From Armatimonadota bacterium (GTDB lineage: Bacteria; Armatimonadota; Chthonomonadetes; Chthonomonadales; CAJBBX01): a DNA stretch of 64,000 nucleotides. The position numbers and the translations under genes are program-made. Every line of letters starts with the position of its first letter. Within the stretch, counting starts at the first letter, position 1. The stretch spans positions 1 through 64,000 of the forward strand of contig JAPLCQ010000071.1 in NCBI GenBank assembly GCA_026392115.1, in the 5' to 3' direction. The notes beneath the pieces are model-generated. The model was not told the DNA's origin. It worked only from the letters and a program-made list of their open reading frames with translations, and searched no databases. This document shows, piece after piece, positions 1-64,000 of the stretch.

Positions 1-795
1 GCAGCGCGGCGCCTCGGTCCCGTCGGGCATCGCTCCGCCGCGGCTCAGGCGGGCGGCCAGGTCCATGGTGATGAGCCCCTTGCCCTTGCCGGGGTCGCCC
101 TCGATGAGCGTGATCTTGCCCCGCGCCAGGTGGTAGGGCCATATCCAGTCGATGGCCGCCGGCTTGATCTCCAGCGCCGAGAGGACCAGCGTGGGCCAGA
201 GGTCGAGCTGCTCCTCCTGCACCAACGCGGCCAGCGCGGGGAGCCCCGCGGCGAGCAGCTCCTCGTTCCAGTCCTTGCCCCGCGTGGGCCGCACGCGCCG
301 GGTCTTGATGGGCGCCAGGCGCTCTTCCCACTCGCGGGCGGCCGCGTCGCCTGCCGCGTCGGCGTCGAAGGCCAGGTTCACCACGCGCCCCTTCAGCGCG
401 GGCGCCAGCCATGGCCGGAAGGCGAGGCCGATGAGGGCCAGCGCGGGCAGCTGGGCGGCGCTCAGCGACAGCGCGTCGAAGACGCCCTCGCAGAGCGTGA
501 CGACCGCGCCCTCCAGCGCCTCCGGGTGCGCGACGAAGACCCCTTCGCCGATCTCGCCCTCGGAGCGGCACTTGGGGTCGCGGACGACCAGGTAGCGGCC
601 GTGCGCGGCCACGAGGTTGCCCGCCAGGTCGCGCACGGGAGCCACCAGCGCCGGCGCGCCCAGCCAGTTCGGCGCGAACTTGAGGCCGGTGCGGGCGGCG
701 ACGTCGGCGGGGATGCCGCGCCCGGTGGCGTAGGCCTCGGCGGGCGATCCGGTCAGCGCCCGCATCTCGCAGGCAGGTCGGTAGAGGCGGCTCAT
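1..795 (-). CDS. Toprim / RepA-like AAA ATPase primase-helicase, C-terminus cut by window edge
   Basis: I translated this from the minus strand; it starts with ATG at 795 and is still open at position 1, giving 265 codons. Residues about 95-190 look like a Toprim fold: a CEGVFDAL acidic motif, then FDADAAGD, then KDWNE, as in phage and plasmid primases. From about residue 215 it reads like the RepA/AAA_25 replicative ATPase. The Walker A is GDPGKGKG, where the usual Ser/Thr after the lysine is Gly, which is odd. The start overlaps the stop of the CHC2 ORF (ATGA), so the zinc finger and Toprim-ATPase are translationally coupled halves of one primase-helicase. Such split primases are typical of integrated elements. 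The element type cannot be told because the rest lies outside the window. Confidence 0.8.
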   Translation of the reverse strand, partial: MSRLYRPACEMRALTGSPAEAYATGRGIPADVAARTGLKFAPNWLGAPALVAPVRDLAGNLVAAHGRYLVVRDPKCRSEGEIGEGVFVAHPEALEGAVVTLCEGVFDALSLSAAQLPALALIGLAFRPWLAPALKGRVVNLAFDADAAGDAAAREWEERLAPIKTRRVRPTRGKDWNEELLAAGLPALAALVQEEQLDLWPTLVLSALEIKPAAIDWIWPYHLARGKITLIEGDPGKGKGLITMDLAARLSRGGAMPDGTEAPRC

Positions 796-1022
796 GGGCG
801 AGCCTCGGGCCGCAGGTCGCGCAGCCGGAGCCCCAGCGCGGCCAGGACGGCGTCCAGCGGGCATCCGGCGAAGCAGTGGACCAGCACCCGCCCATCCGGC
901 GCGACGCGCACCGAGAGCGACGGGTTGCGGTCGTCGTGCGCGGGGCAGCGGGCCATGAAGCCGGATCGGGAAGGCCGCACGCGGGCAAGGCGCGCGAGGA
1001 CGAGGTGAAGCGGTTCGGTCAT
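792..1022 (-). CDS. CHC2 zinc-finger (DnaG-type) primase fragment
   Basis: This is a 76-residue protein. A CPAH pair (C-x2-H) is followed after about 18 residues by CFAGC (C-x3-C), the CHC2 zinc ribbon that primases use to bind template DNA. The C-x3-C spacing is common in phage/plasmid versions, while bacterial DnaG has C-x2-C. I chose ATG 1022 rather than the upstream ATG at 1097 because an AGGAGAG ribosome site (1029-1035) lies six bases before it. It overlaps the Toprim-ATPase start by four bases, so the two probably act as one primase. The small size is normal for a split CHC2 subunit. The function is inferred from the motifs alone. Confidence 0.8.
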   Translation of the reverse strand: MTEPLHLVLARLARVRPSRSGFMARCPAHDDRNPSLSVRVAPDGRVLVHCFAGCPLDAVLAALGLRLRDLRPEARP

Positions 1023-1099
1023 GGGGCACTCTCCTGTGGAAACGCTCCGCATATTCGTGCGGAAAAGAGGGTCGGAGAGGAGGCGCCTGAGCGGCAAAT

Positions 1100-1119
1100 G
1101 TAGACACTCCTCTACTATA
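1100..1119 (-). promoter_or_regulatory. Possible promoter and operator of the primase pair
   Basis: On the minus strand a TATAGT -10-like box (1114-1119) lies about 80 bases before the CHC2 start. A short interrupted palindrome, GTAGA (1100-1104) and TCTAC (1111-1115), overlaps it. No good -35 was found. The reading as a repressed promoter is inference. Confidence 0.35.
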
Positions 1120-1300
1120 TAGCCCGTGGCGGAGGCCCAATATCAACAAGCGGCCCGAAAAACGCCCCAAAATCGCCCCGAGAGGCCCCCGGAGAGGCCC
1201 GAGAAATGGAGGAAGCGCGTTGGGAAAGACAGGCGGGGGAAAGTCGAAAGTGGCAAGTCGACAGTCTAAAGGAAAGGCGCGCGCAGGGGCCGTCAGTCCG

Positions 1301-1327
1301 GTCAACACGGTCAACACGGTCAACACC
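1301..1327. repeat. Three tandem copies of a 9-bp unit
   Basis: GTCAACACG is repeated three times head to tail (the last copy ends in C), followed by a partial GTCAAG. It lies directly before the first REP-like repeat in the non-coding stretch 1023-1648, which otherwise shows no gene I can support. Confidence 0.8.
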
Positions 1328-1333
1328 GTCAAG

Positions 1334-1387
1334 CCTTTGCCGTCATCCTGACGCGAAGCGGAAGGATCCCCCGGCCCGAGCCGCCGC
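1334..1387 (+). repeat. REP-like interspersed repeat, copy 1
   Basis: The unit begins CCTTTGCCGTCATCCTGA and ends in GAAGGATCCCCC plus a GC-rich tail. Positions 1339-1387 match copy 3 (1530-1578) at 48 of 49 bases. The GTCATCCTGA...GAAGCGGAAGGATC core resembles a widespread intergenic repeat class of many GC-rich bacteria (recalled, not searched). Confidence 0.75.
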
Positions 1388-1470
1388 ACCTGCGGGACCA
1401 GTCCGCCCCGCCGTTCAGCGCGACGCCAACGGAAGCGCCGTGCAACGCGGAACCGCGGCGGGCGGCTTAC

Positions 1471-1515
1471 GGGGGATCCTTCGGCCAAACGGCGGCCTCA
1501 GGATGACGGCAAAGG
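1471..1515 (-). repeat. REP-like repeat, copy 2 (inverted)
   Basis: Its reverse complement again starts CCTTTGCCGTCATCCTGA and ends GAAGGATCCCCC, but the middle differs from copies 1 and 3. It faces copy 1 across about 85 bases, so a transcript through both could fold into a long hairpin with paired ends and an internal loop. Confidence 0.75.
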
Positions 1516-1529
1516 CAAGCGGCGCCCCC

Positions 1530-1578
1530 GCCGTCATCCCGACGCGAAGCGGAAGGATCCCCCGGCCCGAGCCGCCGC
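1530..1578 (+). repeat. REP-like repeat, copy 3
   Basis: This is a near-identical direct repeat of 1339-1387 with one T-to-C change. It sits 70 bases from the 3' end of the convergent glycosidase gene. The spacing of direct, inverted, direct copies suggests repeated insertion at a gene boundary. Confidence 0.75.
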
Positions 1579-1648
1579 GCCCACAGACTCGGGCGCGGAG
1601 GCCCGAGCCACCGACAGCGGCAGCGGCTGCGGTGGGGGGCGCGTCTCC

Positions 1649-4600
1649 TCAGTACCGGGCCACCACCTCCACCTTGCCCTTGCATCCCGTCAGGGCGATG
1701 GTCTCCGCCTTGGCGTTGAAGCTCGTCCAGGGCTTCCCGTTGACCGTGACGCCTCGGATCGGCGCGCCACCGGGGCTCCGCAGGCGCAGGATGACCCTGA
1801 TCGGGTCCGAGCGCGACGGGAGGTTGACCGTCGCCTCCACCCGGCCCGTGGCCACGTGCGATGTCACGCGGTAGGAGAGCGGGCCGAAGTGCGTGGGCGC
1901 GTCCGCGACGGCGATCTGCTTGCCGTCGGCCAGCCACTCGCGCGGGGTGGCCCGGTTGATCCAGAGGGCGCCGCCCGTTTCGTAGACCAGCATCTGCCGG
2001 AAGCGCTCCAGGAAGCAGGACTCCTCATAGATCTTGTCCGGCGGCCCGCCCGTGGTGTGCTCGCGGAAGGTGTACTCGCCGGGCATGAGGTCCACGGCGT
2101 ACTGGTTCAGCATGGCCCGGATGAAGCAGGTCGGGTCGTCGCCTGCCAGGTGGATGTTGGCGTGCCGCTCCAGGCCGCACTGGTACTGCCAGCCGGCCTT
2201 GGAGAACCAGTCGCGCTCGGCGTCGAACCGGGGCGTCCGGGTAACCACCTTGGTGTTCTCCAGCAGCAGGCGGTCCTCCAGCACGTCGAGGTGGCCCTGC
2301 ACGCGCGGGTCGCCGGGCGATAGGAGGCCGCTGGGGCTCACCAGCGGGTCGGCGCTCTGCACGGTGTCCCAGTAGATGGCGCCCACGTGGCCCTGGCAGC
2401 GCTTCCAGCCCCAGGCCCCGGCCGCGAAGCCCCGCACGTAGGGCGCGAAGGGGATGAAGGAGCGGTAGGTGCCGTCCCGCACCGGCGTCACGGGCGTCAG
2501 CAGGATGGCCCGGTCGATGGCCGCCGTCAGGTCCTTGCGGTAGGCCTCCGCTTCGGCGGCCAGCCTGCGCCCCTCTGCCGGATCCTCCAAGACCACCATC
2601 TCGGCGGTCCGCCGCACGGCCAGCCAGTAGTAGGCCTCCGACTCGAAGTACTGCATGTGCATGCCCATGCTGTCGGGCGTCACCACGTGGGCCGGCTGCA
2701 GGCCCTTGCTCCAGAGCCGCTCGCCGCCGGGCAGGCATCCGCCCAGGACGCGCCGCTGCCGAAGAATCCAATCGACGTTGGCCCGCATGCGGGGCAGGTT
2801 GGCCCGGAGCCACGCCCGGTCGCCGGTGAGCCGGAAGTGCTCCGAGAGGGCGAACGCGATGGCGCCGGGGCCCATGGCGTGGACCGCGTCCATGTGGCCA
2901 CCCCAGCCCTCGATGCCCTCGGCGTGGGTCAGCGAGCCGTCGCCGTCGGAGAAGTGGCCCAGCGGCTTGTCTGGTAGCGCCAGCGTGTGGTGGCCGCCGG
3001 CGCCCGCCGTGACGTTGTGGGTCAGCGGGAGCTTCAGCCACTGGTCCAGCCCGTCGGCGGCCTCCTTGTGCATTCCCTGCAGGTCCAGGGCGCGCAGGAT
3101 CATGTAGGTCTCGGATGCGAGGATGCCGAAGGGGAAGTCGTTGAACCGCCACGTGCCGTCGGCTCCCTGCTTGGACTGCCGCAGGATGTGCCACGCGCCC
3201 AGCTTCCACTGCGCGTTCAGCCGTTCGTCGGGCGTGGTCACCTTCATGGCGGGCTCGAAGGGCGGCGCGGGAGTGGGCGGCAGCTCGCCGTCGCCGATCA
3301 TGGCCCGCACGGCGCCGTCCCATGTCTGCTCGGCGTGCCGCCTCGTCCGCTGCCGGATGGTCTGGAGGCCGCGCGCCCGCAGTTCGCGCAGGTAGCCCCG
3401 GGCGGTGGCGGCCCTGGAGGCCATGGCGAAGGGCGGCTCATGGAGCGCGCCGGAGCCGCTGACCACCTCGGACGAGGTGAAGCGCCAGATGCCCGGCCTG
3501 CCGGAAGCGTCGGCGTGGGGGTTGCCGGACAGGATGTCGCCGACCGTGTCGCGGGTCAGGTCCCAGGTCTGGCCGCCGTCGGCCTCCTCGATGGTCAGGT
3601 TGACCACGGTGGTGCAGCACTGGTGCGCGCCGTTCTTGGCGGAGATGACCAGCGCGACCTCGTCGCCCTTGGCCACCGTGAGGGCGTCGGCCGGTGCGAT
3701 GCGCGCGGTGCCGCCCATGCCGACCTCGCCCGTGGCCACGTCTACCGGTCCCTTGGCCGTGGTCTGGACGACGCGCCACTGCACGCCTGCTCCGCCGGCG
3801 CTGTCCGCCATGGCCACGCCGCCGCCGATCCGCACCCGTCCCGCGATGGGGCTCACCCAGCCGGCGGCCGCGCTCCGGTCGGAGCCGGGATGCATGGCCA
3901 CGCAGCGGCCGGGGATGCTCAGCGAGCCCGCCGCGCCGGCTTCCGCGTCCGGGTTGGCGCCCACCCAGGGCGTCTCACCGGCGTTCCAGCCGCGCACCTT
4001 CGGCACGCCCGGCATGCTCTCGACCTTCTGGGCCATCAGGCGCGGCGCCGGCTCAGCCGCCGCGGCCGGCGCGGGCTTGGGGATGGCGAGTGCGCGCACG
4101 AAGAAGCCGTACTCCGGCGCCAGGATGGGCCCGTGCTCCAGGTCCGCCACGTTGAAGGTGAAGCCTCCGGACCGGGTCCGCACGGTGATGAGGCTCCGCG
4201 AGACGTCCTCCGGCTGGGCCAGGTAGGGCCACACCTTTCGCCAGCGGGCCGAGCCGATGTAGAGCGCCTCCAGCCGGATGCCGCGCCGACCGCCGGCCGG
4301 GGGCGACGTCCATGCCGAACCGCGCACACGGGTGGCCGCGTCGCCCGGCATCGGGGCCACGTGGCTGATGACGGCGTCGTAGCCGGTCACCTCGCCGTCG
4401 AACGCCTCCCTGCCTGTGTCGGTCGCGAAGCCCCATTCGATCTCGATCTCGGCGCGCTTCCAGACCTCCGGGGTCGTCGCCCGAACCGCCGGGCGGTCGA
4501 ACTCGGCGGCGGCGCGGCCGGGTACGCCGACCACGACGCCCCAGGTATCGACCGGGATGGAGTAGGTGAGGACCCGGCCGCCGCGCGCCGATGTCTGGAG

Positions 4601-5020
4601 CGCCAACTCACGCAGGGCGCGGGGGTTCCACCAGGTGTGGGCCGTGTCGTCGGCGGTCTCGAAGACGCTCACGCGCAGGTCGGCGGCGGCGGGCACGCGC
4701 TTCGCCGAGGCCGGCCAGCTAAGCGTCAGCGAACGCACCGGGCGCACCTCCTCCCAGAGCAGGCCGGTGAGGACCTCCGAGACGCCGGGACTGGCGGGTC
4801 CGATGGGCTGGTGGTAGGGAAGCCCCAAATGCTGCATCAGCAGAATCCAGGCCTCGGGCGGGTTGGCGTCACCCGCGCCCGCATCGTACCGGTACGCGCT
4901 GGACGCCAGGTCGGCGGGCATCCCCGGCGCGGGCCGCCCCTGCGACGACGCGCGCGGCGCAACGACGGCGGCGAGCGCCAGCGCAACCAGCAGCAGTGAC
5001 CAATGCGGCGCCAGACCCAT
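1649..5020 (-). CDS. Secreted six-hairpin glycosidase-like protein
   Basis: The protein has 1123 residues with a clear N-terminal signal peptide (about 1-26, ending near ASS-QG), so it is exported. The first 550 residues look like beta-rich substrate-binding domains. Residues about 600-960 form an (alpha/alpha)6 toroid-like region rich in Trp and Gly, with GWGGHMDAVHAMGPG near 705, as in GH63/GH78/GH95-type six-hairpin glycosidases. The last 130 residues form a beta-sandwich cap with a TPREWLADGKQI-type lead-in, common behind such barrels. I cannot assign a GH family or the catalytic acids. The start has a strong GGAGGTGA ribosome site six bases upstream. It is a single gene, 95 bp downstream of vsr on the same strand, with REP-like repeats behind it. 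Confidence 0.7.
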   Translation of the reverse strand: MGLAPHWSLLLVALALAAVVAPRASSQGRPAPGMPADLASSAYRYDAGAGDANPPEAWILLMQHLGLPYHQPIGPASPGVSEVLTGLLWEEVRPVRSLTLSWPASAKRVPAAADLRVSVFETADDTAHTWWNPRALRELALQTSARGGRVLTYSIPVDTWGVVVGVPGRAAAEFDRPAVRATTPEVWKRAEIEIEWGFATDTGREAFDGEVTGYDAVISHVAPMPGDAATRVRGSAWTSPPAGGRRGIRLEALYIGSARWRKVWPYLAQPEDVSRSLITVRTRSGGFTFNVADLEHGPILAPEYGFFVRALAIPKPAPAAAAEPAPRLMAQKVESMPGVPKVRGWNAGETPWVGANPDAEAGAAGSLSIPGRCVAMHPGSDRSAAAGWVSPIAGRVRIGGGVAMADSAGGAGVQWRVVQTTAKGPVDVATGEVGMGGTARIAPADALTVAKGDEVALVISAKNGAHQCCTTVVNLTIEEADGGQTWDLTRDTVGDILSGNPHADASGRPGIWRFTSSEVVSGSGALHEPPFAMASRAATARGYLRELRARGLQTIRQRTRRHAEQTWDGAVRAMIGDGELPPTPAPPFEPAMKVTTPDERLNAQWKLGAWHILRQSKQGADGTWRFNDFPFGILASETYMILRALDLQGMHKEAADGLDQWLKLPLTHNVTAGAGGHHTLALPDKPLGHFSDGDGSLTHAEGIEGWGGHMDAVHAMGPGAIAFALSEHFRLTGDRAWLRANLPRMRANVDWILRQRRVLGGCLPGGERLWSKGLQPAHVVTPDSMGMHMQYFESEAYYWLAVRRTAEMVVLEDPAEGRRLAAEAEAYRKDLTAAIDRAILLTPVTPVRDGTYRSFIPFAPYVRGFAAGAWGWKRCQGHVGAIYWDTVQSADPLVSPSGLLSPGDPRVQGHLDVLEDRLLLENTKVVTRTPRFDAERDWFSKAGWQYQCGLERHANIHLAGDDPTCFIRAMLNQYAVDLMPGEYTFREHTTGGPPDKIYEESCFLERFRQMLVYETGGALWINRATPREWLADGKQIAVADAPTHFGPLSYRVTSHVATGRVEATVNLPSRSDPIRVILRLRSPGGAPIRGVTVNGKPWTSFNAKAETIALTGCKGKVEVVARY

Positions 5021-5115
5021 GGCGGTTCACCTCCGGTGGCCGGGCTTCGCGCCCGATGATGCACCATTCGCCGCCCATGGCGCGGTGTCCTGCACAGAGC
5101 GTGGCGCCTCGTGCA

Positions 5116-5586
5116 TCACGGATGCTCGCGGAGCAGGGCCCTAAGCCGGCCGACACACGCGGGCAGGTCGCCGAGCACCTCGCACTCCCAAAGGACGACT
5201 ATGCGATAGCCCTGCGCCGAGAGCTGTTCTGCAACGTAGCGGTCTCGAGCCTGGTTGGCGGCTATCTTCTCCGTCCAGTAACTGACGTTTGTCTTTGGAA
5301 TCCTGCCCCTTCCACATGACTGACAGCCGTGCCAGTAGCACCCGTGGATGAACACGGCCACCTTGTACCTGGAGAACACCATGTCGGGCCGACCGATCAC
5401 GAGCCGGCTGTGTACCCGATAGCCCCGCATGCCGGCCGCCCAGGCCGCCCGGCGGACCAGCATCTCTATCGACGTGTCCCGGCTCTTGTTGGACCGCATC
5501 GACTTGCGGGTTCCCTCGGCCACGATGAACGTCTCGCGCCTGTCGCGCCGCGGGTAGCGGTACGGTCTGTCCTCGACGCCGCTCAT
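5116..5586 (-). CDS. vsr: Very short patch repair (Vsr) DNA mismatch endonuclease
   Basis: The protein has 156 residues. Family landmarks appear in order: RKSMRSNKSRDTSIEMLVRR at the N-side, GRPDMVF with the metal-binding Asp, VFIHGCYWHGC with the zinc-site Cys/His, YWTEKIAANQARD, and VVLWECEVL near the end. Vsr nicks next to T:G mismatches made when 5-methylcytosine deaminates, protecting methylated sites from mutation. It is divergent from the C5-methyltransferase at 5711, the usual pairing. A TTG start at 5655 would add 23 poorly conserved residues; ATG 5586 with GAGGGG upstream is preferred. Base composition here is visibly less GC-rich than in the glycosidase genes, fitting acquisition by transfer. 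Confidence 0.9.
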   Translation of the reverse strand: MSGVEDRPYRYPRRDRRETFIVAEGTRKSMRSNKSRDTSIEMLVRRAAWAAGMRGYRVHSRLVIGRPDMVFSRYKVAVFIHGCYWHGCQSCGRGRIPKTNVSYWTEKIAANQARDRYVAEQLSAQGYRIVVLWECEVLGDLPACVGRLRALLREHP

Positions 5587-5670
5587 CTCGGATTTCCCCT
5601 CACGATCGGCATCATGGCGTCCCTCCGCACGTTGCCTCGGAGGCCTGGAGTACAAGCTGGCCGGCAGGGG

Positions 5671-5676
5671 TAAACT
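5671..5676 (+). promoter_or_regulatory. Possible -10 box (TAAACT) of the methyltransferase
   Basis: TAAACT lies 34 bases before the methyltransferase ATG in the 124-bp divergent gap shared with vsr. The same hexamer recurs at 7811 before the symporter gene. No convincing -35 was seen. Confidence 0.35.
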
Positions 5677-5710
5677 GTCTCAATCCTGTTCTCCAAGCCG
5701 GAGCGTCGCC

Positions 5711-6898
5711 ATGGCGGACCGCCGCTTCGCCTCAATCGAACTCTTCTCCGGAGCCGGCGGGTTGGCCCTTGGCGCGACCCGCGCCGGCTTTCGGCACGCC
5801 GCTCTGGTTGAGTATAACGCCAGCGCCTGCAAGACCTTGCGTCTGAACGCGGGCCACGGCTGTCAGGAGTGTGGCGACTGGCGCGTAGTCGAGGCCGATG
5901 TCCGTGACTATGACTTTTCATCGCTCGGACAGGGCCTCGATCTGGTCGCCGGCGGCCCTCCCTGCCAGCCGTTCTCGCTTGGCGGCAAGCACCGCGGCCC
6001 GACGGACGCGCGCGATATGTTCCCCGAGGCGGTTCGCGCCGTCCGCACCCTGAGGCCGAAGTGCTTCCTGTTCGAGAACGTAAAGGGACTGCTCAGGCAG
6101 TCGTTCACATCCTACTTCTCGTATGTGCTGCTCCAACTGACCTACCCGGAGGTCGGTCCGAAGGCCGGCGAGGCATGGACCGATCACCTCACACGGTTGG
6201 AGCGGCTTCACACCGGCGGTTCGGAGCCTGACTTGTCGTACCGGGTGGTGTTCAGGTTACTCAACGCGGCTGACTTTGGGGTGCCCCAGCATCGGCACCG
6301 CGTGTTCCTGGTAGGCTTCCGCAGCGACCTCGGGCGCGAGTGGTCATTCCCGGCGCCAACCCACTCACTCGATGCATTGCTCTGGTCGCAATACGTCTCC
6401 GGTACGTACTGGGATGAACACAGGGTGGCCACCAGCGACAGGGCTCCATGCGAGGAACGATATCTGGCCCGCGTGCGCGATCTGATCCATGGCGGGCAAC
6501 CGGTCGAACCGCAGACTGAACGCTACCGGACGGTGCGCGATGCCCTGGTCGGGTTGCCACACCCACAGGATGCCGGCGCGGACCGTGTACCCAACCACCT
6601 GTTCCGATCCGGCGCCAGAAGCTACGCGGGCCATACCGGCAGTCCGTTGGATGAACCGGCCAAGGCGGTCAAGGCCGGCGACCACGGGGTGCCGGGCGGC
6701 GAGAACATGCTGCGCCTACACTCGGGTGGGGTGCGTTACCTCGCCGTCAGGGAGAGCGCGCGAGTACAGACTTTTCCTGACGACTACCTGATATACGGAT
6801 CATGGACCGAGGCCATGCGCCAGATCGGCAACGCCGTGCCGGCCCAACTCGCCCACAGGGTTGCTGAGACCGTGGCCCGGCAGTTGGCCGCCACATGA
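5711..6898 (+). CDS. DNA (cytosine-5-)-methyltransferase, Eco29kI-type R-M system
   Basis: The protein has 395 residues and shows the C5-methyltransferase motifs in order: I (ELFSGAGGLALG, SAM binding, residues 9-20), IV with the catalytic Cys in GGPPCQPFSLGG (about 83-94), VI (LFENVKGLL), VIII (PQHRHRVFLVGF) and X (RQIGNAVPAQLA near 380). The target-recognition region lies between VIII and X. It transfers a methyl group from SAM to cytosine C5. Its stop overlaps the start of the Eco29kI-like endonuclease (ATGA), so both form one R-M operon, with vsr diverging. If it follows the Eco29kI family the site is CCGCGG, but that specificity is inferred from the neighbour, not read from the protein. 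Confidence 0.92.
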   Translation: MADRRFASIELFSGAGGLALGATRAGFRHAALVEYNASACKTLRLNAGHGCQECGDWRVVEADVRDYDFSSLGQGLDLVAGGPPCQPFSLGGKHRGPTDARDMFPEAVRAVRTLRPKCFLFENVKGLLRQSFTSYFSYVLLQLTYPEVGPKAGEAWTDHLTRLERLHTGGSEPDLSYRVVFRLLNAADFGVPQHRHRVFLVGFRSDLGREWSFPAPTHSLDALLWSQYVSGTYWDEHRVATSDRAPCEERYLARVRDLIHGGQPVEPQTERYRTVRDALVGLPHPQDAGADRVPNHLFRSGARSYAGHTGSPLDEPAKAVKAGDHGVPGGENMLRLHSGGVRYLAVRESARVQTFPDDYLIYGSWTEAMRQIGNAVPAQLAHRVAETVARQLAAT

Positions 6899-7565
6899 GC
6901 GCCGTGCCGCGGCCGACGCCGTTCAACCCTCTAGACAAGCGCCAACTGGGGGACAGCGTGGCCGATGCTCTGCTTACGCAGCCTGTGTGCGCGGTCCCGC
7001 CCGCCCCCTTCATCGGCGCCGGCGTGTATGCAATCTACTACGGGGATCGTTCCCGTCGTATGAGCGCCTGGCCGCCCAGAACCGAGACGACCGGTTCGGG
7101 GCGCCGATCTACATCGGCAAGGCGATCCCGGCGGGCGCGCGCAAGGGTGGCCTCGGCTTGGATGTCGATGCCGGGCAGGTCCTGCAACGCCGGCTCAGCG
7201 AGCACGCGGAGTCGATCAGACAAGCCGACAATCTGAAACTGGAAGACTTCTCGTGCAGATTCCTTGTTGTGGAGGATATATGGATTCCATTGGCGGAGTC
7301 GATGCTCATTGAGCGATTCCGGCCCATGTGGAACGTCATGATCGACGGCTTCGGCAACCATGACCCAGGGCGCGGTCGCCGACGCCAGCGCCGTTCTCAG
7401 TGGGACGAGTTACATCCCGGCCGACCTTGGGCACGGCAACTCCTGGAGCAGATGCCCGAGCAATCAGAACGCGTCCGGGAACAGCTTGCCGCCTATAACG
7501 CCGGCGAGCGGGATGCCGACCTGGACGCGGCGACGGAGGCGGGCCTCACGGTCGACCGCGGTTGA
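6895..7565 (+). pseudogene. Eco29kI-like GIY-YIG restriction endonuclease, frameshifted
   Basis: Two frames together encode one Eco29kI-like protein of about 223 residues. The first frame runs from ATG 6895 through FNPLDKRQLGDSVADALL and GVYAIYYG (the GIY half). The second picks up at GSFPSYERLAAQ, then PIYIGKAIPAGARKG (the YIG half), RLSEHAESI, a glutamate-bearing WIPLAESMLIERFRP, then WNVMIDGFGNHDPG and a QRRSQWDELHPGR tail. The break is at the GGGG run 7042-7045: one extra G would restore a continuous reading frame. It is therefore a one-base loss, either a real inactivating or phase-varying mutation or a homopolymer error in the assembly. The methyltransferase upstream is intact, as expected if cutting were lost. 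Confidence 0.85.
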
Positions 7566-7838
7566 AACTTACGAACTCGACGGCGCCATGGTTGTCGGAA
7601 CGGAACCGAAGACGACACGAAGACGCCCAACAGCCGAGTCGCTGTCCATCACGCGCCTTGATGTCACCGGACTCGTAAGGATCGACGCCGTCGGGCGCCA
7701 TGACCTCGGGCGCCTGTGCCGCATCGCGTCCAGCTCTGCGCCGGTTGCGCCGGCCGGGAGCCCCTGGGCCGGCGATTCCGCGGCACGCGCCGATGTCGCC
7801 GCCTGCTCGGTAAACTCTACGGCAGGAGAGCGGCCACC
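7566..7838 (+). promoter_or_regulatory. Leader and possible promoter of the symporter operon
   Basis: This 273-bp gap has no supported gene. Near its end a TAAACT -10-like hexamer (7811-7816) precedes a GGAG ribosome site (7824-7827) and the symporter ATG at 7839. If this is the promoter, the leader is very short. Confidence 0.35.
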
Positions 7839-9353
7839 ATGAGAGAGAGCGTTCCCGTACTGGATATCGCCGTACTGGCGACCTACCTGATCGGCATCAT
7901 CGGGGTGGGCATGTGGTTCGCCCGGCGCAACACCAGCGCCGACCAGTTCATCACCGCCGAGCGGACGCTGCCGGGCTGGGCCATCGGCATGTCGATGTTC
8001 GGCTCCTACATCAGCAGCATCAGCTTCCTCGCCAGTCCCGGCAAGGCCTTCGCCGACAACTGGTGCGCCGCGGGCTTCGCGCTGATCACGCCGCTGGGTC
8101 TGCTCATCGCCACGGCGTGGTTCCTGCCCTTCTTCCGCAAGGGGCGCATCGTCTCGGCCTATGACCACCTGGAGCGCCGCTTCGGACCCTGGGCGCGGAT
8201 CTACGGCGTGGGCTGCTACCTGCTGCTCCAGATGGGCCGCATGGGCACCATCATGTTCCTCCTCTCCAAGGCGGTGGCGCCGCTCATCGCGGGGGTGGAC
8301 GCCCCGGCCTGGCTTCCGGTGACCATCATCATCACTACGGGACTGGTCATGACCGCCTACACCCTCTTCGGCGGCATCCAGGCGGTGGTCTGGACCGGAG
8401 TGGTGCAGAGCGTGGTGCTGGTGGCCGGACCCATCATATGTATAACGGTGCTGGTGGCCACCATCCCCGGCGGCATGCCCGCGCTCATGCGGGTGGCCCT
8501 GGAGCACAACAAGATCAGCTTGGGGCCGTATGACCCGTCGCCCTACCACCAGACCATCTGGCTCGTGGTCGGCAGCGCCATCGTGGAGCATATGCGCAAC
8601 TGGGGCGTCGACCAGAGCTACATCCAGCGCTACATCAGCGCCCGCAGCGACGCCGACGCGCGCAGGAGCATCTGGATCGCCGGGCTCATGTACATGCCCG
8701 TCGGCATCTTCTTCTTCTTCATGGGCTCGGCGCTCTTCTCGTTCTATCACCTGCAGCCGAATCTGCTGCCCGCCGCGCTGGACGTGGTGAAGGACCCCGA
8801 CGCCGTCTTCCCCTACTTCATCACGCATCAGCTTCCCGTGGGTCTCAGCGGCCTCGTGATCGCGGCCATCTTCGCCGCATCCATGGACACCAACCTCAAC
8901 AGCATGGCCACGCTTACGCTGACCGACTTCTACCGACGCGTGCGCCCCAACGCCGGCGACAAGGAGCAACTCAAGGTGCTCCACGTCTCCACCGGCCTCT
9001 GGGGCCTCGCCTGCATCGGCTTCGGGCTCATCATGACGCTGAAGGTGGGAGCCACGGTGGACTTCTCCTGGAAAGTGGCCGGGCTGCTGGGCGGAGGGCT
9101 GCTGGGCCTCTTCCTGCTGGGCCTCATGACCAGGGCCGGCAGCAAGGCGGCGGCGGGAGGCGTCGCCGCCGGCGTCCTGCTCATCCTCTGGATGACGCTC
9201 TCCAAGATGCCCATCTGGCCCGCGGCGTGGTCCGGCGCCGTGAGCCCGTTCCACGACCTCTTCATCCCCATCGCGGGCACGGTGACCGTCCTCGGCGTGG
9301 GCTGGTTGCTGGGCTTCATCGACCGGCGGCCCGCGGCCAGGGCCGAGGCGTGA
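7839..9353 (+). CDS. Sodium:solute symporter (SSS family)
   Basis: The protein has 504 residues and about 13 hydrophobic spans. It begins with a membrane span from about residue 7 followed by RRNTSADQFITAERTLPGW, the usual SSS N-terminus. FGGIQAVVWTGVVQ and ASMDTNLNSMATLTLTDF (about 350) match conserved SSS segments, the latter near the sodium site. It takes up a solute with sodium at the inner membrane. The substrate is unknown, but a GTGA overlap with the downstream GH106-like rhamnosidase suggests a sugar released by that enzyme. ATG 7839 has GGCAGGAG 11-18 bases upstream; longer forms add non-conserved residues. Confidence 0.9.
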   Translation: MRESVPVLDIAVLATYLIGIIGVGMWFARRNTSADQFITAERTLPGWAIGMSMFGSYISSISFLASPGKAFADNWCAAGFALITPLGLLIATAWFLPFFRKGRIVSAYDHLERRFGPWARIYGVGCYLLLQMGRMGTIMFLLSKAVAPLIAGVDAPAWLPVTIIITTGLVMTAYTLFGGIQAVVWTGVVQSVVLVAGPIICITVLVATIPGGMPALMRVALEHNKISLGPYDPSPYHQTIWLVVGSAIVEHMRNWGVDQSYIQRYISARSDADARRSIWIAGLMYMPVGIFFFFMGSALFSFYHLQPNLLPAALDVVKDPDAVFPYFITHQLPVGLSGLVIAAIFAASMDTNLNSMATLTLTDFYRRVRPNAGDKEQLKVLHVSTGLWGLACIGFGLIMTLKVGATVDFSWKVAGLLGGGLLGLFLLGLMTRAGSKAAAGGVAAGVLLILWMTLSKMPIWPAAWSGAVSPFHDLFIPIAGTVTVLGVGWLLGFIDRRPAARAEA

Positions 9354-12300
9354 GGCCCGCTCGGCTCTGGGCCCTGGCGGCTGCCGTTGCCTGCGCGGCG
9401 CCCGCCGTCGCCGGCCCGGGCGCCTTCGAGCGCGCCTTCGCCTCGCCGCCGAGGCGGGCGCAGGCCGGCGTCTGGTGGCGCTGGATCGACGGCAACATCA
9501 CGCGCGAAGGCCTTACGCGCGACCTGACCGAAATGGCGCGCAAGGGCATCCGCACCGTGGACGTCTTCGACACGGGCTGGGCTCCCAGCGTCGGGCCGCA
9601 CGGCATGATGAGCCGCTCGTGGCGCGACCTCTTCGCCCACGCGCTCACCGAGGCCGCCCGCGTGGGCGTCGACGTGAACGTGGTCGCCGCGGCCGGCTGG
9701 GGCATCGGCGGGCCCTGGATCGGCGAGGAGCACGCCACCAAGCGCCTGGCCCGCGCCGAGCTGCAGGTCCAGGGCCCCGGCCCCATCTCGTTGCGCCTCC
9801 CAGCCGTCCGCGGCGTGGGCTCCTTCAGCCGCGACGTGGCGGTGCTGGCCTGGCCCGAACGCGCCGACCGGCCCGTGCAGCCCGCCACCATCGCCGCATC
9901 GGCCACCAACGCGGGCTACTGCGGCGAGCAGAACTGGCCGCCCGACTTCGTGGCCGACGGCGACCCCAACACGGCCTGGCGCGCCGCAGCGCCGCCCACT
10001 CCCGCCTCGCCCGCAAGCATCGAACTGGGCTTCCACGCGCCCATGGCGGTCGCCTCGGTCTACATCGCGTCCGAGGCGGGCGCCGGGCCGCGCCAGTGCC
10101 GCGTGCTGGCCCGCGTGGCCGATGCCTGGAAGCCTGTGGCAGCGATCGAAATGGCGCCCGGCCAGGCGAGGCGCGTCTCCATCGAGCCGGTCACCACCGA
10201 CGGCGTACGGCTCGAGATCGCCTCCGCCCACGCGCCCGACGTGCGGCTGGCGGAGTTCTGGGCCCTGCGCGACGGCGACAACCCGCCCCTGCGCCCGGGC
10301 ATCCAGTGGTGGATGTTCAAATCCGGCGAGCGCTCCTTCTGGGGCTACCCGCCGGGCCTGAGCGACGCTCTGAACGAGGAGTACCGCGGTCCCGACACCT
10401 GCGACGTGCGGCTGGGCGACGTGGTGGACCTGACCTCCCGCGTCTCGCCCGACGGCGAACTGGCCTGGGAGGCGCCGGCCGGCCGATGGACCGTGGCGCG
10501 TTTCGCCGCCGTAGTCCTGGGCGAGCCGCCGCGGGCCATGAGCCGCGCGCTGGCCGGCGGCTACGAGGCCGACCCCTACAGCCAGGCCGCCGCCGACGCG
10601 CTCTTCGACAACACCGCCGCCATCCTCAAGGCCGAGGCGCCGCCGCAGGCCCGCAAGGCCCTCACCGGCATCCTGACGGATAGCTACGAGATCGGGGCCT
10701 CGGTGAACGGCCTCCAGGGCACCTGGACCGACGGCCTCCGCGCCGACTTCTGGCAGATGCGCGGCTACGATCCGATTCCCTACCTGCCCGCCATGGCCGG
10801 CCGCGTGCTGGAGGGACGCGACGTCACCAACCGCTTCCTCTACGACTTCCGCCAGACGCTCAGCGACCTCTACAACCGCTTCTACCAGCGCCTCGCCGAC
10901 CGCGCCCACGCCGTCGGCATGAAGCTCCGCGCCGAGAACGGCTACGGCACCTACCCCTTCCCGCACATCGACGGCCTGGCCGCGTTCGGCCGCACGGATG
11001 TGCCCATGGGCGAGTTCTGGTACAACGACGCGATCATGGCGCAGTTCTTCGACTACGCCGACGCCGTGAGGACCGCCGCCTCGGCCGCCCACGTCTACGG
11101 CAAGCCGCGAGCCGCCGCCGAGTCGCTCACGCTGGCCTCCGGCGTGGTCCAGGCGCCATCCGCGTGGAAGAGCCACATGGACGTGCAGTTCGCCAACGGG
11201 CTCAACCACTGTATGATCCACCTCTGGTCGCACCAGTACGACGTGGCCGCGCGGCCCGGCCTCCACACCTATGACGCGGTCAACGCCAACATGACCTGGT
11301 GGCCCATGGCCGAGGGCTTCCTGGGTTACCTCGCCCGCGTGCAGGCCATGCTTCAGCAGGGGCGCTTCGTGGCCGACGCCTGCTACTTGATGGAGGAGGG
11401 CACGGCCCGCTTCGTGCCCAGCAAGGAGTGCGTCAAGCCCGCCCTGCCATCGGGGTACGACTTCGACGGCATCAACGCCGAGGTGGTCCTCACGCGCGTG
11501 AAGGTCCGCGGCAAGCGCCTGACGCTGCCTGACGGCCTCTCGTACGGCTACATGGCGCTGCCCAACCGCCAGGGCTGGACCGTCAGCCCCGAGCTGCTGG
11601 CCAGGCTGCGCGACCTGGTGGAGGCCGGCGCCACGCTGGTGGGGAGCCGCCCGTCCGGTGCGCCGGGACTGGCCAACTCCGGTGCGCGATGCGCCCGCGT
11701 GCGCGCGCTGGCCGACCAGCTCTGGGGCAAGGGAAGGGCCGGCATCCGCCGCGTGGGCCGCGGCCGCGTCGTCAGCGGTATGAGCCTCGCGCAGCTCTTC
11801 GCCGCCGACCGCCTGGCGCCCGACTGCGAGTCCGGCGCACCCTCCGGCACGGCGAGCGTGGCGGGGGCCGCGTGGATCTGGCATACGGCGGGCGGCGTGG
11901 CCGCATCCGGCGAGGCGCGCCGATTCCGCGCCGAACTGGCCGCGCCCAAGGGCCGCCGGATCGTGCGCGCCAGTGTGGTGGCCACGGCCGACGATGAATA
12001 CGTGCTGAGCGCCAACGGCCGCAAGCTGCTCTCCGGCAACGCCTGGCAGCTCTGCTCGGTCGCCCTGCTGCCCGCCGGCCGACTCCGCGACGGCCTGAAG
12101 CTGGAGGCAACCGTGACCAACGGCCCCGCCGGCGGCCCCGCCGGGCTCATCTGCATGGTGCGGGCCACGCTGGACAACGGTGCGGAGCTTTCCCTGCCGA
12201 CGGGTCCCGCGTGGCGCTCCAGCGCCGATGGGGTGGCGTGGTCGCAGGCGAAGGTGATCGGGCCTTACGGCTGCGGGCCCTGGGGCGCCATCGCCGGTCA

Positions 12301-13060
12301 GGCCATGGGCCTCGACACCATCCACCGCCAGGCGGCCGACGGCTCCCACGCCTACTTCGTCGTGAACAAGGGCGAGCAGCCGGTGGACGCCGCGGTGCGC
12401 TTCCGCGTGTCCGGCCTCGCGCCGTCGCTGCTTCATCCGGTCACCGGCGTCCGGCGCCCGCTGCCGCAGTGGAAGGCGGCCGGCGGCGTCACCACCGTGC
12501 CGCTCCGCTTCGAGCCGCATGAGGCCTACTTCGTTCTCTTCAGCCGCCGTCCCCGGACCCGCGCGGCGCGGACAGGCAACTTCCCGCCGCTCCGCGAGAC
12601 GGGCCGCGTGCCGGGGCCGTGGCAGGTCCGCTTCGACCCGAAGTGGGGCGGCCCCGAACAAGCGTCCTTCGCCGCGCTGGACGACTGGACCAAGCGCCCC
12701 GAACCGGGCATCCGCGGCTACTCCGGCATCGGCGTCTACTCGACCAGCTTCGACGCGCCGCCCGGCGTGGCCGCCATCGACTTGGGCACGGTGAAGGAGA
12801 CCGCCCGCGTCCGCCTCAACGGCCGCGACCTGGGCGTCGTCTGGTGCCCGCCCTGGCGCGTGGAGCTGCCCCAGGGGTTGCTTCGGCCCACCGGCAACAC
12901 GCTCGTGGTCGAGGTGGCCAACCTCTGGAACAACCGCCTGATCACCGACGCCGCCCTGCCCGCCGCCCAGCGCCTGACGCGCGGCAACTACCCCAGAGGC
13001 CCCGGCGACCCGCTCATGCCTTCGGGCCTGCTGGGTCCCGTGAGGCTACTGGCGAGGTAG
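9350..13060 (+). CDS. GH106-like alpha-L-rhamnosidase, secreted
   Basis: The GTG at 9350 overlaps the symporter stop and gives a signal peptide ending near AVA-GP; total 1236 residues. The mature start FASPPRRAQAGVWWRWIDG, then LTRDLTEMARKGIRTVDVFD, is characteristic of GH106. A discoidin-like insert occupies about 185-310. The GH106 core motifs DVPMGEFWYND (about 545) and KPRAAAESLTL (about 585) carry the expected glutamates; assigning them to catalysis is by family analogy. A lectin-like beta-sandwich ends the protein (about 1085-1236, SGIGVYSTSF to LLGPVRLLAR). GH106 enzymes cut terminal alpha-L-rhamnose from plant or algal polysaccharides. Coupled to the symporter, it probably feeds it. 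Confidence 0.82.
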   Translation: MRPARLWALAAAVACAAPAVAGPGAFERAFASPPRRAQAGVWWRWIDGNITREGLTRDLTEMARKGIRTVDVFDTGWAPSVGPHGMMSRSWRDLFAHALTEAARVGVDVNVVAAAGWGIGGPWIGEEHATKRLARAELQVQGPGPISLRLPAVRGVGSFSRDVAVLAWPERADRPVQPATIAASATNAGYCGEQNWPPDFVADGDPNTAWRAAAPPTPASPASIELGFHAPMAVASVYIASEAGAGPRQCRVLARVADAWKPVAAIEMAPGQARRVSIEPVTTDGVRLEIASAHAPDVRLAEFWALRDGDNPPLRPGIQWWMFKSGERSFWGYPPGLSDALNEEYRGPDTCDVRLGDVVDLTSRVSPDGELAWEAPAGRWTVARFAAVVLGEPPRAMSRALAGGYEADPYSQAAADALFDNTAAILKAEAPPQARKALTGILTDSYEIGASVNGLQGTWTDGLRADFWQMRGYDPIPYLPAMAGRVLEGRDVTNRFLYDFRQTLSDLYNRFYQRLADRAHAVGMKLRAENGYGTYPFPHIDGLAAFGRTDVPMGEFWYNDAIMAQFFDYADAVRTAASAAHVYGKPRAAAESLTLASGVVQAPSAWKSHMDVQFANGLNHCMIHLWSHQYDVAARPGLHTYDAVNANMTWWPMAEGFLGYLARVQAMLQQGRFVADACYLMEEGTARFVPSKECVKPALPSGYDFDGINAEVVLTRVKVRGKRLTLPDGLSYGYMALPNRQGWTVSPELLARLRDLVEAGATLVGSRPSGAPGLANSGARCARVRALADQLWGKGRAGIRRVGRGRVVSGMSLAQLFAADRLAPDCESGAPSGTASVAGAAWIWHTAGGVAASGEARRFRAELAAPKGRRIVRASVVATADDEYVLSANGRKLLSGNAWQLCSVALLPAGRLRDGLKLEATVTNGPAGGPAGLICMVRATLDNGAELSLPTGPAWRSSADGVAWSQAKVIGPYGCGPWGAIAGQAMGLDTIHRQAADGSHAYFVVNKGEQPVDAAVRFRVSGLAPSLLHPVTGVRRPLPQWKAAGGVTTVPLRFEPHEAYFVLFSRRPRTRAARTGNFPPLRETGRVPGPWQVRFDPKWGGPEQASFAALDDWTKRPEPGIRGYSGIGVYSTSFDAPPGVAAIDLGTVKETARVRLNGRDLGVVWCPPWRVELPQGLLRPTGNTLVVEVANLWNNRLITDAALPAAQRLTRGNYPRGPGDPLMPSGLLGPVRLLAR

Positions 13061-13095
13061 CGGGCTCGCATGCGCCCGGTGGCCGATGCAAGCAG

Positions 13096-13101
13096 TACAA
13101 T
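13096..13101 (+). promoter_or_regulatory. Possible -10 box (TACAAT) of the first toxin-antitoxin pair
   Basis: TACAAT lies 34 bases before the antitoxin ATG (13135), with an AGGGG ribosome site at 13123-13127. No operator-like palindrome was evident. Confidence 0.35.
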
Positions 13102-13134
13102 GTCGGCATGTAACCGGGACTATAGGGGATCACA

Positions 13135-13401
13135 ATGGGACAGGCAACCGTAGTCCGAACACTCGAGATGGCGCGGCGGCTGAGCGTTGGGGAACTGCGC
13201 GAGGTGGAGCAGGGCCTCAGGCGGATGCTGGCGTCGGCGCAGCAGGAGGCCGGTGAGGCTGAGCGGCTCGATGCCGCGCTTATCGGCGCCGGTCTGGTCG
13301 CCAAGGTCCCGAGCGTATCACCAACCGAGCGGCGTGACCGGCCCCTGGCGTCGATCAAGGGTGCGCCCCTATCACAGACGGTAGTCGAGGACCGGCGATA
13401 G
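13135..13401 (+). CDS. Putative antitoxin of a PIN-domain toxin
   Basis: This small protein has 88 residues, is charged and rich in Arg, Glu and Ala, with a helical N-half and a disordered-looking C-terminus that could thread into a toxin. I do not recognise a named antitoxin family. The call rests on position: its TAG stop shares a base with the GTG start of a PIN-domain toxin, the tight overlap normal for vapBC pairs. By analogy it would bind and silence the toxin and repress the shared promoter. Confidence 0.6.
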   Translation: MGQATVVRTLEMARRLSVGELREVEQGLRRMLASAQQEAGEAERLDAALIGAGLVAKVPSVSPTERRDRPLASIKGAPLSQTVVEDRR

Positions 13402-13865
13402 TGGTGTCGTATTTCATCGACACAAGCGCCCTCGCCAAGCGCTACATATCAGAAACCGGTTCAGACTGGCTCCGTGCAACACTCGAACCGGCCACAGGCT
13501 GTCGAGCGCTGATCGCCAGAGCTACATCAGTGGAGCTGGTGTCGGCCATCACGCGACGCGAACGCGCGGGCGCGCTGACTGCGGTTGACGCTGCGGGCGC
13601 CCGCGGGGAATTCGTTCGCGACCTCGCGGATGAGGACATGGTAGTGGAGTTCGGCGAGCCTGTCGCCATGGAGGCGATGCGGCTGGCCGAGTGCCACGCC
13701 CTGCGCGGGTACGACGCGATCCAGCTTGCGTCGGCGCTTGCGGTCAACCGGGCGGCCGTCGGCGCTGGGCTGCATCCCGTGGTCCTCGTCTCGAGTGATG
13801 CGGACCTGAACGCGGCCGCACGACGCGAGGGCGTGTCGGTCGAGGACCCCAACCTGTACTCCTGA
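13401..13865 (+). CDS. VapC-like PIN-domain toxin (ribonuclease)
   Basis: The protein has 154 residues. The PIN acidic residues are visible: D7 in YFIDTSALAKRY, E45 in TSVELVSAI, D105 in GYDAIQLASAL and D133 in VSSDADLN. These bind Mg2+ for RNA cleavage. The N-terminal IDTSALAKRYISETGSDWL pattern is typical of the VapC subgroup. It overlaps the upstream antitoxin by one base. A second start (GTG 13404) is possible. A stable hairpin follows 15 bases after the stop. Confidence 0.85.
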   Translation: MVSYFIDTSALAKRYISETGSDWLRATLEPATGCRALIARATSVELVSAITRRERAGALTAVDAAGARGEFVRDLADEDMVVEFGEPVAMEAMRLAECHALRGYDAIQLASALAVNRAAVGAGLHPVVLVSSDADLNAAARREGVSVEDPNLYS

Positions 13866-13880
13866 CGCCGGAATGCCCGT

Positions 13881-13903
13881 CGGTGGCCCTGACGGGGCCA
13901 CCG
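13881..13903 (+). terminator. Hairpin terminator after vapC
   Basis: This is a perfect 9-bp stem (CGGTGGCCC with GGGCCACCG) around a 5-base loop, 15 bases after the toxin stop. There is no T run after it, so it is terminator-like rather than a classic intrinsic terminator. Confidence 0.6.
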
Positions 13904-13961
13904 CCTGATGACTGCCGAGCTCTGAACCGTCATCGAGGGACAAGCTGAGGTTGCGCATGCC

Positions 13962-15602
13962 ATGAACCGACGAACCTTCCTCGCATCCTCGGCTGCCACG
14001 GCGACCGGGCTATGGCTTCCGGAGCCGCTTGGCGCCCAACCGGCGGGAGGCACGAGTACGCTGTTCGACCTGACCGACGGCCTGCGCGGCTGGAGGCTGG
14101 CCGGCGGCGCGTTGCCGCGACTGGCCGCGAACCGCGAGACCGGCGAACAGTACCTGACGACATGGGGAGCTGAGACCGGCGGCGGCGCCACCTGCGAGAT
14201 GCACTCGCCACGCTTCACGCTCCTCTGCAAGGCCATCCGGCTGCAGGTTGGAGGGTGCGGCGAGATGGACGAGCATGGCGAGCCGCGGTGTTACATGGGC
14301 CTGGTGATGGACGACAAGGTCGTCCTCAAGGCATGCGGGCAGGGCGACGCCACGCTGCGGACCGTCGAGTGGGACGTGACGGCGTGGAAGGGCCGGTCCG
14401 CGTATCTGATCTTCGCCGATGCCGCGCGTAACGGCCGGACGCCCTACCTGCTGCTGGGCGGCCGCGTGGAGGCCGTAGGCGCTTACGAGGCCTGGCAGGA
14501 GGGGCGAGGCGAGGTGACCGCCGACGGCATCCCGGTGACCGGTTTCCTCAAGCCCGGGCTGGAGGCGCTGGATCGCAACATCACCGCCTACATGCGCGCC
14601 CACGAAATCCCCAGCGGCTCCCTGGCCCTCAGCAAGGACGGCGTAGTGGTTGCGGAGCGTGCCTACGGGTTCTACGACCGGGGGCGAAGCCGCCGCCTCA
14701 CCCCGTCGGCCATGTTCAGGTTGGCCAGCGTCGACAAGATGATCATCCGCTCCGCCATCGGACGCATCATCGCCCTGGGACGCCTCGCGCCGCTCACCGG
14801 CGAGCCCGTGACCCGCGACCTCCGCCCCTTCCGCACGCTCCAGGCCGCCGGGCTCCTCGGCCCGCCCGTCATCGTCGCGGACCCGCGCATGCTCGACGTG
14901 ACCGTGGGCCAGATGATCGACCACACCAGCGGCATCGCCATCGAGTATCCGGCCGTCGCCGCCATTCGCGCCGATCTGGGCGTCACCCGTATGCCGACCC
15001 AGTTGGACGTGCTCCGCTGGTTCGCCGGCCGCAAGCTGGAGAGCGACCCGGGGCGCGCCGAGAAGTACAACAACACGGCCAACATGCTGCTCTGGCACTG
15101 CGTCCACTGGCTCACCGGTGATGCGTTGCGCCTGCTCCATACCGAGGTCTTCCCGGTCGGCCTCGCCGCCGAGGTAGCGCTGTCGCGAACCCGTCCGCAG
15201 GACCGGCAGCCGAACGAGGTCTGGTACTCCACCCGCGGCATGGCGCCCAGCATCTACCCCGACGACGCCGGCCGCCAGTTGCCGGTCACGGACGGCGGCC
15301 GCGACCTCTACGACCACACGATGATCGCCTCGGCCCGCGCCCTCGTGGGCTACTGCGGCCGCCTGGCCATGGCCACCGGCAAGCCGTTGCTGGACGAGCG
15401 CGGCCGGCTGGCGCCCGGCATCGACAACGGCTGGACCATCTACTTCGGCAGTTGGGATGGTACATCCACCATGATCTTCCAGCGCCGCTGGTCCATGTGC
15501 CACGCCGCGCTGCTCTTCAACCACCGGGAGGAGCGGCCCGGGATCAAGCAGGCCGACGCCGCCAAGACGGTGCTCGACGTCATCGAGCCGCTCAAGTGGT
15601 GA
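13962..15602 (+). CDS. Exported class C beta-lactamase-like serine hydrolase
   Basis: The protein has 546 residues. It starts MNRRTFLASSAATATG, a twin-arginine-type signal with cleavage near LGA-QP. Residues 30-175 look like a beta-sandwich binding domain. The rest matches the class C beta-lactamase/penicillin-binding fold: S256-x-x-K259 in LASVDKM holds the nucleophile and base, and Y369-N-N371 is the YxN element. A clear HxG/KTG third motif was not found, so this motif is degenerate. Such proteins are usually esterases or peptidases, not antibiotic resistance enzymes. The beta-helix gene follows after 35 bp and is probably cotranscribed; a deacylating role on glycans is only a guess. Confidence 0.8.
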   Translation: MNRRTFLASSAATATGLWLPEPLGAQPAGGTSTLFDLTDGLRGWRLAGGALPRLAANRETGEQYLTTWGAETGGGATCEMHSPRFTLLCKAIRLQVGGCGEMDEHGEPRCYMGLVMDDKVVLKACGQGDATLRTVEWDVTAWKGRSAYLIFADAARNGRTPYLLLGGRVEAVGAYEAWQEGRGEVTADGIPVTGFLKPGLEALDRNITAYMRAHEIPSGSLALSKDGVVVAERAYGFYDRGRSRRLTPSAMFRLASVDKMIIRSAIGRIIALGRLAPLTGEPVTRDLRPFRTLQAAGLLGPPVIVADPRMLDVTVGQMIDHTSGIAIEYPAVAAIRADLGVTRMPTQLDVLRWFAGRKLESDPGRAEKYNNTANMLLWHCVHWLTGDALRLLHTEVFPVGLAAEVALSRTRPQDRQPNEVWYSTRGMAPSIYPDDAGRQLPVTDGGRDLYDHTMIASARALVGYCGRLAMATGKPLLDERGRLAPGIDNGWTIYFGSWDGTSTMIFQRRWSMCHAALLFNHREERPGIKQADAAKTVLDVIEPLKW

Positions 15603-15637
15603 GGGGCGCACGCCGCCCGAGGGAAGGAACCAGAACC

Positions 15638-18322
15638 ATGCGATGGCGCCTCCTGGCGGCGGTTGCGGCGGGGTTGGCTTGCGCCGCTCCGGCCGCCCGA
15701 GCCGACCTGACGCTCTACGTATCGCCTGCCGGCAACGACCGTTGGAGCGGCTCCCGCGCCGCCCGACTGCCCGGTTCGACCGAAGGCCCCTTCGCCACCA
15801 TCTCCCGTGCCCGCGACGAGATTCGCGCGCGCCGGGCGGAGGGCGAGGAGACGGGCCGAGTCACCGTATGGCTCCGGGGCGGAACCTATCGTATCGCTCA
15901 GCCGCTACGGTTCGGACCCGAGGATTCCGGCAGGCCCGGGGCGCCGGTCCGGTACGCGGCCTGGCAGGGCGAGAAGCCCGTTGTCTCCGGCGGGCGCGTC
16001 ATACGCGGGTGGCGGTCGGTAGGCGGCGGCGTCTGGCGAGCCAGCGTGCCGGAGGCGAAGGGCCGCAAGTGGGTCTTCCGCCAGCTATGGCTGGATGACC
16101 GCCGCCTGACCCTCGCCCGGTCGCCCAACACGGGCTTCTGGACTACCGCCGGCAAGGCCGGGCCGCTCACCGACCCGGTGACCGCGACGCGGACCGACCG
16201 GAGCCAGACGGCCTTCCGTTACGCGCCCGGCACGATCCGTCCGTGGCGCGACCTCGGCGATGCCAACGTGCTGCTCTACCAGATCTGGGAGACGAGCCTC
16301 CTGCCGCTGAAGTCCGTTGACCCGGCCAGGCGCATCGTCACCTTCGCCGGACCCGCCAAGTGGCCCATGCAGTGGTACGGGCGGCAGCGGTACATCATCG
16401 AGAACCACGAGGGCGCCCTGGACGCCCCCGGCGAATGGCAGCTCGACCGCGACGCGGGCACGCTCTCGCTCATTCCGCCCAAGGGAGTCGACCCGCGCAA
16501 GGCGACGATCACCGCGCCGATGGCGACCTCGCTGCTGGAGCTGCAGGGCGACCCCGCCGCAGGGCGGCTGGTGAGCGGCCTCTGGTTCAGCGGCATCGCC
16601 TTCCGCCACGCCGAATGGAGCCTGCCGCCGGAGGGGCACGGCGACTGGCAGGCCGCGGTCAGCGTGCCCGGCGCGGTGATCGCCACGGGCGCCGCCGACT
16701 GCCGATTCACCGGCTGCGAGGTCGCCCATGTGGGCCAGTACGGGCTGGAGCTGGGCGCGGGCTGCAACCGCAACCGGGTGGAGGCGTGCCACTTCACCGA
16801 CCTCGGGGCAGGCGGCGTGAAGGTCGGTCGGCCCGAACCCGCCACTGGCCCCACTGCCACCGGCGGCAACGTGGTGGACAACTGCTTCATCCATGACGGC
16901 GGCATCGTACACGCCGGCGCCATCGGCGTCTGGGTGGGCCAGAGCAGCGACAACACGATCTCGCACAACGAGATCTGCGACATGAACTACACCGGCATCT
17001 CGGTCGGCTGGTCCTGGGGCTACGACCCGACCACCTGCCACCGCAACCGCATCGAGTTCAACCACCTGCACCACCTGGGACGCCGGGTGATGAGCGACAT
17101 GGCGGCCATCTACACGCTGGGCATCTCAACGGGCACGGTCATCCGCAACAACCTCATCCACGAGATATGGGGCCACGAGACCTCCGGCGCCGGCGGCATC
17201 TACCCCGACGAGGGCACCACGGGGGCGCTGATCGAGGACAACGTTGTCTATGGAACCATCTTCGGCGGCCTATCCATCCACTACGGCCGCGATATCACGG
17301 TCCGCAACAACGTCTTCGCCTTCAGCCGCGACCGCCAGGTCTCGCGCGGCCGGGCCGACAAGGGCACCACGTTCGCCTTCGAGCGGAACATCGTCCTCTA
17401 CGAACGCGGCGAGCTGATGGGCGGATCCGGGGCGATCACCGCGTCGGGGAGCAACGTCTACTGGCGAACGGGCGGCAAGCCGGTGCTCTTCCCCGGCGAC
17501 GTGCCGCTGGCGACGTGGCAGACGGGCGGCTACGAGAATGGCTCGCTGGTGGCCGATCCCGGCTTCGTGGACGCCCGCCGCTTCGACTTCCGGCTGAAGC
17601 CCGGTTCGCCCGCGCTGAAGCTGGGGTTCAGGCCCATCGACACCAGCCGATGCGGCCTCACCGGCGACCCGGCATGGCGCAAGCTGCCCCGGCTGATCCG
17701 GCGCGAGCCGTTCGCCTACCCGCCCAAGCCCACGGGAAGCGGATACCTGCCGAACGAGACCTTCGAGGAGGAATCTCCGGGCGTCACGGCCGAGAACGCC
17801 GTGACCTACGGCGAAGGCGGCGCGGGGACGATCCGGGTGACCGACGAGACGGCGGCTTCGGGGCGGCAGAGCCTCCGGTTCACCGACGCCGCCGGGATGG
17901 ACTTCACCTTCAACCCGCACCTCTGGTTCGTGCCCAACCTCCTCCGAGGCCGCGCCACGCTCGCGTTCGATCTCCGGGTCGACCCGCGAGCCCTGCCCGC
18001 CGTCGAGTGGCGCGACGCGTCGAGCCCCTACCGCGTTGGCCCCAGTCTGAACATCGACGCCGAGGGCGGGCTCAACGTGGGCGGGCGGAAGGTGGCAAGC
18101 CTGCCGCACGGGGAGTGGCTCCACTTCGAGGTCAACTGCGGCCTCGGCTCCCAGGCCGACGGCAAGTGGACGCTGCGCGTCACCGGCCCCGCCGTGTCCG
18201 TGTCGCTCGACAGCTTGGCCTGCGATCCCAAGTTCAACGCGCTGCAATGGATGGGCTTCATCGCCAACGCCAACGAGCCCGCGGTCTTCTACCTGGACAA
18301 CGTCAAGCTCACCGCACGGTGA
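15638..18322 (+). CDS. Secreted right-handed parallel beta-helix protein
   Basis: The protein has 894 residues with a signal peptide (1-23, AARA-DL). The opening LTLYVSPAGNDRWSGS and the PFATISRARDEIRARR segment are the typical entry to secreted beta-helix polysaccharide-active proteins. Many Asn- and Gly-rich coils follow (for example GLELGAGCNRNRVEACHF, NTISHNEICDMNYTGISVG). The last 190 residues look like a LamG-like jelly roll. The fold fits a pectin lyase or glycan hydrolase, but no catalytic set is assignable. ATG 15638 with GGGAAGGA upstream was chosen over longer in-frame starts. Its 3' end overlaps the convergent GH78 gene by 14 bp. Confidence 0.8.
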   Translation: MRWRLLAAVAAGLACAAPAARADLTLYVSPAGNDRWSGSRAARLPGSTEGPFATISRARDEIRARRAEGEETGRVTVWLRGGTYRIAQPLRFGPEDSGRPGAPVRYAAWQGEKPVVSGGRVIRGWRSVGGGVWRASVPEAKGRKWVFRQLWLDDRRLTLARSPNTGFWTTAGKAGPLTDPVTATRTDRSQTAFRYAPGTIRPWRDLGDANVLLYQIWETSLLPLKSVDPARRIVTFAGPAKWPMQWYGRQRYIIENHEGALDAPGEWQLDRDAGTLSLIPPKGVDPRKATITAPMATSLLELQGDPAAGRLVSGLWFSGIAFRHAEWSLPPEGHGDWQAAVSVPGAVIATGAADCRFTGCEVAHVGQYGLELGAGCNRNRVEACHFTDLGAGGVKVGRPEPATGPTATGGNVVDNCFIHDGGIVHAGAIGVWVGQSSDNTISHNEICDMNYTGISVGWSWGYDPTTCHRNRIEFNHLHHLGRRVMSDMAAIYTLGISTGTVIRNNLIHEIWGHETSGAGGIYPDEGTTGALIEDNVVYGTIFGGLSIHYGRDITVRNNVFAFSRDRQVSRGRADKGTTFAFERNIVLYERGELMGGSGAITASGSNVYWRTGGKPVLFPGDVPLATWQTGGYENGSLVADPGFVDARRFDFRLKPGSPALKLGFRPIDTSRCGLTGDPAWRKLPRLIRREPFAYPPKPTGSGYLPNETFEEESPGVTAENAVTYGEGGAGTIRVTDETAASGRQSLRFTDAAGMDFTFNPHLWFVPNLLRGRATLAFDLRVDPRALPAVEWRDASSPYRVGPSLNIDAEGGLNVGGRKVASLPHGEWLHFEVNCGLGSQADGKWTLRVTGPAVSVSLDSLACDPKFNALQWMGFIANANEPAVFYLDNVKLTAR

Positions 18323-21300
18323 AGCGGTAGCTGCCGGAGCCCACCTCGTACACCGCCCAGCCGCCCTCGGTCCGCAGCAGCCGCACATGCGGGGACGAGG
18401 CGGCCTGGCGGCCAGACTCCCGCACGTTGGCCGGGCTCCGCGCGGGCGCCCAGACCTCCGCCGTGGAGCCGCACGGGATCGTCACGCTCAGCGCGAACGC
18501 GCCGCCGGCCTTGCGCCAGTGGGCGGCCACGGCCCCGTAGGGGGTGGCGGTCTCGGCGCGGGCCCAGGTGAGCCCGGCCACCGCGGAGGGCCGCACGATG
18601 ATGCGCCGGTACCCGGGCCGCTCAGGATCGGGCCGGACGCCGCCCAGCGCCTCGAACATCCACGCGCCGACGGCGCCCAGCGAGGTGAAGTTGAAGGCGT
18701 TGCCGTTCCAGGCCTCCCACAGCGTGGTTCCGCCGCCGCGCACCATGTGGCCCCAGCCGGGGTACTCCTCGGTCGCGGCCATGCCGTACGCCAGGTCGGC
18801 GCGCCCGCAGGCGGTCAAGGCGCGCAGCACATACTGGTAGCCCACGAACCCCGCGCTGATGTGCCCCTTCCGCTCGTCCACGTTCTCCGCCAGGCGCTGC
18901 AGGATCGCCGCACGCCGGTCGGCCGGCGCCAGGCCCAGCGCGAGAGGCATGGCCTGCGCCGACTGGCTGTCCTGTGCATACCTGCCGGTGGCCGGGTCGA
19001 GGAACCGCGCGTTGTAGGCCGCCCCGATCCGCTCGGCCAGGCGCCCGTAGCGTTCGGCGTCGGCGGCCCGGTGCAGCAGGCGCGCGGCGCGGGCCACCTG
19101 CACGGCATAGTGGTAGTAGGCCATCGTTGAGCATTGGACGATGGGCGTTCGCGTGGAGCGGCCGCCGTCGGCGCCCACCTCCAGCCAGTCGCCCAGCCAC
19201 CAGTCCAGGAAGGGCCACTGCTTCGTGGTTCCGGCAAGATAGTCCACGTAGCGCTTCATGGGACCGTACGAACGCCGCAGCACATCGACGTCGCCGTAGT
19301 AGGTCGTGAGGAACCAGGGGATCTCCACCACCACGCCCGCCCACCACGGGTCCGACCAGTCGGGCGGGGCGCCGTTGGGGAGCGACTTGCCCCACGTCGC
19401 GGTGGGGTTGATGGGCGGCACGTGGCCGTTGGCCTCCTGCGAGTCGAGCACGTCGTCGAGCCACTTGCGGGCGAAGGTCTCGTAGTCGAAGTTCAGGATC
19501 GCGGGCTCTATCGTGTTGTGGGCGTCCTCGGTCCAGTTGACCTTCTCCCGGGCCGGCTCGGTCTGGATGCTGTGGTGGCAGTTGAGGATCGAGTAGCGCA
19601 CGGCCTGCTGTATCCGGTTCAATACCGGGTTGGAGCACTCGAAGGAGCCCGAGCTCTGGAGGTCGGTGTGGACGGCCAGCCCCACCAGCGTGCCGGGGCC
19701 GGGCTTCTGCGTCAGGCCGCGGACCTGCACGTACCGAAAGCCGTGGTAGGTGAACCGGGGCTGAAAGACGTCCGCCGGGCCGCCGCTGAGGATCAGCTCG
19801 CCGGTCTGGTACCTCCCGTTGGTGTGGCTGTTGAGGCTCTTGAAGCTGATCGTGCCGTCGGCGTTCAGGTTCTCGTCGAAGTCCAGCACGACCTTCGCGC
19901 CCGCCGGGCCCCTGGCGGTCAGCCGTGCATAGCCGGCGATGTGGCGGCCAAGGTCAAACACATGGACGCCGGGCTTTGGCTCGGTGACGCGGACCGGTCG
20001 GATGCGCTCGGTGACCCGGATCGGCGGGATGGCCTGCGGCACGAGCCTCCCCTTGGGCGCCGGAACCGCCACCACGCGGGGCCAGGCGCGGTCGTCGAAG
20101 CCCGGCATCGCCCACCGGGGCTCGACCAGGCGGGCGTCGTAGGTCTCGCCGCCGCGCACGCAGTTGAACGTGATCGGGCTCTTGCCCCGGCGCCACGTCG
20201 TGTCCGAGGTCACCCACTGGATGCGGCCGTCGGTCCGCTCCACTCGGATCTGCAGGAGCAGCTTGGGCGGGCCGACCCACGAGGCTTTCTCATAGCCGAA
20301 CAGGTCCGGCGTGGACGGCCGGTACCATCCGCTGCCCAGAAGCGCACCGATGGCGTTGGCCCCCTTGCGGAGGGCGCGGGTCACGTCGTAAGTGCGGTAG
20401 CAGACCCGCTTGTTGTAGTCGGTCCAGGCCGGGTCGAGCACGCTGTCGCCGATCTTCGCCCCGTTGATGCTCAGCTCGCAGTAGCCCAGGCCGCAGACGA
20501 AGGCGGTGGCGCGGCGGATCCCGGCGGTGATCGTCACCTCCTTGCGCAACATGGGAGCCGCGTACCGGTCCGTCTCAGAGGAGCCCGTCGCCAGGCGTCC
20601 GTCGGTGAGCTGCGCGTGGCCCCAGCCCCACTGCTCCACCGAGTCCCTGGCGGTGACGGGAGCGCCAAGGGCCGCATTGCGCCCGCCCGAGATCGCCTGC
20701 AGTTCGGAGAGACCGAAGCAGTAGGGCCGCTCCCGCGAGCTGCGGTTCCAGAGCTTGCCGACGCTCAGCCGCACGTACCTGCCGCGCAGCCCCGCCCGCC
20801 GGAACACCACCGGCGACAGGCCGGGGTTGGGGTAGTCCTCCGACTGGTGATCGGCCACCATGCGCGGCGACGCGAAGGCCGCGTCGTCGGCCACCTCCAG
20901 CCGGAAGCGCAGCGGAAAGCCGAAGCCCGCCACGCCGTCATGGTTCAGCGGGACCAGGCGGATCGCGTCGATCGGCATGGCGCGGCCCAGGTCCACCTGC
21001 ACCCACTTGGCGTCATCGGCGGCGGCGGCCTCCTCGGCGTGGTAGCCGAGGCCCACCGACGGCGCGTCCGCCTCCGCGCGCGCGGCGATCCAGGTGGCCC
21101 GCCAATCCTCGCGTCGGGGCAACCCCACCACCCACCAGGCCGGTGCGCTCCAGTCCGACGCCGCGCCGTCGGCGCCCCAGACCCGCACGCGCCACCAGCA
21201 CCGGGCCGCCGCCGGCAGCAGTCGTCCCCCGTAGGGCACGTAAGTGGATTGAGCGGACCGCACCCGTCCGCTGTCCCACAGGTCGACCGCGCCGGCCGCA

Positions 21301-21530
21301 AGCCGCGCCGCGTTCGAGGCGGCCTGCACCCTGTACGCCGTCTGCCGCTCGCCCCGCACAGGTGAAGTCAGCACCCAGCTGAGCCGGGGCCGCGGCTCAT
21401 CGACGCCGAGAGGGTTGGAGCGGGCCTCGCATCGCAGGTTGTCAAGGTGCGGCCGGGCGGGGCCCGCCTGCGACGGGAGAGACGGCGCGAAGATCAGGGC
21501 CGCCGCCACGAGGGCGTTGCGAACGCGCAT
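18309..21530 (-). CDS. GH78 alpha-L-rhamnosidase, secreted
   Basis: The protein has 1073 residues with a signal peptide (1-22, PSQA-GP). The N-domain opens PHLDNLRCEARSNPLGVDEP, as in bacterial rhamnosidases, followed by a fibronectin-like module. A discoidin-like insert follows (about 150-280). The rhamnosidase N-domain includes GYCELSINGAKIGDSVLDP. The (alpha/alpha)6 domain spans about 620-980; at about 655, TEPAREKVNWTEDAH stands where family members have D-CPQRDERLGW-type catalytic residues, a known-looking variant. It removes alpha-L-rhamnose from rhamnogalacturonan-type or other glycans. It is the last gene of a minus-strand run, 44 bp behind the GH5-like gene, with AAGGAG as ribosome site for ATG 21530. 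Confidence 0.88.
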   Translation of the reverse strand: MRVRNALVAAALIFAPSLPSQAGPARPHLDNLRCEARSNPLGVDEPRPRLSWVLTSPVRGERQTAYRVQAASNAARLAAGAVDLWDSGRVRSAQSTYVPYGGRLLPAAARCWWRVRVWGADGAASDWSAPAWWVVGLPRREDWRATWIAARAEADAPSVGLGYHAEEAAAADDAKWVQVDLGRAMPIDAIRLVPLNHDGVAGFGFPLRFRLEVADDAAFASPRMVADHQSEDYPNPGLSPVVFRRAGLRGRYVRLSVGKLWNRSSRERPYCFGLSELQAISGGRNAALGAPVTARDSVEQWGWGHAQLTDGRLATGSSETDRYAAPMLRKEVTITAGIRRATAFVCGLGYCELSINGAKIGDSVLDPAWTDYNKRVCYRTYDVTRALRKGANAIGALLGSGWYRPSTPDLFGYEKASWVGPPKLLLQIRVERTDGRIQWVTSDTTWRRGKSPITFNCVRGGETYDARLVEPRWAMPGFDDRAWPRVVAVPAPKGRLVPQAIPPIRVTERIRPVRVTEPKPGVHVFDLGRHIAGYARLTARGPAGAKVVLDFDENLNADGTISFKSLNSHTNGRYQTGELILSGGPADVFQPRFTYHGFRYVQVRGLTQKPGPGTLVGLAVHTDLQSSGSFECSNPVLNRIQQAVRYSILNCHHSIQTEPAREKVNWTEDAHNTIEPAILNFDYETFARKWLDDVLDSQEANGHVPPINPTATWGKSLPNGAPPDWSDPWWAGVVVEIPWFLTTYYGDVDVLRRSYGPMKRYVDYLAGTTKQWPFLDWWLGDWLEVGADGGRSTRTPIVQCSTMAYYHYAVQVARAARLLHRAADAERYGRLAERIGAAYNARFLDPATGRYAQDSQSAQAMPLALGLAPADRRAAILQRLAENVDERKGHISAGFVGYQYVLRALTACGRADLAYGMAATEEYPGWGHMVRGGGTTLWEAWNGNAFNFTSLGAVGAWMFEALGGVRPDPERPGYRRIIVRPSAVAGLTWARAETATPYGAVAAHWRKAGGAFALSVTIPCGSTAEVWAPARSPANVRESGRQAASSPHVRLLRTEGGWAVYEVGSGSYRFTVR

Positions 21531-21574
21531 GGAACGCTCCTTGCCGTCGAGGCCCGCGCCCCGGACGGCGGGGG

Positions 21575-22816
21575 TCACTTCAGGCCGGCGTGCAACCGGT
21601 TGAACCGGGCGATGCGGCGTGTGAGGGCCGGATGGGTCGCGCCGCTCACGGTCAGCTCCGGCTGCCACGGGAAGTGCCAGACCCAGATCGCCGCCAGTGC
21701 GACGCCCTCCTGCTCCAGCGCGTCGATGCCGGCCACGGTCCAGACCGCGCCGCGGTCCGCCCCGAAGCCGGGCTTCATCTGGCCGAACTCGCCGAAGAAG
21801 ACCGGGACCCGCGCCGCCTGGGTGGCGCGGGACAGCGCCCGCACCATCTCCGTGGCGGTGAGGCCCCACAGCTTCCAGGGCTCGTCGGCCACCGGGGCGC
21901 CGTAGAAGTGGTAGCTGGCCACATCCAACGGCTCCGGCTGCGACGCCAGGTTGTTCGCCAGCATCTCCCGGAGCGTGTCGTTGCGGTAGCGGAAGTCGGG
22001 GAAGGTCTCCCTGCGGCTGGTGCATTCGGGCCGCGTGGAGGCGTCGCCGCTGGTCACCAGGTGGTTCGGGTCCAGCCCCTTGATGAAGGCGGCCTGTTCC
22101 CGGTAGACGCGCAGGATCATGTCCCAGGTCAGGCTGTCCTCGCGAACGCCCTTCTCGCGGACCCGGGCGCCCGGCGAGTAGACCGCCGGGGGCAGCAGGG
22201 CGGCGCCGGCCAGGTCCACGTCCGCCGCGAGCATGGCCTCGTTCTCCAGTTCCCACATGAGGATGGTCGGGTCGTCCCGGTAGCGCGTCACGAACTCGCG
22301 GATGTACTGGTGGGTGGCCTTGAAGGTCCTGGAGGCGGGGTCGAGGATGGCCTGCGCCGTCTCTCCGCAATAGGCGTACCAGCCGTTGACGGAGTGGAGC
22401 GAGGGGACCAGCCCGATGCGCCGCCGGCGGCACTCCGCCACCAGCTGGTCCATCTGCCGCCAGTAGGCCTCCCTGTCCCTGGCGTAGATGAGGTCCGTGT
22501 CGCGCGGGTAGCCAGGGCTGGCGAAGAACCGGACGAAGGCGACACCGCTCCTGGCGGCGTCATCCAGCGCGGCCAGCATGGCCAGTTTGGCGCGCGCCGG
22601 CGTGCCGTAGATCTGCTCAATGTGGAACCAGGTGCCGAGGTAGGCCTGGTGCAGGTGCGGGATGTTCACGCCGATGGCGCGGTAGGGCTTGCCGTCGCGG
22701 AAGAGCGCGGGGCCCTTCCGGGTGACAAAGCCCGGTCCGGCCGGCGCCGCCACCGCGGTCTGAGCCGCCGCCAACGTCAGGGTCAACCAGAAAGCCAACG
22801 CATGGCGGTTCGCCAT
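21575..22816 (-). CDS. GH5-like secreted glycoside hydrolase
   Basis: The protein has 413 residues with a signal peptide (about 1-23). It has the clan-A (beta/alpha)8 layout of cellulases and mannanases: ALFRDGKPYRAIGVNIPHL at the N-side, the acid/base E193 in MWELENEAM, and the nucleophile E343 in VFFGEFGQMKP. AIWVWHFPW near 375 is the conserved aromatic strand. It retains configuration when cutting beta-glycosidic bonds; the substrate is unknown. It lies 81 bp after the HZS-alpha-like gene and 44 bp before the GH78 gene on the same strand, so they are probably cotranscribed. Confidence 0.83.
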   Translation of the reverse strand: MANRHALAFWLTLTLAAAQTAVAAPAGPGFVTRKGPALFRDGKPYRAIGVNIPHLHQAYLGTWFHIEQIYGTPARAKLAMLAALDDAARSGVAFVRFFASPGYPRDTDLIYARDREAYWRQMDQLVAECRRRRIGLVPSLHSVNGWYAYCGETAQAILDPASRTFKATHQYIREFVTRYRDDPTILMWELENEAMLAADVDLAGAALLPPAVYSPGARVREKGVREDSLTWDMILRVYREQAAFIKGLDPNHLVTSGDASTRPECTSRRETFPDFRYRNDTLREMLANNLASQPEPLDVASYHFYGAPVADEPWKLWGLTATEMVRALSRATQAARVPVFFGEFGQMKPGFGADRGAVWTVAGIDALEQEGVALAAIWVWHFPWQPELTVSGATHPALTRRIARFNRLHAGLK

Positions 22817-22897
22817 AGCTCACGCTCCGTGCGGAAGGATTGGCCCTATCCTAGCACCGCCCGACGCACGCGGGCAAGGGCGAGCGCCGTGGCTACC

Positions 22898-25800
22898 TCA
22901 CCTCCGCTCCGGGCCCCGCCTCGCCGCCCGCACGCGCTCCTCCTGGCTGGGGAAGGCGTCCTGCATGTACTCGCGCTTCACGATGGGAGCCGTGGCCATG
23001 CGCGGGAGGATGGGCCACCGGTCCGCCTCGAACGGGGCTGGGTCCGGATCGGCCATGGCGCGTATCTCCGGCTCGCCGCGATAGGGGCAAAGGAGGTCGA
23101 TCCAGGCGGTGAGCTTCTGCAGCGACACCGGGTCCAGCGCCACTCCGTGGTGCTTGCCGCCCATCACGAGGGCCACCAGCGGGCTCCGGTAGGAGAGCGT
23201 GGTCATGGGCGCCACGGTCTTCAGCATCGCGTCGCGCGGCATGGCGGCGGGGATCAGGGTGCCGGCGATGCCCGCCGCGCCCACCGGCGGCCAGTCGAAG
23301 CCCGTGGGATGGGCCAGCTTGCCCAGGACGAGCGTGACGTAGGGCTCCTTGAATATGCCGGCGCCGGGGCGCAGCGTCAGGTCGTACGCGGCCCGAGCGG
23401 AACCCGAGCCCTGGTGGCAGGAGCCGCAGTGGCGGTCCAGGATCGGCTGGATATCCCTCTCGTAGCCCAGCGTGTAGCCGGCGCCCCACGGCGGCGGGTC
23501 GATGGCCCGGGGGCGCCTGGCCATGGCGGCGGGAGTGGCGGCCTGCGGCGCGGAGCTGTGCATCTCGTGGCAACCGACACACCCCCGCCGTTCGCCGGGC
23601 ATGACGTTGGCGAACGAGCGCATCGTCTGGATGGCCAGCCCCCGCTCGTCGAGCAGTTGGAAGTGAAGGGCCCGGCCGGGCGGCGCGCTGAAGCAGACCG
23701 AACCGTCGGCCTCGATGGGCGCCGTGCCGAGGATGCGCTTGATGCCGTCGACCACCGTCACCGACAGCGGCGGGCCGCCCAGCATGATGGGCTGGGTCAC
23801 GGTGTCGCCCGGCTGCTGCGACTTGCGCCCCAGCGTGAATGTGGACGAGTCCTGCTGGATGATGCGCAGGAAGCGGGCCGCGCCGCGCGGCACGTTGGGA
23901 AGCCCGGCGTAGACGTCGGCGCTGAAGACAACGCCGGGAGCCACCGGCCGCGCTTCGGTCTCGGCGCCGGGCCATGCCACCCGGTCGGGGATGGCCGGCG
24001 GCCGGCGGCGCGCCCGGAGCGGCATGGCGTGGAGTATGTTGTAGGCTCCCTCCGTGATCAGCTCGCGGTTGCCCTCGACGTCCATCAGGTAGAGGCCGAA
24101 GTGGGGTGAGTCGCTCCGCCGGGCCGAGACCAGGAACAGCGACGGGCTGAGCGGATAGGGCGACCGATAGGCCGCGAACCGGCCCGACGCATGGTAACCC
24201 GCGCGCTCCGGCCGCTCGCCGGGACCGTCGCCCACCTCGGCCCAGGGCACATCGGGCGTCACCTTGGTCAGACCCGCCGGGTAGTTGAGCCCCACGGCGC
24301 GGTCCACGATCCCGATGCTCCCGCTGAAGACGTCGTGGTGGCCCACGCCGGCGAACATGACGCGCCGGCTCCCGGGGATCGGCCTCGCCTCGAAGAGCAT
24401 ATCGGGCCAGAAGCTCTGGTTGCCCCAGTAGGCGCTGACGCCCGTGCCGTCCGGGTTGGCGGTCCAGAGGCTCTGCACGCGGATCTGCTCCTTGTCCGTG
24501 TACTCCCAGCGCGTGTAGAGCAACCGCCCATCCGGCAGCACCGCGGGGGTGTAGTCCGGCTCGTTGTTGGCGCTGATCAGGTAGATGCCGCGCCCGTTCG
24601 CATCGCACTTCGCCAGCACGGTGCTCTCGATGTAGGGACCGCAGCGGACGAAGCTGTTGGCGCGCGTGGTGCAGAACCGGATGGAGCCGTCCGGCGCGTA
24701 GACGGGGCTGATGTCGTCGTACTGACCGGAGGTGAGCTGCCGCAGCCCCGCGCCGTCGGAGCCGACCTCGTAGAGGTGGTACGTCTTGTCGGCGTGGGGC
24801 TTGAAGCAGAAGAGGACCCGCCGCCCGTCGAAGGAGACATCCGGCCGGCCGAGCGCGCCGACGCCGGGCGTGAGCCGGGCGAGCCTGCCGCCCGGATGCA
24901 GCCCGTCCAGCGTGAGGAGGCGCCCCCCGCTGGACGCCCGCTTGCCCAGGTGGTGGAGCGCCTCATGGGGCCATTCACCGCCCTGCGGGTAGGGAGTGTC
25001 CACCAGCAGCAGGCGGTTGAAGTCGACGGCCGGATCGCGCAGCAGGATGCGCCGCTTGACCTGCCGAATCGCCAGGTAGAGGTCCCGTGCGGCGGCTCCG
25101 TCCGGCGGACCGGCGAACCGGCGCACGCGTTGCGCGAGGCGGTTCAGCTCGGAGACGTCGGCCGCGAGCCCCGACCGGGCGCCGGCGGAGGCGACGCGCG
25201 CCGCCACCTTGCGCGCCCAGCCGATCTCGTCGCTCGCCCGCCCGAGCGGCGGCGCGCCCTGGGCCTGGTAGAGCCAGTCGCGCCGGAGCGCCTCGGTAGC
25301 CTCGGTGGGCGTGAGGGTCCGCGTCTCCGGCGTGGCGTCCTCCGCCGTCATGGCGATGCGCTCATCCGGCTGCACCGAAGCCGCCGCGCCGCTCGCCGGG
25401 GCGATGCCGTACTTCGCCGCCAGGTAGCCCCGAACCTGCGCGCACTCCTCGGCGCCGAGGGCCTCGTTGTAGATCAGCAACTCGGCGATGTCGCCCGTGA
25501 GGAACTCGGTGGGGACCCCCGCCTGCGGGCACGCGCCGATGAAAAGGGGCAGGCCGTTCGCCAAGATGCCCGCCGAGGCCGCGACGCCCCTGCCCGGCGC
25601 CCCGTCCAGGCTCTGCGTGATGCGGCGGCCATCGAGGCGCAGCTCCACGACGCAGAGGCGCCCCAACCCTCCGCTGTGCTGCAGTTGGGCCCCTCGCGTC
25701 GTGCCGTCGCGCTCCAGGCCCAGGTGGGTCCATGGGTGCAGGCCGTCGCGATTGACGGCGATCCCGTAGCCGCTCCAGGGCGGTCCCCAGCTGTTCCTGC

Positions 25801-26212
25801 TGAAGAGCCACATGTTGTTGGGGCCCGCATCGGCTCGCGCCACAACGAAGGCCGTGAGGCGCCGCGCCGTCAGCGACGCGCCATTGCCCGCCGAGAGGTA
25901 CTGCCCGCGGGCCGCATCGAACCGGACGGTGCGCAGTCCGGTGGCGGCGTCGACGCGCAACGTCGGCCTGCGCGCAGCGTCCGGCTGAGAGGCGTGGTTG
26001 CCATAGCCGCTCTTGTCGGCCCAGGCGGCCGGCACCGCGTCGCCGGCGTCCCGCGCGTCGAGCCAGAGGACCAGGCGCGGGCCGGTGACGGGCCCTGCGG
26101 CAGGCGTCGGCTTCGGCGCGGCCACGGCGTAGAGCGCAAGCAGGCCGGCCGACACGCAGGCGGCCACGCCGGTGATGCATCGTTTCCGCGTTGATCTATG
26201 GGCGCTCATCAT
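22898..26212 (-). CDS. Hydrazine synthase alpha-like diheme c-type cytochrome with LamG domain
   Basis: The protein has 1104 residues with a signal/anchor at 12-33. Residues about 40-260 look like a concanavalin/LamG lectin domain (LVLWLDARDAGDAVPAAW, DIAELLIYNEAL). Residues about 400-700 are WD40-like PD40 propeller blades (RPDVSFDGRRVLFCFKPHAD, DISPVYAPDGSIRFCTTR, YTPAVLPDGRLLYTRWEY). Two CxxCH haem c sites follow, C878VGCH and C929GSCH, the latter in a DIQPILDRHCGSCH context. This order matches proteins annotated with the hydrazine synthase alpha middle domain. Here the neighbours are glycosidases, so the reaction is unknown: a periplasmic redox role is inferred. Cytochrome maturation genes are not in the window. 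It has a paralog at 30393. Confidence 0.82.
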   Translation of the reverse strand: MMSAHRSTRKRCITGVAACVSAGLLALYAVAAPKPTPAAGPVTGPRLVLWLDARDAGDAVPAAWADKSGYGNHASQPDAARRPTLRVDAATGLRTVRFDAARGQYLSAGNGASLTARRLTAFVVARADAGPNNMWLFSRNSWGPPWSGYGIAVNRDGLHPWTHLGLERDGTTRGAQLQHSGGLGRLCVVELRLDGRRITQSLDGAPGRGVAASAGILANGLPLFIGACPQAGVPTEFLTGDIAELLIYNEALGAEECAQVRGYLAAKYGIAPASGAAASVQPDERIAMTAEDATPETRTLTPTEATEALRRDWLYQAQGAPPLGRASDEIGWARKVAARVASAGARSGLAADVSELNRLAQRVRRFAGPPDGAAARDLYLAIRQVKRRILLRDPAVDFNRLLLVDTPYPQGGEWPHEALHHLGKRASSGGRLLTLDGLHPGGRLARLTPGVGALGRPDVSFDGRRVLFCFKPHADKTYHLYEVGSDGAGLRQLTSGQYDDISPVYAPDGSIRFCTTRANSFVRCGPYIESTVLAKCDANGRGIYLISANNEPDYTPAVLPDGRLLYTRWEYTDKEQIRVQSLWTANPDGTGVSAYWGNQSFWPDMLFEARPIPGSRRVMFAGVGHHDVFSGSIGIVDRAVGLNYPAGLTKVTPDVPWAEVGDGPGERPERAGYHASGRFAAYRSPYPLSPSLFLVSARRSDSPHFGLYLMDVEGNRELITEGAYNILHAMPLRARRRPPAIPDRVAWPGAETEARPVAPGVVFSADVYAGLPNVPRGAARFLRIIQQDSSTFTLGRKSQQPGDTVTQPIMLGGPPLSVTVVDGIKRILGTAPIEADGSVCFSAPPGRALHFQLLDERGLAIQTMRSFANVMPGERRGCVGCHEMHSSAPQAATPAAMARRPRAIDPPPWGAGYTLGYERDIQPILDRHCGSCHQGSGSARAAYDLTLRPGAGIFKEPYVTLVLGKLAHPTGFDWPPVGAAGIAGTLIPAAMPRDAMLKTVAPMTTLSYRSPLVALVMGGKHHGVALDPVSLQKLTAWIDLLCPYRGEPEIRAMADPDPAPFEADRWPILPRMATAPIVKREYMQDAFPSQEERVRAARRGPERR

Positions 26213-26299
26213 GGACTGTCGTTCCTGACCGGTGATCCGGACATCCTGGTCGCAGAAGGCGGCGGCTCAATGGCGGCTTGCCGGGCATCCACACCACCA

Positions 26300-30049
<3,750 letters not shown>

Positions 30050-30392
30050 GAGCCAACCTCCGGCTGACGAACCCCGACGACGCGCCCCGCCACGGCGGCG
30101 GAACGCGAGCGCCGCACTCGGACGGCGCAGGGCGGGTCGCGGCGCGCCGGTCGGCCAACGAACAGGGTCGCCGACCCGGCGAAGGACCCTCGATGAGCAA
30201 GTGCGTCGAGCCCGGTCAAACAGCCGGCCGTGCGCCCTGTCGTAGAGTGTACAACAGATGGGGCGCCGCCGCGGCCGCGGGGCGCGGCGCCGCCCGATCG
30301 GCCGCGCCGGCGGGCAGGAATGCCGGTGCGGCGCGGCTAACCTTGTATGCGTGATGTCGGCTCTGACGGGTCGGCGCGGATGGAGGCAGGCC
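30050..30392. promoter_or_regulatory. Divergent control region between the kinase and second cytochrome
   Basis: This 343-bp gap has no supported gene. On the minus strand TACACT (30246-30251) is a -10-like box for the kinase, about 200 bases from its ATG. On the plus strand, GGAGG at 30382-30386 is the ribosome site of the cytochrome. One gap serving both genes suggests shared control; no clear operator was found. Confidence 0.5.
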
Positions 30393-33300
30393 ATGCATCT
30401 CCCTTGGGATCGGTTCACCGGCAAGCGGGCGCTCGGGGCGCTTGCGCTCTGCGGGGCCTTCGGGCTCACGTGGGCCGCCGTGCGGGGCGCGCCGGAGATG
30501 GTGAGCCTCTACGCCCACGCGCCCAACGTGGTCCGCTTCTCGGCCAGGCAGGCGCGCTTTGTGCGTCTCGAAGTGCGCCACGCGGCCGGCGGGCAGGCGT
30601 GCATCGATGAGCTGGAGGTCTATGCCGAGGGCGGCTCGGAGAACCTGGCGCCTGCCGCCCGCGGCGCGAAGGCCACCGCATCATCGTGCCTCCCCGGCTT
30701 TGCCATCCACCGCATCCGCAACCTGAACGACGGCCTCTACGGCAACCGCCACAGCTGGATCGCCGCCACGTCGGAGCCCGGCGAGTGGGCGCAGATCGAG
30801 CTCGCCGCGCCCGCCAACGTGGACCGCGTCGTCTACTCCCGCGACCGCCAGGGCGAGTACGCCGACCGCGTGGCGGACGACTTCCGCGTGCTCACCTCCA
30901 TGGACGGCAAGACCTGGGAGACCGCCGCCGAAGTCACCGGTCGCGTGGTGGCCGTGAACACCTCGGCGCCCTCCGTCACCGCGCCGTTCGGCCAGCAGCA
31001 CGCCCGCTACGTGCGCCTCTGCGTGCTGGGCACCTCGGACGGCGCGCCGCCCGCGCTGGATGAGGTGCAGGTCTACGGCAAGGAGCCGGAGCTGGACCTG
31101 GCCTCGAAACCGGCGGGCGGCTCCGTCACGGTCTCATCTACATCCGCCGGCAGCGCGGCGGCGCTGAACGACGGCCGCTACGGCCCGGACGCGGGCTGGC
31201 GGGCGGCGCGGGCCGAGCGGCAGTGGGTGCAGGTGAACCTGCCCGGCCGCGTGGAGGTGAACCGCCTCGTCTTCTCGCGTGACCGCACCGGCTCGCGGCG
31301 CGACGGCGCCCCGGCGGTGTACGAGGTCGGCATCTCGCTGGACGGCCGCCGCTGGAAGACCGTCGTGCGTTGGGGCCAGCCGCCGGTGGCGTGGCCCGCG
31401 CCCGGCCCGAGTATCGCAGGCGGACCGGACAGCGCCCTCCTGAGCGCCTACGTGGGCGAGGAGTTGGCGTCGCTGAAGGCCTACGGTCGCGCGGACTGCG
31501 ACCCGGGCCTCACCGAGTACGTCCGCGTCTGGCAGTACCCCGAGCACGTCGCCGAGGATGTTCTGCCCCTGCCGGAGCTGCCGTCGGCGCCCGACCTGGC
31601 CGCACCGGCGCCGGCGGGCGCATGGTCGCGGGCCAGCCGGGGTCTCGTCCGCGCCGCCTTCTACGCACCGTTTTCTGTGGGACCCATGGTTGAGCAGAGC
31701 GTCTGGGCCGGTCGCTCGGGGACGTCGGTCTACCTGAGCGTGCAGGCCAACCGGATGCTCAGCGGCCATGTGGCGGTGCTCTCCTCCGGCGATTGGTCCG
31801 GATGCGGCGTGCTGGCCATGGAGGGGCGGGGCCTTCGCTTCCGGCGCTACGCGTACCGACCCGACGGCGCGCTGGCCGTCAGCGACGACCAGGCCGTCGA
31901 GGGCCGCGTGGACGCCGATGCCGGTGTGGTGACGGCCAGGCTGCCGGCGAGCTGGTTCCCCGGCCTCGCCAACTACGGCCTCCGTGTGGGGCTGGGCCTG
32001 GGCGGCAAGCACGCCTCGCCCGTGGGAAGGCCCGTGCTCTTCGAGTGCTCCGACCTGGGCGTGGCGCAGGCGGGGACGCCGGTGGCCGACATCGTCGCCT
32101 ATCGCCTCTCCCTGGCCGCCGGCTCCGCGCCGCGCACCGTCTCGCTCTCCGCCCACGGCGCGACGCGCAGCGTGACGCTGCAGCCCGGCCGCACGGTCGG
32201 CATCGCTCTGCCCACCCGCCGGGGTCCGCTGGGCCCCGAGGCAACGGTTACGGTGCGGGACGGCGCGGCGGCATGGCAGGCCCACGCTTTCCGGTACGAT
32301 GCCTCGGAGCAGGCGCTGGAGCAGTTGGCCGGGCTCGTGGCGCGCCTTGAGGCGCAGGGCGTCGGCGCCGCGACCGAGCGCGCCGAACTGACGCGGCTGC
32401 GGTCCGACCAGTCCGCGCGCCTGGCGGTCTCTCCGGACGCGCGAACGGAGCGGCAGGCCTTCCTGGCCGCCCGCACCACCAAGCGCAGGGCCTTCATGCG
32501 GCTACCGGAGATGGCCGCGGCCGAGCGAATCCTCTGCGTCCGGCGCCACCCCTTCGCGCCCAGCCACAACTACAGCGACCTGCTCGACAACACCGGCGCG
32601 CCGGGCGGCAGCCTTGAGGTGGTCGAGATCCCCCGGATCGGCGGACGGTTGGAGCCCGAGGCGGCAGGGACGAGGCGTCTCTTCGACGCGGGCCAGGGCG
32701 TCATCCGCGACCCCGCGGCCGACTTCGCCGCCCGCACGGTCACCTTCGCCTGGCGCAAGACGCTCTCCGACCCGTTCCACCTCATGAGCGTGGGCGCCGA
32801 CGGCTCCGGCCTAAAGCAGATCACCGACGGGCCGTTCCATGACTTCTATCCGACGCCCATGCCCGACGGCGACCTGGCCTTCGTCAGCACCCGCTGCCGC
32901 GCCCGGTACCTCTGCTGGCGTCCGCAGGCCTACGTCCTCTTCAAGCGGCGGAAGGCCGGGGCCATCGCTCCGCTCTCCTACGCCAACCTGAGCGAGTGGG
33001 CGCCCAGCATCATGCAGGACGGCCGCCTGCTCTGGACCCGCTCGGAGTACCAGGACAAGGGCGCCGACTTCAACCACACCCTCTGGTCGATCCGCCCCGA
33101 CGGCACGGACTGCGACCTGGTCTTCGGCAACAGCATCATCCAGCCCAACGGCTACGTGGGCGGCCGCGAGATGCCCGGCGGCGGGAGCCTCTGCTGCACG
33201 CTGATCAGCCACTTCGGCGACCTGAATGGCCCCATCGCGCTGATCGACCTCTCCAAGGACAAGTCCGACGCGTCGGCCATCCGCAGCATCACGCCCGAGG

Positions 33301-34406
33301 TGCCCTGGCCCGGCTCGCCGCCCGGCGAGGAGTGCTTCCGCGATCCCTACCCGATCAGCCGCGACGTGCTGCTCGTCTCCCACGCGCCCGACCGGAAGTT
33401 CGGCGTCTATGCCATCGACCGCTTCGGCAACCGCGAGCTGCTCTACGCCGACCCATCGATCTCGGTTATGAGCCCCACGGCCCTGCGGCCGATGCGCCCG
33501 CCGGTCAGCCCGGCGGCGGTGGCCCGAACCGGCTCCGACGACGCCGAGCTCTTCGTGGCCGATGTCTACAAAGGCCTCGAAGGAAGCGTCAAGCGCGGTT
33601 CAGTGAAGTGGATTCGCGTGAGCCAGGAGGTGCGGGCCGACCTTGAGCAGCTTTCGCCGGGCCGGTACCGCGACGACCACCCGGACTTCACGGACTGGTA
33701 CGCCACGCCGATCCACCTGGTGAACGGCCCCTACGGATGGCCCAGCTATGTGGCCAAGGCCTCCTGGGGCCTGGCGCCCGTGGCCCCGGACGGCTCGGCC
33801 CGGTTCCGCGTTCCCGGCGGCAAGATGCTCTACTTCTCGGCGCTCGATGCCAACTTCAACGAGGTCCAGCGCATGCGGAGCATCGTCCAGTTGGCTCCCG
33901 GCGAGCGGAGGAGCTGCATCGGATGCCACGAGTCGCGCACCAAGTCGCCCACGCGGGGCGTCCGGCCCACCAGTGTGCGGCTGGCGCAGGTCCAACGCGC
34001 ATCGTGGGAGGGGGCGCCCTTCTCCTACGAGCGCGTCGTGCAGCCGGTGCTGGACAAGCACTGCGTCAGTTGCCACAACAGCGCCTCGGGCGACGGCCTC
34101 GACCTCTCCGGCACATTGGCCGAGGACCGCGTTCCCGAGTCGTACCGTACCATCATCTCGCAGGGTCTCGTCCACTACCACGACTGGAGCTACAACCCCG
34201 GCGGCAACGAGAAGGCGGCGCCGCTCACCTTCGGCTCGGTGCGCAGCAAGCTCGTGAAGCTGGTCGACTCGGGCCACCAGGGCGTGCGCCTGAGCCGCGA
34301 CGAGACGTTGCGGCTGAAGGCGTGGATCGACCTGAACTGCCCCCTCTGGCCCGACTACATCCACCGGCCGGAGCGCCCCATCGGCGGCCGGGTGGCGGGC
34401 CGGTAG
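30393..34406 (+). CDS. Hydrazine synthase alpha-like diheme c-type cytochrome with discoidin domains
   Basis: The protein has 1337 residues with a hydrophobic signal (13-30). Two F5/8-type discoidin domains follow (about 45-235 and 235-360, e.g. ARFVRLEVRHAAGGQACIDELEVYAE), then a beta-rich linker and a PD40-type propeller (about 790-1090; FYPTPMPDGDLAFVSTRCRA, APSIMQDGRLLWTRSEY). C-terminally there are two CxxCH haem sites, C1175IGCH and C1224VSCH (VVQPVLDKHCVSCHNS). The 49-residue haem spacing is close to the 51 of the paralog at 22898, but the N-terminal binding domains differ, implying a shared redox core on different anchors. I chose ATG 30393 with GGAGG six bases upstream rather than ATG 30258. 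Confidence 0.82.
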   Translation: MHLPWDRFTGKRALGALALCGAFGLTWAAVRGAPEMVSLYAHAPNVVRFSARQARFVRLEVRHAAGGQACIDELEVYAEGGSENLAPAARGAKATASSCLPGFAIHRIRNLNDGLYGNRHSWIAATSEPGEWAQIELAAPANVDRVVYSRDRQGEYADRVADDFRVLTSMDGKTWETAAEVTGRVVAVNTSAPSVTAPFGQQHARYVRLCVLGTSDGAPPALDEVQVYGKEPELDLASKPAGGSVTVSSTSAGSAAALNDGRYGPDAGWRAARAERQWVQVNLPGRVEVNRLVFSRDRTGSRRDGAPAVYEVGISLDGRRWKTVVRWGQPPVAWPAPGPSIAGGPDSALLSAYVGEELASLKAYGRADCDPGLTEYVRVWQYPEHVAEDVLPLPELPSAPDLAAPAPAGAWSRASRGLVRAAFYAPFSVGPMVEQSVWAGRSGTSVYLSVQANRMLSGHVAVLSSGDWSGCGVLAMEGRGLRFRRYAYRPDGALAVSDDQAVEGRVDADAGVVTARLPASWFPGLANYGLRVGLGLGGKHASPVGRPVLFECSDLGVAQAGTPVADIVAYRLSLAAGSAPRTVSLSAHGATRSVTLQPGRTVGIALPTRRGPLGPEATVTVRDGAAAWQAHAFRYDASEQALEQLAGLVARLEAQGVGAATERAELTRLRSDQSARLAVSPDARTERQAFLAARTTKRRAFMRLPEMAAAERILCVRRHPFAPSHNYSDLLDNTGAPGGSLEVVEIPRIGGRLEPEAAGTRRLFDAGQGVIRDPAADFAARTVTFAWRKTLSDPFHLMSVGADGSGLKQITDGPFHDFYPTPMPDGDLAFVSTRCRARYLCWRPQAYVLFKRRKAGAIAPLSYANLSEWAPSIMQDGRLLWTRSEYQDKGADFNHTLWSIRPDGTDCDLVFGNSIIQPNGYVGGREMPGGGSLCCTLISHFGDLNGPIALIDLSKDKSDASAIRSITPEVPWPGSPPGEECFRDPYPISRDVLLVSHAPDRKFGVYAIDRFGNRELLYADPSISVMSPTALRPMRPPVSPAAVARTGSDDAELFVADVYKGLEGSVKRGSVKWIRVSQEVRADLEQLSPGRYRDDHPDFTDWYATPIHLVNGPYGWPSYVAKASWGLAPVAPDGSARFRVPGGKMLYFSALDANFNEVQRMRSIVQLAPGERRSCIGCHESRTKSPTRGVRPTSVRLAQVQRASWEGAPFSYERVVQPVLDKHCVSCHNSASGDGLDLSGTLAEDRVPESYRTIISQGLVHYHDWSYNPGGNEKAAPLTFGSVRSKLVKLVDSGHQGVRLSRDETLRLKAWIDLNCPLWPDYIHRPERPIGGRVAGR

Positions 34407-34419
34407 CCGGGCCCGGCCC
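34397..34419 (+). terminator. Possible terminator hairpin over the cytochrome stop codon
   Basis: GGGCCGG (34397-34403) pairs with CCGGCCC (34413-34419) across a 9-base loop that includes the TAG stop. It is stable but has no T tract. Confidence 0.4.
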
Positions 34420-34433
34420 AGAGTCTCGTGGAG

Positions 34434-34458
34434 TATACTAACCGCTCATTCAAATGAG
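34434..34458 (+). promoter_or_regulatory. murA promoter with palindrome near the start site
   Basis: A TATACT -10 box (34434-34439) is followed at about the expected transcript start by a 14-bp palindrome, CTCATT-CA-AATGAG (34445-34458). It could be a repressor site or a 5' stabilising hairpin. The -35 region is not recognisable. Confidence 0.5.
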
Positions 34459-34494
34459 GGGCCGGCCGACGCGGCGGTCCTTGGAGGTGGCGGA

Positions 34495-35757
34495 TTGGAC
34501 AAGCTGATCGTCGGCGGTGGCAGCCGGCTGGAGGGCGTTGTGACCGCGGGCGGAAGCAAGAACGCGGCGCTGGCGCTCATGGCGGGAGCTGTTCTGGCCG
34601 ACGGCGTCGTGACGCTGCGCAACGTGCCGCGCATCGGCGACATCAAGACGATGGTGGAGCTGCTGAACGGCCTGGGCGCCGTGACGCGCTGGGCGGACGA
34701 CCACACCGTCACCATCGACGCATCAGAGATTCACAACCTGGAGGCGCCCTACGAGCTCGTGCGCAAAATGCGCGCCTCCTTCTGCGTGCTGGGTCCGCTC
34801 CTGGCGCGCTTCGGCTTCGCCCGAGTGCCCGTACCGGGCGGCTGCGACATCGGGGCCAGGCCCGTCAACTTCCATGTGGAAGGCCTCCGCAAGCTGGGCG
34901 CCGACCTCCACGTGGAGCACGGCATCTACTCCGCCGAGTGCGAGAAGCTCATCGGAGCGCCCATCTATCTCGACTTCCCGAGCGCCGGCGCCACGCAGCA
35001 CCTGATGACCGCGGCCGTGCTGGCCAGGGGCGTCACGGTCATCGAGAACTGCGCCACCGAGCCCGAGGTCGCCGCGCTGGCCGCGTTCCTCATCTCGCTG
35101 GGCGCCAGGGTGGAGGGCGCGGGAACGACCACACTCACCGTCGAAGGCGTGGAGCGGCTGGGCGGCGGCGAGTGCGAGGTGATCCCCGACCGGCTCGAGG
35201 CCGGCACCATGGCCATCGGCGCCGCGATCACCAACGGCGACGTGGTCATCGAGCGGGCCAGGCCGGACCAGATGCGGGCCACCATCACCAAGCTCCGCGA
35301 GGCAGGCGTCGATGTGGCGGTGGACGGAACCTCCATCCGCGTCAGCAGCAAGGGCCGCCCCAAGGCCATTGAGATCAAGACCAACCCGCATCCGGGCTTC
35401 CCGACCGACATGCAGCAGCTCTTCGCGGCGCTCCTCTGCACGGCCGACGGCACCTCCGTCATCACCGAGAACATCTACGAGAGCCGCTTCCGCTACGTCA
35501 ACGAGCTGAACCGCATGGGCGGCGACATTCGGGTGGGAGGCCGTTCGGCGGTCATCACCGGCGTGCCCATGCTCACCAGCGCGCCCGTGACGGCCACCGA
35601 CCTCCGCGCCGGGGCCGCGCTCATCTGCGCCGCGCTGGCGGCCGACGGCGAGACGGAGCTCTCCGGCCTGGAGCACATCGACCGCGGGTACGAAGACATC
35701 GTGGGTAAGTTCACGGGCCTGGGCGCCCGGATTCGGCGCGAGCCGGAACCCGACTAG
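34495..35757 (+). CDS. murA: UDP-N-acetylglucosamine 1-carboxyvinyltransferase
   Basis: The protein has 420 residues, full length for MurA. It transfers enolpyruvate from PEP to UDP-GlcNAc, the first committed cytoplasmic step of peptidoglycan synthesis. Visible motifs are GGSKNAALALMAGAVLADG (UDP-GlcNAc site, from about 16), the fosfomycin-target cysteine C117 in PGGCDIGARPVNFH, and NPHPGFPTDMQ (about 300), which carries the catalytic Asp. Translation starts at a TTG with GGAGG seven bases upstream; no in-frame ATG fits the conserved N-terminus. It is followed 78 bp later by mreB, so peptidoglycan precursor supply and rod-shape control are grouped. Confidence 0.96.
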   Translation: MDKLIVGGGSRLEGVVTAGGSKNAALALMAGAVLADGVVTLRNVPRIGDIKTMVELLNGLGAVTRWADDHTVTIDASEIHNLEAPYELVRKMRASFCVLGPLLARFGFARVPVPGGCDIGARPVNFHVEGLRKLGADLHVEHGIYSAECEKLIGAPIYLDFPSAGATQHLMTAAVLARGVTVIENCATEPEVAALAAFLISLGARVEGAGTTTLTVEGVERLGGGECEVIPDRLEAGTMAIGAAITNGDVVIERARPDQMRATITKLREAGVDVAVDGTSIRVSSKGRPKAIEIKTNPHPGFPTDMQQLFAALLCTADGTSVITENIYESRFRYVNELNRMGGDIRVGGRSAVITGVPMLTSAPVTATDLRAGAALICAALAADGETELSGLEHIDRGYEDIVGKFTGLGARIRREPEPD

Positions 35758-35835
35758 CCGCCCACCGCCACGTGCAAGCGGCTCCAGCCGGAGCCGTGGG
35801 CGCCGCGGGGGCGTCCTGAAAGGTCATTTGGATCC

Positions 35836-36858
35836 GTGTTCTCACTCATTCCAGAACTAGGCATCGACCTGGGGACGGCGAATATCCTCGTCTACCAGCG
35901 CGGTCGCGGCATCGTGCTGAACGAGCCCTCCGTGGTGGCCATCAACCAGACCACGAAGAAGGTGCTGGCCGTCGGCGAGGAGGCGCGGCTCATGCTGGGT
36001 CGCACGCCCGGCAACATCGTGGCCATCCGCCCCATGAGCGAGGGCGTCATCGCGGACTACACCACGACGACGCGCATGCTGGAGCATCTGATCCGCAAGG
36101 TGGTTGGGCGCAAGCGCCTCTTCAAGCCCCGCGTGCTGGTATGCGTGCCCTCCGGCGTCACGGACGTGGAGCGGCGCGCCGTGAAGCAGGCGGCCAAAGA
36201 GGCGGGCGCCGGCGAGGCCTACACCATCGAGGAGCCGATGGCGGCCGCCATCGGCGCGGGACTGCCCATCGCCAGCCCGGGCGGCAACATGGTCGTCGAC
36301 ATCGGGGGAGGCACCAGCGACATCGCGGTCATCTCCCTCGACGGCATCGTTATCTCGCAGAGCCTGCGCGTGGGCGGCAACCGCATGGACGAGGTCATCA
36401 TCCGGCACATCCGCGCCAACCACAACCTCTGGGTGGGCGACCGCTCCGCCGAAGAGATCAAGATGAAGATCGGCTCGGCCTACCCGATGGAAACCGAAAT
36501 GACCATGCCCGTGCGCGGTCGCGATCTGGTGGCGGGCCTGCCGCGCACCATCACCGTGGCGTCCGAGGAGATCCGCGAGGCCCTCTCCGAACCGGTGACG
36601 CAGATCGTCGAAAAGGTCCGCGCCGTCCTGGAGCAGACCCCGCCGGAGCTTTCGGCCGACATCATCGAGCGCGGCGTATGGCTCACCGGAGGGGGCGCGC
36701 TGCTGCGGGGGCTGGACAAGCTCCTGTCGGCCGCCACCGATATCCCCGTCTACGTGGCCGAAGACCCCCTCTCCTGCGTGGCGACCGGCACCGGCCGCGC
36801 ACTTGAGGAGTTGGAGGCGATCCGGCAGAGCGACGCCCGGCAGGTCGTGTCGGGATGA
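35836..36858 (+). CDS. mreB: Rod shape-determining protein MreB
   Basis: The protein has 340 residues. The actin-like signatures are IGIDLGTANILVY-type phosphate loop 1 (about 8-20), VVDIGGGTSDIAVISL phosphate loop 2 (about 155-170), the connecting ERRAVKQAAKEAGA helix, and GVWLTGGGALLRGLDKL near 275-292. MreB filaments at the inner membrane steer lateral wall synthesis, so the cell is probably rod-shaped. The GTG start at 35836 gives the family's usual MFSL start. Its TGA stop overlaps the ATG of the SLH protein (ATGA), a notable coupling because mreC/mreD are not next to it. Confidence 0.96.
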   Translation: MFSLIPELGIDLGTANILVYQRGRGIVLNEPSVVAINQTTKKVLAVGEEARLMLGRTPGNIVAIRPMSEGVIADYTTTTRMLEHLIRKVVGRKRLFKPRVLVCVPSGVTDVERRAVKQAAKEAGAGEAYTIEEPMAAAIGAGLPIASPGGNMVVDIGGGTSDIAVISLDGIVISQSLRVGGNRMDEVIIRHIRANHNLWVGDRSAEEIKMKIGSAYPMETEMTMPVRGRDLVAGLPRTITVASEEIREALSEPVTQIVEKVRAVLEQTPPELSADIIERGVWLTGGGALLRGLDKLLSAATDIPVYVAEDPLSCVATGTGRALEELEAIRQSDARQVVSG

Positions 36859-37523
36859 CCGCATCGCGGCGGGTTCTGGTTCTCCTCGCGGCCCTGGCTC
36901 CGCTTCCGGTCGCCGCGCAGCGCGACGTGCCCGCCGGACACTGGGCAGCCGAGCCGGTGGCCGCCATGGTGCGCCTGGGTGTCATGCCCCTCACCGGCGG
37001 CAGGTTCGGCGGCTCCGCCAAGGTGACCCGCGCTCAGATGGTGGGCATCGTCGCCCGCATGGCGCGTTCGCTGGAGGCCGGCAAGTGGGCCGGCGAGACG
37101 CCGCAGCAGCCCTCCGCGGGTAAGGTCGACAAGAGTCCGCTCAAGGGACCGGTCACCCGTTATGACCTGGCCGCGGCAGCCTACCGCATCGGCGTCTTCA
37201 CGGCCCGCGCCCTGCCGCCCTTCGCCGGCAAGGCCACCAACGTCTCCGAGGCCCTGGTCCGGGCGCCGATGCCCGCCAAGCCCGCCGCGGGCCCGCTCCG
37301 CGCCGAGCTGGCATTCCTTGTGAGCAACCGGTTTGTGCATAAGGGTTCGCCGCTCCTGAAGGCCGACACCCAACCGCTGACCGGCCTCGAAGCCGCCCGC
37401 GCCTTCGCGGAGATGATCGGCGGCCTCAACGCGCGCCGCACCGATGAGCCGGAGAAGCGCATCCAGTTGGAGCGGCCCGGCGGCGACGCGCACACCCACG
37501 AACAGGACAAACCCAAGCCGTAG
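36855..37523 (+). CDS. S-layer homology (SLH) domain protein
   Basis: The protein has 222 residues with a signal peptide (1-21, VAA-QR). The first mature residues, DVPAGHWAAEPVAAMVRLGV and then KVTRAQMVGIVARM, fit one SLH domain, which binds peptidoglycan-linked wall polymers. Later segments (PLTGLEAARAFAEMIGG near 178) look like degenerate SLH repeats; a full set of three is not clear. The tail is rich in charged residues and proline. Its start overlaps the mreB stop, so it is made with MreB and may link wall growth to an S-layer or outer envelope anchor. This is inference from position and domain. Confidence 0.75.
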   Translation: MTASRRVLVLLAALAPLPVAAQRDVPAGHWAAEPVAAMVRLGVMPLTGGRFGGSAKVTRAQMVGIVARMARSLEAGKWAGETPQQPSAGKVDKSPLKGPVTRYDLAAAAYRIGVFTARALPPFAGKATNVSEALVRAPMPAKPAAGPLRAELAFLVSNRFVHKGSPLLKADTQPLTGLEAARAFAEMIGGLNARRTDEPEKRIQLERPGGDAHTHEQDKPKP

Positions 37524-37567
37524 CCTATCTGGGCGGGCGCGGTTCGCCAGGGAGGAGAGTGCCGGCC

Positions 37568-39511
37568 ATGGGTCCGAAGGCGCCGCGTACGGCCTCGCCG
37601 CTTCGCGCGATCCTGGTCGGTGCGGCCCTGCTGCCGATCAACGCGTGGTGGCTCGTGCGCGTCGAGATGGCCTCCTCCGGCAGCGCCCGAGGCACCACCG
37701 CCAACGGCCCGTACCCCTCCAGCCTCTCGCTCTTCGCCAATGTGGTCTGCGCGCTGGCCCTCCTCACCTTCGCCAATGCCGCGGTCAAACGCTTCCGGCC
37801 GCGGCTGGCGCTGGCGCAGCCCGAGTTGCTGGTCATCTACGTGATGCTCACCATCGGCACGTGCCTGACAAGCATCGACTTCTTCGACGTCCTCGTTCCC
37901 ATGCTGGGCCACGCGGCCCGCTACGCCACCCCGGCCAACAACTGGGACAGCCTCTTCGTCTCCTCCATGCCGAAGTGGCTCCGCGTGGCCGATCCCGCCG
38001 CCGTGAAGGGCTGGTACGAGGGCTCGTCGAACCCATGGAGCTGGGCGATCCTGCGGGCCTGGCTGCCTCCGCTGGCCATCTGGGGCGCGGTGGCGTTCGC
38101 CCTGCTCGGCGTGATGCTCTGCCTCAACACGCTCCTGCGGGTGCAGTGGACGCAGAGCGAGCGGCTCAGCTACCCGGTCATCGAACTGCCGTTGGAGATG
38201 ACCGACGAGCGGACGCCCTTCTACCGCAGGCCCGCCATGTGGGCCGGGTTCGCCGTGGCGGGCGGCATCAGCCTGCTCAACGGCTGGTCGGTCCTGGCGC
38301 CCGGCGTGCCGTCCGTGCCCATCAAGGCCGTCGACATCGCGCCATGGTTCCCCAACCCGCCGTGGAACGCCATGGGATGGACGCCGCTGGCCTTCTATCC
38401 CTTCGCCATCGGCCTGGGCTTCCTGCTGCCGGCCGACATGCTCTTCTCAAGCTGGTTCTTTGCGCTGGCCTGGCGCGGCGAAAGGGTGCTCAGCGCCTTC
38501 TACGGCCTGCAGCAGACGCGCCCGAACTTCCCGTATGTGAACGAGCAGTCGTTCGGCGCCTACATGGCGGTGGCCGTGCTGGCCCTCTGGGGCGCCCGGA
38601 AGCACCTGGCCGGCATGGCCGTCGCCGCCTGGCATGGGAGGCGCGGCGAGGACGACCCCATGAGCCCAAGGGCCGCGCTGGCCGGGGCCGCGCTGGGCTT
38701 CGGCGCCCTCTGGGCCTTCTTCGCCGTCGCCGGGCTGCCGTTCTGGCTGGCGCCCGCGGCGCTGCTCATCTACATCGCCATCGCGGTGGCCTGCACGCGC
38801 ATGCGCGCCGAGCTGGGTCCGCCCGCCCACGACCTGCACAACGGCGGACCCGACGCCATCCTCACGGCCTGCCTCGGAACGCGCATGTTCTCCCCGCAGG
38901 CCATGGCCGCCCTCACCTGGTTCTACTGGTTCAACCGCGCCTACCGCAGCATCGCCATGCCCTACCAGATGGAGGCCTTCAAGATGGCCGAGCGGCGCGG
39001 GGTGGCCATGCGATGGATGGCAGCCGCGCTGGTGGTGGCCGCCGTCGTGGGGATCGCCTCGGGTCTGGCCATGCTCTACGCCATGCCCTTCCGGCTGGGC
39101 GCCGAGGCGCGGATGGCGTCGCATGTGACCTACTTCGGCTGGGAGGCCTACAACCGGCTCGCGGGCTGGGTGGCTAGTCCGCGCGACACGGATGTGCCCG
39201 CCGTAGGCGCCATCGGCGTGGGCGCGGTCCTCACGCTGCTGCTTCAGGCGGGCCGCATGCGGTTCGGTTGGTGGCCCTTCCACCCCCTGGGCTTCGCCAT
39301 CAGCGGCAGCTTCTCCATGAGCACGCTCTGGCTGCCCATGGCCATCGCCTGGGTCTGCAAGGTGAGCGTCATGCGGTACGGCGGGCTACGGCTCTACCGC
39401 TCCGCCATGCCCTTCTTCCTGGGGCTCATGCTGGGCGACTACGCCTTCGGCTGCGCGTGGCCCATGGTGGGCTGGCTGCTGGACGCGAACACCTACAGCT
39501 ACTACTTCTGA
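37568..39511 (+). CDS. DUF6785/DUF6784-like multi-spanning membrane protein
   Basis: The protein has 647 residues with a dozen or more hydrophobic spans. Segments such as INAWWLVRVEM near the start, YVMLTIGTCLTSIDFFDVLV near 95-115 and NTLLRVQWTQSERLSYPVIE near 185-205 are those of large membrane proteins I recall as DUF6785/DUF6784, frequent in Armatimonadota and Planctomycetota. They resemble oligopeptide-transporter-like permeases but have no proven function. ATG 37568 has GGAGGAG ten bases upstream. It follows the SLH gene by 44 bp, so it may end the murA-mreB transcript. A strong hairpin follows its stop. Confidence 0.72.
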   Translation: MGPKAPRTASPLRAILVGAALLPINAWWLVRVEMASSGSARGTTANGPYPSSLSLFANVVCALALLTFANAAVKRFRPRLALAQPELLVIYVMLTIGTCLTSIDFFDVLVPMLGHAARYATPANNWDSLFVSSMPKWLRVADPAAVKGWYEGSSNPWSWAILRAWLPPLAIWGAVAFALLGVMLCLNTLLRVQWTQSERLSYPVIELPLEMTDERTPFYRRPAMWAGFAVAGGISLLNGWSVLAPGVPSVPIKAVDIAPWFPNPPWNAMGWTPLAFYPFAIGLGFLLPADMLFSSWFFALAWRGERVLSAFYGLQQTRPNFPYVNEQSFGAYMAVAVLALWGARKHLAGMAVAAWHGRRGEDDPMSPRAALAGAALGFGALWAFFAVAGLPFWLAPAALLIYIAIAVACTRMRAELGPPAHDLHNGGPDAILTACLGTRMFSPQAMAALTWFYWFNRAYRSIAMPYQMEAFKMAERRGVAMRWMAAALVVAAVVGIASGLAMLYAMPFRLGAEARMASHVTYFGWEAYNRLAGWVASPRDTDVPAVGAIGVGAVLTLLLQAGRMRFGWWPFHPLGFAISGSFSMSTLWLPMAIAWVCKVSVMRYGGLRLYRSAMPFFLGLMLGDYAFGCAWPMVGWLLDANTYSYYF

Positions 39512-39512
39512 T

Positions 39513-39541
39513 CCCGCCGGCGGCGCAGGGCCGCCGGCGGG
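39513..39541. terminator. Bidirectional terminator hairpin between convergent genes
   Basis: A perfect 12-bp stem (CCCGCCGGCGGC with GCCGCCGGCGGG) around the loop GCAGG starts one base after the DUF6785-like stop codon and ends 10 bases before the end of ric. There is no flanking T run. Confidence 0.7.
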
Positions 39542-39551
39542 CAAGGACGCG

Positions 39552-40274
39552 CTACGCGGAGGCCAGCTGAGCCTCGCGGGCCGCGGCGCGGGGATGGAGG
39601 ATGCTGTTCTCCTTGTGGATGTGCAGGTGCAGGTCCTGCTCCAGTTGCGCCAGCGCATCCATCAGGGCGCGGTAGGTGTTGCAGACGTCGTCCGGCGTGC
39701 CGTAGCCGTCGGTCAGCTCGCGCAGGCGGGCCAGCACGGCGCCGGCATTGTCGTGCTCATGCTCCATGACGGCGATGGGGTTCTTCACCGAGCCGCAGTG
39801 GAGGCACGGCATCTCGGTGGCGATCTCCAGCGTGCGGATCATGGGGAAGAGGATGACCTCCTCCTTCTGGAGGTGCCCCTCCAACTCCGCGCGTAGCGCC
39901 TGGAACAGCTCGGCCACTTCGATGATGTTGGGGTGAGCCGCGCCGTGGGCCGCCGCGGTCTTCGTCGCGAGGGCGCCGATCCGGGGCAACTCGGACTTCA
40001 GATAGGTATGGTGCGTCGCCTCGATGTGGGCCATGAGCTGCGACAGCGATGCCGACGCCCAATCGGCCTCGTCGGCTCCGCGGGGCTCGGCGTCCACGGT
40101 CGCCAGCTTGTCCAGCACGGCCTGGAGATCGGCGCCGGCCTTCAGGCATGCCTCGCTCAGCGCGTCGGCGCCGTTGCAGCAGTAGTCCACGCCGCTCTGC
40201 TCGAAGACGCGGGCGCGGGCGGGGCGCTCGGTGACCAGATCGCCGACGGTAACGTTTGCGGTGTTGTCTGCCAT
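39552..40274 (-). CDS. ric: Iron-sulfur cluster repair di-iron protein (RIC/ScdA/YtfE)
   Basis: The protein has 240 residues. Residues 7-60 form the ScdA N-domain with the CCNG signature in GVDYCCNGADAL. The hemerythrin-like rest carries the di-iron ligands in HIEATHHTYLKSE, GHLQKEEVILFPM, EHEHDNAG and LHIHKENSILHP, mostly H-x3-E pairs. RIC proteins repair Fe-S clusters damaged by nitric oxide or oxidants in the cytoplasm, so this gene suggests nitrosative stress. GGAGG lies nine bases before ATG 40274. A TATACT promoter with a palindrome sits upstream. It is convergent with the DUF6785-like gene and not part of an operon. Confidence 0.93.
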   Translation of the reverse strand: MADNTANVTVGDLVTERPARARVFEQSGVDYCCNGADALSEACLKAGADLQAVLDKLATVDAEPRGADEADWASASLSQLMAHIEATHHTYLKSELPRIGALATKTAAAHGAAHPNIIEVAELFQALRAELEGHLQKEEVILFPMIRTLEIATEMPCLHCGSVKNPIAVMEHEHDNAGAVLARLRELTDGYGTPDDVCNTYRALMDALAQLEQDLHLHIHKENSILHPRAAAREAQLASA

Positions 40275-40333
40275 GTTGGTTCCCTCCGGTTGAGCGCCGC
40301 CGGGCAGGCCCGGCCTTCCAACGCTCGACTACA

Positions 40334-40356
40334 CGATAAGTATATCCGATTATCGG
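40334..40356 (-). promoter_or_regulatory. ric promoter with operator-like palindrome
   Basis: The -10 box TATACT (minus strand, 40339-40344) lies about 65 bases before ric. The perfect 11-bp palindrome CCGATTATCGG (40346-40356) sits just upstream of it, in the -10/-35 spacer, and a CGATAA/TTATCG inverted repeat (40334-40339 and 40350-40355) brackets it. A repressor bound here would block the polymerase. Confidence 0.55.
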
Positions 40357-40467
40357 CCTGTACGGTTCCCGTCGGGCGTGGATTTCGCCGCGATCGCGCG
40401 CACACGGACCACCGATAGGCCATGATGCTATGAGCGATGAGCGCAACCCGCCCCGCGGGAGGCCCGT

Positions 40468-41406
40468 TTGAGAAGACGCGCACAACCGACCACGGAACTG
40501 ACCCAGCGCAGATGCGCCCGGCTGTTGCGGCGCCTCGGCAGCCGCCGCGCCGAACTGCGCGCCAAGGCCGCCGAAGAGCTCGCCGCCGCAGGCGACGCGG
40601 CCTGGCCCATGCTGGCCGCGCTGGTGCGCCGACAGGCCGACAACCGCCTGCTGCTCCTCATACTCCTGGGTGTCCTGTTGGCGTGCGTGGTGGGCGCGAC
40701 GCTGGGCCAGGGCCTCATCGGGATCACCGGGCCCTTCCTTTACGGCCTCAACAGCTCGGCGGCGGCCGTCACAGGCATTGTCGCCGCGGTCGTACTGGGG
40801 ATGCTCATCGTCTCGGGCCTCGTGGGCCTGGTCTACCTCGGCCAGCGCCGGGGCGTACAGCGAACGGCGGAAGCGGCGGCCTCGGTGGGCGGCTCCCACG
40901 CGCTGGGCTTCCTGCTGGACAGCGGCGCCGGCGGGTCGTGCCTGGCCGACTGCCTGGAGGAGGGCGGGCGGGACGCGTACGGCCGGCTGGACTTCGACCA
41001 GCTCCGGTCGCTGCGCGGAATGCTGGCCGGCTCCGGAGACGGTTCGGTGGTACGCGCCGCGCTGGGCTTCTTCGAGCGCTACGGTGGTCCGGAAGACCTG
41101 CCCGCGGTCAGGTCGCTCCTCCGCATGGGCAAGGGCCTCTACGCGCCGCGCCGGGTCGGCTCCGGCGTCAGGGCCGCGGCCGAGAGGGCCATCCAGGCGA
41201 TGCAGGAGCGCGCCATGGCCGCCGGACGGCACCGCCACCTGCTCCGCGCGGCCGAGGCGCCGGGATCGCCCGCCGAGACCCTGGTGCGTCCGGCGCACTC
41301 CGTAGGCGGCAATGAAGAACTCCTGCTCCGCCCCGCCCCGGTGGAGGCCCCGGAAGCCGCTCCCGCGGAGCAGCCCGAGGGTGAGATCGCCGCGCGGCAG
41401 GTATAA
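40468..41406 (+). CDS. Membrane protein with HEAT-like helical ends, unknown function
   Basis: The protein has 312 residues and I do not recognise the family. Residues 10-55 are an alanine/arginine-rich helical pair resembling a HEAT repeat (RAKAAEELAAAGDAAWPMLAAL). Two membrane spans follow (about 60-82 and 95-125). The C-half has more helical repeats (VRAALGFFERYGGPEDLPAVRSLLRMG) and ends in a disordered Pro/Ala/Glu tail. The topology puts both ends on the same side of the membrane, likely inside. The start is TTG 40468 with GGGAGG five bases upstream. It precedes the acyl-CoA synthetase by 30 bp, but a TATAAT box in its last codons may give that gene its own promoter. Confidence 0.6.
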   Translation: MRRRAQPTTELTQRRCARLLRRLGSRRAELRAKAAEELAAAGDAAWPMLAALVRRQADNRLLLLILLGVLLACVVGATLGQGLIGITGPFLYGLNSSAAAVTGIVAAVVLGMLIVSGLVGLVYLGQRRGVQRTAEAAASVGGSHALGFLLDSGAGGSCLADCLEEGGRDAYGRLDFDQLRSLRGMLAGSGDGSVVRAALGFFERYGGPEDLPAVRSLLRMGKGLYAPRRVGSGVRAAAERAIQAMQERAMAAGRHRHLLRAAEAPGSPAETLVRPAHSVGGNEELLLRPAPVEAPEAAPAEQPEGEIAARQV

Positions 41407-41407
41407 T
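41402..41407 (+). promoter_or_regulatory. Consensus -10 box (TATAAT) before the acyl-CoA synthetase
   Basis: TATAAT overlaps the stop codon of the HEAT-like gene, 29 bases before the synthetase ATG. In DNA this GC-rich a perfect TATAAT is unlikely by chance. The -35 is weak. Confidence 0.45.
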
Positions 41408-41436
41408 CCCTCGCCCAAATCCCACTTGCACCGGGG

Positions 41437-43101
<1,665 letters not shown>

Positions 43102-43147
43102 TGCCCACCTCGCGCAGACGCCCGGCCGCTGCGGCTGGAGCCCCCGG

Positions 43148-46100
43148 ATGAAGCTCAAGCGGCTGAACCTGGCGGGCTTCAAGACCTTCGCCGACAAGAC
43201 GGAGATCGAGTTCGGCGACGGCATGACCGCCGTGGTGGGCCACAACGGCTGCGGCAAGAGCAACGTGGCCGACGCCCTGCTCTGGGTCATGGGCGAGCAG
43301 AACCCGCGCCTGCTCCGCGGCGCCGAGGGCCGCGACGTCATCTTCAGCGGCACCGATAAGCGGCGACAGCTCGGCATGGCCGAGGTCCGCCTCACGGTGG
43401 ACAACGAGGACCGCTCCCTGCCCGTGGAATACAGCGAGGTCACCGTCACCCGGCGGGTCTACCGGTCGGGCGAGTCCTACTTCGCCATCAACAACACGGC
43501 CTGCCGCCTGAAGGACATCGTCGAGCTCTTCCTCGACACCGGCGTGGGCAAGGGCGCCTACTCCTTCGTCACGCAGACCGAGATCGACGCCGTCCTCTCG
43601 GCCAAGGCCGAGGACCGCCGCGAGCTCTTCGAGGAAGCCGCCGGCATCAAGAAGTACCGGATGAAGAAGCGCGAGGCCGTGCGCAAGCTGGAGCAGGCCG
43701 AAGGCCACCTCACCCGCGTGCGCGACATCATCCACGAACTGGAGCAGCAGCGCGAACCCCTGTGCCGGCAGGCCGAGCAGGCCCGACGCTATCTGGAGCT
43801 GACGGCGCGGCTGCAGCAGATTGAGATCGACCTCCTGGTGGCCGAGGCGCAGAAGGCCGACTATGAGCTCTACGCCGCCTCCCGCGACCGCGAGCTGGCC
43901 ACGGGCGCCATCGACGCGCTGAGCCAGGAGATCACCGAAGGCGAGACCGAGGCCGACCTCCTCCGTGCCGAACTCGCCGCGGCCGACGCCTCGCTGGAAG
44001 AGGCCGCCGCCGAAAGGGCGCGCCGCCGCTCCGCCGTGGAGCGCGCCGAGAGCCGCCTGCAGGTGGCGATCGAGCGCGGCAAGGGCGCGGAGCAGAGCGC
44101 CGAGGCGCTGGACGGCGAGCTGAAAGAGCTGGCGGGCCGCATCGCCGGGCTGGTGCGCGAAGAGGAGCAGCTCAACCAGGCATCAGAGAAGGCGCAGACC
44201 GCCGAGACCGAGAAGCGCCAGGCCCTCCACACCGCACGCGGCCGCCTGGCCGAGCTTGAGAAGGCGCTGGCGGCCGCCAACCGCCTGGGCCAGGACCGGC
44301 AGGGCGCCATCCGACGGCTCTCCGAGGAGCGGTCCAAGCGCGAGAACGCGCTTGCGGCCTGCACCGGCCGCCTGCAGGAGACCGAGGACCGCCTGGTTCG
44401 GCTGCAGGCCGAGCGCGAAGCCCTGGAAGCCCGCGCCGCAGAGGCCGCGAGCCGGCTCCAGACGGCCGGGCAGGCCGCCGAAAGCCTGACGCAGGCCCGG
44501 ACCGCCGCCGACCAGGCCAGGACAGCGGCCGCCGCCGACCGCCGCGCCCAGCAGGACGTCCACGCCCAGTCGCGGCTGGCGCTGGACGCCGCGCGCCGCA
44601 AGCTCGCCGAGCGCGAGAGCCGCCTGGCCACGCTGCGCGAGTTGCAGCAGTCCGGGGAAGGCTTCTATCAAGGCGTCCGCGCCCTCCTCACCGCCGTGCG
44701 CAAGGGAGCCCTGAAGGGCGCCTACACGCCCGTGGTCGACCTCTTCAGCGTTCCCGAGGAGCTCCGCGTGGCCGTGGAGGTGGCCCTGGGCGGCAGCGCG
44801 CAGGATGTGGTCTGCGAGACCGAGCGCGAGGCCCGCGACGCCATCGAGTGGCTCAAGCGAGAGCGCGCCGGGCGCGCAACGTTCCTGGCGCTGCCCATGC
44901 TCCGGCCGTCGGCTCCGCTGGAGGTCCGCGACCGCCCCGCCGGGTTCCTCGGCGTGGCTGCGGAGCTGGTCGGCTTCGAGCCGAAGCACGACCCCGTGGC
45001 GCGGCTCCTGCTGGGCCGGGTGGCGGTCTTTGAGAGCATGGAGAGCGCCATCGCGGCCTCGCGGCGCATGCAGGGCTGGAGCCGCATCGTCACGCTGGAG
45101 GGTGAGCTGATCACGCCGGGCGGCGCCATGACGGGCGGCTCGCTGCAGGGCCGCGGGGCGCACCTGGTGGGCCGCAAGGGCGAGATCGACGACCTGAGCA
45201 GCGCCATACCGGGCATCCGCGCCGAGGCCGAGGCAGCCGCCAACAGCATCGACGCCTGCGCCTCCCGCGTCGCCGCCGCCGAGCGTGCCCTGGATGCCGC
45301 CAGCGTGGCCCATTCGCAGGCCCAGGCTCAACTGGCGGCCGCCGAGAGCGATGTCCGGTCCGCCGAACGCGACGACACGCGGGTGCGCGCCGAGCTGGCC
45401 GACTTCGGCGCCGAGGTGACGCGCCTGACCAACGCCCGGCAGACCCTCGCCCGCGAGGCCGACGAATGGACCGCCGCGCTGGCCGCCCACCGGGAACAGG
45501 ACACCAACCTGGACGACGCCCTGGGCGCGGCTCAGGCCGAGGCCCAGCGGCTCGCCTCCGAGCGCGACGCGGCCCGATCGGACTCCGTGGGGCTGGAAGT
45601 CGAGGTCGGCCGCACCGCCGAGAAGCGGTCGGGGCTGCGCCGTTCGCTGGCCGCCGCCCAGGAGAGCCTCCGCCAGGCCCGCGCGAGTCAGGCGGCCAAG
45701 CAGACCGCCCGGGAGATGGCCGGTGGCCGGTACGCCTCCTCGGAAGAGGAGCAGCGGGCGATCACGATCGAGCGCGAAGAGGCCCGGCGCCTCGGCGCCG
45801 ACGCCGACGCCGCCTGGGAAGCCGCACGTTCGAACCGAGCCGGGCTTGCGCAGCGGAGCGCCGAAGCCGGCTCCGCCCTCCGCGCCGCCACGGCCAAGCG
45901 CGAGGAGCTACGTCGGGACCTGCACGACGCCGAGCTCCGCTTCGCGCGCATGGAGGTACGCCTGGCGCAGACCTCCGAGCGGCTGATGGAGGAGTACGGC
46001 ATCGAGATCAAGGACGCCCTGGCGCGACCCGATCCCGGCCCCATGGAGCGCAACATCGTCAACGAGGTCGCTCGCCTCCGCCGCGAGGTGCGATCCATGG

Positions 46101-46735
46101 GCCAGGTCAACACCGGCGCCGTGGAGGAGTACGACCGTCTCTCCGAGCGGTGCGCGTTCCTGGTGGAGCAGCGGAGCGACCTGCAGAAGGCCCGCGAGTC
46201 GCTGCTGGGCACCATCACCGAGATCGACGACAGCACGCGGGGCGTCTTCATGGAGACCTTCGAGGCCGTCACAACCGAGTTCGCACTCCTCTTCGAGCGG
46301 CTCTTTGGCGGCGGCTCCACTCGGCTCACGCTCTCCAACCCGGACGACGTGCTGGAGACGGGCATCGAGGTCTTCGCCCAGCCGCCCGGCAAGAAGCCGC
46401 AGCACCTCTCGCTGCTCAGCGGCGGCGAACGGGCGCTCACGGCGGCGGCGCTGCTGTTCGCTTTCATGGCCGTTCGCCCAAGCCCGTTCGTGGTGCTGGA
46501 CGAGGTGGACGCGCCGCTGGACGGTCCCAATGTGGAGAAGTTCGTGAAGCTGGTGGCCGACTTCAGCGACCGCACGCAGTTCTTGGTCATCACGCACAAC
46601 CCGGTGACCATGGAGCACGCGCCGCGCTGGTACGGGGTCACCATGCAGGAGGCCGGCGTCAGCCGCGTGCTCTCCTATCGGGTACCGGCGAACACGCTGG
46701 AGAGCGAACCGGAGGAGCCCATCCTCCCGGCGTGA
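43148..46735 (+). CDS. smc: Chromosome partition protein SMC
   Basis: The protein has 1195 residues, the usual SMC size. Walker A is GHNGCGKS (31-38). A long coiled coil follows (about 170-500), then the hinge (about 507-680) with GVRALLTAVRKGALKG and later TPGGAMTGGSLQGRG, a second coiled coil (about 690-990), the ABC signature LSGGERALTAAALLFAF (about 1087) and Walker B/D-loop VVLDEVDAPLDGPNVEKF (about 1113). SMC dimers with ScpA and ScpB compact and separate chromosomes. The scp genes are not in the window. It starts 46 bp after the synthetase gene. Confidence 0.97.
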   Translation: MKLKRLNLAGFKTFADKTEIEFGDGMTAVVGHNGCGKSNVADALLWVMGEQNPRLLRGAEGRDVIFSGTDKRRQLGMAEVRLTVDNEDRSLPVEYSEVTVTRRVYRSGESYFAINNTACRLKDIVELFLDTGVGKGAYSFVTQTEIDAVLSAKAEDRRELFEEAAGIKKYRMKKREAVRKLEQAEGHLTRVRDIIHELEQQREPLCRQAEQARRYLELTARLQQIEIDLLVAEAQKADYELYAASRDRELATGAIDALSQEITEGETEADLLRAELAAADASLEEAAAERARRRSAVERAESRLQVAIERGKGAEQSAEALDGELKELAGRIAGLVREEEQLNQASEKAQTAETEKRQALHTARGRLAELEKALAAANRLGQDRQGAIRRLSEERSKRENALAACTGRLQETEDRLVRLQAEREALEARAAEAASRLQTAGQAAESLTQARTAADQARTAAAADRRAQQDVHAQSRLALDAARRKLAERESRLATLRELQQSGEGFYQGVRALLTAVRKGALKGAYTPVVDLFSVPEELRVAVEVALGGSAQDVVCETEREARDAIEWLKRERAGRATFLALPMLRPSAPLEVRDRPAGFLGVAAELVGFEPKHDPVARLLLGRVAVFESMESAIAASRRMQGWSRIVTLEGELITPGGAMTGGSLQGRGAHLVGRKGEIDDLSSAIPGIRAEAEAAANSIDACASRVAAAERALDAASVAHSQAQAQLAAAESDVRSAERDDTRVRAELADFGAEVTRLTNARQTLAREADEWTAALAAHREQDTNLDDALGAAQAEAQRLASERDAARSDSVGLEVEVGRTAEKRSGLRRSLAAAQESLRQARASQAAKQTAREMAGGRYASSEEEQRAITIEREEARRLGADADAAWEAARSNRAGLAQRSAEAGSALRAATAKREELRRDLHDAELRFARMEVRLAQTSERLMEEYGIEIKDALARPDPGPMERNIVNEVARLRREVRSMGQVNTGAVEEYDRLSERCAFLVEQRSDLQKARESLLGTITEIDDSTRGVFMETFEAVTTEFALLFERLFGGGSTRLTLSNPDDVLETGIEVFAQPPGKKPQHLSLLSGGERALTAAALLFAFMAVRPSPFVVLDEVDAPLDGPNVEKFVKLVADFSDRTQFLVITHNPVTMEHAPRWYGVTMQEAGVSRVLSYRVPANTLESEPEEPILPA

Positions 46736-46763
46736 GGCCGGCAGGCGCCCAGGGCGAGATAGG

Positions 46764-46769
46764 TATACT
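46764..46769 (+). promoter_or_regulatory. -10 box (TATACT) before the glycosyltransferase
   Basis: TATACT sits 50 bases before the GT4 start in the 83-bp gap after smc, the same hexamer as before murA and ric. GGGAGG (46803-46808) is the ribosome site. Confidence 0.5.
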
Positions 46770-46818
46770 CTGACCCGCCGCGCAAGGCGGATCAGTAGGT
46801 GCGGGAGGTAGGCAGAAA

Positions 46819-48192
46819 ATGCGGGTTGTCCATATCGCCGCCGGGGCCGGAGCCATGTACTGCGGCGCGTGCAAGCGCGACGCCGGGCTCGCCCGAGGCC
46901 TGGCGGCCCTGGGGAACGACGTGGAGGTGGTTCCGATCTATACGCCCCTGCGGGTGGACGACATCGAGCCGCCGAACGTGGGCCGCGTCCGCATGGGCGG
47001 CGTCAACGTCTACCTGCAGCACAAGGTCCCCTTGCTCCGCCACACCCCCTCCTTCCTGGACTGGTTCTGGGACACGCCCGGAGTGCTGGCCGCGGCCGCC
47101 AGGTTCGCGGTGCGGACCAAGGCGGCCGACGTGGGCCCCATGGCCGTGCAGGTGCTGCGCGGCATGCGGGGCACCCAGCGCAAGGCCGTCAACGGCCTGA
47201 TCGCCTACCTGGAGACGCAGCCCAAGCCCGACGTGATCAGCCTGACCAACACGCTGCTCTCCGGCATGACGTCGGAAATCCATCGGCGCATGGACGTACC
47301 CGTGGTGGCGTCGGTGCAGGGCGAGGACGGCTTCGTCAAGCAGATGCGCGATCCCTACCGCGCACGCGCCGTCGAGGTGCTTCGAGCCAACGCCAAGGCG
47401 CTGGACCTGGTGCTGGCTCCGTGCGAGGCCTACATCGATCGGATGGAGACCTTCCTCGATGTGGAGCGGTCGCGCATGGCCCTGGTTCGGCCAGGCATCC
47501 ACGCCCCGGCCTATCGACGCCCCGCAGGCGCCCGACCCGACGGCCCGCCCGTCATCGGCTTCCTGGGCGCCGTCACCTACGTCAAGGGCCTGGACCTGGT
47601 GATCGAGGCCGCGGGCCGGCTCCGAGCCAAGGGGGCGCCCCCGTTCCGCGTCCTGGCAGCCGGATCGCTGGTGGACAAGCGTTACCTGAAGGCCGTTGAT
47701 CGCCGCGCCGCCAAGCTGCAGGTGAGTGGCGCGTACCAGTACTGCGGCGAGCTGGACTTCGCGCAGAAGGTGCAGATGCTGCGGACGTGCGACATCGTCT
47801 GCCTGCCCTCGCGCTCATGGGAGTGCCGCGGCATGGCCGGGTTGGAGGCCCTGGCGGCGGGCTGCCACCTGGTGGCGCCCGACACCGGCATCTTCCCGGA
47901 GCTGGCCGAGGTTACGGGCAACGTCACAACCTTCAAGACCGACGACTACCGCGCCCTCTCGGACGCCATCCGCCAGGCCGTCAAGAGCCTCCCCGAGCTC
48001 GGGGCGCGGGGCGCCTCGGCCGCGGATGCCGTGGCGCAGCGCTACAGCATCGAGGCCATGGCCGCCGACGCGCAGGCGGCCCTGATCAAGGCCCAGGAGC
48101 GCCACGTGGCGACCAGGGAAGTCCGCGAGAAGAGGCGTGCGGCCTCCGCAGCCGCCCGGGCGGAGGAAGAGAAGCGGGCCGACCAGCCGTAG
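46819..48192 (+). CDS. GT4-family glycosyltransferase
   Basis: The protein has 457 residues and a two-domain GT-B layout. The N-half has MRVVHIAAGAGAMYCGACKRD with a glycine-rich acceptor-side loop, then ALGNDVEVVPIYTPL. The C-half has IGFLGAVTYVKGLDLVIEAA (donor-side strand), YCGELDFAQKVQML, and CLPSRSWECRGMAGLEALAAGCHLVAPD, holding the usual E-x7-E-like nucleotide-sugar region (E before CRGMAG and E in GLEAL). It is probably cytoplasmic and transfers a sugar from a nucleotide donor; donor and acceptor are unknown. The last 40 residues are a charged helical tail. A large hairpin closes the transcript. Confidence 0.88.
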   Translation: MRVVHIAAGAGAMYCGACKRDAGLARGLAALGNDVEVVPIYTPLRVDDIEPPNVGRVRMGGVNVYLQHKVPLLRHTPSFLDWFWDTPGVLAAAARFAVRTKAADVGPMAVQVLRGMRGTQRKAVNGLIAYLETQPKPDVISLTNTLLSGMTSEIHRRMDVPVVASVQGEDGFVKQMRDPYRARAVEVLRANAKALDLVLAPCEAYIDRMETFLDVERSRMALVRPGIHAPAYRRPAGARPDGPPVIGFLGAVTYVKGLDLVIEAAGRLRAKGAPPFRVLAAGSLVDKRYLKAVDRRAAKLQVSGAYQYCGELDFAQKVQMLRTCDIVCLPSRSWECRGMAGLEALAAGCHLVAPDTGIFPELAEVTGNVTTFKTDDYRALSDAIRQAVKSLPELGARGASAADAVAQRYSIEAMAADAQAALIKAQERHVATREVREKRRAASAAARAEEEKRADQP

Positions 48193-48212
48193 GCAAGCGC
48201 CGCGAAGGTGCT

Positions 48213-48249
48213 GAGGGGCCGCTCCGCCGGGCAGGCGGGGCGGCCCCTC
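48213..48249. terminator. Bidirectional terminator hairpin, 16-bp stem
   Basis: GAGGGGCCGC pairs with GCGGCCCCTC, then a T-G wobble, then CCGCC with GGCGG around the loop GGGCA. It lies between the convergent GT4 and Gfo/Idh/MocA genes. No T run flanks it. Confidence 0.75.
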
Positions 48250-48274
48250 GCTGCTTGTCAGTCGCGGCGCGTCC

Positions 48275-49597
48275 CTACAGGATGTAATCCGTGGCGGGAA
48301 TCTCGATGCGCGTCTTCTTCGTCATGGCCTCGTTGGCCCGGATGCCCGCCACCGCCGCCCGCAGGCCGTCCTTCCAGCCGCAGGAGACGGGCGCGCCGGT
48401 GCGGACGCTGTTGAAGAAGTCCTCCATCTCCAGCAGGTAGTCGTCCTTGCCCGCCACCGAACCGGTGATCACCTTTTCGCCCACCTTGGCGCCGGTGCCT
48501 CCCAGCTTCTTGGTGGCCTCGGGGTCCAGCTTCAGTCCGCTCTGGCCTCGGGCCCCGGTCTGCTTGTTGACCGGGTCCTTCATCCAGTCCTCGGCCTTGG
48601 CCGTGGGCTCGCGGTAGTACTGGCCGCCGCTCTCCTGCGACACGATGAGCGTGCCGTCCTTGCCCATGAACTGCTCATAGAAGCCGTCATACTGGTTCGT
48701 GGTGAGCGAGGTGTAGTTCAGCTTCACCTTGCTGGGGTACTCGTAGACGACCTCGACGTTGTCGAAGACCGTGCGACCGTCCTTCCAGTAATCGATCCCG
48801 CCGATGCCCACCACGGCGCAGGGCGCCTCGTCGAGGTACCAGTTGGCCACGTGAATCTGGTGAGTGCCCAACTCGGCCATGAGGCCCTGGGAGTACTCCT
48901 TGTAGAGGCGCCAGTTCCAGCGGCGATCCGTGCTGTCCGGGGGCACGGGAAGGCGCCGCCAGGAGCCGTTCCGGTTCCACTGGGCGCGGATGTGCGTGAC
49001 CTTGCCGCAGACCCTGGCCTTGTTCAGCAGCTCCCAGCCATGGTTGTAGATCAGGTTGGAGCGGCGCTGGTGGCCGATCTGGAGGATGCGCTTGCCCGCG
49101 ATGGCGGCCCGCGCCATGCGCTTGGCATCCTCGATGGTGTACGCCATCATCTTCTCGCAGAAGACGTGCTTGCCGGCCTTCAGCGCGTCGATGGCGATGG
49201 GCGCGTGCATGAAGAGGGGCGTGGCGATGAGCACAACCTCGATGTCGTTGCGCTGCAGGACGGCCCGATAGTCCGCGTAGCCCTTGGCGTCGGGACAGAG
49301 GGCCAGGGCCCGCTTCAGGTTGGGCTCGTAGTTGTCGCACAGCGCCACCATCTTGACGCCCGGGACGCTGAGGGCGCGCTTCAGGTCGAACGTGCCCTGA
49401 GAGCCGACGCCGATGAAGGCGCAGTTCACCGGGCGCGTCTCCTTCAGGCCCTCGGCGCGCCGCTCCTGCGCCAGGGCGGCCTGGTGGAGATCCAGCCCGA
49501 ACGCGGCGGCGATGGCGGCGCCCCCCTGCAACAGGTCGCGGCGGCTCACATCGCCGGTGGCGAACGACAGTTGCGGCTCGATGCGGTCGTTGCTCAT
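48275..49597 (-). CDS. Tat-exported Gfo/Idh/MocA oxidoreductase
   Basis: The protein has 440 residues. A twin-arginine signal (VSRRDLLQGGAAIAAAFG, about 17-34) implies folded export with NAD(P) bound. The Rossmann motif is AFIGVGSQGTFD (about 60-71). The usual EKP after the glycine-rich helix is here CEKMMAYTIEDAKRM (about 145-160), with Met for Pro. The C-terminal alpha/beta domain includes ELGTHQIHVANW. These proteins act on sugars or cyclitols. The start is ATG 49597 with a GGGGGA ribosome site. It is convergent with the GT4 gene. It is not GH109, as the GH109 signatures seen at 61289 are absent. Confidence 0.88.
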   Translation of the reverse strand: MSNDRIEPQLSFATGDVSRRDLLQGGAAIAAAFGLDLHQAALAQERRAEGLKETRPVNCAFIGVGSQGTFDLKRALSVPGVKMVALCDNYEPNLKRALALCPDAKGYADYRAVLQRNDIEVVLIATPLFMHAPIAIDALKAGKHVFCEKMMAYTIEDAKRMARAAIAGKRILQIGHQRRSNLIYNHGWELLNKARVCGKVTHIRAQWNRNGSWRRLPVPPDSTDRRWNWRLYKEYSQGLMAELGTHQIHVANWYLDEAPCAVVGIGGIDYWKDGRTVFDNVEVVYEYPSKVKLNYTSLTTNQYDGFYEQFMGKDGTLIVSQESGGQYYREPTAKAEDWMKDPVNKQTGARGQSGLKLDPEATKKLGGTGAKVGEKVITGSVAGKDDYLLEMEDFFNSVRTGAPVSCGWKDGLRAAVAGIRANEAMTKKTRIEIPATDYIL

Positions 49598-49927
49598 CTC
49601 AGTCCCCCCGATAGGAGCCCTAGCGCCTGGAGCGCACGGCGTATTGCAGACATAATACATCATGCGGCATCGGGCCGTCGCGGGAACCAACCGACGCCTG
49701 AAGCCGTCAGTAACGGTGGCGACGGCCCACGGGCAACTACCGAGCCGCAAGGGGACATAGTGGTCCCGGTCGCACGATGTCGGTCCAGTGTGTTTTGTTA
49801 TGGCAGCCATGTTGCTCCCGCGGTAGACGTCTTGCTCGTTTCTGATAGGAACTGCCATGCCCAGCTGCACGCAGAGCGTTGCGTCGAAGCCTTGCCCGCG
49901 CCCATGGGCGCCGTCTGGTGGCCTGCT
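49598..49927. other. Non-coding gap between divergent genes
   Basis: In this 330-bp gap I see only a weak TATTAT -10-like box on the minus strand near 49652-49657 for the Gfo/Idh/MocA gene. The long plus-strand reading frame through here is not supported by composition except in its last 93 codons. Confidence 0.5.
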
Positions 49928-50209
49928 ATGAGCGACCGCTACGTCAATTGCCCCAAGTGCCTGTACGTCAGCGCCGAGTTGCGCGGCATCAACTGGCGCA
50001 CGGTCTGCCGCATCGCCCTTGCCGTGATTCTGATGGGGATCCTGCTCATCGAGGCGATGCTTCGCGACTACCAGTTTCTCAGCCATATCATCGCCACGGC
50101 GCCCGCCACCCTGCTGCTGCTGATCGGCTCGTTCATCCTCCCGGTGCCGTGGGTCTATTGCCCGCGCTGCGCCGAGGAGCGCGCCAAGGCCCGGCGTAAG
50201 AAGGAATGA
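49928..50209 (+). CDS. Small membrane-hairpin protein with split zinc ribbon
   Basis: The protein has 93 residues and no named family that I recognise. C8-P-K-C11 lies at the N-terminus and C78-P-R-C81 near the C-terminus, separated by two membrane spans (about 26-43 and 56-76). Both CxxC pairs thus end up on the same membrane face and could share one zinc ion; with a Lys/Arg-rich tail (EERAKARRKKE) that face is probably the cytoplasm. Only the last 93 codons of a longer open frame are counted as real, starting at ATG 49928. It overlaps the next gene (ATGA), which also carries a CxxC. Confidence 0.55.
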   Translation: MSDRYVNCPKCLYVSAELRGINWRTVCRIALAVILMGILLIEAMLRDYQFLSHIIATAPATLLLLIGSFILPVPWVYCPRCAEERAKARRKKE

Positions 50210-50643
50210 TCCGCCGCCTGCTGCTGCTCGGGTTGCTCCTGGCCGCCGTGCCCGCCGCGGCGGGTCCGCCCGGCAAGTCCTCGCCGAGCCGCCGGGTGAC
50301 CGTGACCTTCCTCCACCGCGACGTCCGTTGCCGCGACTGCCTGCGCATGGAGCAGTGGGGCCGCGACGCCGTGGTCTCGGTCTTCGCGCCGGAATTGGCA
50401 TCGGGAGCCATGGCATGGCGCGTGGTGAACCTGGATGCGGACGACAACCTTCGCCTGAAGCACGAGTACAGCCTCCGCACCTCGTCCCTGGTACTCGTTG
50501 AAACAGCGGGCGACAAGCGGGTAAGGTGGAGCCGTCTGGATGGCGCGTGGGGGTTGCTGAAGAGCCGTCGGGCCTTCACGACCTACCTCACCGCGTCGAT
50601 CCGGTCGTTCAGGCGCGAGCCGGGCCCCTCCGCGACGCCGTAG
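50206..50643 (+). CDS. ArsF-like thioredoxin-fold secreted protein
   Basis: The protein has 145 residues with a signal peptide (about 1-20). The mature part begins VTVTFLHRDVRCRDCLRMEQ with the redox-type pair C42-R-D-C45, then WRVVNLDADDNLRLKHEYSL and SSLVLVE, matching proteins I recall as the nitrophenyl nitroreductase subunit ArsF family, a thioredoxin-like fold. Function of the family is not established in most genomes. It overlaps the zinc-ribbon membrane gene and precedes the GH123-like gene by 33 bp, forming a three-gene run. A redox or metal-handling role at the membrane is inference. Confidence 0.7.
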   Translation: MIRRLLLLGLLLAAVPAAAGPPGKSSPSRRVTVTFLHRDVRCRDCLRMEQWGRDAVVSVFAPELASGAMAWRVVNLDADDNLRLKHEYSLRTSSLVLVETAGDKRVRWSRLDGAWGLLKSRRAFTTYLTASIRSFRREPGPSATP

Positions 50644-50676
50644 GCCGGGCGGGCCGCGCCGGAAAGGCGTGCCGCC

Positions 50677-53600
50677 ATGATCCTCCCGCTCCTCGCCTGC
50701 CTCGCGCTCGCCGGCTCGCCGTCGCCATGGAAGCACCCCCTCGCCCTGGGCGGCGGCGGGGTCTGGCGCCTGCGCGTCCCCGTCACGGTCCGCAACGCCG
50801 GCGCCCGCGCGGCGACGGGCGCGCCCGTCGCCATTCGCGTCGGAGACGGCCCCGGTGAGCTGCATGTGACCGGGCAGGAAGCCGCGACGCTCCGAGTGAC
50901 CGACGCCTCCGGGGTCGAGATGCTGCACGACATCGTGGGTCCCACCGGCGCTCCGGCTCGGACAGGCGCGCTTCGACCGGGTTCCACCGTGGTGATCCCC
51001 GCGGAGTGCCCCGCCGGCGCCCAGGCTGTCTACTACGTCTACTGCGCCAACCCGTCCGCCTGGGCCGTGCCCGACTGGCTCGAGAGCGGCGGTTCGTTGC
51101 GCAACGGCGGCTTGGAGGAGGGCGAGGGCGCCGTCCCCGCGGGCTGGACCCACGACGCCGCCGACTCGGCCCACCGCGCCGAATGGTCCACCGAGGACCC
51201 GCACACGGGCCGCCGATGCCTGAAGACCGTGGTCGGCGAGGGCGCCGAGCCCTCCTGGATCGCCACGCGCCAGAGCGGCATCCGCATCGAGGGCGGCTCG
51301 CGGTACCGGATGAGCGCCTGGGTGCGCGCCGAGGGCGTGCGGGGCCTCTGCGGCTGGTACATCCACCTGGGCACGGCGGCGAACCCCATGATCGATTCAC
51401 CCATGCTGAGCGCGGGGGAGGGCTCCTTCGGCTGGAGGCGGGTGCAGACCGAGTTCACGGCCCCCGCCGAAGCCGACCGGGCCGACCTGGGCACGGTCCT
51501 TCGGGGCACGGGCGCCGCGTGGTTCGACGACCTGGAGCTTGCGCGGCTGGACGCGGGCGCGCCCGCCCTCTCCGCCGAGGCCGGCGAGCCGGAGAAGCTG
51601 GGCGTAACCGCCGCCGCGATCCGGACGCCCTGGCCGTCGGAGCCGCGCCCCGAGGCGTCCGCCCGCCTGCGCACACCCATCCGCCTGCTCAACACATCCA
51701 ACCGGCCCACCGAGGGCATCGTCTGCGTCGAAGCTCCCGCCGTCCTATCGCGCATGCAGACGCCCGGCGCCGGGCTTCGGATCGTCGCCGACGGCAAGCT
51801 CACGCCCTGCTACCGCCTCCGCGACGTGCTGCTGCTCAAGGCGGCGGCGCCGGCCCACACGGAGCGGATGTTCCACGCCTACGTCATGCCCGCCGCATCG
51901 CCCGTGCGGGGCGCCGCACGCACCGCGGTGCAGTACGCCCTGAACCCGGCCGTGCCCGGCGGCGCGAACGTGGCCGCGGGCGGCATGTCGGTGAAGGAGT
52001 ACGCCGCGCTGCTGGCCGCCGTGCCGTCGCTCGTGAGGAACGGCGGGTTCGAGGAGGGCGCGGGCTCCCCGACGGGCTGGCAGGGCGGCTCCGAGGGCGA
52101 GAAGCCGGCCGGGACGGAGATGACGACCGTGGACGGCGGCCTCTTCGGCAAGCGGTGCGCCCGCATCGCCGTACCGGCCGGCGCCACGCCCAGTTGGACC
52201 GGTTGGCGGCAGGATGTGCCCGTCCGCCCCAACCGGACGTACCTCTACGCCGCGTGGCTCCGGTGCAAGGGGCTCTCCGGCGGAGTGCAGCTCCACGCGC
52301 ACATGCGGACGGCCTCGGGCGACCTCTGCAAGCAGAACGCCATGGTCGGCGCGGGGCCGCCCATCTCCGGCGACCAGGGCTGGACGCTCATCACCGGCCT
52401 CTTCCGCACGCCGGACGACTGCGCCATCTTCCAGGTCCACCTGACCATGATGGCCACCGGCTCCGTCTGGCACGACGGCGTGCTGCTGACCGAGGTGCAG
52501 CCCGCCGAGGCGCTCCCTTCGGAGAGCCGCCCGGAGCCCGGCCGCGGCGTGACCGCCTGGGCGGTCAATCCCATCGTTAAGGTCTTCCGGGAGGAGACGC
52601 CCCGCGCCGCCGCCACCCTCGCGGCGGTCACCGCGGCGGGCGGCGAGCAGGAACCAGTACAGGTGGCGCTGCGCTCAGGTCGGGCCATGGGCGGCGTACG
52701 CGTGGTCGTGGATCCGCCTACGGGCCCGCACGGCCAGAAGCTGGATCGGTACGAAGTGGGGCTCGTGGGCTACGTGCCCATCGACCACGCGACCAACTAC
52801 TACAGCGACCGGGGACCCGCGTACACGCGGAAGGTCCCCAATGCGCCGGCCGGGTCCGACGGCTGGCCCGGCTGGTGGCCCGACCCCATCCTGCCCGTCG
52901 ACCGCTTCGACCTCGCCGCCGACCGCACACAGCCGGTATGGGTCACGTTCAGCATCCCGCGCGGCTGTCCGGCGGGGCTCTACAAGGGCGCCGTACGGTT
53001 CGTGGCCCAGGGCAAGGACGTGGCGCGCATGCCCGTCACCGTCCGGGTCTGGGGCTTCGACCTGCCCCGGCGACCCAGCCTCAAGGCGATCTACGACTGC
53101 CGCCAGGGCGGGCCCATGTGGCAACAGCCCGGCAAGAGCGAGCAGGAGGTCCGGCAGGCGTTCTGGCGCTTCATGTCCGACCGGCGCATCTGCCCCGACT
53201 CCGTGAAGCCCGATCCCGAGTTCCGCATGACCGGCGGCGTCGTCGCCGCCGATTTCACCGAGTACGACAAAGCCGCCCGGGTCTACTTCGACGAACTGCA
53301 TCTGCCGCACTCCTACACGCCCTGGTTCTTCTACTCGTTCGGCTGGGGCCATCTGCCCGCCGAGAAGCTGGGCATCCAGCCCTACGCGGGCGTCTACCCC
53401 TTCGAGGGCGCCGACCGCCGGAAGTTGAACCCCGCATACAAGAAGGCCTACCAGGACGCCCTGCGCCTGTTCTGGAACCACGTCAAGGAGAAGGGCTGGG
53501 CTGATCGGATCACGCTCTACATCTCCGACGAGCCCTTCGACACCGACGCCAAGATTCGCGACCAGATGCTGGCGGTCTGCGAGGCGATCCGCGAAGTCGA

Positions 53601-54264
53601 CCCGGCCATTCCCATCTACAGCAGCACATGGCACCACCAGCCGGCATGGGACGGAGCCCTGAGCGTGTGGGGCATCGGCCACTACGGCGTCGTGCCGGAG
53701 GCCACGATGCGGCGCATCCAGTCCGGCGGCGCGACGATCTGGTGGACCACCGACGGCCAGATGTGCACCGACACGCCCTACTGCGCCATCGAGCGGCTGC
53801 TGCCGCACTACGCGTTCAAGTACGGCGCGGCGGCCTACGAGTTCTGGGGGATCGACTGGCTCACCTACGACCCCTACCAGCGCGGCTGGCACCAGTTCCT
53901 GATGCACGACTTCGGCCCAGGCGTGCCGAAGGAGTACGTCCGCTATCCCAACGGCGACGGCTTCCTGGCGTACCCGCCCGGACCCCGCAAGCTGAACCGC
54001 CCGGTGACGAGCGTTCGTCTGGAGCAGGCCCGCGAAGGCATGGAGGACTACGAGATTCTCACGCTCCTGCGAAGCCGCATCGAAGCCGCCCGGGTGGCGG
54101 GCAAACCCACGGCCGCCGCGGAGAGGGCGCTGGCCATGGCCCGGGCTCTGGTAAGCTCCCCGTGTGACATCGGTCGCTACTCGACCCGTATACTGCCAAG
54201 TCCCGACCGCGTGCCGGCAGTGAAGGCAGCGGCGGCGGCGGCCATCGAGGCGCTGCGCATATGA
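50677..54264 (+). CDS. GH123/DUF4091-type secreted glycoside hydrolase-like protein
   Basis: The protein has 1195 residues with a signal-like N-terminus (1-14). Two carbohydrate-binding beta-sandwich modules are recognisable by the same lead-in: NGGLEEGEGAVPAGW (about 144) and NGGFEEGAGSPTGW (about 455), then a linker. The DUF4091 catalytic-type domain covers about 640-1195, with IYDCRQGG, TLYISDEPFDTDAKI near 945-960 including the adjacent acids D951-E952, which in GH123 beta-N-acetylgalactosaminidases act by substrate assistance, and a TSVRLEQAREGMEDYEIL tail. Substrate is unproven: GH123 supports GalNAc, but DUF4091 proteins vary. It follows the ArsF-like gene on the same strand. Confidence 0.8.
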   Translation: MILPLLACLALAGSPSPWKHPLALGGGGVWRLRVPVTVRNAGARAATGAPVAIRVGDGPGELHVTGQEAATLRVTDASGVEMLHDIVGPTGAPARTGALRPGSTVVIPAECPAGAQAVYYVYCANPSAWAVPDWLESGGSLRNGGLEEGEGAVPAGWTHDAADSAHRAEWSTEDPHTGRRCLKTVVGEGAEPSWIATRQSGIRIEGGSRYRMSAWVRAEGVRGLCGWYIHLGTAANPMIDSPMLSAGEGSFGWRRVQTEFTAPAEADRADLGTVLRGTGAAWFDDLELARLDAGAPALSAEAGEPEKLGVTAAAIRTPWPSEPRPEASARLRTPIRLLNTSNRPTEGIVCVEAPAVLSRMQTPGAGLRIVADGKLTPCYRLRDVLLLKAAAPAHTERMFHAYVMPAASPVRGAARTAVQYALNPAVPGGANVAAGGMSVKEYAALLAAVPSLVRNGGFEEGAGSPTGWQGGSEGEKPAGTEMTTVDGGLFGKRCARIAVPAGATPSWTGWRQDVPVRPNRTYLYAAWLRCKGLSGGVQLHAHMRTASGDLCKQNAMVGAGPPISGDQGWTLITGLFRTPDDCAIFQVHLTMMATGSVWHDGVLLTEVQPAEALPSESRPEPGRGVTAWAVNPIVKVFREETPRAAATLAAVTAAGGEQEPVQVALRSGRAMGGVRVVVDPPTGPHGQKLDRYEVGLVGYVPIDHATNYYSDRGPAYTRKVPNAPAGSDGWPGWWPDPILPVDRFDLAADRTQPVWVTFSIPRGCPAGLYKGAVRFVAQGKDVARMPVTVRVWGFDLPRRPSLKAIYDCRQGGPMWQQPGKSEQEVRQAFWRFMSDRRICPDSVKPDPEFRMTGGVVAADFTEYDKAARVYFDELHLPHSYTPWFFYSFGWGHLPAEKLGIQPYAGVYPFEGADRRKLNPAYKKAYQDALRLFWNHVKEKGWADRITLYISDEPFDTDAKIRDQMLAVCEAIREVDPAIPIYSSTWHHQPAWDGALSVWGIGHYGVVPEATMRRIQSGGATIWWTTDGQMCTDTPYCAIERLLPHYAFKYGAAAYEFWGIDWLTYDPYQRGWHQFLMHDFGPGVPKEYVRYPNGDGFLAYPPGPRKLNRPVTSVRLEQAREGMEDYEILTLLRSRIEAARVAGKPTAAAERALAMARALVSSPCDIGRYSTRILPSPDRVPAVKAAAAAAIEALRI

Positions 54265-54379
54265 CGCTGCAACCGGCACGGCGTGCGGCGCCGACGGCGG
54301 AACGGGCGAGCCGGCTCGGGGTAGTATCTGTTCCTGTGCCTATCGGCGTGCCGGGCGGTCGGCGAGATGGAGGGGGGCG

Positions 54380-54610
54380 ATGACCCATACCCTTACGGCA
54401 GTATACGACGGCAGCGTGTTCCGGCCCGACGGCGACGTTCCAGTGGCGGCGAACAGCCGGTGCCGGATCACGGTTGAGTGGGCTTCCGCCCCGGCTCAGG
54501 AATCCGTGCTCGACGCGCTCACGGCGCTGGCGGGTACGCTGGACCAACCGGCGGACTGGTCGGTCGAACATGATCACTATATCTATGGCACAGCCAAGCG
54601 CGGCGCATGA
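54380..54610 (+). CDS. AF2212-like antitoxin
   Basis: The protein has 76 residues. It begins THTLTAVYDGSVFRPDGDVP and continues CRITVEW, a pattern of the AF2212/DUF104-type antitoxin family (a short beta hairpin core). The tail is acidic/mixed and could wrap the toxin. A long GGAGGGGGG site lies two bases before ATG 54380, a tight spacing. Its stop overlaps the PIN toxin start (ATGA), so the pair is cotranslated. Confidence 0.7.
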   Translation: MTHTLTAVYDGSVFRPDGDVPVAANSRCRITVEWASAPAQESVLDALTALAGTLDQPADWSVEHDHYIYGTAKRGA

Positions 54611-55047
54611 TGCTGCCGGCGCCTGACGCGGTCCTGTTGGATACGGCCTATGTGCAGGCGCTGCTGAGCAGACGTGACGATTATCATGACGCCGCTCTGC
54701 GATGGCGCGCAGTCGCACGGCCGAACACGCGCTACTTCGTGACCGATGCCGTGCTCGTGGAGGTCGGCAATGCCCTGAGCGCCGTGAACCGGGCGGCCGC
54801 GGCATCGTTCATAGACAGCTGTTTCGTTGCCCCGGACATCAGCATCGTTGCGTGCGACGCCGCGTTGCTGCGCGAGTCGCTGAGCCTCTACTCCGGCCAT
54901 ACGGACAAGACGTGGGGGTTCACCGACTGCATCTCCTTCACGGCGATGCGTCGTTTGAACCTGACGGCCGCGCTCACGACCGACCGGCATTTCATTCAGG
55001 CCGGTTTCCGGGCACTGATGCGTGAGCTCAGGGAAAGCCGCATATGA
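54607..55047 (+). CDS. VapC-like PIN-domain toxin
   Basis: The protein has 146 residues. The PIN metal ligands can be placed at D12 (VLLDTAYVQALL), E52 (VLVEVGNAL), D107 (WGFTDCISFTAM) and D126 (LTTDRHF). The WGFTDCISF motif is typical of this VapC subgroup. It would cleave RNA when the overlapping antitoxin is lost. It lies inside a glycosidase-rich region and is the second such pair in the window. Confidence 0.85.
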   Translation: MMLPAPDAVLLDTAYVQALLSRRDDYHDAALRWRAVARPNTRYFVTDAVLVEVGNALSAVNRAAAASFIDSCFVAPDISIVACDAALLRESLSLYSGHTDKTWGFTDCISFTAMRRLNLTAALTTDRHFIQAGFRALMRELRESRI

Positions 55048-55113
55048 CCCGGCAGCTTCGGGCTTCCGGGTCCGTCGCCTGCCACATGACAACGTTGGAT
55101 GGAGGCTCTGCAC

Positions 55114-57258
55114 ATGTTCCTGCGCATATCGGCTCTTGTCGCCATGATCTGTGTGTCGCGCATCGCTGCCGCTGACGTCTCGCGCAAGGATGTCCTGATC
55201 GGTCCCGATTCGCTCGAAGCCGCCCTTACCGGCTGGGAGAGGCGGGGCGATGCGAAGTTCGAGGCGGAGGCCGCCGGCGGACCCGACGGGAAGGCCGCGC
55301 TCCGCATCACCATCGCGCCGGGCGTTGAGCTGAAGTGGCAGCAGGCGGCCCGAACCCTCACCGACGAGGTGCGGCCGGGCGACGCGTTCCAGGCTTCGGC
55401 CTTCGTGCGCACGGAAGGCGTCACCGACGGCACCGGGGCCTACATGGCCGCGGAGTTCCTGGCCGAAGGCGACAGCCGCGCCGGCATCGCCCACAGCGCC
55501 GTCTCCATCGGCAACGGCGCCAAGGACTGGCAGAGGCTCACCGCCGAGGGCGTGGCGCCGGCCGGAACCCGCGCCGTGCGGCTCAGCCTCATCCTCAACT
55601 CCCACGCCACCGCCAGGTTCGCCGCGCCGGAGCTTGTGCGCACGGGCCGGATGACGCCGTGGCCCGACCTGGGCTCCTCCGTCCGCACGGTGAAGATCCG
55701 CGGCGACAAGCCCGTTCAGTCGGCCTTCGCCGGCGTCGGCTTCCACGCATTCCAACACTCGCACCCCGGCATCACCGACGATGAGATGAACGAGGTGGTC
55801 TACAAGCGCTGGCGCGAGTTGCGCCCCTCCTTCGTGCGGCTGAACGACGAGTACGACTGGAAGCCCGACAAGTGGAGCGACGTGGTCCGGCACCTGCGCC
55901 ACATGCAGGCCACGAACACGGAGATGTACCTCTGCTCCTGGAACCCGCCCGTGGTGAAGAGCGACGCGGAGTTGCGCGCCTGGGCCTCCAAGGTCGCCGA
56001 CAACCTGCAGTACCTGGTGAAGACCAAGGGCATCAAGCAGGTCAAGTGGTACTGCATGTCCAACGAGCTCTCGCTCAACGGCTGGGGCGCCATGGCGCAG
56101 GACCTGCCCACCTTCAAGAAGTACCACGCGGCACTCCACACCGAGATCGCCAAGCGCCGCCTGCCCGTGGGCCTGCTGGCCACCGACGCCTCGCCCGTGG
56201 AGTACTGGCACACGCTGGACTGGGCGGCCAAGAACATGGACGCCGTGACCGAGGTCTACGGCGGGCACCACTACTTCAACAACCAGCCGCCGGACGACGA
56301 GCGCTTCTACCCCTGGTGGCTGGAGAAGCTGAAGGGCGCGGTGGCGGTCGCCGGGAGCAAGGGCAAGCAGTTCATCCTGGGCGAGTTCGGTTCCAAGCAG
56401 GACGGCGCCACGGTGAACGGCGTGAAGATGGACCGCTGCATCTACTACGAGACCTCCATGGAGCCCATGGTGGGCCTCCAGATCGCCGAGTCCGCCATCG
56501 CCGCGATGAACGCGGGCGTGCGGGCCCTCGGCTACTGGACCTTCATGGACTTCCCGGACGACTACTCGACCAGCTACAAGAACAAGTGGGGCCTCTTCCG
56601 CTGGACCATCGACGACAAGTCCACCCGGGCGCCCTACTACGGCTACGGGCTCATGACCCGCTACTTCCGAGGCCCCGCCGCCACCTACCCCGTCGAGTGC
56701 GCCGATCCGCGCCTACGCGTCGCCGCCCTGCGGAGCTCCGCGGGAAAGTGGTCGGTCGCGGTGGTCAACCGCGGCTCCGGCGCGGCTCCGCTTCGCGTCA
56801 GCCTGCCGGCGGGCGCGGCGGGGCAGGCCTTCCGCAAGTACATCTACGACCCGGCCCGCGTGAAGCAGAACCGTTTCGGCGACATGCCTCCGTACGCTGC
56901 CGTTGTGAAGGCGCAGGCACAGACGCTGACCGACTCGGTAGGTTCCATGAGCCTGACGGTCTACACCACCGACTACGACGCCGTGCCGCCGGCGGCGCCG
57001 CGGGCGCTGTCCGTCGATCCCATCGGCGCAGGCGATATCCGGTTGACCTGGAAGCCCTCGCCGGACGCCGACGTCTGCTACTACCGGGTCTACCGCGGAC
57101 CGAAGGCCGACTTCGCGCCCGCGCCGCAGTACCAGATCGCCAGCACCATCGCCCTGACCTACGTCGATGCGAACGTGGTCTTTACGGCGCCCATGCACTA
57201 CAAGATCGTGGCCGTGGACAACTCGGGCAACGCCGGGCCCGCCGCGGCGCCGAAGTAG
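55114..57258 (+). CDS. Secreted clan-A glycoside hydrolase with fibronectin III tail
   Basis: The protein has 714 residues with a signal peptide (1-20). Residues 25-185 are a carbohydrate-binding beta-sandwich. The (beta/alpha)8 barrel (about 200-540) has acid/base E318 in WYCMSNELSLNG and nucleophile E424 in FILGEFGSKQ, matching retaining clan A enzymes (GH5/GH39/GH51-like; family not decided). A small beta domain follows. The C-terminal part (about 620-710) is a fibronectin III domain with LTWKPSPDADVCYYRVYRG. ATG 55114 is chosen over 55099 because GGAGG lies eight bases upstream. The beta-helix gene follows after 27 bp, so they are probably cotranscribed. Confidence 0.8.
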   Translation: MFLRISALVAMICVSRIAAADVSRKDVLIGPDSLEAALTGWERRGDAKFEAEAAGGPDGKAALRITIAPGVELKWQQAARTLTDEVRPGDAFQASAFVRTEGVTDGTGAYMAAEFLAEGDSRAGIAHSAVSIGNGAKDWQRLTAEGVAPAGTRAVRLSLILNSHATARFAAPELVRTGRMTPWPDLGSSVRTVKIRGDKPVQSAFAGVGFHAFQHSHPGITDDEMNEVVYKRWRELRPSFVRLNDEYDWKPDKWSDVVRHLRHMQATNTEMYLCSWNPPVVKSDAELRAWASKVADNLQYLVKTKGIKQVKWYCMSNELSLNGWGAMAQDLPTFKKYHAALHTEIAKRRLPVGLLATDASPVEYWHTLDWAAKNMDAVTEVYGGHHYFNNQPPDDERFYPWWLEKLKGAVAVAGSKGKQFILGEFGSKQDGATVNGVKMDRCIYYETSMEPMVGLQIAESAIAAMNAGVRALGYWTFMDFPDDYSTSYKNKWGLFRWTIDDKSTRAPYYGYGLMTRYFRGPAATYPVECADPRLRVAALRSSAGKWSVAVVNRGSGAAPLRVSLPAGAAGQAFRKYIYDPARVKQNRFGDMPPYAAVVKAQAQTLTDSVGSMSLTVYTTDYDAVPPAAPRALSVDPIGAGDIRLTWKPSPDADVCYYRVYRGPKADFAPAPQYQIASTIALTYVDANVVFTAPMHYKIVAVDNSGNAGPAAAPK

Positions 57259-57285
57259 CCCACGCCCCGCCGAAGGAGGCCCACC

Positions 57286-58302
57286 ATGTTCGTGCTGCCG
57301 ATCCTCTGCGCGCTGGCGCCGCCCGCCGCTCCGGCGCCGCCCCGGGCGTGGAACGTCGCCACATCCGCCCAGCTCGCGGCCGCGGCGTCGCGCATCGGCC
57401 GGCTGGGCGGAACGATCCGCCTTGCGCCGGGCGACTACACGCTCACAAAGCCGGTGACCTTCCGCAACTCGAACCACATCGTGCTGCAGGGGAGCGGGTG
57501 GAACACCACGATCCGCTTCGTGGGTGCAGGCGACGCGCTGACGTACCAGGACTGCGCCTTCTGCTTCGTGCGCGACGTGCTGATCGACGGCGGCGGCAAG
57601 GCGGCGTCGGGCATCGTCTTCCGGGGCAAGGGGTCGAGCTCCAACACGGTGGACCAGTGCCGCATCAGCAGCTTCGTCGTCAGCGGCATCCGGTTTGAGG
57701 GCGACCCGGCGTCGCCGCAGTCGTCGAACACGGTGAGCCGATGCCACCTGATCGGAAACCTGAAGGAACAGCTCTACAGCCGCTACAACAACGACTTCTA
57801 CATCATCCGCAACCAGTTCGGCACCCACGGCAAGTACCCGGATGTGGGCGCCTACCTGTCCAACTCATCGGCGGGCAGCTACACGCTGAACTACCACTGG
57901 GGCAACGGAGTGGCCTTCCGCATGGCGGGGGGATCGCACTTCAACCGCATCGAGAACAACCGATTCGAGAACTCACGGGCCGAGGGCGTCGTCCTGGGAG
58001 ACGAGACGCCGTGGGCCTGCATGTTCACCATCTTCACGGGAAACACGGTGCACACCAACTCCGAGGGCGCCCCGGGCAAGCACGCGGCGATGACGGCCAC
58101 CAACGTACACGACTGCACCTTCACCTCAAACCAGGTCTTCAGTTGGGACGCGACCCACGTGAAGCACCTGCACAGCCTAGTGCTGGGAGCGGGATGCCGA
58201 AACTGGATCGTGAAGGACAACATCCTGCGGGCCAACGAAGCCGCCGCGCTGGTCTATCCGGAGGGCCAGGGGCACATCGTGAAGGACAACCTGACGGACT
58301 GA
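57286..58302 (+). CDS. Secreted right-handed parallel beta-helix protein
   Basis: The protein has 338 residues with a weak signal (1-18). It has pectate-lyase-type coils: GGTIRLAPGDYTLTKPVTF near 40-58, then SNTVDQCRISSFVVSGI and NTVSRCHLIGN, ending in NWIVKDNILRANEAAALVY. Repeated Asn- and Ser-rich turns suggest about nine to ten coils. No catalytic residues can be assigned. It lies 27 bp after the glycosidase, so it may process the same glycan. Its stop lies within the stem of a 12-bp hairpin shared with the convergent kinase. Confidence 0.8.
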   Translation: MFVLPILCALAPPAAPAPPRAWNVATSAQLAAAASRIGRLGGTIRLAPGDYTLTKPVTFRNSNHIVLQGSGWNTTIRFVGAGDALTYQDCAFCFVRDVLIDGGGKAASGIVFRGKGSSSNTVDQCRISSFVVSGIRFEGDPASPQSSNTVSRCHLIGNLKEQLYSRYNNDFYIIRNQFGTHGKYPDVGAYLSNSSAGSYTLNYHWGNGVAFRMAGGSHFNRIENNRFENSRAEGVVLGDETPWACMFTIFTGNTVHTNSEGAPGKHAAMTATNVHDCTFTSNQVFSWDATHVKHLHSLVLGAGCRNWIVKDNILRANEAAALVYPEGQGHIVKDNLTD

Positions 58303-58324
58303 GAGCCGCCCGGGCTCTCAGTCC
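58296..58324. terminator. Shared hairpin containing both stop codons
   Basis: GGACTGAGAGCC (58296-58307) pairs with GGCTCTCAGTCC (58313-58324), a perfect 12-bp stem with a 5-base loop. The TGA of the beta-helix gene (58300-58302) and of the kinase (58318-58320 on the minus strand) lie in opposite arms. Confidence 0.75.
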
Positions 58325-59451
58325 TCGGGCGCGCCGGCGGGCCGCACCGGCAGGCAGACCCTGAACGACGCGCCCCCGCCCGCGCCGCTCTCCAGCGTCA
58401 GCGCGCCGCCGTGGTCACGGACGATGCCGTAGCTGATGGATAGCCCCAGGCCCGTGCCCATGCCGGCGGGCTTCGTGCTGAAGAAGGGGTCGAAGATTCG
58501 CTCCGCCAAAGCCTCCGGCACGCCCGCGCCCTGATCGGCCACCGTAAGCATGATGCATGGCGAGCCGTTGCGCTCGGCGGCCTCGAGCGAGACCGTGATA
58601 CGCTTGGCGGGGTCGCGCCCGGCGAACTGCTCGTTCAGGGCGTCGCGGGCGTTGAGGACGAGGTTGAGGATTACCTGCTGAACCTGCTGCGGGCGGCACC
58701 AGATTTCCGGCAACCACTCCTCGACCTTCTCCTCCAGCGTGATCATGTCGCGCCGCAGGGAGGCCCGCGTCAGCGACAGGGCGCTCTCCAGCACGTCGGC
58801 GGGATTCACGGGGACCAGGTCGCCGGCGTCGGTCCGGGCGAAGGTGAGCAGGTTGCGCACCAGCTTGGCGAGGCGGTTGCTCTCGGTGATGATCTCACCG
58901 GCGAACTCGCCGGCATCGCCCCCGGGCGGCGCATCGTCGATGATCAACTGGGCGTAGTTGAGGATGCTGTTCAGCGGGTTGTTGATCTCGTGCGCCACGC
59001 CGCTGGCCAGGGTGCCGATCGACTCGAGCTTCTGAGCCTGCCGCATCTGCGCGTCGACCGCATCGCGGGACACGAACTCTGGGTTTTCGGTGATGTCGAC
59101 GCCGACCATGCAGAGCGACCCGTCGTCGCAGGCCGTCCCGTCCCAACTGATGAGCCGCGAGGCGCCGCTTGCCGCGGTGGCGCGGAGAACAACCGGAGCC
59201 GCCATCACGCCGTAGGAGACCTCGTCCCGGGCGCGCATCATGGCTGGCAACTCCTCCTCCGAGACGAAGTCCGTCACCTGTCGACCGACCAAGTCCTCGG
59301 GCAGCAACTCAAGGGCCCTGGCGGCCATGCGGCTGGCCCGAAGGATGACGCCGTCCACCGACAGGATGAGGAAGATGCCGGGCGCTGTGTCGAAAAAGCG
59401 GGCCGCGTCGCCGCTGCCGCCGGAACCGTCTCTGCCGTCTTGCTCAGCCAT
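58318..59451 (-). CDS. Soluble PAS-domain sensor histidine kinase
   Basis: The protein has 377 residues with no membrane span, so it senses a cytoplasmic signal. The PAS region is about 15-125 (FFDTAPGIFLILSVDGVILRASR). HisKA has phospho-acceptor H154 in SGVAHEINNPLNSILNYAQ, the NtrB-type box. The ATPase domain has NLVLNARDAL, DQGAGVPEALAERIFDPFF and GMGTGLGLSISYGI. I chose ATG 59451 with GGAG seven bases upstream over ATG 59478. No response regulator is next to it, so its partner is elsewhere. It is 58 bp downstream of the HTH-zinc-ribbon gene and may be cotranscribed with it. Confidence 0.92.
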   Translation of the reverse strand: MAEQDGRDGSGGSGDAARFFDTAPGIFLILSVDGVILRASRMAARALELLPEDLVGRQVTDFVSEEELPAMMRARDEVSYGVMAAPVVLRATAASGASRLISWDGTACDDGSLCMVGVDITENPEFVSRDAVDAQMRQAQKLESIGTLASGVAHEINNPLNSILNYAQLIIDDAPPGGDAGEFAGEIITESNRLAKLVRNLLTFARTDAGDLVPVNPADVLESALSLTRASLRRDMITLEEKVEEWLPEIWCRPQQVQQVILNLVLNARDALNEQFAGRDPAKRITVSLEAAERNGSPCIMLTVADQGAGVPEALAERIFDPFFSTKPAGMGTGLGLSISYGIVRDHGGALTLESGAGGGASFRVCLPVRPAGAPED

Positions 59452-59509
59452 GGCATACTCCACCGCGATGCCCCTCATCGAGCAGCGTGAACCTACACCC
59501 TATTGTACT

Positions 59510-60061
59510 CTAAGGCTCCTTGGCCGCGCGGTCGCCAGCGGCGCTCCTGGACGGCATGCGCCGGCAGTCGGCGCCGCAGTACGGCCCGTCGCCCTGGGCG
59601 GCCCGGAACAGGTAACCGCACCGGCGGCAGACGCGGCTTTCGAGCACTCCGGAGGGCTTGTGCGGCGGCCGGTAGACGGGGCGGCGGCTGACGGCGGCGA
59701 AGCTCACGGGAGCGACGTCATACAGCGTGCGGAGCGCCTCCCGCACATGGCGCTGCGCGGCCTGGGCGGTGATGCCCAGCGCGCGTGCGGTCTCCGACAG
59801 GCTGTGGCCGGCGAGCCAATGATCGAAGACGGCGCGGCGGCGGGCCGGCAGATCGGCGATCTCCAGCAGGAAATCGAACGTCTCGTCCGCGCTCTGCAGC
59901 GTCTGGTCCGGCATGATGGCGCCCACCATGGCCAACCGTGTATCCTGGCGGTCGCTCCGGTGGAGGCGGCGGTCGATGCGATCCATCTCCCGGCATGGGT
60001 TCGACTCCGGGGTCATGCAGAGAACGGCGGGCAGCGGCATCTGTCGGTGGGTTCGGCGCAT
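59510..60061 (-). CDS. Helix-turn-helix protein with C-terminal zinc ribbon
   Basis: The protein has 183 residues and no named family that I recognise. Residues about 82-115 (WLAGHSLSETARALGITAQ, then QRHVREALRTL) form a sigma-70 region-4-like helix-turn-helix. The C-terminus has four cysteines, C145-x2-C148 and C162-x3-C166 (CRRCGYLFRAAQGDGPYCGADC), a zinc ribbon. An ECF-type core (region 2) is absent, so it is more likely a DNA-binding regulator than a full sigma factor. It starts at ATG 60061 with GGAGG five bases upstream. Inverted repeats bracket its promoter, suggesting self-regulation. The PAS kinase follows 58 bp later on the same strand and could modulate the same response. Confidence 0.7.
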   Translation of the reverse strand: MRRTHRQMPLPAVLCMTPESNPCREMDRIDRRLHRSDRQDTRLAMVGAIMPDQTLQSADETFDFLLEIADLPARRRAVFDHWLAGHSLSETARALGITAQAAQRHVREALRTLYDVAPVSFAAVSRRPVYRPPHKPSGVLESRVCRRCGYLFRAAQGDGPYCGADCRRMPSRSAAGDRAAKEP

Positions 60062-60082
60062 GTGGGCCTCCTAATGCTGGAA

Positions 60083-60134
60083 CGGATGTCTACCAGACTA
60101 TAGCACAAACAGTGCCATGATGTACAGACATCCG
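60083..60134 (-). promoter_or_regulatory. Promoter of the HTH-zinc-ribbon gene bracketed by inverted repeats
   Basis: CGGATGTCT (60083-60091) and AGACATCCG (60126-60134) are a perfect 9-bp inverted pair, 43 bases centre to centre, or about four helical turns. Between them lies a -10 box TATAGT on the minus strand (60097-60102). One arm falls around the expected transcript start and the other near the -35 region. Confidence 0.55.
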
Positions 60135-60182
60135 TCGACTGAATCGGGTTCCCGGCAAGCCTCGAGAACTCCCCGCCGCGGC

Positions 60183-61169
60183 CTACAGGGCGTCGAACTC
60201 CATGCGCCTCCCGGAGCGTAGCGCTTCGCGGCCCGCTTCGGCCATTCGCACCGCCCAGACGCCGTCTTGCGCCGGTATGGGTTGCGGCGCGCCGGTGAGG
60301 ACGGCGTCGGCGAAGCCCTCCATCACGCGCTGGAACGTGGCGGGCTTCTGGACGCCGAAGTCCAGCGGCGCCTCCTGGATCGCGTCGGCGGTGATGATGC
60401 GCTGCACGCCGGCGCCGTCGGGCATCTGGATATCCTGCGTCACCACGCCGCCGTCGGCGTAGCACTCCACGCGCGCCCGGAAGAAGCCCCGGCAACGCCA
60501 GCAGAAGTCGATGATCGCCGTGTCGCCCTGCCCGAACTCGTAGATGAGCGTAAAGTCCTGGCCCGCCACGTCGGCGCCGACACCGGTGACGGCCACGGGA
60601 TCGCGGCCCCAGAGCCAGCGGGCCAGGTCGATCTGGTGGATCGCCATCTCGAAGAGGGAGCCGCCGGTCAGCTCCGGATCGCCGCGCCAACCGCCCCACG
60701 CTCCGGGCGAGAGCGTCATGCCGATCACCACCTTGCGCAGGCCGCCGAGCCGCTCCACGATTCCCGGCAGGTCGCGCACGCCGTCGGCCAGTCGCGTCTC
60801 CTGGTCCACCATGAGCACGAGGCCCTTCTCGGAAGCCAGCCGGGCCTGCTCGGCGGCGGCGGCCGAGGCGAGGGCCATGGGCTTCTCCTGCAGCACATGC
60901 TTGCCGGCCGCCAGCGCGGCGCGCGCCGTGGCGTCGTGCAGGTGGTTGGGGATGCCGATGAAGACGGCGTCCACGTCGGCGGCGGCCAGCACGGCGGCGG
61001 TGTCGTCGGTCCAGTTGGGGATGCCGTGCTCGCGGGCGAAGGCCTCGGCGTTGGCGCCGGTGCGCGAGGCCACCCAGGTGAACTCGGCGTTGCGGGCAGC
61101 CGAGAACCCGGGCCAGACCACGTTCGTCCACCAACTGACGCCCAGCAGACCCACCCTTACCTTCGCCAT
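60183..61169 (-). CDS. Gfo/Idh/MocA-type NAD(P)-dependent oxidoreductase
   Basis: The protein has 328 residues and no signal peptide, so it is cytoplasmic. The Rossmann start is VRVGLLGVSWWTN; HVLQEKPMALASAAAAEQAR (about 92-111) has the canonical EKP. The catalytic-region histidine lies in MAIHQIDLARWLWG. It probably interconverts a sugar or inositol alcohol with its keto form. Substrate is unknown. ATG 61169 has GAGGAGGGA upstream. It is divergent from the GH109-like gene, with 119 bp between starts that may hold both promoters. Confidence 0.88.
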   Translation of the reverse strand: MAKVRVGLLGVSWWTNVVWPGFSAARNAEFTWVASRTGANAEAFAREHGIPNWTDDTAAVLAAADVDAVFIGIPNHLHDATARAALAAGKHVLQEKPMALASAAAAEQARLASEKGLVLMVDQETRLADGVRDLPGIVERLGGLRKVVIGMTLSPGAWGGWRGDPELTGGSLFEMAIHQIDLARWLWGRDPVAVTGVGADVAGQDFTLIYEFGQGDTAIIDFCWRCRGFFRARVECYADGGVVTQDIQMPDGAGVQRIITADAIQEAPLDFGVQKPATFQRVMEGFADAVLTGAPQPIPAQDGVWAVRMAEAGREALRSGRRMEFDAL

Positions 61170-61288
61170 GCTTCCCTCCTCGGCCAGTGTGCCGCGCCCT
61201 GTTTCGATACGGCCCGCCCCGACTCCTCCGCGGGCCCGCAGGCTGGGGTACCTTCTCGTCAGGGATTCACCGGGAAGCGAGGGCCGCC

Positions 61289-62569
61289 ATGCGACTGAGC
61301 AGGCGCGACGTGGTGCGGATGGGAGCCGGGGCCGCCCTGACGGCGGCGGGAGGGCGGGCCATGGCCGACGGGACCGTGCGGGTCGGGATAGTGGGCACAG
61401 GCGCACGGGGCACTGGATTGCTCGCCACGCTGCTCCAGATGCCCGGCGTCAGTATCCCGGCCGTCTGCGACATCGACGCGGGCCGCACCGCCAACGCCCG
61501 CGCCCTGGTGCAGAAGGCCGACCGCGGCGACGCCGAGGCCTACACGCGCGACGAGTGGGACTACAAGCGCCTCTGCGCCCGCGACGACCTGGACGCCGTC
61601 CTCATCGCCACACCGTGGAACTGGCACGCGGCCATGGCGGTGGAGGCCATGAAGGCCGGCAAGACCGCGGCCACCGAGGTGCCCGCCTGCCTCACCGTGG
61701 AGGAGTGCTGGGACCTGGTGCGGACCTCCGAGGCCACGGGCAAGCCGTGCATGATGCTGGAGAACGTCAACTACTTCGAGAACGTGCTAGCCGTGCAGCG
61801 CATGGTGGAGGAGGGTGTCTACGGCGAGATTCTCCACGCCGAAGCGGGCTACCAGCACGACTGCCGTTTCCTCGCCTTCACCGACGACGGCAAGCTCACC
61901 TGGCGCGGGGAGCATCTGGCCCGCCTCACCGGCAACCTCTACCCCACCCACCCGCTGGGCCCGGTGGCCTGGTGGATGGGCATCAACCGGGGCGACCGCA
62001 TCACGTCGCTCAGCAGCGTCAGCACGCGCGGCGTCTGCCTGGCCGATTACGCCGCCAAGAAGTTCGGCGCCGACCACCCGCTGGCGCGCCGCAAATACGC
62101 CGTGGGCGATATCAACACCACCATCATGCAGACCGCACGGGGCCGCACGATCACGCTCTACTTCACCATCAGCACCCCGCGCGCCTACGACCTGATCTTC
62201 CGGCTGCAGGGCTCCAAGGGGATTTACGAGGGCGGCCACGACCGCACGTACATCGAAGGCGTCTCGCCCGCGGTCGATACGCCGGAGCCCTTCGCACCCT
62301 ACCTGCAACGGTACGCGCACCCGCTCTGGAAGAAGCTGGAGCCCGAGGCCGTGCGGAACGGCGGCCACGGCGGGTGCGACTATATCGTGCTGTACGAGTT
62401 CATCCGTGCGGTGCGCGAGGGTCGCGGCGCCCCGCAGGACGTGGTGGACGCCGCCACCTGGAGCGTCGTGACGCCCCTGTCCGCCCTGAGCGTCGCCAAG
62501 GGCGGCGCCCGTGTGGCCGTGCCGGACTTCAGCAAGGGCGCGTGGCGCAAGCCCCGCCCGGTTCCGTAG
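61289..62569 (+). CDS. GH109-like Gfo/Idh/MocA protein with Tat signal
   Basis: The protein has 426 residues. It opens MRLSRRDVVRMGAGAALTAA, a twin-arginine signal. The Rossmann motif is GIVGTGARGTGLL. GH109 hallmarks follow: TEVPACLTVEECWDLV, EAGYQHDCR, YPTHPLGPVAWWMGINRGDR, and GGHGGCDYIVLYEFI near 385. Characterised GH109 enzymes use tightly bound NAD+ to hydrolyse alpha-N-acetylgalactosaminides through a keto intermediate. GalNAc specificity here is family inference. ATG 61289 was chosen because it starts the Tat signal. A beta-helix gene follows after 26 bp, probably in the same transcript. Confidence 0.83.
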   Translation: MRLSRRDVVRMGAGAALTAAGGRAMADGTVRVGIVGTGARGTGLLATLLQMPGVSIPAVCDIDAGRTANARALVQKADRGDAEAYTRDEWDYKRLCARDDLDAVLIATPWNWHAAMAVEAMKAGKTAATEVPACLTVEECWDLVRTSEATGKPCMMLENVNYFENVLAVQRMVEEGVYGEILHAEAGYQHDCRFLAFTDDGKLTWRGEHLARLTGNLYPTHPLGPVAWWMGINRGDRITSLSSVSTRGVCLADYAAKKFGADHPLARRKYAVGDINTTIMQTARGRTITLYFTISTPRAYDLIFRLQGSKGIYEGGHDRTYIEGVSPAVDTPEPFAPYLQRYAHPLWKKLEPEAVRNGGHGGCDYIVLYEFIRAVREGRGAPQDVVDAATWSVVTPLSALSVAKGGARVAVPDFSKGAWRKPRPVP

Positions 62570-62595
62570 CCGCACCGAGAGGAAGCGTACGCACC

Positions 62596-64000
62596 ATGAA
62601 GAGGGCCTACACCGTTCGAGCGTTTGTGCGGGCGGCGGCGACGTCGCTCCTCCTGATCGCCGCCATGCGTCCCGCGGCCTGCGTACCCCTGGGCCGCCCG
62701 GCGCTGGTGCGCACCGCTTCCGGGGCTATCGTCGCCTCGGCTGTTGTGACCGATGCGCCATGGAGCGCCGACGCCACGGGAGCGGGCGACGCATCGTCGG
62801 CCATCCAGAGGGCGCTGGACGCCGTGACCGAGGCCGGCGGCGGCATCGTCTACGCGCCGGCCGGGCGCTACCGCCTCGACCGCGGCCTTCGGCTGGGATA
62901 CGCCACATCCCTGCAGGGCGCCGGCGGCGACGCCGACCGCACTCCGCTCGCCCGGCGCACGCTCCTCATGGCATGCGGCGCGCCCGGCGAGGAGCCGCTG
63001 CTGGATGTGACCGGCAGCGAGGGCGCGGTGATCGGCCTGACGATCTGGTACCCCAACCAGCGGCCCGAAGACCCCACTCCCTACCCGTATGCAATCGTCG
63101 CCTCCATGGCCACGGTCCGCAATGTCTGCCTGCTGAACGCCTACCACGGCCTTCGCCTGAAGTCCGCGGGCGGCTGCTTCGTGGACGACCTCTGCGGCAC
63201 GGTTCTGGCCAAGGGCCTCTCGGCTCCCCACAGCACCGAGTTCTCCTGGGTGCGCGGCGTCCGCTTCGCCAACCGCATCTGGCGCAACGCGTACCGGGAG
63301 CCGGCGGGCCGCGAGATGACACCAGGCCAGTCGGCGTCGCTGGAGCGCTTCACGCGCCGAAACCTGGTGGGCGCGGAGCTGGGCCGTCTGGACGCCATGG
63401 CCATCGACGGCCTCTCGGCCCCCGACGCAGCCGTGCCGCTCCGCATCCGCAAGGACGACCAGCAGAACCAGCACCCGGTCTTCGGCTATGGCGGCGTGGC
63501 GCGAGGGCTACCGTCGCGGCGCGACGAGTTCGGCTGGGATCCCTGGTACTACGGCATGCGCTACGCCGACCTGGACGCCGTGCCCGAGGCCCGCGCCTGC
63601 CCGCCGCTTGCCGCGCTGCCGGAGCCGCCCGTGGGGCCCGCCGGCCTCATCGTGGCGACCGATGCGCCCTACGGGGCGCGGGGTGACGGCGAGGCCGACG
63701 ACTGGCCGGCCATCGATGCCGCCCTGCGGGCCTCCGCGAGCCGGGGCGGGGGTATCGTCTACCTCCCCTGCGGACGCTACCGCGTGACGCGGCCACTGGA
63801 CATCCCCCGAGGCGTGGAACTGCGCGGGCCGCTGGGCTCCGGCAAGGCCCGCTCCTTCCGGGCGACGTGCGCGCTCCTCTCCGAGGCGGCGCCGGGCGTG
63901 GAGGGCGCGCTGCTGCTGCAGGGCGGCGCGGGAGTGCGCGGCCTCGAGGTCGCCTTTGCCGGCCGCTCCTACGATGTGGCGAGGATGCGTCCGGCGCCGC
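62596..64000 (+). CDS. Secreted pectate-lyase-like beta-helix protein, C-terminus cut by window edge
   Basis: The frame is open from ATG 62596 to the window end (468 codons). A hydrophobic N-terminus (about 8-29) is a signal. The first pectate-lyase_3-type module starts at about 50: TGAGDASSAIQRALDAV, then GGGIVYAPAGRYRLDRGL. A second copy begins near 355: GDGEADDWPAIDAALRAS, then GGGIVYLPCGRYRVTRPLDI. Two tandem modules in one protein suggest internal duplication. Catalytic residues are not assignable. It follows the GH109-like gene by 26 bp, so it likely works on the same glycan. Confidence 0.8.
   Translation, partial: MKRAYTVRAFVRAAATSLLLIAAMRPAACVPLGRPALVRTASGAIVASAVVTDAPWSADATGAGDASSAIQRALDAVTEAGGGIVYAPAGRYRLDRGLRLGYATSLQGAGGDADRTPLARRTLLMACGAPGEEPLLDVTGSEGAVIGLTIWYPNQRPEDPTPYPYAIVASMATVRNVCLLNAYHGLRLKSAGGCFVDDLCGTVLAKGLSAPHSTEFSWVRGVRFANRIWRNAYREPAGREMTPGQSASLERFTRRNLVGAELGRLDAMAIDGLSAPDAAVPLRIRKDDQQNQHPVFGYGGVARGLPSRRDEFGWDPWYYGMRYADLDAVPEARACPPLAALPEPPVGPAGLIVATDAPYGARGDGEADDWPAIDAALRASASRGGGIVYLPCGRYRVTRPLDIPRGVELRGPLGSGKARSFRATCALLSEAAPGVEGALLLQGGAGVRGLEVAFAGRSYDVARMRPAP

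Follow-up and report, generated by a model that had tools for sequence, protein, structure and literature searches.

The locus raises the question whether a restriction endonuclease gene that is split over two reading frames is broken in the cell or only in the assembly, and what kind of event broke it. The window, which is the whole analysed stretch of 64,000 nucleotides (64 kb) from an Armatimonadota bacterium, carries GGGG at positions 7042-7045 (+ strand), and at this site the endonuclease gene changes frame. The ORF from ATG 6895 encodes MSAVPRPTPFNPLDK...GAGVYAIYYG and continues with 63 unrelated residues before it stops at 7236. The other frame, which is -1 relative to the first (ORF 6861-7565, GSFPSYERLAAQN...), reads from 7044 as GSFPSYERL... 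to the stop at 7565. In the two ORF translations we thus saw the same pair of segments, GVYAIYYG in one frame and GSFPSYERL in the next, that the first-pass annotation had reported. The 5' part of the gene (6895-7043, + strand), delimited by ORFs, profile search and codon pattern, includes the N-terminus and the GIY motif (GVYAIYYG), and the 3' part (7044-7565, + strand) includes the YIG motif and the active-site R, H, E and N. G+C per codon position was 0.69/0.51/0.82 before the break, a coding pattern in the ATG 6895 frame, and 0.72/0.46/0.77 after it, a coding pattern in the other frame. Considering that the codon pattern switches at the same point and that homology is found on both sides, the break is beyond chance.

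In the Eco29kI family exactly one residue separates the tyrosine pair from the next glycine, and the endonuclease gene is therefore exactly one base below the family length, with the short codon at the GGGG. ORFs, the match to PF09517 on read-through and the codon-pattern switch all support the single-base frame break in an Eco29kI-like endonuclease that had been proposed for this position. Gain or loss of a whole codon was rejected, since the family length demands one base. The second frame read from TTG 6861 was also rejected as the true gene, its first part showing neither homology nor the catalytic tyrosine and having the wrong codon pattern.

With the break bridged by one unknown residue, the protein matched PF09517 (RE_Eco29kI) at 2.5e-64 and 216.5 bits over profile positions 2-162 of 164, where the curated cut-off is 30.8 bits. 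The second part alone matched at 1.7e-58 and 197.5 bits from profile position 14, and for the first half alone no Pfam match was found. The read-through protein also matched the solved R.Eco29kI structure 3mx4 (about 1e-39). The active-site residues of R.Eco29kI are Y49, Y76, R104, H108, E142 and N154, and activity is 0% in the mutants Y49A, H108F and E142A (PMC1952068). All six are present at the aligned positions here but split over two frames, the GIY tyrosine in the first and the other catalytic residues in the second, so neither frame can encode the enzyme. As assembled, the nuclease domain is not covered by any single uninterrupted frame, and the gene is, judged from its sequence, probably a broken member of the Eco29kI family (pseudogene) without a working enzyme.

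The endonuclease gene belongs to a Vsr-methyltransferase-endonuclease (V-M-R) cassette of about 2.7 kb, delimited by collinear blocks and G+C at 5104-7786. Directly adjacent to the endonuclease gene is its cognate partner of a Type II restriction-modification system, an intact M.Eco29kI-like C5-cytosine DNA methyltransferase gene (5711-6898, + strand, 395 aa; PF00145, 7.7e-57), the stop of which overlaps the endonuclease start (ATGA, start 6895). Upstream of the methyltransferase and divergent from it lies an intact Vsr mismatch endonuclease gene (5116-5655, - strand, exact start codon uncertain), which matched PF03852 at 1.7e-23 and TIGR00632 (vsr) at 1.7e-36, above the cut-off of the latter. 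The methyltransferase shares 49% identity over 389 columns with M.Eco29kI of pECO29 and 57-64% with the methyltransferases beside relatives of the window endonuclease. The source genome contains six C5 methyltransferases in all, and two further C5 methyltransferase genes, at 13645-15623 of contig C29 and 40498-41934 of contig C168 (G000:C29:13645-15623 and G000:C168:40498-41934), each have a Vsr gene near them.

Both genomes of the same genus have an empty site in place of the cassette. Collinearity with the first congener (G001) stops at window position 5103 and resumes at 7787, with 35 bp between; with the second (G002) it stops at 5095 and resumes at 7791, with 46 bp between. The genes flanking the cassette are collinear in both genomes, with 89-93% DNA identity. 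G+C of the cassette is 65.5% vs 70.7% in the window. Because the site is empty in both congeners and the G+C is lower, the cassette is most simply read as a horizontally acquired foreign insertion; we found no direct repeat flanking both of its ends. The whole V-M-R cassette, absent from the congeners, was thus probably acquired recently, a point that the first-pass annotation had missed. Its target is presumed by homology to be CCGCGG. The observed/expected ratio of CCGCGG was 0.79 here and 0.76 in the congeners without the cassette, so the site is not especially avoided; avoidance was discarded as a clock for the acquisition, the site being equally frequent in the congeners. Collinearity with the two congeners also stops near window positions 1642-1648, 13079 and 15713, so species of the genus differ in this region in more than the cassette. 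At 13135-13865 a PIN-domain gene (PF01850) comes right after a small ORF without Pfam match, a layout like that of VapBC toxin-antitoxin pairs.

We compared the gene with 120 relatives from genome and viral collections. The nuclease domain was spanned in one frame in 119 of these, the remaining one (L129) being a fragment at its match, and a frame break at the position of the window was found in none of the 120; the relatives were kept by score, so that the sample favours intact genes. A C5 methyltransferase is near the endonuclease in 112 relatives and directly 5' of it in 107, and Vsr accompanies it in 59; the gene order of the cassette is therefore standard. In some relatives (L050, L091 and L102) we also observed, a few hundred bases past the endonuclease, another GIY-YIG-like match that is more distant (26-32% identity). 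Among the 291 genomes of the phylum that were searched, 12 have a PF09517 member above the cut-off, and three of the 12 genes are broken, all in draft genomes: the window gene, one with another frame break (G158) and one with a truncation (G198). In G158 (L008, contig C174, 1413-1530) one extra base lies just before the GIY motif, between PPPRF and GCGVYAIYY. In G198 (L010, contig C75, 1489-1887) the endonuclease lacks the GIY and YIG half and is joined to other sequence. These two cases indicate that loss recurs in the Eco29kI family.

Apart from the frame break, no further damage was seen in the endonuclease gene. In an alignment to 107 non-identical relatives, mismatches were found at none of the 49 columns with at least 95% conservation, which means that the break is recent or an artefact, and the recent age suggested earlier holds with this same proviso. 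With about 107 non-synonymous sites unchanged, the neutral divergence since the break would be bounded at about 3%.

The most serious alternative is an error in the assembly or its consensus, or mixed strains merged into one consensus, by which the gene would be intact in most or all cells as part of an ordinary working restriction-modification system. The source genome is a draft of 181 contigs with 98.6% completeness and is on that account probably metagenome-assembled, the sequence around the site is rich in G+C, and the lack of a second lesion, all 49 highly conserved columns being unchanged, would be expected of an artefact no less than of a recent loss. As a control we compared congener ORFs with stretches of the source genome. 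Among 94 comparable ORFs 89 were unbroken and five were flagged, three with stops only and two with a change of frame; twelve further ORFs were partial, eight of those at stretch ends. The assembly is therefore not riddled with frameshifts, which gives a low prior for error in any one gene, but the two frame changes are without explanation and the control covered only about 50,000 residues. The run at the break is, moreover, only four bases long, and the endonuclease gene also holds two runs of five bases which are both in frame. An error of this kind seems to us possible but rather doubtful, and it is the second choice after a real deletion.

The earlier view of the GGGG as a slippage site does not fare well. 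G or C runs of at least four bases number 489 in the 64-kb window (7.6 per kb), and the two longer runs in the same gene stay in frame; the GGGG may equally be the product of the deletion and not its cause. Nor does one added G appear to restore the original state: it would encode glycine at the damaged codon, and glycine was found there in none of 104 relatives, which have T (45), V (16), I (9), K, S, A and others. The same observations bear on phase variation, in which slippage of the G run would turn the endonuclease on and off. There is a homopolymer at the break, and phase-variable restriction-modification genes are known. However, work on H. pylori (PMC3936762) expects reversible switching once a tract exceeds about 8 bp, vs four here, runs of comparable length are common throughout the window, and the supposed "on" state would carry the glycine that all 104 relatives lack. 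Neither the endonuclease gene nor the break site contains a tandem repeat, and neither the long homopolymer nor the tandem repeat of a phase-variable gene was found. Phase variation, one of the possibilities first raised, is thus very improbable.

Programmed ribosomal frameshifting, in which a -1 shift would give a low level of full-length enzyme and delay restriction after entry into a new host, is less probable still. The second frame is indeed -1 to the first and the body of the enzyme is fully conserved, but the site reads C TAC GGG GAT, with no slippery heptamer X XXY YYZ, and the RNA downstream is not unusually structured (fold z = -1.0); neither the heptamer nor the stimulatory structure was found, and the relatives, the one fragment apart, are encoded in one frame. 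Equally improbable is that pieces of the endonuclease are kept for another role, such as a DNA-binding fragment made by restart in the second frame, which is open and conserved with in-frame TTG 7158 and ATG 7302, since the conservation is inherited from the intact ancestor, such a fragment occurs at this position in none of the relatives, and we noticed no clear ribosome-binding site ahead of either codon.

We therefore favour, as fairly likely, an acquired Vsr-M-R cassette, with CCGCGG as target by homology, in which a recent deletion removed one base of the endonuclease gene, close to where the nuclease domain begins. The deletion would then be real in the cell and the cutting activity lost. 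Translation would start at the stop-start overlap with the methyltransferase, run through about 50 family residues and end 63 out-of-frame residues later. The truncated product would keep the GIY tyrosine and lack all other catalytic residues. Restarts in the second frame are possible at TTG 7158 (the first) and ATG 7302, and since both tyrosine motifs lie upstream, their products would lack both. With most catalytic residues missing from the one product and both motifs from the others, the endonuclease would be off, and the methyltransferase and Vsr could persist as a solitary pair for modification and mismatch repair.

Comparison with known systems places the locus among relatives of the Eco29kI system of pECO29 (R.Eco29kI structures 3mx4 and 3nic), with which it has in common the GIY-YIG family PF09517, the same active-site residues, the related methyltransferase and the overlap of start and stop codons between the two genes (PMC3039593). 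In Eco29kI, R precedes M, whereas the window has M then R; only in the window does a frame break divide the endonuclease gene, and the window has a Vsr gene, while the two genes annotated on pECO29 include none. The Vsr-M-R cassettes of relatives such as L014, L023 and L025 have the same adjacency and the M-then-R order, with endonucleases about 63-66% and methyltransferases 62-64% identical to those of the window, and unlike in the window their endonuclease is intact. The G158 gene belongs to the same phylum and family and also has a single-base break, just before the GIY motif, but at a different position and by an extra base instead of a missing one; its downstream methyltransferase-like ORF, by motif reading only, is on the opposite strand and of another kind. 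Orphan methyltransferases with a degraded endonuclease gene next to them have been described before (Seshasayee et al., as cited in PMC6471742). The window has the same intact methyltransferase beside a degraded endonuclease, and compared with the decayed systems as cited there, its decay is a single event without further erosion.

Considering the probably recent entry of the cassette, we might tentatively speculate that it is being disarmed, the loss of one base having removed a self-poisoning endonuclease soon after transfer, with the methylation mark and Vsr kept. The case is ordinary in kind, the loss of the endonuclease being a common fate of such genes. Inventories of defence systems in draft genomes that count gene presence will include broken systems. 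For this organism, the locus would be one more restriction-modification cassette that the congeners lack and that probably entered recently and was then left without its cutting enzyme, and such cases bear on the origin of solitary methyltransferases.
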